Source of the DNA: Saccoglossus kowalevskii
Lineage: Eukaryota; Hemichordata; Enteropneusta; Harrimaniidae
Length of the DNA: 22,473 nucleotides
Assembly: GCF_000003605.2 (NCBI RefSeq)
Contig: NW_003148792.1
Coordinates: 88,328 to 110,800 of the forward strand
Reading direction: 5' to 3'
Shown: positions 1 to 22,473 of the stretch, piece by piece
How positions within the stretch are numbered: the stretch's first letter is position 1
Layout of the letters: every line of letters begins with the position of its first letter
Position numbers and translations under genes: made by a program
The notes under the pieces: generated by a model
What the model saw: the letters and a program-made list of their open reading frames with translations, nothing else
Database searches by the model: none
What the model was told of the DNA's origin: nothing

Positions 1-2172
1 GTGACATAATTGAGATCACCCAACTGCGAGCACTGTTCATAGTGGTCAGGGTGTATGTTCAATTGATCAGAACAGGGAAATCTGGTACAATACTAAGAGG
101 ATTTATTATTGCCAAAAATGTTAAAATAAAATTATTGCGATTCGACATCGATAGTAGTTTATTCAAGAACCCATCGTCCGCCTGCACGGTGTTGTTCCGT
201 TCAGACATTCCTCCCTCTACTTTGAAAATTCAAGATGTCAAGAACCTGATCTGTGACACAATGGTTTGCGTATCCGCTCGTCATCAGTAAAATTGTCAGT
301 CCTCTGTACTATTCCTTTCCTAAGTACACACAAAAGATCCAGTTATTGGGGAACCAGAATTGTATATTACTTAATATGACATGGTAGGAGTGTGGATAAA
401 TCTGGCTGGCGAAGCTTGTGTATACATCTGGTAGCGTCACTAATGCGTGGGCTTCGAATACAAGCACAACGTTCAGCACTATCACGGTGCTGAATCTCAC
501 TTACATAAAACGTAAATTGCAATTGAGCTCACTGTGATGACGCATTGGTTGTGGAATACGGAAAAAGGGACCGCAGAATGCGCACTGCGTTCACAATATG
601 CTATAACGCTTCAACGAGGTTATGACGTGGACATAATTCATGAATATTACTAGTAATTGAAAATGCAATTATTAATAGGAAGCATTTATCATGGAAGCCG
701 AAATCACGTATATTCGGTCTTGACCCCCACTCTGTCTATTGTGGTTATTTGAAGACTGTAAACGCTTTCTATCATTCTAACTGGTCACCAAATTTAACAA
801 CTGTTTCTGCGGTTTACACTCAAATCTAAATGAGCTACGGCAAGTTTCAATAGGCCTCGATTGTATACAGCGCCGCCAGAGCTGTTCCCGGCTCCATGCA
901 TTCAGTTGTACTTCGCGCAAAGAGCAGGATTTCCGCCAACTGGCGTATTTCTCTTAATATATTTCCTTGAGTTTACTGTCCATCATTTCCGAGTCCGTAA
1001 AGGGTCTGATCTGCTAAAAATAAAAAAATAAATGAGTGGGTAATCTCCATCTTTAATTCGACAAATACTGGCTAAATAACTAAGCTTATAATGGGGTTAT
1101 AAACAGCACGCTCAGTTATTTGGTAGCCTATATAATACCTCTCTGGCATCTTAGCATAATTAACTCGTACATCCCACCAAATATACTAATACTTCCCGGG
1201 AAATCGATGTGTATAGTATGCGCATTGCAGTGAAAGGGGTCTGACGATCTAACACAATTTTTTTGCTGCCAAAAGTCATGCCTCAAAATTCTAAATACCT
1301 TGTCCAACCCAGGTACATGTGCTGACGGTGATGAAAAATGTCGCCCTAATCATATAAATTCTATATTTCATCCAATTTCCCAGCATTTCCGACGAAGTTC
1401 ATGTCTGTACGGCACTCGTGGGGCGCCCTCAAGTCACACAACTGCAACTTTTTTCTGCTCGTGGTTATTACAGTGCAGGCATATCGGACAAAACAAGTAT
1501 TACTTATTTTTTATTTGTTTCGGAGCGCGGATGACTAAATTTAATGATATATGTTTGCGTTACATGACTGTTTCAATCATATAAGATCTATTATTTTAAA
1601 CAAAGATAAGACCCTCAGTGTATTGAAGCATGGAACTATAAACCCCTATGGAGCAACCATGGAAGGTATAAACAGAAGGAGCCACGACGCCTCTCAGGTG
1701 GCCATTTAAGCTTCTTTACAGGCTTATTTTCTTTTGTTTCAACCCAAGTTAATCCTGATGAGGACATTGTCTAGCTCATCTTTGATGTCTATGATAGTTT
1801 GCGATTGTTTACACAAGTAACGAGTTAGCGGAATATGACATAACATTGCCGATTTTTAAATGTGACCATAAAATGTATGCGCATTATGAAACTACGGTCA
1901 TCCATGGAGGTAGAAAAGAGACTACTCCATGGGTCATCACACATGCGCACTCGGTTTGTTTAGGTGCGGAAGGTCAAAATACAGCCGGAAATTCAACAGA
2001 TGAACGTTTCAAGTTGACTTCGTTCACGTACTAGTATTTCACTTGTTTTAATTATTAGCAACTGTAACAAGAATTCCTAAAGACTCATACAAAATATTAT
2101 CACAGAAAAAGTGTCTAGGCATGCCCTTCTAGTGTAACCCATTGTACGAAGGTGTTAAGAGCTAACAAGAAC

Positions 2173-2194
2173 CAATGTTTGTGAACAAACATTG
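2173..2194. promoter_or_regulatory. Forkhead-type palindrome / perfect hairpin
   Basis: CAATGTTTG (2173-2181) and CAAACATTG (2186-2194) form a perfect 9-bp stem with a TGAA loop. Each arm carries a TGTTTG/CAAACA core, which is the forkhead (FOX) binding core, in opposite orientations. The palindrome is direct sequence evidence. FOX binding is inferred from the motif only. Confidence 0.35.
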
Positions 2195-2259
2195 ACAAAT
2201 GATCGTGGGGTAAAGCTAAAACAATAGCGTCGAGGCTCCTTCCGTTAGTACCTTCCGTG

Positions 2260-2316
2260 GAGCAACCAACCACAGGAATCGATCGCTAATAATGCCTCTG
2301 TGGTTGTGGTGTGCTC
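2260..2316. repeat. Imperfect inverted repeat with RUNX-type cores
   Basis: AACCACAG (2268-2275) pairs with CTGTGGTT (2298-2305), and outside it GAGCA (2260-2264) pairs with TGCTC (2312-2316), with small bulges between the two stems. The inner arms contain the RUNX core TGTGGT/ACCACA, and a further TGTGGT follows on the right side. It could fold as a cruciform or RNA hairpin, or simply be a pair of opposed RUNX sites. Confidence 0.35.
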
Positions 2317-2465
2317 AATTATACATAAAAACGTTGACTGATTTCAGCATACGAACTACACTATTATTGTGTGAGACGATTGTACCCGCTTCCAAATTGT
2401 TTTTTGTTAAATGAAATAATAAACACAAGTCACTTGAATATTTCTGATAGGTGTTGTATATGCTT

Positions 2466-2479
2466 GTTTCCATGGCAAC
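2466..2479. promoter_or_regulatory. RFX X-box
   Basis: GTTTCCATGGCAAC fits the palindromic X-box bound by RFX transcription factors (GTNNCC-AT-GGNAAC) at every defined position. RFX factors drive ciliary genes in animals. A degenerate copy, TTTTCCATGGCAAT, is at about 3512-3525. No ciliary gene start is visible next to it, so function is unproven. Confidence 0.4.
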
Positions 2480-4513
2480 TACACAGACATGTTCATTCTA
2501 GTTTCAAACAATAACATAATATTCACCAAACCACAAAACACGGGAACGGCATTAAATTATAACTAATATTAGAGTTAGTACCGTATCAATGTTAGGTTTA
2601 ATCATCACAATATTTAACTACTTGATATTTGCATTCTTTTCACGTTATCAGTGTACGTGGTTTGTGGTAAATTTATAAACTCAAAACAAAAGTTAAAAAC
2701 GTATGCAGTGTGTCTGGACTCATTTCTAAAATAGACACAGCAATTGTACTTAAAGGCAGTGTCCAGCATTATGATACCGTGAACAAACAATCAAGTCATT
2801 CACTACTGAACCTTCGATCAGTGCACAGCCCATAAAAACGCTGACTTTCCACCAAAGAACACAACATTTTATAAATGTACGGCCAAGGTGATATGTCCAT
2901 AGATATGTACCTGGCGAAAAAGTCACACAAAACAGCGAATTACTACAAAAACAGAGCAAAATGTGACATTCTTTCCACTGTGTGTGCTCAAACATAAAAA
3001 AATTCTCATTTTAATAATGGCATAAAAATACAGTCTTCAAAAATACAGCCAAACTATAACGTTTTGCAGTGAAATTGTGAATGAAGGCATGTATTTAGCA
3101 TTATGTGTGCTATAAATTGCAGAAGCTTATGTTGTATGGTCGATGGAAGGCAATTTTAAAGTGGGTTAGACACTCGTCATGTTGGTGTTTGTGTGCAGTT
3201 ATTAACTGGAGAATACCATGGTGCTCTGATGTATGCTCACCGGCGGTATTTGTTTGAGTTCGAATTGGAATTGGAACACATACAACAATTAAGTAGCTGG
3301 ATTGTAGTGACGAGACCAACTTATACAATACTGTTACTCTCATTGTGATTAATTCGGTTTTTTTGTTTGGGATAAATATTATGGTGAAATTGTTTGACGA
3401 AATCATGTTTTAAATATCTAAACAAACCAGTCTATTTTCTAAATTTAGGATACATACCTTTAACGTGTGAAATATACCTGCTAGTCGTACACAGAGACTG
3501 AGAACTTTGTGTTTTCCATGGCAATCTGATAAACAATCATGATATTTCAAGCATGAAAGATAGCAGTCTTACTACCCGATAGATTAAATAAATTCAACGT
3601 GTTCTTTCGATCTGAATAATCTTGGCGTGACGAGATTGGTGACAGCACGAATAATGTTGTCATGACTTCATACAAACTCACACATAGTAAACTAACAACC
3701 ACAATAATTTCGTGACAATGTTTTGCCGTCCATGAAAATAGAAAATAATTCAATCTCTAAGTCTTGTCAGGATATCCTGAGACGTATACCGGATGACCTA
3801 TGTGTTTTAAAATGTAATGTTTAAATGTTTCCTGGCATGGTGGTTATTTTATATAAGGCGACATTCTTCCTTATTTCATTTTATGATGAGTTATGACATT
3901 TCAAGATCTATCCGTTATAAATACAGTAGGAAATTATCAGTTCATTTAAAATGCATTGCAACGCCAGTTTTTATATAAATACGCACAGTGACCATTATTG
4001 ACGTTGTCGTGTTGTATTACATTTTTTAGATATATTACCAAGTAACAGTTCAATCATAATTAAAATAATTACAAATTTCACAAATGGTTCGCGTTTTATT
4101 AAATGTGAAAGGGTACAATGTCTTTGACTTAAGATATTTCTTTCAGTTTAATTGCCTTTAATTATTCACCGTTATACGTTCCAATCATTCGTACGGAGAT
4201 TTATGTGAATTATAGACAATACTTAATTCTTATAGAACGACGGGTTTTATACCGTGTCCTAAGATAAATAAAGACTCAATGTCAACGAATTGCAGACTCA
4301 GTAATGTATCGTCTTTATTTTAATAATGGCCTCTGAGGTCAAGCGACACAATAGCCTGTGTGTTCAGCGGGGCGTAGGAATGAAGAAACTAGTCTATTGA
4401 ATGTACATACTTTGCATGTCCCCCTAGCCAGATATATTACAGCCGTGATTGTGTTGTTTGATTTCTATTTATCGTGGCTAAGAATAAGTCAACTATACAC
4501 GACGCGTGGATAC

Positions 4514-4546
4514 ATGTACCGATCTCACGATGTACTCGTCTTATAA
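4514..4546 (+). other. Upstream ORF overlapping the start of the 4530 exon
   Basis: An ATG at 4514 opens a 10-codon frame, MYRSHDVLVL, that stops at 4544-4546, past the presumed main start at 4530 and in a different frame. Its context is weak (T at -3) while the main ATG has A at -3, so leaky scanning would be expected. If the transcript begins upstream of 4514, this small ORF could damp translation of the long product. Confidence 0.3.
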
Positions 4547-5185
4547 TTCAAGAATATCTAACTATATCACCCCTCCAAGTACAGGATACCATACACGATG
4601 CCACCACGGCAGCCACCACGGTAATCGTAGTGCTGACACGGCACGCTATCGGAGTACTGGGCTAGATTACAATGGATATCGAAGTACTCGTTCGCCGACC
4701 ACCAGCTGGAACCGTTCACCGTCATCGTACGATTCCTTCTCATATTCATCAGGAAGAAGTTCACTAACAAGTCCGAGTTACACACCGTCATATAGTTCCC
4801 GGACGCATGCCGAATACTCCCCGAAATACAGTACTCCGAGCCGTAGCAGAAGTAGTTCCTCGTGTACGGATGCTGAAATACCAACCACCCCGTTCAGTCC
4901 AATATCGACCAGTACTCGTTTTTCCAGCTTCGCCCAACGTCCGCCAAGTCCACGTGTATCCACGCCAAAAACTCTCAATTTCAGTCGGGACGATCTTGAT
5001 ATATCACCACTGAGTCCCACAATCACCAAACACGACGACGAAAGCAACAGTCCTGATGGTTCGAATTCTACTGAAAAACAGTTCGAAAAACCAGATAGAT
5101 CAAAGTGGTCAGAATTTTTGGAACCTAATGATGACAACACAGGAGTGGTCAAGCACGTTGCCGAGGGAGGACGATGGGTTGGAGA
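4530..5185 (+). CDS. First coding exon: Ser/Pro/Tyr-rich, probably disordered N-terminus
   Basis: The start ATG at 4530 has A at -3, and the frame is closed upstream by TAA at 4485-4487. The exon encodes 218 full codons plus two bases and meets a near-consensus donor (GA|GTAAGT, GT at 5186). Without splicing it would end at TAA 5187-5189. The protein begins MYSSYNSRISNY. Residues 24-31 are His/Gly-rich (HHGSHHGN). About residues 50-170 are dominated by Ser, Thr, Tyr and Arg, with 14 Ser-Pro or Thr-Pro sites, a pattern of proline-directed phosphorylation. The acidic, more ordered tail contains DRSKWSEFLEPND and VVKHVAEGGRWVG. No folded domain, signal peptide or membrane segment is visible. GC content is clearly above the flanks, supporting real coding. 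I do not recognise the family. A long disordered N-terminus ahead of a downstream catalytic or binding domain would fit, but that domain is not in the window. Confidence 0.7.
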
Positions 5186-6553
5186 GTAAGTACGAAACTA
5201 TGTTACATTCACTAGCAGGTTCCATGACACCCCTACGATCCGTTATAAAAACAACTACAATACACGCATTATTTGAATTACTCTAGCTCTTAAACATAAA
5301 ATAGGATTTCAGGAATTTCAGAATTTTGTTAGTACTTCTGTGTGTCTTTTAAGAAACCAGCTGTCTCGTTGGAAGCATTTGATGTGACAGATACGGTATA
5401 TGAAAGTAGTTGAAAGACTAGCTCATGGCCATGGTTGTTGGGCATCACTGTACCATAAACAGACTACTCCCATATGTCCCATTTTCACGTTTTGTAAACT
5501 ATAGCTTGACTGGGGTCACTGAAACAGGATATTTTATTAATAAACACAGCAGCACTGCTAGGACTTGCACCGTTCCCGCCACTGTGAGAATGGGTTAACC
5601 AGAGATATTTCAATAATTTTAAGTGCCCGATTCTTCTCTGCTAAAGGTCACCCTATGTAAATGCCATGTATTATAAAACACATCGTGGGTACCACGTAAT
5701 CAAAGCCACAGTGTGTGAATATACAGTACACAACATACACTGTCGTGCCCTGCAGGCATAACATAGTAAACTATTAGACGACACCTCATCGAGAAAACAA
5801 GCATGCGTATCCAATTAAAGCAAACGCATCTAACAATCCTACGAGCAATAAAATGTACGTACACTTGCCGTGAACCACAATCTCACACATGGCCTCAATA
5901 TGTCAGTGCTTGGTGTCAGTGCCATGAACGATGTCGGGATGTTCAGTGTATGTTTACAATGATCCTGTTTCAAACACATAAAATTACTTGAGAAATACCA
6001 CTTGTCGTATTTCTAAGACATTATCATATCAATCGTAAGAGTTTTACTTACGTATAAATTATTGATCTATAAGTCGTAATTGAATTCAATGATATTTTAA
6101 TTACGATAACTTCTATATTACATACGTACGTCTATATTAGTTTATACGTTGCGACGGCTCTGACTAGTGCCTCGTACAGCCGTCAAGTGTACATGATGGT
6201 CATGTTTTTATGGCAGATTCGCACTGTTTGGCAAACTATCTTGTACAAACAAATACTGCACCTGTGTTGGTTATACAAACTGATTGGCGATGCTGCCAGT
6301 GATAGCTATAACAGTTAACGCTGGCCCATTGCCTGACATGAACAGCAATTCCCGTTCCGCTCAAAATAATATAGCATACTTTTACAGTGTTGGTGCTGAT
6401 TTCTATACCATTGCAAGTTAGTTGTCGCTGTATTTGCATGACGTCTCAGTATGGCGCCCTCTATAGTGTGTCGTAAAGAATTTTCCAACCTGAAAACGTA
6501 TTCTATATTTGATAACAGCTGCTGCATACTGGCGACATAACAAAAGGGGTTTA
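5186..6553 (+). other. Presumed intron, little visible structure
   Basis: This begins at the GTAAGTACG donor. It is AT-rich, with no open frame that looks coding on the plus strand. It contains a perfect 12-bp palindrome ATTGAATTCAAT at 6079-6090, nested inside an 8-bp inverted repeat TCGTAATT (6074-6081) / AATTACGA (6099-6106). A 70-codon minus-strand frame (ATG at 6527, ending near 6315) is present but resembles nothing known. Confidence 0.45.
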
Positions 6554-6597
6554 TGACCTAGGTCATGGGTCACATAATGCAGGTCATAACATGACCT
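6554..6597. promoter_or_regulatory. Cluster of five nuclear-receptor half-sites
   Basis: Within 44 bp: TGACCT (6554-6559), AGGTCA (6560-6565), GGGTCA (6567-6572), AGGTCA (6581-6586) and TGACCT (6592-6597). The first two abut as an everted pair with no spacer. The second and third form a direct repeat with a 1-bp spacer (DR1), the configuration used by RXR, HNF4 and COUP-TF-type receptors. The last two form an inverted pair with a 5-bp spacer. The half-sites are direct sequence evidence; receptor binding is inferred. A minus-strand TATAAAGG lies next to it (plus 6595-6602). Confidence 0.55.
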
Positions 6598-6659
6598 TTA
6601 TAATTCAATAAACGTAGACTTGTTTATATGTTGCTAATTTGTTTGTTATACTTGGAATT

Positions 6660-8650
6660 TTTACTCTTTACTGCAACAATGTATATTTCATATGCATGGT
6701 TATCTACTACATTTTATACCTTTAAAGTTTTCGCATTACATAATATTACATCACATCACATTACATTACATCACATCACATCACATTACATTACATTACA
6801 TTACATTACATCACGTCACATCACATTACATTACATTACATTACATTACATCACGTCACATCACATTACATTACATTACGTCTTACTCTTTCAGTGCAAC
6901 AATGTATATTTCATATGCATGGTTATCTACTACATCTTATACCTTTAAAGTTTTCGCATTACATAATATTACATCACATCACATTACATTACATCACATC
7001 ACATCACATTACATTACATTACATTACATCACGTCACATCACATTACATTACATTACGTCTTACTCTTTCAGTGCAACAATGTATATTTCATATGCATGG
7101 TTATCTACTACATCTTATACCTTTAAAGTTTTCGCATTACATAATATTACATCACATCACATTACATTACATCACATCACATCACATTACATTACATTAC
7201 ATTACATTACATCACGTCACATCACATTACATTACATTACGTCTTACTCTTTCAGTGCAACAATGTATATTTCATATGCATGGTTATCTACTACATTTTA
7301 TATCTTTAAAGTTTTCGCATTACATAATATTACATCACATCACATCACATCACATCACATCACATCACATCACATCACATTACATTACATTACATCACAT
7401 CACATTACATTACATCACATTACATTACATTACATCACGTCACATTACATTACATTACATTACATTACATTACATCACGTCACATCACATTACATTACAT
7501 TACGTCTTACTCTTTCAGTGCAACAATGTATATTTCATATGCATGGTTATCTACTACATTTTATATCTTTAAAGTTTTCGCATTACATAATATTACATCA
7601 CATCACATCACATCACATCACATCACATCACATTACATTACATTACATTACATTACATTACATTACATCACATCACATTACATTACATTACATTACATTA
7701 CATCACATCACATTACATTACATTACATTACATTACATTACATCACATCACATCACATTACATTACATTACGTCTTACTCTTTCAGTGCAACAGTGTATA
7801 TATTTCATATGTATGGTCACCTACTACATTTTATATCTTTTAAGTTTTCGCATTTCATTACATCACATTATATTACATCTTACACTTTGTGGGTGATATT
7901 CGCTCACATTCGATCAGGTTCAAACTGCATGCATTGGATCGTACAATAAAGGAAGCGTAATGTACATTTAAACAATACACTGTTTATTATGGCGATGTTA
8001 CAACAAAGAAACTACAATGTAACAAGAAGGTAACTGATGAATACACGATAGAATGCCCCTTTTATAGGGTTCAGTAGGATTCACACCTATGGATTAAAAT
8101 AGGAAGGAGACACAGTGATAGGTTTTCAATATTGATACATCGGCTTAAAATCGACCTTACAACTGATTCCTATTGCGTTCGTGCTGTCTATTGATTATTA
8201 TTAAATGGCTTATGTAACTCGACTCTGTGTTAATTTATAATAGAGATACATGTATTGAAGTGTGAAATCTTGACATGTAATAGCTTCTACTGGCTATATC
8301 TCAGCTAATACTGCTTGTAATTGAACAAAATAAAGACGAATAGATAAAGCAAAACATGATCTAATAATACAACTAAATTTCGAGCAAGAATGAATAAATC
8401 TGAATAAACAACAACAAATAGAATCAATGAGGAAACACAGAAGTGGGTAAGCATCCACGACACACTTGTAGTGCAACTGTGTATATATTTCGTATGCATG
8501 GTTACCTACTGCATTTTTTATCTTTAAGCTTTTCACATTAAATTATATTACGTTATTACGTAAAATTACATTACATTACATTACATTACATTACATTACA
8601 TTACATCTTACTCTTTAGTTTAACACTGTATATATTTCATATGTATGGAA
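6660..8650 (+). repeat. Higher-order satellite: ~75-bp core alternating with (ATTAC/ATCAC)n
   Basis: A conserved core of about 75 bp (TCTTACTCTTTCAG, TGCAACAATGTATATTTC, ATGCATGGTTATCTACTACA, CTTTAAAGTTTTCGCATTAC) recurs, each time followed by a run of ATTAC and ATCAC pentamers. The ATG of each core lies at 6679, 6902, 7080, 7263 and 7526, with GTG at 7794, giving spacings of 223, 178, 183, 263 and 268 bp. All of these equal 3 modulo 5, so array length has changed only by whole pentamers. Two more diverged cores lie at about 8465 and 8610. Long frames here (up to 351 codons, repeating HITLHY) are by-products: a stop-free pentamer gives the same peptide in all three frames. The block is interrupted at 7888-8462 by an LTR-like insertion. 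Confidence 0.92.
7888..8462 (-). mobile_element. Solo-LTR-like insertion inside the satellite, with CACTT duplication
   Basis: This 575-bp segment interrupts one satellite core exactly. CACTT stands on both sides (7883-7887 and 8463-8467), and removing the segment plus one copy rejoins CTTACACTT to GTAGTGCAAC, matching the intact core. On the minus strand it begins TGTCGTGGATG and ends ATCACCCACA, giving the TG...CA ends of an LTR. Also on the minus strand are TATAAAAG (plus 8059-8066) and, about 70 bp further, AATAAA (plus 7983-7988), in the expected U3-R order. No primer-binding site, gag-pol or second LTR adjoins, so it is a solo LTR or similar remnant. The superfamily is not determined. 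Confidence 0.75.
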
Positions 8651-10782
8651 ATCATTCAATAGCGGCATTGGTGTGTAGATATATCTATGGTGACATTGAT
8701 CATTATACGCATGACATACCATGCAAGAAAGAACAATTAATGATGTCGCTGTCAGTTTACCGTTGGTGGCGCTAGCATATCCCGTAAAAATGCAGTGTGC
8801 AAGTCGGGATTTTGTTCTTCAGTTTCTCATTCATACAAATTACAAACTTGAAAAAAAGAAGAATAATTCTTATAAATTTAACTAAGTACACGCTGTATCA
8901 ACTTTTATGTGCAATTATTTTTCAACAAATTCTCATTTTATACGAACAACGCCCCTGGTAATATGAGCCACAGAAATGTAGAGATCCGGTCAGTTCACTT
9001 ATTTCACAGTGAGTTTGACTGAAACCTAGAATTTCATGATATCATATCGCACAATTAAAATAAGAAAAGACAATCAAGACAGCTTGAGAGTCGTCGAGAT
9101 GGTCTACATTAATGTAGACAATAAAGTATAAATGTATAGTAAAATTTAATTTCCTCACGTGACAATAAAAAGACGTGTATATTTCCTAAAATTAGCTTTC
9201 ACACTGATTACAAACCCATCACATATACTCGATATCACATTGTCTATCCTGATACGACCACAAGATACGACCTTGTAATACCAGATACGTGATATAGTAT
9301 AGCGACTAATTAGTCGGAGTATGATATATGATAGCAGTGTACATGGAATCTTAAACCGCCCACAACATTCTTGATGGGCGTGACGAATATCTACGAAATT
9401 GTCATAGAAAACCAGTTGGTGAAATCTGTGATCCAATTAGTAAAGCCGTTGGAATGCCCATACGCAGTAACGTTGTTGTTTGCTTTACACGTAGCGGCAT
9501 GTGGTGATACATTGCAAGCTATCACAAGAGTTGTCTGTGCGGGTGCTTTGTACCATAATCGATTTGAACCCGTATACAAGTAATAAGTTTATTGGGGTTA
9601 TAAACTATATATCTTAACCATCGGTTTTATGAACACGTAGCTGTGATACTGTATGTTTTCATTTTTGTACATTGTTTTGTGACATAAAATAAAAATCTAA
9701 AAAAATAAATGCAAATTCTTCAAATCCAAACATAGCATTAGCATTAGCATCTTTAGCATGTTCGGTTTTTCGAACTTTGTTGCCGAGATGGTAGTATCTA
9801 TAAAATTCGAATTCTCCGCAAAAATTATAGATAGAACGTGTATTGATTTGAAATGGGTACAAAGACGGAGGAATTGATTAATTAACGATGAATGGAAACA
9901 TATAAATGTGTACATGCTCGAACAAATATTAAAATTAATAATTTGATGAGATCATATAGTGACTACAATCTACGAACTGGTAAAATAAAACATGCAAAAT
10001 ATGCAATTTGCATACTAATAACATTGGTAACTATTTCAAACACTTTTTTTGTGTGTTAATAAAAAAAATTATTTCGCAATGAAGAAAAAGATACAGAGCA
10101 GATGACAAAATCCCCTCTGAAAAAAATATGTACTTGACAAACCCTGTCTGGTATACGGTGGTGAGACAAAAACAAAAACAAGATTAATTGACTTTTGAGC
10201 CAACCAATTATTTAAGAGCTCCCATTTACGATAGTGATATTGTTCCTTTCCTTTATATAGGGCTATTTCCAACTCTATTTTTCTATTTTCACGGACTAGT
10301 GATTTAAACGCAATTGCAAAAGGGATTGTAGCATTTCTTCTACAGCTATAAATTTACTTTTTGAACAGTAAAATGAAAATTAGATTGTCATCATTTAAAA
10401 TACCTAAAACTATATTTACTTTATTACACTGTATTCGTTGAATAATACTACGCCCGCCTGCAATGCATTCCATAATTTTTGAACATGGTGATAGTCAACT
10501 AAAAGTTAGTTGAGTATTTCGAAGAGGATGACGGCACATATTATACATAACATATGAGACAGAATTATACATATGCAACCAGATTACCAGTAAACCATGC
10601 ACTGTTATACAAATAAATATCACCCCATTATGTGTTACATATACATATATATATATATGTACATATGTGAGTGAATGGATTACCCCCTTCCTGTGACGAC
10701 GAAGAGTAAAACACAGTGATTACTGAGTAGCAGAAATATGAGAAGATCGGTATTCAAAATTATTGAGACATCATCTGCTTAC
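8651..10782. other. Non-coding stretch
   Basis: About 2.1 kb with no supported gene. A frame open from 9335 to a stop at 9581-9583 (ATG at 9374, 69 residues) has slightly higher GC than its surroundings, but its complement is also open over the same bases and I recognise no domain in either. There is a (TA)n-rich imperfect palindrome at about 10636-10668, and a minus-strand TATATAAAG at about 10251-10259. Confidence 0.5.
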
Positions 10783-10998
10783 AGTTACACTTTGTGTCTC
10801 GGGGGATGTGACTGTATTGCACGAAGCAGGACGTAACATAAACAACACATGTGCTATATTGGTCATATATACAAACGTGTTCGTACTCGAAAAGCTTGGC
10901 ATATCTGGGCCAGCCATCTCGGTCGTTGTAACATCTATCCGCGCGTGGGGTCTGTGATTTCAATCTAGAAAGGATTTGGAAAGTTCTCTGACTGGGCA
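10783..10998 (-). CDS. Possible internal exon, unknown protein
   Basis: On the minus strand a good acceptor (CTCTTTCCAG, exon from 10998) opens a frame with no stop for 216 bases, to a possible donor AACT|GTAAGC (intron from 10782). Reading two bases, 71 codons, then one base gives a peptide including PSQRTFQILSRLKSQ and CYNDRDGWPRYAKLFEYEH. No domain is recognised. Its start phase (two bases completing a codon) is compatible with the end phase of the candidate exon at 13026-13095 upstream on the same strand. The donor is weak, and a chance frame is a real alternative. Confidence 0.22.
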
Positions 10999-11700
10999 CT
11001 GGAAAGAGACATTTCGACTTGAGCCGTGTACATTCTGATTAAAGAAGTGACTTGTATGTTGTGATATGTTATCTGGAAACATGATTATTAAGTTATATAT
11101 AAAGCTCAGTTTGATGCCAACAAACAGTCTATCCTAATGTGCCTGAGCACGGTCTCAGATTCCACGCGCTCCTACATGAGGTGATATCTGGTATGTAGCT
11201 GGTGTCCACAAATGCTCTTTAATCCATTATAAAATAACGCTGGTGTCCCAATGGTCTTCTGTATATATGTATTATACTAACATAGTAAAAGATACAATGA
11301 TGGTAACTATATTTGAATGTGTCTTAACCAATGATAAGAACCACAAATTAAAATTTGAAGGGCTTTGTCTGAAACACACACCAATATATTCACCCTTATG
11401 CTAGGAGAGTTTCTAAACTTTTATGGCGGCCAGAAACGGTTATTATAAATATTTTTTAACGATTTTATTCACGGGTCCATTCACCCTTAAGCTATATCCT
11501 ATCCTCCGATGGTATTTTATTTATGTTTCGTATACGTCGTCGTATGTAATAGCGAGGTCTCCAGGTGGTATGACCTCTACATTGCGGGGCCAGCACTCTG
11601 TGGGTAAATGCCCTTATAAGTAAGCATTCATATTTACTTTACATCGTAATCAATGGGTATGTTGTTATACTATGCTTTGATTGGATGCTTGGGTCGTGAG
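10999..11700. other. Non-coding, partly promoter-like
   Basis: No gene is supported. A plus-strand TATATATAAAG occurs near 11094-11104 without a following credible exon. From about 11400 GC rises toward the promoter at 11719-11925. Open frames of 66-69 codons at 11423-11623 and 11681-11890 match no family I know. Confidence 0.4.
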
Positions 11701-11718
11701 TTTACTGAATGACTGGAC

Positions 11719-11925
11719 GCATGCGCAGACTCTTCGCGCGAATAAAACATTATCACAATATCTCCGTACAACTCTCGCGTTACCAATGCTGACACGCAGT
11801 ACGCGCTTAAAAGTCACACAGAGACACTGCCTAGATTGTTTAGATAGTACAAGAATTCGTTATCAACATCCGATCGTGGGTCTGGGATAGTTTATATAGG
11901 CAGCGACACACCACGAGTAGCAGTA
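11719..11925 (+). promoter_or_regulatory. TATA promoter with upstream NRF-1-like site
   Basis: TTTATATAGG at 11891-11900 is a strong TATA box. About 25 bp downstream is GCAGTACC (about 11920-11927), a plausible initiator, and 76 bases after the TATA starts a well-placed ATG (11976, A at -3). Further up, CGCATGCGCA at 11718-11727 matches the NRF-1 palindrome closely. The surrounding 300 bp has higher GC than the intergenic background. The element order is direct sequence evidence; transcription is inferred. Confidence 0.45.
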
Positions 11926-11975
11926 CCACCGTGAATCATTTTATCGAAAACACCAGTCTTGTTATAAAGGTGAAA

Positions 11976-12055
11976 ATGAGTATGTTAAATATAGTATATC
12001 CTATAATGTCGTTGGATGGCAGTATTAATATTTATGATGGCAGAGCCTTAGTTGA
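11976..12055 (+). CDS. Possible short first exon (alternative N-terminus)
   Basis: The ATG at 11976 is preceded by GAAA and follows the TATA box at 11893 with a plausible ~55-base leader. The frame reads MSMLNIVYPI then MSLDGSINIYDGRALV and reaches GA|GTAAGTACC, with GT at 12056. The exon is 80 bases, that is 26 codons plus two bases. If unspliced it stops at 12057-12059. Both the donor hexamer and the phase are the same as in the 4530-5185 exon, so the two could be alternative first exons joined to one shared second exon. That reading is inference. A tiny unrelated gene or a chance frame is also possible. Confidence 0.35.
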
Positions 12056-13025
12056 GTAAGTACCTTTAATACGTACCGTGTTTTTTTCATATGGTATTGT
12101 TCATTTTTTAATCTTTCTAAATATAAGTTACAACAATGATTCATTCATTCTTTAGACCGATGTCCAGATATTCATTATATTTGTTATATTTGTAATACGA
12201 ACTTTTCTTTTTTTAAATGATTACATGCAGGTCTTGTAAAATAAAGGATGTACTTATTTAATACGATTGTTGAAATAACCTCATAACAGATCGACATTAT
12301 TTACCAGCAACTCTAAAACTACTCTCAGACTGACGCTTCACGTGCAGTATAAGTTTCCAAACTTAGTTCGCTCGCTAGTGTGTGAATTGAAATACACAAT
12401 ATATTGTAATCTAGGAAAATAAGACATTATAACGATGTGCGGTTTTATCCATCCAATGTTTTCTTGAAATTGTTCAAGTTATTCTTTGTTATTGTATTTT
12501 TAGGGTTCAAGTAGGAAATAATAGGTGCCTTATTAATATAGAATATGCCAATTTTTAAAATGACCACCATATAGAGCATATCAGTTTGAGCAAATCACAA
12601 TATTTTGTCCTCATGGAAACAAACACCGGCTTTTTAATTACAGTGTGTCACGTGATCGATGCAACATAATGTTGAAAAATATAACAATTGTCATTATCTG
12701 TTAGTTATTTAGTGCGATCTACTTTAAGGATCACAGATTGAATATGGTCAACACGTGACGGGATTGGCTTTAATTGAATTGTCACAGTGGTCTTTGTAAA
12801 GGTAGTCTACTGTTTACTTTACGATTTAGTGCGTAGTTATGAAGAAACACATGAATGATTGTACATACCTTACATACCGTTATTTTTAGACTTTCAAATA
12901 CATCATAAATTCCTTTAACAATGTGACCGATATCACAGTAATGTAGATGTGTGTGTGGGTCTACAAGGAAGTCATTAATGTCAAAGCTACTCGTCTTCTG
13001 ATTTGTGATGTCTAAAAATACTCAC
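12056..13025. other. Presumed intron or intergenic, no gene seen
   Basis: AT-rich with no credible coding frame. Three CACGTG E-boxes fall within 420 bp (12339, 12649, 12752). Those at 12647-12656 (GTCACGTGAT) and 12752-12759 (CACGTGAC) have the flanks favoured by USF/MiT-type bHLH factors. The number is only mildly above chance. Confidence 0.35.
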
Positions 13026-13095
13026 GGCCATTGACTGGAGTAACATCTTCTAAAAGAACGACGTCTGCATCACCCAAATAGTTCGATTCGTCTCT
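13026..13095 (-). CDS. Possible internal exon, unknown protein
   Basis: On the minus strand a CAGCAG tandem acceptor (exon from 13098 or 13095) opens a frame that runs to a clean donor GGCC|GTGAGT (intron from 13025). It encodes 23 codons plus one base, including NYLGDADVVLLEDVTPVNG, whose acidic and hydrophobic alternation and codon choice look like protein rather than noise. GC is higher than on either side. The unspliced frame is short (stop TAG shortly after the donor). I do not recognise the family. Its end phase fits the candidate exon at 10783-10998. Confidence 0.33.
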
Positions 13096-13098
13096 CTG

Positions 13099-14859
13099 CT
13101 GACTCAGTGTTTGCCAAAAAAATGCCAAATAAACTACTCATTCATTTATCAATCCTATCTATGCAGTCACTTCCAATTTAATTATACACTTTTTTTTTAC
13201 TTAATCTAAGTTAGTAGTTGTAACACTATTCACATAATTATATTAAATTTAAAGTACACCTGTCTCATCGCTTTAAGCTCCAGGGCAAAACCACATTATT
13301 GCAATGTGCGCAAAAGCATACAATGCGTTAAGCAGAACGATGAGATAACATTTCAAAACATGACTTCCAATTGTACACGCCGGGCCGTGAATCACGCTAT
13401 CGTTATATATTCATATGACACTGCATTCCTAAAATACTGCAATCTTGAGACACATTGTCTCGCGTTTTTACGGATTTCCTGTCTCACTTAAAAACGCCAA
13501 TTGAGAACGGCTTAAATAATAATGTGTTGAAGTCATCTCTTCACATTCAAGCACACGCTCATCATTTTTATGATCTAAACTATTCCGACTCGCAATTTTC
13601 ATCTCATTGCAGGTTTTTTTATTTCGATAATATCTGTACATCGGAATCAGAAGGTGAAATAAAGTTCACTACAGATTGATCCAAATGAACTCCCACGTCT
13701 CATAAATGGAAGCAGTAAACAGTAATTACGATGGTGTAACATGTGTCTGGTCTAACTACGTCATAGGTATAACAACACACATTTGATCCCAGTATATTAC
13801 GCACATTGATCGGTATGATTACGTCATATATCGCTAACTATCCCCTTTGGGAAAATATAGCTAACTAGATACATAGTATCATCATTTGCTAAAGGTCTTT
13901 CACTGGTCGCACAGGACTGGCTTTCAATACCGGAAATCTGAATAAAATAATTTGGTATTTATGAAATATAGCATGTTAGTATTCTTCAAAAAACATGTGA
14001 AGTTTACTAGATGAGAATATACATAATAAAATTCGTTGCGTTTGGACAAGTCAAGTGACAATAAAGCTCAACACACTCAGTACAAACAATAAGTTGATAT
14101 TCCGAATACATTGAAACTGTGACAATATTTAATCGCGATGGTTGATGTGACACCGAAACATCGTATTCTGGAGATTGTATTCTGGAGATAATTTTACAGT
14201 TTAAGTGTATTTTAAAGTTCCAGTTTATTTAATTGTATCTTGTTCAGCATGGAATTGTTTACAGTTTTGAAAATGAGTTTTGTCAAACACAGTTTTTAAA
14301 TGTGTAGGTAATTAATTCCATTCAAATATGACATTATATAAAAATTCCCGCATTTATCTATTTTAATTTTCGATGCACACAAATTACCAGTAGTACAATT
14401 TATTTTTAGATGTTGTAATATAGACTCATGCGTTATCAAAATGTAGCTGAATTTGAACTGAACCTTTTTAGATTTAGAAAGAACCCCGTCTTTAAAGAAA
14501 ATGTAGTTTACCGATTATACGTCCCAGATAACACTTGGTGCAATTGTATGCCTACGTAAGCACAAATTAGTTTGAGCTAGAATTACATTTTTATTATATT
14601 GGACATTATCCCCCCTTTTGACACTATGGTATTTTAGACCTTTAGATTCTCCCGATAAACTTTAGGGATGCAATGTAAATTCGAAAACTATTTTGATTTG
14701 GTTCTTATAATATTCCGTGGAACTTTTTTGTTTCCGGACAAAACTTTCCGAAGTTTCATATAGATTTCTATGTTAACGAAACGCATAGATACATACAAGA
14801 AATAAACACAAAACAAGATAGCCAAGGCTCAGTATGAGCTTTTAGCCTACGTGTGTGCA
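13099..14859. other. Non-coding stretch
   Basis: No supported gene. Frames at 13306-13491 and 13455-13679 overlap each other and look like noise. A 14-base direct duplication (GTATTCTGGAGATT, 14163 and 14177) is the only local repeat noted. Confidence 0.45.
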
Positions 14860-14861
14860 AT

Positions 14862-15133
14862 TGTTAAGATAAGGTTCAGGGGTGGATAACAAGAGACGAA
14901 CTGGTGTACACTATAACATATGACTTTATTGAAACTCCTGCCGTGATGTGTCAAAGCACCCACTTATATACACAAGTTTACATTCCTTGTATTTTGGCGG
15001 TTGGCCTTGTAGATGATTGGGTAATAGGGAGACGAGCTGATAGGTAAATAACTATTAATGAGGTTGTTTTATTGGCTAAAATTAACGTACTATGATTGGC
15101 TAAATTATTTGTAAGCAGAATCCTAAATCGACA
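14862..15133 (-). mobile_element. LTR-like promoter/terminator unit
   Basis: Read on the minus strand this holds, in order: three CCAAT boxes (plus ATTGG at 15095, 15071 and 15016), a TATA box TATATAAG (plus 14963-14970), and AATAAA about 33 bp downstream (plus 14925-14930). Promoter and poly(A) signal this close together is the layout of a retroelement LTR. TGTCGATTTAGG at 15133 could be the 5' end and CTTATCTTAACA at 14862 the 3' end, but I found no target duplication, so the borders are tentative. It shows no evident similarity to the LTR-like insertion at 7888-8462. Confidence 0.4.
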
Positions 15134-15143
15134 TCAAGCTCGG

Positions 15144-15840
15144 CTAGTTATATTTCCGATACCTATCTTGTTTAAAATATGAGTTAATTACTGAAATCAT
15201 GGCATCTTTTGTCATGTTAATAACACAGCGACGATGTAAAGTACAAAACAGTGTACCCCCGTTAAATAATAATGATACTTTAATTCCTAGGAGGTTCTCC
15301 AAATACATGTTTGTAACACTGTATCGTATGTGAATGGGGGCGTAATTGTATCTCACTTAGTGGAGGTTATAAATTGTTGTGACAGAGGAATGTCATCCAT
15401 TCAACTCGATATTATGCATTATTGGCATAGATCTGTATATGCAAAAATGGCCGCGGTGTATAATCTTTTAAGATTCTGTGCTTTGTTTTATTATATCTGT
15501 AGCATAATAATGAACAGGATATCCTAGATTAACGCGTCGCTAATTTACTTTTACTATCAACTGTTTCAAAAAATACCTCTCGTAATAGATTACGACGATA
15601 ATTTATAGGTATTACACCATGATTAGAGATCTAATTTACTTTGTAATCCAACTATATCTTCAAGGTTGGCAAATGTTGAAATGAGTGAGAAGAGGTATAA
15701 TGAGATTTCAAACATAAAAGTAGACACCAATATGACAACAATTGATTGGAATAGTTGCGCAAGTGAAGCTGAGTCGGTAATATTTCAAAACCAGACTAAT
15801 TTGAGGTCAAATTATTCTCAATAATGTAGGGCATGATTAT
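15144..15840. other. Non-coding stretch
   Basis: AT-rich. Short frames at 15144-15356 (minus) and 15330-15527 (plus) have no recognisable content. Nothing further seen before element A begins. Confidence 0.45.
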
Positions 15841-16537
15841 TAGCTCCGCTGTCGACTTTGTCGAGCGGAGCTTATCATATGAGTGATTGTCCGTCGTCGT
15901 CCGTCGTCGTCGTCGTCCGTCGTCCGTCGTCCGTGTCAATGTTTTACTTTTTCGACTTCTCCTTGAAAACTACAAGCCTGAATGCTTTGATACTTGGTGT
16001 ATATGTACCTTGGGTAGACCTCTCTTAGGTTTGTTCATTTCATGTTGATATCTTCAATTCTCTAATTTTGGTGAATATTTTTGTCATTTTTGGTAAAAAG
16101 TGATATTTTCGACTTCTTGTTAAAAACCGCAAGTGCAATTGCTTTGATATTACATATATAGGTACTACATGTGGACCTCTCTCAGATTTGTTCATTTTGT
16201 AATGATATCTTTAATTCTCTAATTTTGGTGAATATTTTTATCATTTTTGGTAAAAAGTGATATTTTCGACTTCTTGTTAAAAACCGCAAGTCCAATTGCT
16301 TTGATACTACATATATAGGTACTACATGTGGACCTCTCTCAGATTTGTTCATTTTGTGATGATATCTTCAATTCTCTAATTTTGGTGAATATTTTTGTAA
16401 TTTTTGGTAGAAAGTGATATTTTCGACTTCTTGTTAAAAACTGTAAGTCCGATTGCTTTGATACTATACATATTGTTCATTTTCTGATGATGTCTTCAGT
16501 TCTTTAATTGAAATGTGCATTTCTAACAGCGGAGCTA
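15841..16537 (+). mobile_element. Element A: 12-bp TIR element with 157-bp internal repeats
   Basis: The ends are perfect 12-bp inverted repeats: TAGCTCCGCTGT (15841-15852) and ACAGCGGAGCTA (16526-16537). The left end also folds on itself: AGCTCCGCT (15842-15850) pairs with AGCGGAGCT (15864-15872), with CGAC/GTCG pairing inside. Next is a CGT/CCGT microsatellite (15891-15935), then tandem units starting TTCGACTTCT at 15951, 16108, 16265 and 16422, exactly 157 bp apart. The fourth is truncated. Just outside the right end is another hairpin, CAGCC-GATA-GGCTG (16541-16554). No open frame runs through it. A non-autonomous DNA transposon is the simplest reading, but no clear target duplication flanks it. 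Confidence 0.75.
15891..15935 (+). repeat. CGT/CCGT microsatellite
   Basis: A run of CGTCGTC and CGTCCGT words directly downstream of the left-end hairpin of element A. It is CpG-rich in an AT-rich setting. The word GTCCGTC also appears at the equivalent place in element B, and GTCCGTCTG in element C. Confidence 0.85.
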
Positions 16538-16800
16538 TCTCAGCCGATAGGCTGCTTGTTTATAAATAAATGATTATTGAATTTTATTTGAGTTGCACTG
16601 CAGTAATTTATTATGCAATTGTAGTGAACTGAACCAGACATTATCATCAACTCAACTACTTTATCAAAAAGTTCATCTACATAACCTGTGATGTTATAAA
16701 TATGCTTTTGTGAAATTAAATATATTATAGTACATGTAAATTTACGATTTCAGTGTTTTTCTTCAAATTAAGGATGTAGTAGACTTTCATGGTGCTTTTT

Positions 16801-18263
16801 AGTTCCTGTTCGGACGCAGTCCGAAAACGGGGACTTGTGTTTTGACCTTTGTGTGTCTGTGCGAGCGTCCGTCCGGTATATTAGAAATGCCTGGACTAAT
16901 CACAATCAAACTTCACACATACATCATATATCATATTATACATATGCACGTCAATTTGTTTCACGATCTGATTCAAGATGGCCAAATGGCGGCCATTTTT
17001 GTGCTAAAAAGATTTTGTTCAAAATTGGTATATATTATTTTGTTTAGTGAATGTGGTTCTAGTGCTATATCTCTGACTTGCTTTGACTGATAATGTTCAA
17101 ATTTTAAATATTTATTATACATCATGTCATAGATATACAGATATATTGGTTTGACGATTCTATTTAATGGCCGAATGTTTGCCATTTTTGTGCTAAAAAA
17201 TCATCAAAATCAAGCTTTTCCTGGTTGTTTACAGATGGATTTCGTTCAAACCTTGTATATACGTTGGACATTATAGGACCTCGATGCACATCATTTTGTT
17301 TTTCCATCTGATTCAAGATGGCCGAATGGCGGCCATTTTTGTGCTAAAAAAATCATAAAAATCAAGCATTTCTCGGCTGTTTACAGATGGATTTTGTTCA
17401 AACTTGGTATATACATTAAACATTATGGGACCTTGATGCAAATAATTTTGTTTTTCAAATAAGATACAAAATGACCGACTGGTGGCCATTTTGTTTTAAT
17501 GAATGTGGTTCTCGTGCCATATCTTTGACTTGCTTTCACTGATTATGTTCAAATTTTAAATACTCATTACAGATCATGTCATAGATAAACAGATATATTA
17601 GTTTGACGATCCTATTAAAAATGGCCGAATGGTTACCATTTTTGTGCTAAAAATCATCAAATATCAAGCATTTCTGGATGGATTTTGTTCAAACTCGGTA
17701 CATACATTAGACATTATGGGTTCCTGCACATCATTTATTTTTCAGATCGGATTCAAAATGGCTGTCTGGCGACCATTTTGTTTTAATGAATGGGCTTCTA
17801 GACCCATATCTCCAACTTGTTTTGACTGATTATGTTCAAATTTTAAATATTCATTATACATCATGTCATAGATATACGGATATATTGGTGGCTTTTTTTG
17901 TGCTAATCTGGATGGATTTTATTCAAACTTATAACATACATTAGACATCATAGGTTCCTGATGCATGTCATTTTATTTTTCAGATTGCATTCAAAATGGC
18001 TGACTGGTGGCCATTTTGTTTTAATGATTGGGCTTCTAGAGCCACATCTCTTAAATGGCTGATTTTGAATGCTGTTCCAGAGCAATATCTCTCAATATGG
18101 TACAAGTACGTGTTTGACGATCAGATACAAATGTCAATCATTTTAATGTTAAAAAATCATATTTCTGACATGGTTATATTCCTTCTGTATTACTATAAAC
18201 AAAACTATATATGGCTTGTTTTTCATTTTTTTCTTATTAAATGGTGACTCATACCATAGGACT
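16801..18263 (+). mobile_element. Element B: hairpin-led repeat element with ATGGCCGAATGGCGGCCAT units
   Basis: It starts with a hairpin: TTCGGAC (16809-16815), GCA, GTCCGAA (16819-16825), extended by AGTTCCTG opposite CGGGGACT with two G-U-type pairs. A TG-rich stretch with GTCCGTCCGG follows. It then carries seven copies of a near-palindromic word, best copy ATGGCCGAATGGCGGCCAT at 17318, with others at 16978, 17167, 17471, 17621, 17758 and 17996. Most spacings are 137-153 bp. Copies are usually followed by TTTTGTGCTAAAAA or TTTTGTTTTAATGA. The right end is uncertain; AGGACT at 18258 is a poor match to the left end. No coding frame of substance. Confidence 0.6.
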
Positions 18264-18544
18264 TAGGCAGCCATACGACCTTTTTTTTATTAAATCACAT
18301 TTTTATTTCAAGAAAAAACAGTATCAGAATTTACAAGTAACGGAAATCCCAGGAATGTGCACTTCGGCTAAGCCCCTCTGAGACGAAACAATAACATTTG
18401 TAATTAGCAGAAGTAAACATTACGTGTACGTGTCTGGTCAAATAACCGTATGCACTAACACTTTGCTGATAGTTCATTGCATCGCTTTTCTCTACTATAT
18501 ATTACTGTTCATTTATTTTGTATTGACCAAGTTTATTTTGCAAA
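18264..18544. other. Non-coding; T-rich tract facing a minus-strand poly(A) signal
   Basis: An oligo-T run at about 18281-18288, followed by TTTTTATTTC (about 18300-18309), reads on the minus strand as AATAAA then A-rich sequence. This resembles the 3' end of a transcript or retroposed copy running right to left. No coding frame was identified upstream of it on that strand. Confidence 0.25.
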
Positions 18545-18685
18545 ATGGCACAGAAAAAAAATTTGGAAAAGATTGTTTCAATGACAAGCGCAACCTGCAA
18601 GTTTCTGAATAGCAGAAAGAGTATTTTTTACTATGAAACAAAGTCCCTCTACGAAAGTCGGACGAAGTCAAGAAAACCCAAGTGA
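18545..18685 (+). pseudogene. Out-of-frame leader of the Mutator-like fragment
   Basis: ATG at 18545 opens a 46-codon frame beginning MAQKKNLEKIVSMTSATCKF, basic and Lys-rich, that stops at 18683-18685. It overlaps the 18633 frame by about 50 bases in a different register. A basic start just ahead of the Mutator-like frame suggests both were once one reading frame, now split by a frameshift. This is inference; the leader alone has no identifiable domain. Confidence 0.25.
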
Positions 18686-19061
18686 CATTTGCTCCACCAC
18701 ACCGGAGACTGAAGACACTACCATAACCACCTCGAATGCTGACGATGACACCACTATACTATCACTGGAGGCTGACGACACAACATCAACACTCAGGATG
18801 AGCATGTCCAAACAAAAAATAGTGCCAGCGAAGTCTGCAGTATCTGGCAATGCTTGTGGTGAAGCGAATAACACGAGGCTCGTCAACCTGGATATATTGA
18901 TTTCGAATCTGGCTGACCACTGTAAATGTTCTCAGTGTAAGGGAAAAATATGTATCCATGAACAATCTCATTATGGCTGGAAATCTCACTTTAGTCTCCG
19001 GTACACATTCGGCCTTTCGAACATAACACATTCAGTGTTGCGAATTTTTATAATTGCTTAA
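18633..19061 (+). CDS. Mutator-like transposase-domain protein, N-terminal remnant
   Basis: The 142-codon frame starts at an ATG with A at -3. Residues 1-80 are Ser/Thr/Asp-rich (two related DDTTI/ADDTTS stretches). Residues 82-123 carry the part I recognise: LVNLDILISNLADHC, then CKCSQCKGKICIHEQ, then GWKSHFSLR. This matches my memory of the opening of the Mutator-like transposase domain found in many invertebrate repeat-derived proteins: a hydrophobic VxLDxL helix, a CxCxxC zinc-ligand cluster (97-102), a hydrophobic strand with Glu, then GLxSxFxxxC. Here the next expected cysteine pair is missing and the frame ends 19 residues after SLR. No catalytic domain follows, so it cannot be an active transposase. 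It lies between repeat elements B and C. An alternative is one exon of a host gene derived from such an element. Confidence 0.5.
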   Translation: MKQSPSTKVGRSQENPSDICSTTPETEDTTITTSNADDDTTILSLEADDTTSTLRMSMSKQKIVPAKSAVSGNACGEANNTRLVNLDILISNLADHCKCSQCKGKICIHEQSHYGWKSHFSLRYTFGLSNITHSVLRIFIIA

Positions 19062-20957
19062 TACATTGTTTATGTGTTGTTAATTAAAATGTATTTGTTG
19101 TTGAAAATTGTGTGTGTGTCGAATTCCAAGGGTTTTAATACATGCCTCCCAAAAGCTACGTACATTGCCATTCTAAAACACCCTCACACGGCTATGACAA
19201 TTTAAGTGTAGCGACGTGACGTCACTCAAAAACATTCGTATTCGATTCTGTCGGGGTCATTAATTCATTTTCAGTAAAATATCTAGCTTAGACGTCATTT
19301 CGAACATTTCAATCTTCCTGATGCCTAAATTTTATTCTAATTTAGGTTTTCCCCGTAGTCATTGACACTATTCAAGGGTATGGTTCATTGTAGCTGGCGT
19401 GATGGGGTAAACTTATCACAGTAAAAAAACGTGATGTAATTAACGTTTACATTAGTGTTATCATAATAACGAAAGTCTACGACATCATTACGTTTATCTG
19501 GTCACTTGATGGAAAATCCTCATCTTGGGTGCAATGGGATTATTTAGACTATGGAACGTCTTTAGATAGAATGTTTGATTAGACGGAGACAGTAACTTTA
19601 TACATGTATCACTGCAGTTACTTCTTCAGTTTACAATTTCTGCGAGTTTTTTGCAAGAACTTGAAGCCAATACGGAAACTATAATGTTAAGGTTTGCGAT
19701 AGTTGTGAGAGGCAAGTCCAGGGATGTCAGCTGAGGCACATTTATAATTCGTATTATGTATCTTTATTATAGTTGAAATCCAGACTATCCTAAAAATTAA
19801 GCCTCCAACAAAATGTAGTTTGGTGTAATGGCATTGAAAAAAATATAATCATATGATTTCGAAATATTATATTATTCACAATGACAAATACAAATCATAT
19901 TTTATTTTCAACTACCTCTTTTGTCTGTCACACTCTCACAGTTGTAATCTGTAGGCACATAAAGAAAATCTGTATATGGTCCAATAACGTTTTTATTTGG
20001 CAAGTATCACTACATTGTCATCAGACTGCACACCAGTAAACATGATTGATTATAGTGTGCAGTTCCATAGTGCAACCTTTTCACAGTTTTAGTTGTGATT
20101 GATGTTGTTTTTAGAAAAACATTTGTAATAGCAGATTGATGCATGATAGTTGTGATGATTGCCATATGATTGAGATAAGTAAATAGGCACAAACATATTG
20201 CCACAGTTGCACTGGAGAAGAGGATTGATCAAGATTTCTAGCTGGAACATTCTTGATAAAGAGTTGACTTTCCCATTTTTTTTTGTAGCCTTAATTTTTA
20301 CATTCCTGCAAAACTACGATGCAAGACCCGATCCGTTGCTTTATTTTTCCCTCAGACAGCAAGCGGCATAGGTAACATACAAAAAACAACCTCAGTAAAT
20401 TGTTTTCAAAAGTGAGGTACTTTCTTTCCTTGTGAGGGCCAACTCTGGAATTAAAACTAAAAATCGAAAACACATTCGTGACTTTACAATGTTGCTTAAT
20501 TCATGTTATGTTATGAGATGTAGACGTACTTTATTCCCATAATATCTATAGATCTGTCTTCTGTCATACTGTATCAGTGATGATGATCATCTTAGATAGA
20601 TACCGGTAGTATAGATACGCTATTTTCTAGATGTCGGCTTCTGTCTTACAGGCCGATATAAATAAAATAATAAAATAAAAGTAAATTAGTGTCATATGAT
20701 TATTTTTTGCGAATGGTCTGACATGAAAAGGGTGCAGTATAGCTTATGCAGTGGCATCATACTCGTGGATGAACAATGTGATTTTCACCAAAATTGTTGA
20801 GTATTCTTATTTTTAAACAAAAATTGTATTAACTGTTCATAGAAAATACAAGCCAAATTTGTTGCAGATTTTTACTGCATATTACACTGTATTTGGAAGG
20901 TGTTGTCTACTTACCTCCCTTTGGTTTGAAGAATGCTGTTCAGAGTCTCTGTAATTG
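19062..20957. other. Non-coding stretch
   Basis: About 1.9 kb, AT-rich, with no supported gene. A perfect cyclic-AMP response element is at 19217-19224. Near 20661-20683 is an A/T-only run of AATAAAAT words. The frames at 20010-20204 and 20291-20473 (minus) look like noise. Confidence 0.5.
19217..19224. promoter_or_regulatory. Perfect CRE (TGACGTCA)
   Basis: The palindrome TGACGTCA sits in GACGTGACGTCACTC, the full CREB/ATF site. It lies about 150 bp downstream of the Mutator-like fragment. No gene start is visible nearby, so this is motif evidence only. Confidence 0.4.
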
Positions 20958-22352
20958 ACTCCCGTGTGCAAAGGGAGTCTTTGCAGTTAGTGTGTGTGTG
21001 TGGGTGTGTGTGTGTGTGTGTGGGGGGGGGGGGTATGTGTGTGTGTGTATGTGTGTCCGTCTGTTCCACTGATATCTCGAAAACCATACATTGATTTTTG
21101 ATGAAACTTTGTGCTCTGGGCCAATGCGCAGTTTTGATTAGGTTTTCTTAAAAATCCATGCATATTAATTACCTAATTTGCATGATAATTAGGTGATTTT
21201 TAGCTGTTATTACTGTTCCACTGATATCTAAAGAACCACTTATTGGATTTTGATGAAACTTGGCACATAGATGCTCGAAACTGATGTGCAGATTCGATTA
21301 GTTTTGGGTAAAAATCTGTCCAATATTAATTACCTAATTTGCATAATGATTAATAAATTTTCGGCTTTTCCACTGATATCTCAAGAACCATACATTGATT
21401 TTTGATGAAACTTGGTACATAGATGTCACAGGACACTGCACAGATCTGATAGTTTTTAAGGTAATATCAGTAGATATTAATTACCTAATTTGCATAATTA
21501 AATAATTTTCAGCTTTTGATATTTCAAGTAGTAATCATCACATTTCAATGAAACTTGGTACATAGATGTCATAGGACACTGCACAGACCTGATAGTTTTT
21601 AGGGTAATATCAGTACATATTAATTACCTAATTTGCATAATTAATTCATTTTCAGCTTTTGCTATTTCAAGTAGTAATCATCACATTTCAAAGTAACTTG
21701 GTACTTAGTTACTTAAGGACTGTGCAGATTCCTGATTAGTGTTGGGGTAAATATTTGTGCATTTTAATTACCTAATTTGCAATATTAATTAATTTTCAGC
21801 TTTGATATTTCAAGTACTAATCATATTTCAATGAGACTTGATAATTAGATCTTCTGATGAGTTATAGGGTAAATAATTGTGAATATTAATTACCTAATTA
21901 GCATAATTAGTTATTATTTTCCATGAAAGTTCCACTGATATATAAGGAACCACGAATTGGATTTTAATGAAACTTTTAAAGAGTACTCATCATCACATTT
22001 CAATGAATCTAGAACTATACAGAGACCCAATTAGTTTTTGTAACTATTTATGCTTATTAATCACCTAATTAACATAATTAATTAACACTGATATCTCAAT
22101 TACTGATCATCACATTTGAATAAAATTTGGTACATAAATGCTCTAGGACAATAGACAGGCCTGATTAATTTTGGGTTAAAATTTGTTCATATTAATTCTC
22201 TAATTAGCATAACAATTCATAATTTTTTTTTTCTGTTCATATTAGTTACCTGATTTACATAATTAGTTTTCAGTTTTTCCATCAATATCTCAGGTACAAG
22301 TAATTTTGAATTAATATTTAATGTGTCTTCAATACTCTCAGCACACGGGAGT
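20958..22352 (+). mobile_element. Element C: 12-bp TIR element with ~140-153-bp internal repeats
   Basis: Perfect 12-bp inverted ends: ACTCCCGTGTGC (20958-20969) and GCACACGGGAGT (22341-22352). The left end also folds: GACTCCC (20957-20963) pairs with GGGAGTC (20973-20979). A (TG)n tract with a run of about 13 G follows, then GTCCGTCTG. About eight tandem units come next. Their ATGAAACTTGG-type core lies at 21101, 21253, 21405, 21549, 21691, 21831, 21967 and 22120 (spacings 152, 152, 144, 142, 140, 136, 153), and each ends in a version of ATTAATTACCTAATTTGCAT. Units decay from left to right. No coding frame. No clear target duplication is seen outside the ends. Confidence 0.75.
20989..21058 (+). 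repeat. (TG)n microsatellite with poly-G run
   Basis: Alternating TG dinucleotides flank an uninterrupted G run at about 21022-21033. Alternating purine-pyrimidine tracts favour Z-DNA, and the G run may pair with itself. It occupies the same place, after the end hairpin, as the CGT tract in element A and the TG-rich stretch in element B. Confidence 0.9.
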
Positions 22353-22473
22353 TCTTTCTAAGCTTTTTTTGATTTTGATTTCTGTTGGAAAAAAGAACAA
22401 ACTGACACCGTTACTTTTTGTTTGGCTGGAATCAGTCACTATGCATCGTTTAACCATGGCAAACACAAGTTTT

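Follow-up and report, generated by a model that had tools for sequence, protein, structure and literature searches.

Three co-oriented tandem-repeat elements of Saccoglossus kowalevskii as probable insertions of separate non-autonomous Helentron families

Layout of elements A, B and C

The window, by which we mean the whole 22,473-nucleotide stretch of Saccoglossus kowalevskii DNA analysed here, carries three elements, A, B and C, all in the same orientation on the plus strand. An initial annotation had assigned them a shared plan of end hairpin, simple tract with GTCCGTC and tandem units of about 150 bp, and our analysis confirms that plan. The 5' hairpins fold at -19.8, -19.6 and -18.7 kcal/mol for A, B and C, respectively (RNA parameters), and GTCCGTC is present in all three tracts, that of B being short and that of C mostly TG. 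The hairpin is formed by an IR adjoining the 5' subterminal inverted repeat (subTIR), as is typical of DINE-1 and Cg_HINE. The elements also carry subTIRs of the type looked for (11 to 15 bp, the 5' copy near the end and the 3' copy deeper inside): the match is exact over 12 bp in A and C and over 10 bp in other copies of B, having been lost from the window copy. The ORF list has no stop-to-stop frame of at least 100 amino acids in any of the three elements; it covers frames that do not extend past the end of the window. Rfam gave no matches over the whole window at gathering thresholds, and Pfam gave nothing above cut-off for three window ORFs, the sole sub-threshold match being PAP2 (E 0.0068).

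Element A (15840–16560, about 721 bp) is complete, with ends common to its genome copies. The 5' subTIR TAGCTCCGCTGT (15841–15852) forms an exact 12-bp inverted pair with the 3' subTIR ACAGCGGAGCTA (16526–16537) and a hairpin with the internal IR at 15864–15874. A GTCCGTC/GTC microsatellite detected by TRF (15889–15937) is followed by the central tandem repeats (15953–16515). The units had been described as exactly 157 bp long, and both the anchors (15953, 16110, 16267 and 16424) and TRF agree. Downstream of the 3' subTIR lies the palindrome CAGCC-GATA-GGCTG (16541–16554), the tail folding at -8.1 kcal/mol.

Element B (16799–18221) is a copy with a damaged 3' end. Its 5' subTIR and IR hairpin, identified by folding and copy comparison, has the common form AGTCCCCGTTCGGACGCAGTCCGAAAACGGGGACTT (16801–16836) and is followed by a short GTCY-type tract, GTCTGTGCGAGCGTCCGTCCGG (16855–16876), and by the central tandem repeats found by TRF and anchors (16888–18060). 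In other copies the subTIR pair is AGTCCCCGTT/AACGGGGACT and the 3' palindrome is GCCATGCATGGC, with a tail of -4.5 kcal/mol; in the window no partner of the 5' arm was found and the palindrome is absent. The window copy has lost most of its own 3' end: ACTATATAT is joined directly to GGCTTGTTT there, whereas additional bases separate the two in other copies; the remnant at 18213–18221 is, by copy comparison, part of the right arm of the palindrome plus GGCTTGTTT.

Element C (20955–22374, about 1420 bp) is delimited by one-piece genome matches and the border listing. Within the 5' subTIR GACTCCCGTGTGC (20957–20969), 12 bp (20958–20969) pair exactly with the 3' subTIR GCACACGGGAGT (22341–22352), and an IR lies beside it at 20973–20979. 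The microsatellite is mostly (TG)n and ends in GTCCGTCT (20986–21062, TRF); the central tandem repeats (21061–22330) have a TRF period of 143 bp. No hairpin formed when the 3' tail (22353–22374) was folded (0.0 kcal/mol), and its only palindrome, the 6-nt AAGCTT, could be due to chance. The unit spacings first given for B and C hold in the main: B, said to be mostly 137–153 bp, shows 137–152 bp plus two short anchor-based spacings of 78 and 87, and C, said to be 136–153 bp, shows 134–153 bp, the last value in each list being set by the script's cut and not by an anchor. The stretch singled out by the initial annotation begins and ends on the exact 12-bp inverted pairs of A and C, although these pairs went unmentioned there.

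Genome copies and insertion sites

The borders of A and B recur across the 572-Mb host genome. The search with A yielded 3350 first-look candidates, the best 40 of which were scored, giving 49 matching stretches; among the best 39 matches besides the window's own, 36 begin at query 34–41 and 28 stop at query 760–766. Both ends of A are present in 20/20 fetched copies (the window's included), and a genome-wide count of its 34-nt 3' end gave 298 exact matches, against none for the reversed-pattern control. For B, the fetched copies were 20 plus-strand rows among the 40 main places listed, fetched by place. All 20 share the 5' end and 16 the 3' end, and the count of the 29-nt 3' end gave 229 exact matches (control 0). 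The search with C gave 2675 first-look candidates, with 40 scored and 81 matching stretches. Three of these besides the window's (L051, L052 and L053) run unbroken from query 52–56 to 1475–1480, and the remaining matches have one end only or are fragmented. Unrelated borders had been named beforehand as an outcome that would tell against one ancient superfamily. This is not what the copies show: A and B share a 5'-terminal TTTTTAG and a 3'-terminal GCTTGTT, and all three families lie in T-runs.

This position is seen base by base. A T occupies positions -1 and -2 in 19/19 copies of A, 19/19 of B and 11/11 of C, and position +1 in 20/20, 14/15 and 15/16 copies, respectively; some of these flanking Ts may belong to the element itself. 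Uninterrupted targets were demonstrated for one B insertion only, the copy at L014. Six such places were aligned (80–88% identical, paralogues and not alleles, with junction Ts trimmed), and a seventh, L011, is a junction-spanning match in the search only. In two A copies (L031 and L039) the right flank is one and the same host repeat, joined at an identical position. Copies L007/L012 and L027 carry repeated 3' ends, and L019 contains a head-to-tail join.

These sites bear on whether A, B and C could be MITE-like cut-and-paste elements with inverted repeats. All three are short and gene-less and bear inverted repeats, and DINE-1 has been called a MITE (PMC2374699), as was Pearl before its re-categorisation (PMC7492417). 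However, about 20 bp separate the 3' arm from the element end, so the inverted repeats are subterminal on that side; no target-site duplication is apparent by eye in the listed A and B copies; and the position in T-runs and the repeated 3' ends tell against such an origin as well. As MITEs are defined by terminal inverted repeats and a target-site duplication, we rejected membership and regard this origin as extremely unlikely.

The insertion sites may also explain the common orientation. Co-oriented cross-family pairs were found at 12 of the 14 informative loci among 60 (a post hoc test). Because T-runs are commoner on the top strand of A, B and C, an element arriving later, within or next to an older one, would tend to point the same way; thus co-orientation fits insertion into the T-runs of other T-rich elements.

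Kinship, folding and period of the tandem units

A different account of the common layout, and that of the initial annotation, is that A, B and C belong to one ancient superfamily in which a unit length of about 150 bp and the order of anchors were kept from A to C. Unit lengths are indeed alike across the three elements. However, the A and C arrays align no better than dinucleotide shuffles, 60/200 of which reach the score, and this was the very result named at the outset as counting against an ancient common unit. With HMMs, the model of A units matched neither the B nor the C array, and the reverse searches found nothing either. Circular comparison of consensus units, for which the fetched copies supplied 81 units of A, 47 of B and 137 of C, gave scores reached by 315–761/1500 shuffles for A–C and by 470–1009/1500 for A–B, the range depending on scoring. 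Kinship of the A unit with B or C was therefore rejected, being at shuffle level in local alignment, HMM and circular consensus comparison; the ordered A–C anchors did not survive these tests, and common descent of the A and C units is refuted at present sensitivity. The similarity between B and C units is borderline: it centres on a shared core near AAACTTGGTAYATA...TAGGAC and is reached by 16/200 shuffles in array alignment, by 39–60/1500 with consensus units and by 2/300 and 0/300 with HMMs. HINEs of one genome may bear mutually unrelated central repeats that are nonetheless predominantly 140–180 bp long, as described for the oyster elements (PMC7492417), so equal unit length needs no common descent of units. 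Taking the B–C core and the unit lengths into account, we still consider an ancient superfamily quite unlikely.

It had also been proposed that what was conserved is a folded RNA unit or a period close to nucleosome length. On this reading selection acts on the period as such, and A, B and C would be satellites, nucleosome-phasing arrays or series of folded-RNA units. A period of about 134–157 bp would agree with this, as would the palindrome AAAATGGCCG...CGGCCATTTT, which is conserved in B units and whose alifold energy is reached by 0/60 column shuffles. The folding of single units is, however, near that of shuffles (z-scores of 0.66 for A, -1.12 for B and -1.38 for C), and RNAalifold found no consensus fold above column shuffles in A or C and only the short palindrome in B. 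A folded-RNA unit was rejected on these z-scores and on the lack of a fold shared across A, B and C, the B palindrome excepted. In addition, the arrays sit between transposon ends wherever the copies read keep their ends. We consider selection on the period a very improbable origin for these elements.

Probable assignment to HINEs and the Helentron machinery

A, B and C have one architecture and one orientation and are one kind of element. This common layout is the standard layout of HINEs, non-autonomous, gene-less rolling-circle transposons of the Helentron group; it is therefore a known and named kind and not a new one. We conclude that A, B and C are very probably insertions of three separate HINE families; A and B have the fuller feature set, while C is a probable member only. 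HINEs have been described as gene-less Helentrons from fruit flies and oysters, on a plan that includes a GTCY/GTCC microsatellite, monomers predominantly of 140–180 bp and repeats that may be unrelated within a genome (PMC4067079, PMC2374699, PMC7492417). The plan so described fits, contrary to the earlier statement that no named family does.

The likeness to each known system is one of described structure. Cg_HINE of the Pacific oyster, as described in PMC7492417, resembles A, B and C in its 5' subTIR and IR, GTCY/GTCC microsatellite, T-rich target and central repeats of comparable size, predominantly 140–180 bp. Its 3' subTIR with palindrome is matched by A and B, whereas C has no 3' hairpin. 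The oyster account likewise has several families per genome, with unrelated repeats and no assigned autonomous partner. DINE-1 of Drosophila, in the descriptions of PMC2374699 and PMC4067079, shares the subTIRs, the IR beside the 5' subTIR, a GTCY-rich microsatellite, central repeats that vary by family and insertion at Ts; its 3' stem-loop is found in A and B, with stems of 5–6 bp here compared with 7–11 nt for DINE-1. Pearl of bivalves is, according to PMC7492417, also non-autonomous with satellite-like central repeats and was later re-categorised as a Helentron. A search of titles and the beginnings of abstracts, in which sequences are not searchable, found no literature report of the A, B or C families, which may already be deposited.

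The genome also holds Helentron machinery. Rep (PF14214) has 8 matches at 7 places, and at three of these loci (C2261, C2109 and C651) PIF1 is on the strand of Rep, 1.1–1.7 kb away; one Rep stretch gave a match to Helraiser (7lcc_A, E 5.1e-6). At one locus, C2261, Pif1_2B (E 1.9e-8) and an endonuclease (PF03372, E 5e-12), read at this locus only, complete the order Rep, PIF1, endonuclease on one strand, which is the Helentron plan and the gene order given for autonomous Helentrons in PMC4067079. The C2261 element differs from these in that its own ends were not found and none were matched to A, B or C: in the stretches read there, which reach about 0.8 kb beyond the Rep ORF on its upstream side and 1.6 kb past the endonuclease on the downstream side, none of the A, B or C end strings occurs exactly, and we recognised no subTIR pair belonging to the element. 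Across eight fetched Rep loci, with up to about 1.5 kb per side, the only matches to the ends were two partial C3 matches at L069 (15 and 11 nt, E 0.17). No autonomous partner sharing the ends of A, B or C was found in the stretches read, and the machinery, judged from sequence, is a candidate source only. A diverged A-like array adjoins a broken Rep at L070:3194–3345 (on C3364).

By analogy with the known family, a Helentron protein would recognise both element ends, one strand would be copied by rolling-circle replication and then inserted between Ts, and the 3' palindrome would serve as terminator. The shared layout may then reflect one kind of enzyme requiring the same terminal signals, with tandem units that were presumably acquired separately and are alike only in size class. 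A more speculative and, in our judgement, unlikely extension is that independent HINE families converged on or inherited the B–C motif near AAACTTGGTAYATA...TAGGAC as an aid to replication or tethering, and that HINEs of different families, guided by strand, insert into one another's T-runs and so build up mixed arrays of a single orientation that serve as nurseries in which new tandem repeats arise.

In summary, classification of A, B and C as HINEs replaces a mystery with a known kind of element and would add, from a single genome, three further families that follow the published plan; their ends are fixed, and for A and B exact 3' ends are counted. The co-orientation of neighbouring HINEs receives a simple, testable cause in T-strand-guided insertion. 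The Rep/PIF1/endonuclease locus allows the link between HINEs and an autonomous Helentron to be sought, a link left open in the oyster account (PMC7492417).

Layout of elements A, B and C and their place among known elements

Three repeat elements, A (15840..16560), B (16799..18221) and C (20955..22374), lie on the plus strand of the window, which spans 88328-110800 of contig C3915 and thereby reaches the contig's end (length 110,800). The initial annotation had described a co-oriented trio within 6.5 kb built on one plan, a 5' hairpin followed by a TG/GTCCGTC tract and ~150-bp tandem units, and the hairpins, tracts and unit lengths match that description. The decisive feature is the inverted return of the outer arm of the hairpin at the far end. 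The arm of A at 15841-15852 recurs inverted at 16526-16537 and that of C at 20958-20969 recurs inverted at 22341-22352, both exact over 12 bp. No inverted partner of the 5' arm of B was found within the window; elsewhere in the genome B has this partner (5' AGTCCCCGTT..., 3' ...AACGGGGACTGTGCCATGCATGGCTTGTTT). In the 3' part of the window copy (18195-18221), ...ACTATATAT stands directly before GGCTTGTTT, indicating that the 3' subterminal inverted repeat (subTIR) and the left palindrome arm have been lost.

The annotation knew no name for this plan, but published descriptions of DINE-1 and of oyster elements identify it as that of the HINEs, the nonautonomous, gene-less Helentrons. DINE-1 is described as having 13-bp subTIRs, an inverted repeat beside the 5' subTIR, a GTCY-rich microsatellite, a variable central repeat region that is unrelated between species, no significant ORF and a 3' stem-loop, and as inserting between TT (PMC2374699). 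An account of 11 such elements in oyster reports monomers of predominantly 140-180 bp, unrelated in some, with GTCY/GTCC microsatellites in several elements, T-rich targets, no target-site duplication (TSD) and no autonomous partner assigned (PMC7492417). The name HINE and the link to endonuclease-encoding Helentrons are given in PMC4067079. A and B show the HINE features that were tested, with absence of a TSD judged by eye and an autonomous partner not counted among these features. C further departs from the HINE plan, as it has no 3' hairpin, and is probably a member.

Other features of the window include a CATTA/CATCA short-repeat array at 6734-7879, whose higher-order repeats (period 178-263 bp) carry a TCTTACTCTTTCAGTGCAACAATGTATATTTCATATGCATGG segment, and a 34-nt inverted repeat (1657-1690 and 2227-2260; 85% complementary, 536 nt apart), which is possibly another small transposon. 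A Ser-rich open frame of 233 aa (4488-5189) ends in GRWVGE just before GTAAGT and resembles a coding exon followed by its splice donor. A second frame, of 150 aa (18609-19061), lies between B and C, outside the HINEs. Neither has a Pfam match at E 0.01.

Copies in the genome and their insertion sites

Copies were sought in the assembly of 572,110,611 bases in 4,830 contigs. The search with A gave 3,350 first-look candidates, 40 of which were scored, with 49 matching stretches. Among the best 39 matches, the window's own left out, the start falls at query positions 34-41 in 36 and the end at 760-766 in 28, with other start or end points in the rest. All 20 fetched loci, including the window, have TTTTTAGCTCCGCTGT-type starts and ...CAGCGGAGCTATCTCAGCCGATAGGCTGCTTGTT-type ends and measure 697-730 bp end to end, including a few bases past the ends; the flanks differ in most. 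The exact 34 nt of the 3' end occur 298 times in the genome (145 + 153), against 0 for a reversed-pattern control. The search with B gave 3,460 first-look candidates and, from the 40 scored, 127 matching stretches. Of the copies fetched by place (20 plus-strand rows from the 40 main places listed), all have the 5' end, and in 16 a 3' end with at most six edits lies 790-2,653 bp from it; no such 3' end was found in the stretch read of L010, L016, L017 and L026. The exact 29 nt of the B 3' end occur 229 times (120 + 109; control, 0). For C, there were 2,675 first-look candidates, and the 40 scored gave 81 matching stretches. Among those scored, matches unbroken from query 52-56 to 1475-1480 were present in three loci (L051, L052 and L053) and the window, the remainder reaching one end or being in pieces. 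The borders of C are TTTGACTCCCGTGTGCGAAGCACAAAAAGGGAGTC-type at the start and ...GCACACGGGAGTTCTTTCTAAGCTTTCTTTGATT-type at the end; in several copies, one of them is truncated or rearranged. Identity to the window copy is 91-97% for A (39 best matches), 85-93% for B (main matches, in their 5' part) and 79-90% for C (main matches); as its identities are highest, A looks the youngest of the three families.

Among 20 loci per family, leaving out rows whose end match stopped short (at the 5' side, one row of A, one of B and nine of C; at the 3' side, none of A, five of B and four of C), T occupies positions -1 and -2 of the element core in 19/19 A, 19/19 B and 11/11 C copies and position +1 in 20/20, 14/15 and 15/16, respectively. 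Some of these flanking Ts may belong to the element itself. Inspection by eye of the A and B border listings revealed no duplicated host bases. The joined flanks of one B copy (L014) aligned with six insertion-free places (L053, L009, L017, L054, L015 and L030) at a run such as CCTTTTTTCC, with 80-88% identity along most of the joined sequence; a seventh, L011, matched across the junction in the flank search alone (L003 and L009 are the same place, as are L011 and L005). In L031 and L039, A is followed on its right by the host repeat of L014, from the same point onwards; judged by these right flanks, A and B seem to have inserted at a single T-run of that repeat. This dispersed repeat, near TATATTTTACATTCAACTCATCAAAAATCAGTGAAAATAAATTCCA, has its T-run adjoining A and B copies (L014, L031 and L039) and is also present in L009, L015, L017, L030, L053 and L054. 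Surplus 3' ends in the B copies L007/L012 and L027, and a head-to-tail join in L019, are as expected from the bypassed rolling-circle termination described in PMC4067079.

Tandem units and Helentron machinery

Anchors recurring in the same order in A and C units had been taken to indicate one ancient superfamily. In local alignments of the arrays, however, shuffled sequences reached the A-C score in 60/200 cases (A-B, 103/200; B-C, 16/200), and for circular consensus units under three scorings they did so in 315-761 of 1500 (A-B, 470-1009; B-C, 39-60). HMMs of A units found nothing in the B or C arrays, nor did those of B and C units in A. As the A-C tests stay at the level of shuffles, the anchors are no evidence of descent. 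The B HMM finds C at 6.4 bits (2/300 shuffles) and the C HMM finds B at 6.5 bits (0/300); this weak resemblance suggests that B and C may share a unit core around AAACTTGGTAYATA, the shuffle counts being uncorrected for the number of comparisons. Folds of the consensus units are near those of shuffles (z 0.66 for A, -1.12 for B and -1.38 for C). With RNAalifold, 40 A units gave -7.77, where column-shuffled alignments averaged -7.20 (21/60 as low); 40 C units gave 0.0, and 40 B units gave -4.23 from one palindrome (0/60 as low). An imperfect palindrome, AAAATGGCCG...CGGCCATTTT, is conserved in B units, for instance at 17466-17493 and 17992-18019 of the window.

Profile searches indicate that Helentron machinery (Rep, PIF1 and endonuclease domains) exists in the genome, but did not tie it to A, B or C. 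They gave eight Helitron Rep matches (PF14214) at seven places from 11 candidates and 11 PIF1 matches (PF05970) from 23. On contigs C2261, C2109 and C651, Rep is followed by helicase on one strand, 1.1-1.7 kb apart. Past the helicase match, C2261 also has downstream matches to Pif1_2B (E 1.9e-8) and to the endonuclease profile Exo_endo_phos (PF03372; E 5e-12), and its Rep stretch is similar to the Helraiser transposase (chain 7lcc_A; E 5.1e-6). The mark of Helentrons is described in PMC4067079 as an endonuclease joined to Rep/helicase. In this locus, the ~0.8 kb before the Rep ORF and the ~1.6 kb after the endonuclease contain no exact A, B or C end string, nor is a subTIR pair belonging to the locus itself conspicuous in these flanks, where a single 11-mer, containing a T-run, and a few 10-mers were noted. 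In the Rep loci as fetched, the sole end matches were two partial ones in L069, of 15 and 11 nt, to the 3' end of C (E 0.17). A diverged A-like array (L070:3194-3345, contig C3364; ~71-77% identity) lies at the locus end, ~0.3 kb beyond a minisatellite behind a broken Rep frame; it may be there by chance or may link family A to a Rep element. That 68-bp minisatellite occupies L070:1892-2848, inside or after the frame. A different Helitron-type Rep occurs in L072 and L073 (C238 and C3452, contigs of ~11 kb; 99.3% identical over 1.96 kb), with a 1111-aa frame open at both locus ends; another element family and a contaminant are suggested as alternatives.

Orientation of neighbouring elements

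Two or three families occur together in 14 of 60 non-window loci, and in 12 of these all lie in the same direction, L026 and L057 being opposed (one-sided binomial, 0.0065). This test is post hoc, as the trend had been noticed beforehand in mostly these loci, which were picked for matching A, B or C. Pairs were defined from BLAST bodies of at least 60 bp, some partial. In L023, an A with both ends (~530 bp) is nested in B, and in L060 and L061 A, B and C lie on one strand within ~4 kb. A begins ~30 bp past the end of C in L059, and L024 has two A starts after B. On the top strand of the window copies, runs of at least four T outnumber those of A by 17/6 (A), 32/14 (B) and 28/5 (C), with a smaller excess for runs of at least five (7/5, 9/7 and 9/2). 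As the elements lie in T-runs in one orientation, we infer that a newcomer entering or adjoining an older element would tend to take the same orientation, from which co-orientation may arise.

In summary, the pattern shared by A, B and C is real, but it is the known HINE plan. What appears new is the three families themselves, no report of which was found in literature searched by title and abstract start, and, besides the families, a modest, post hoc result on their co-orientation.
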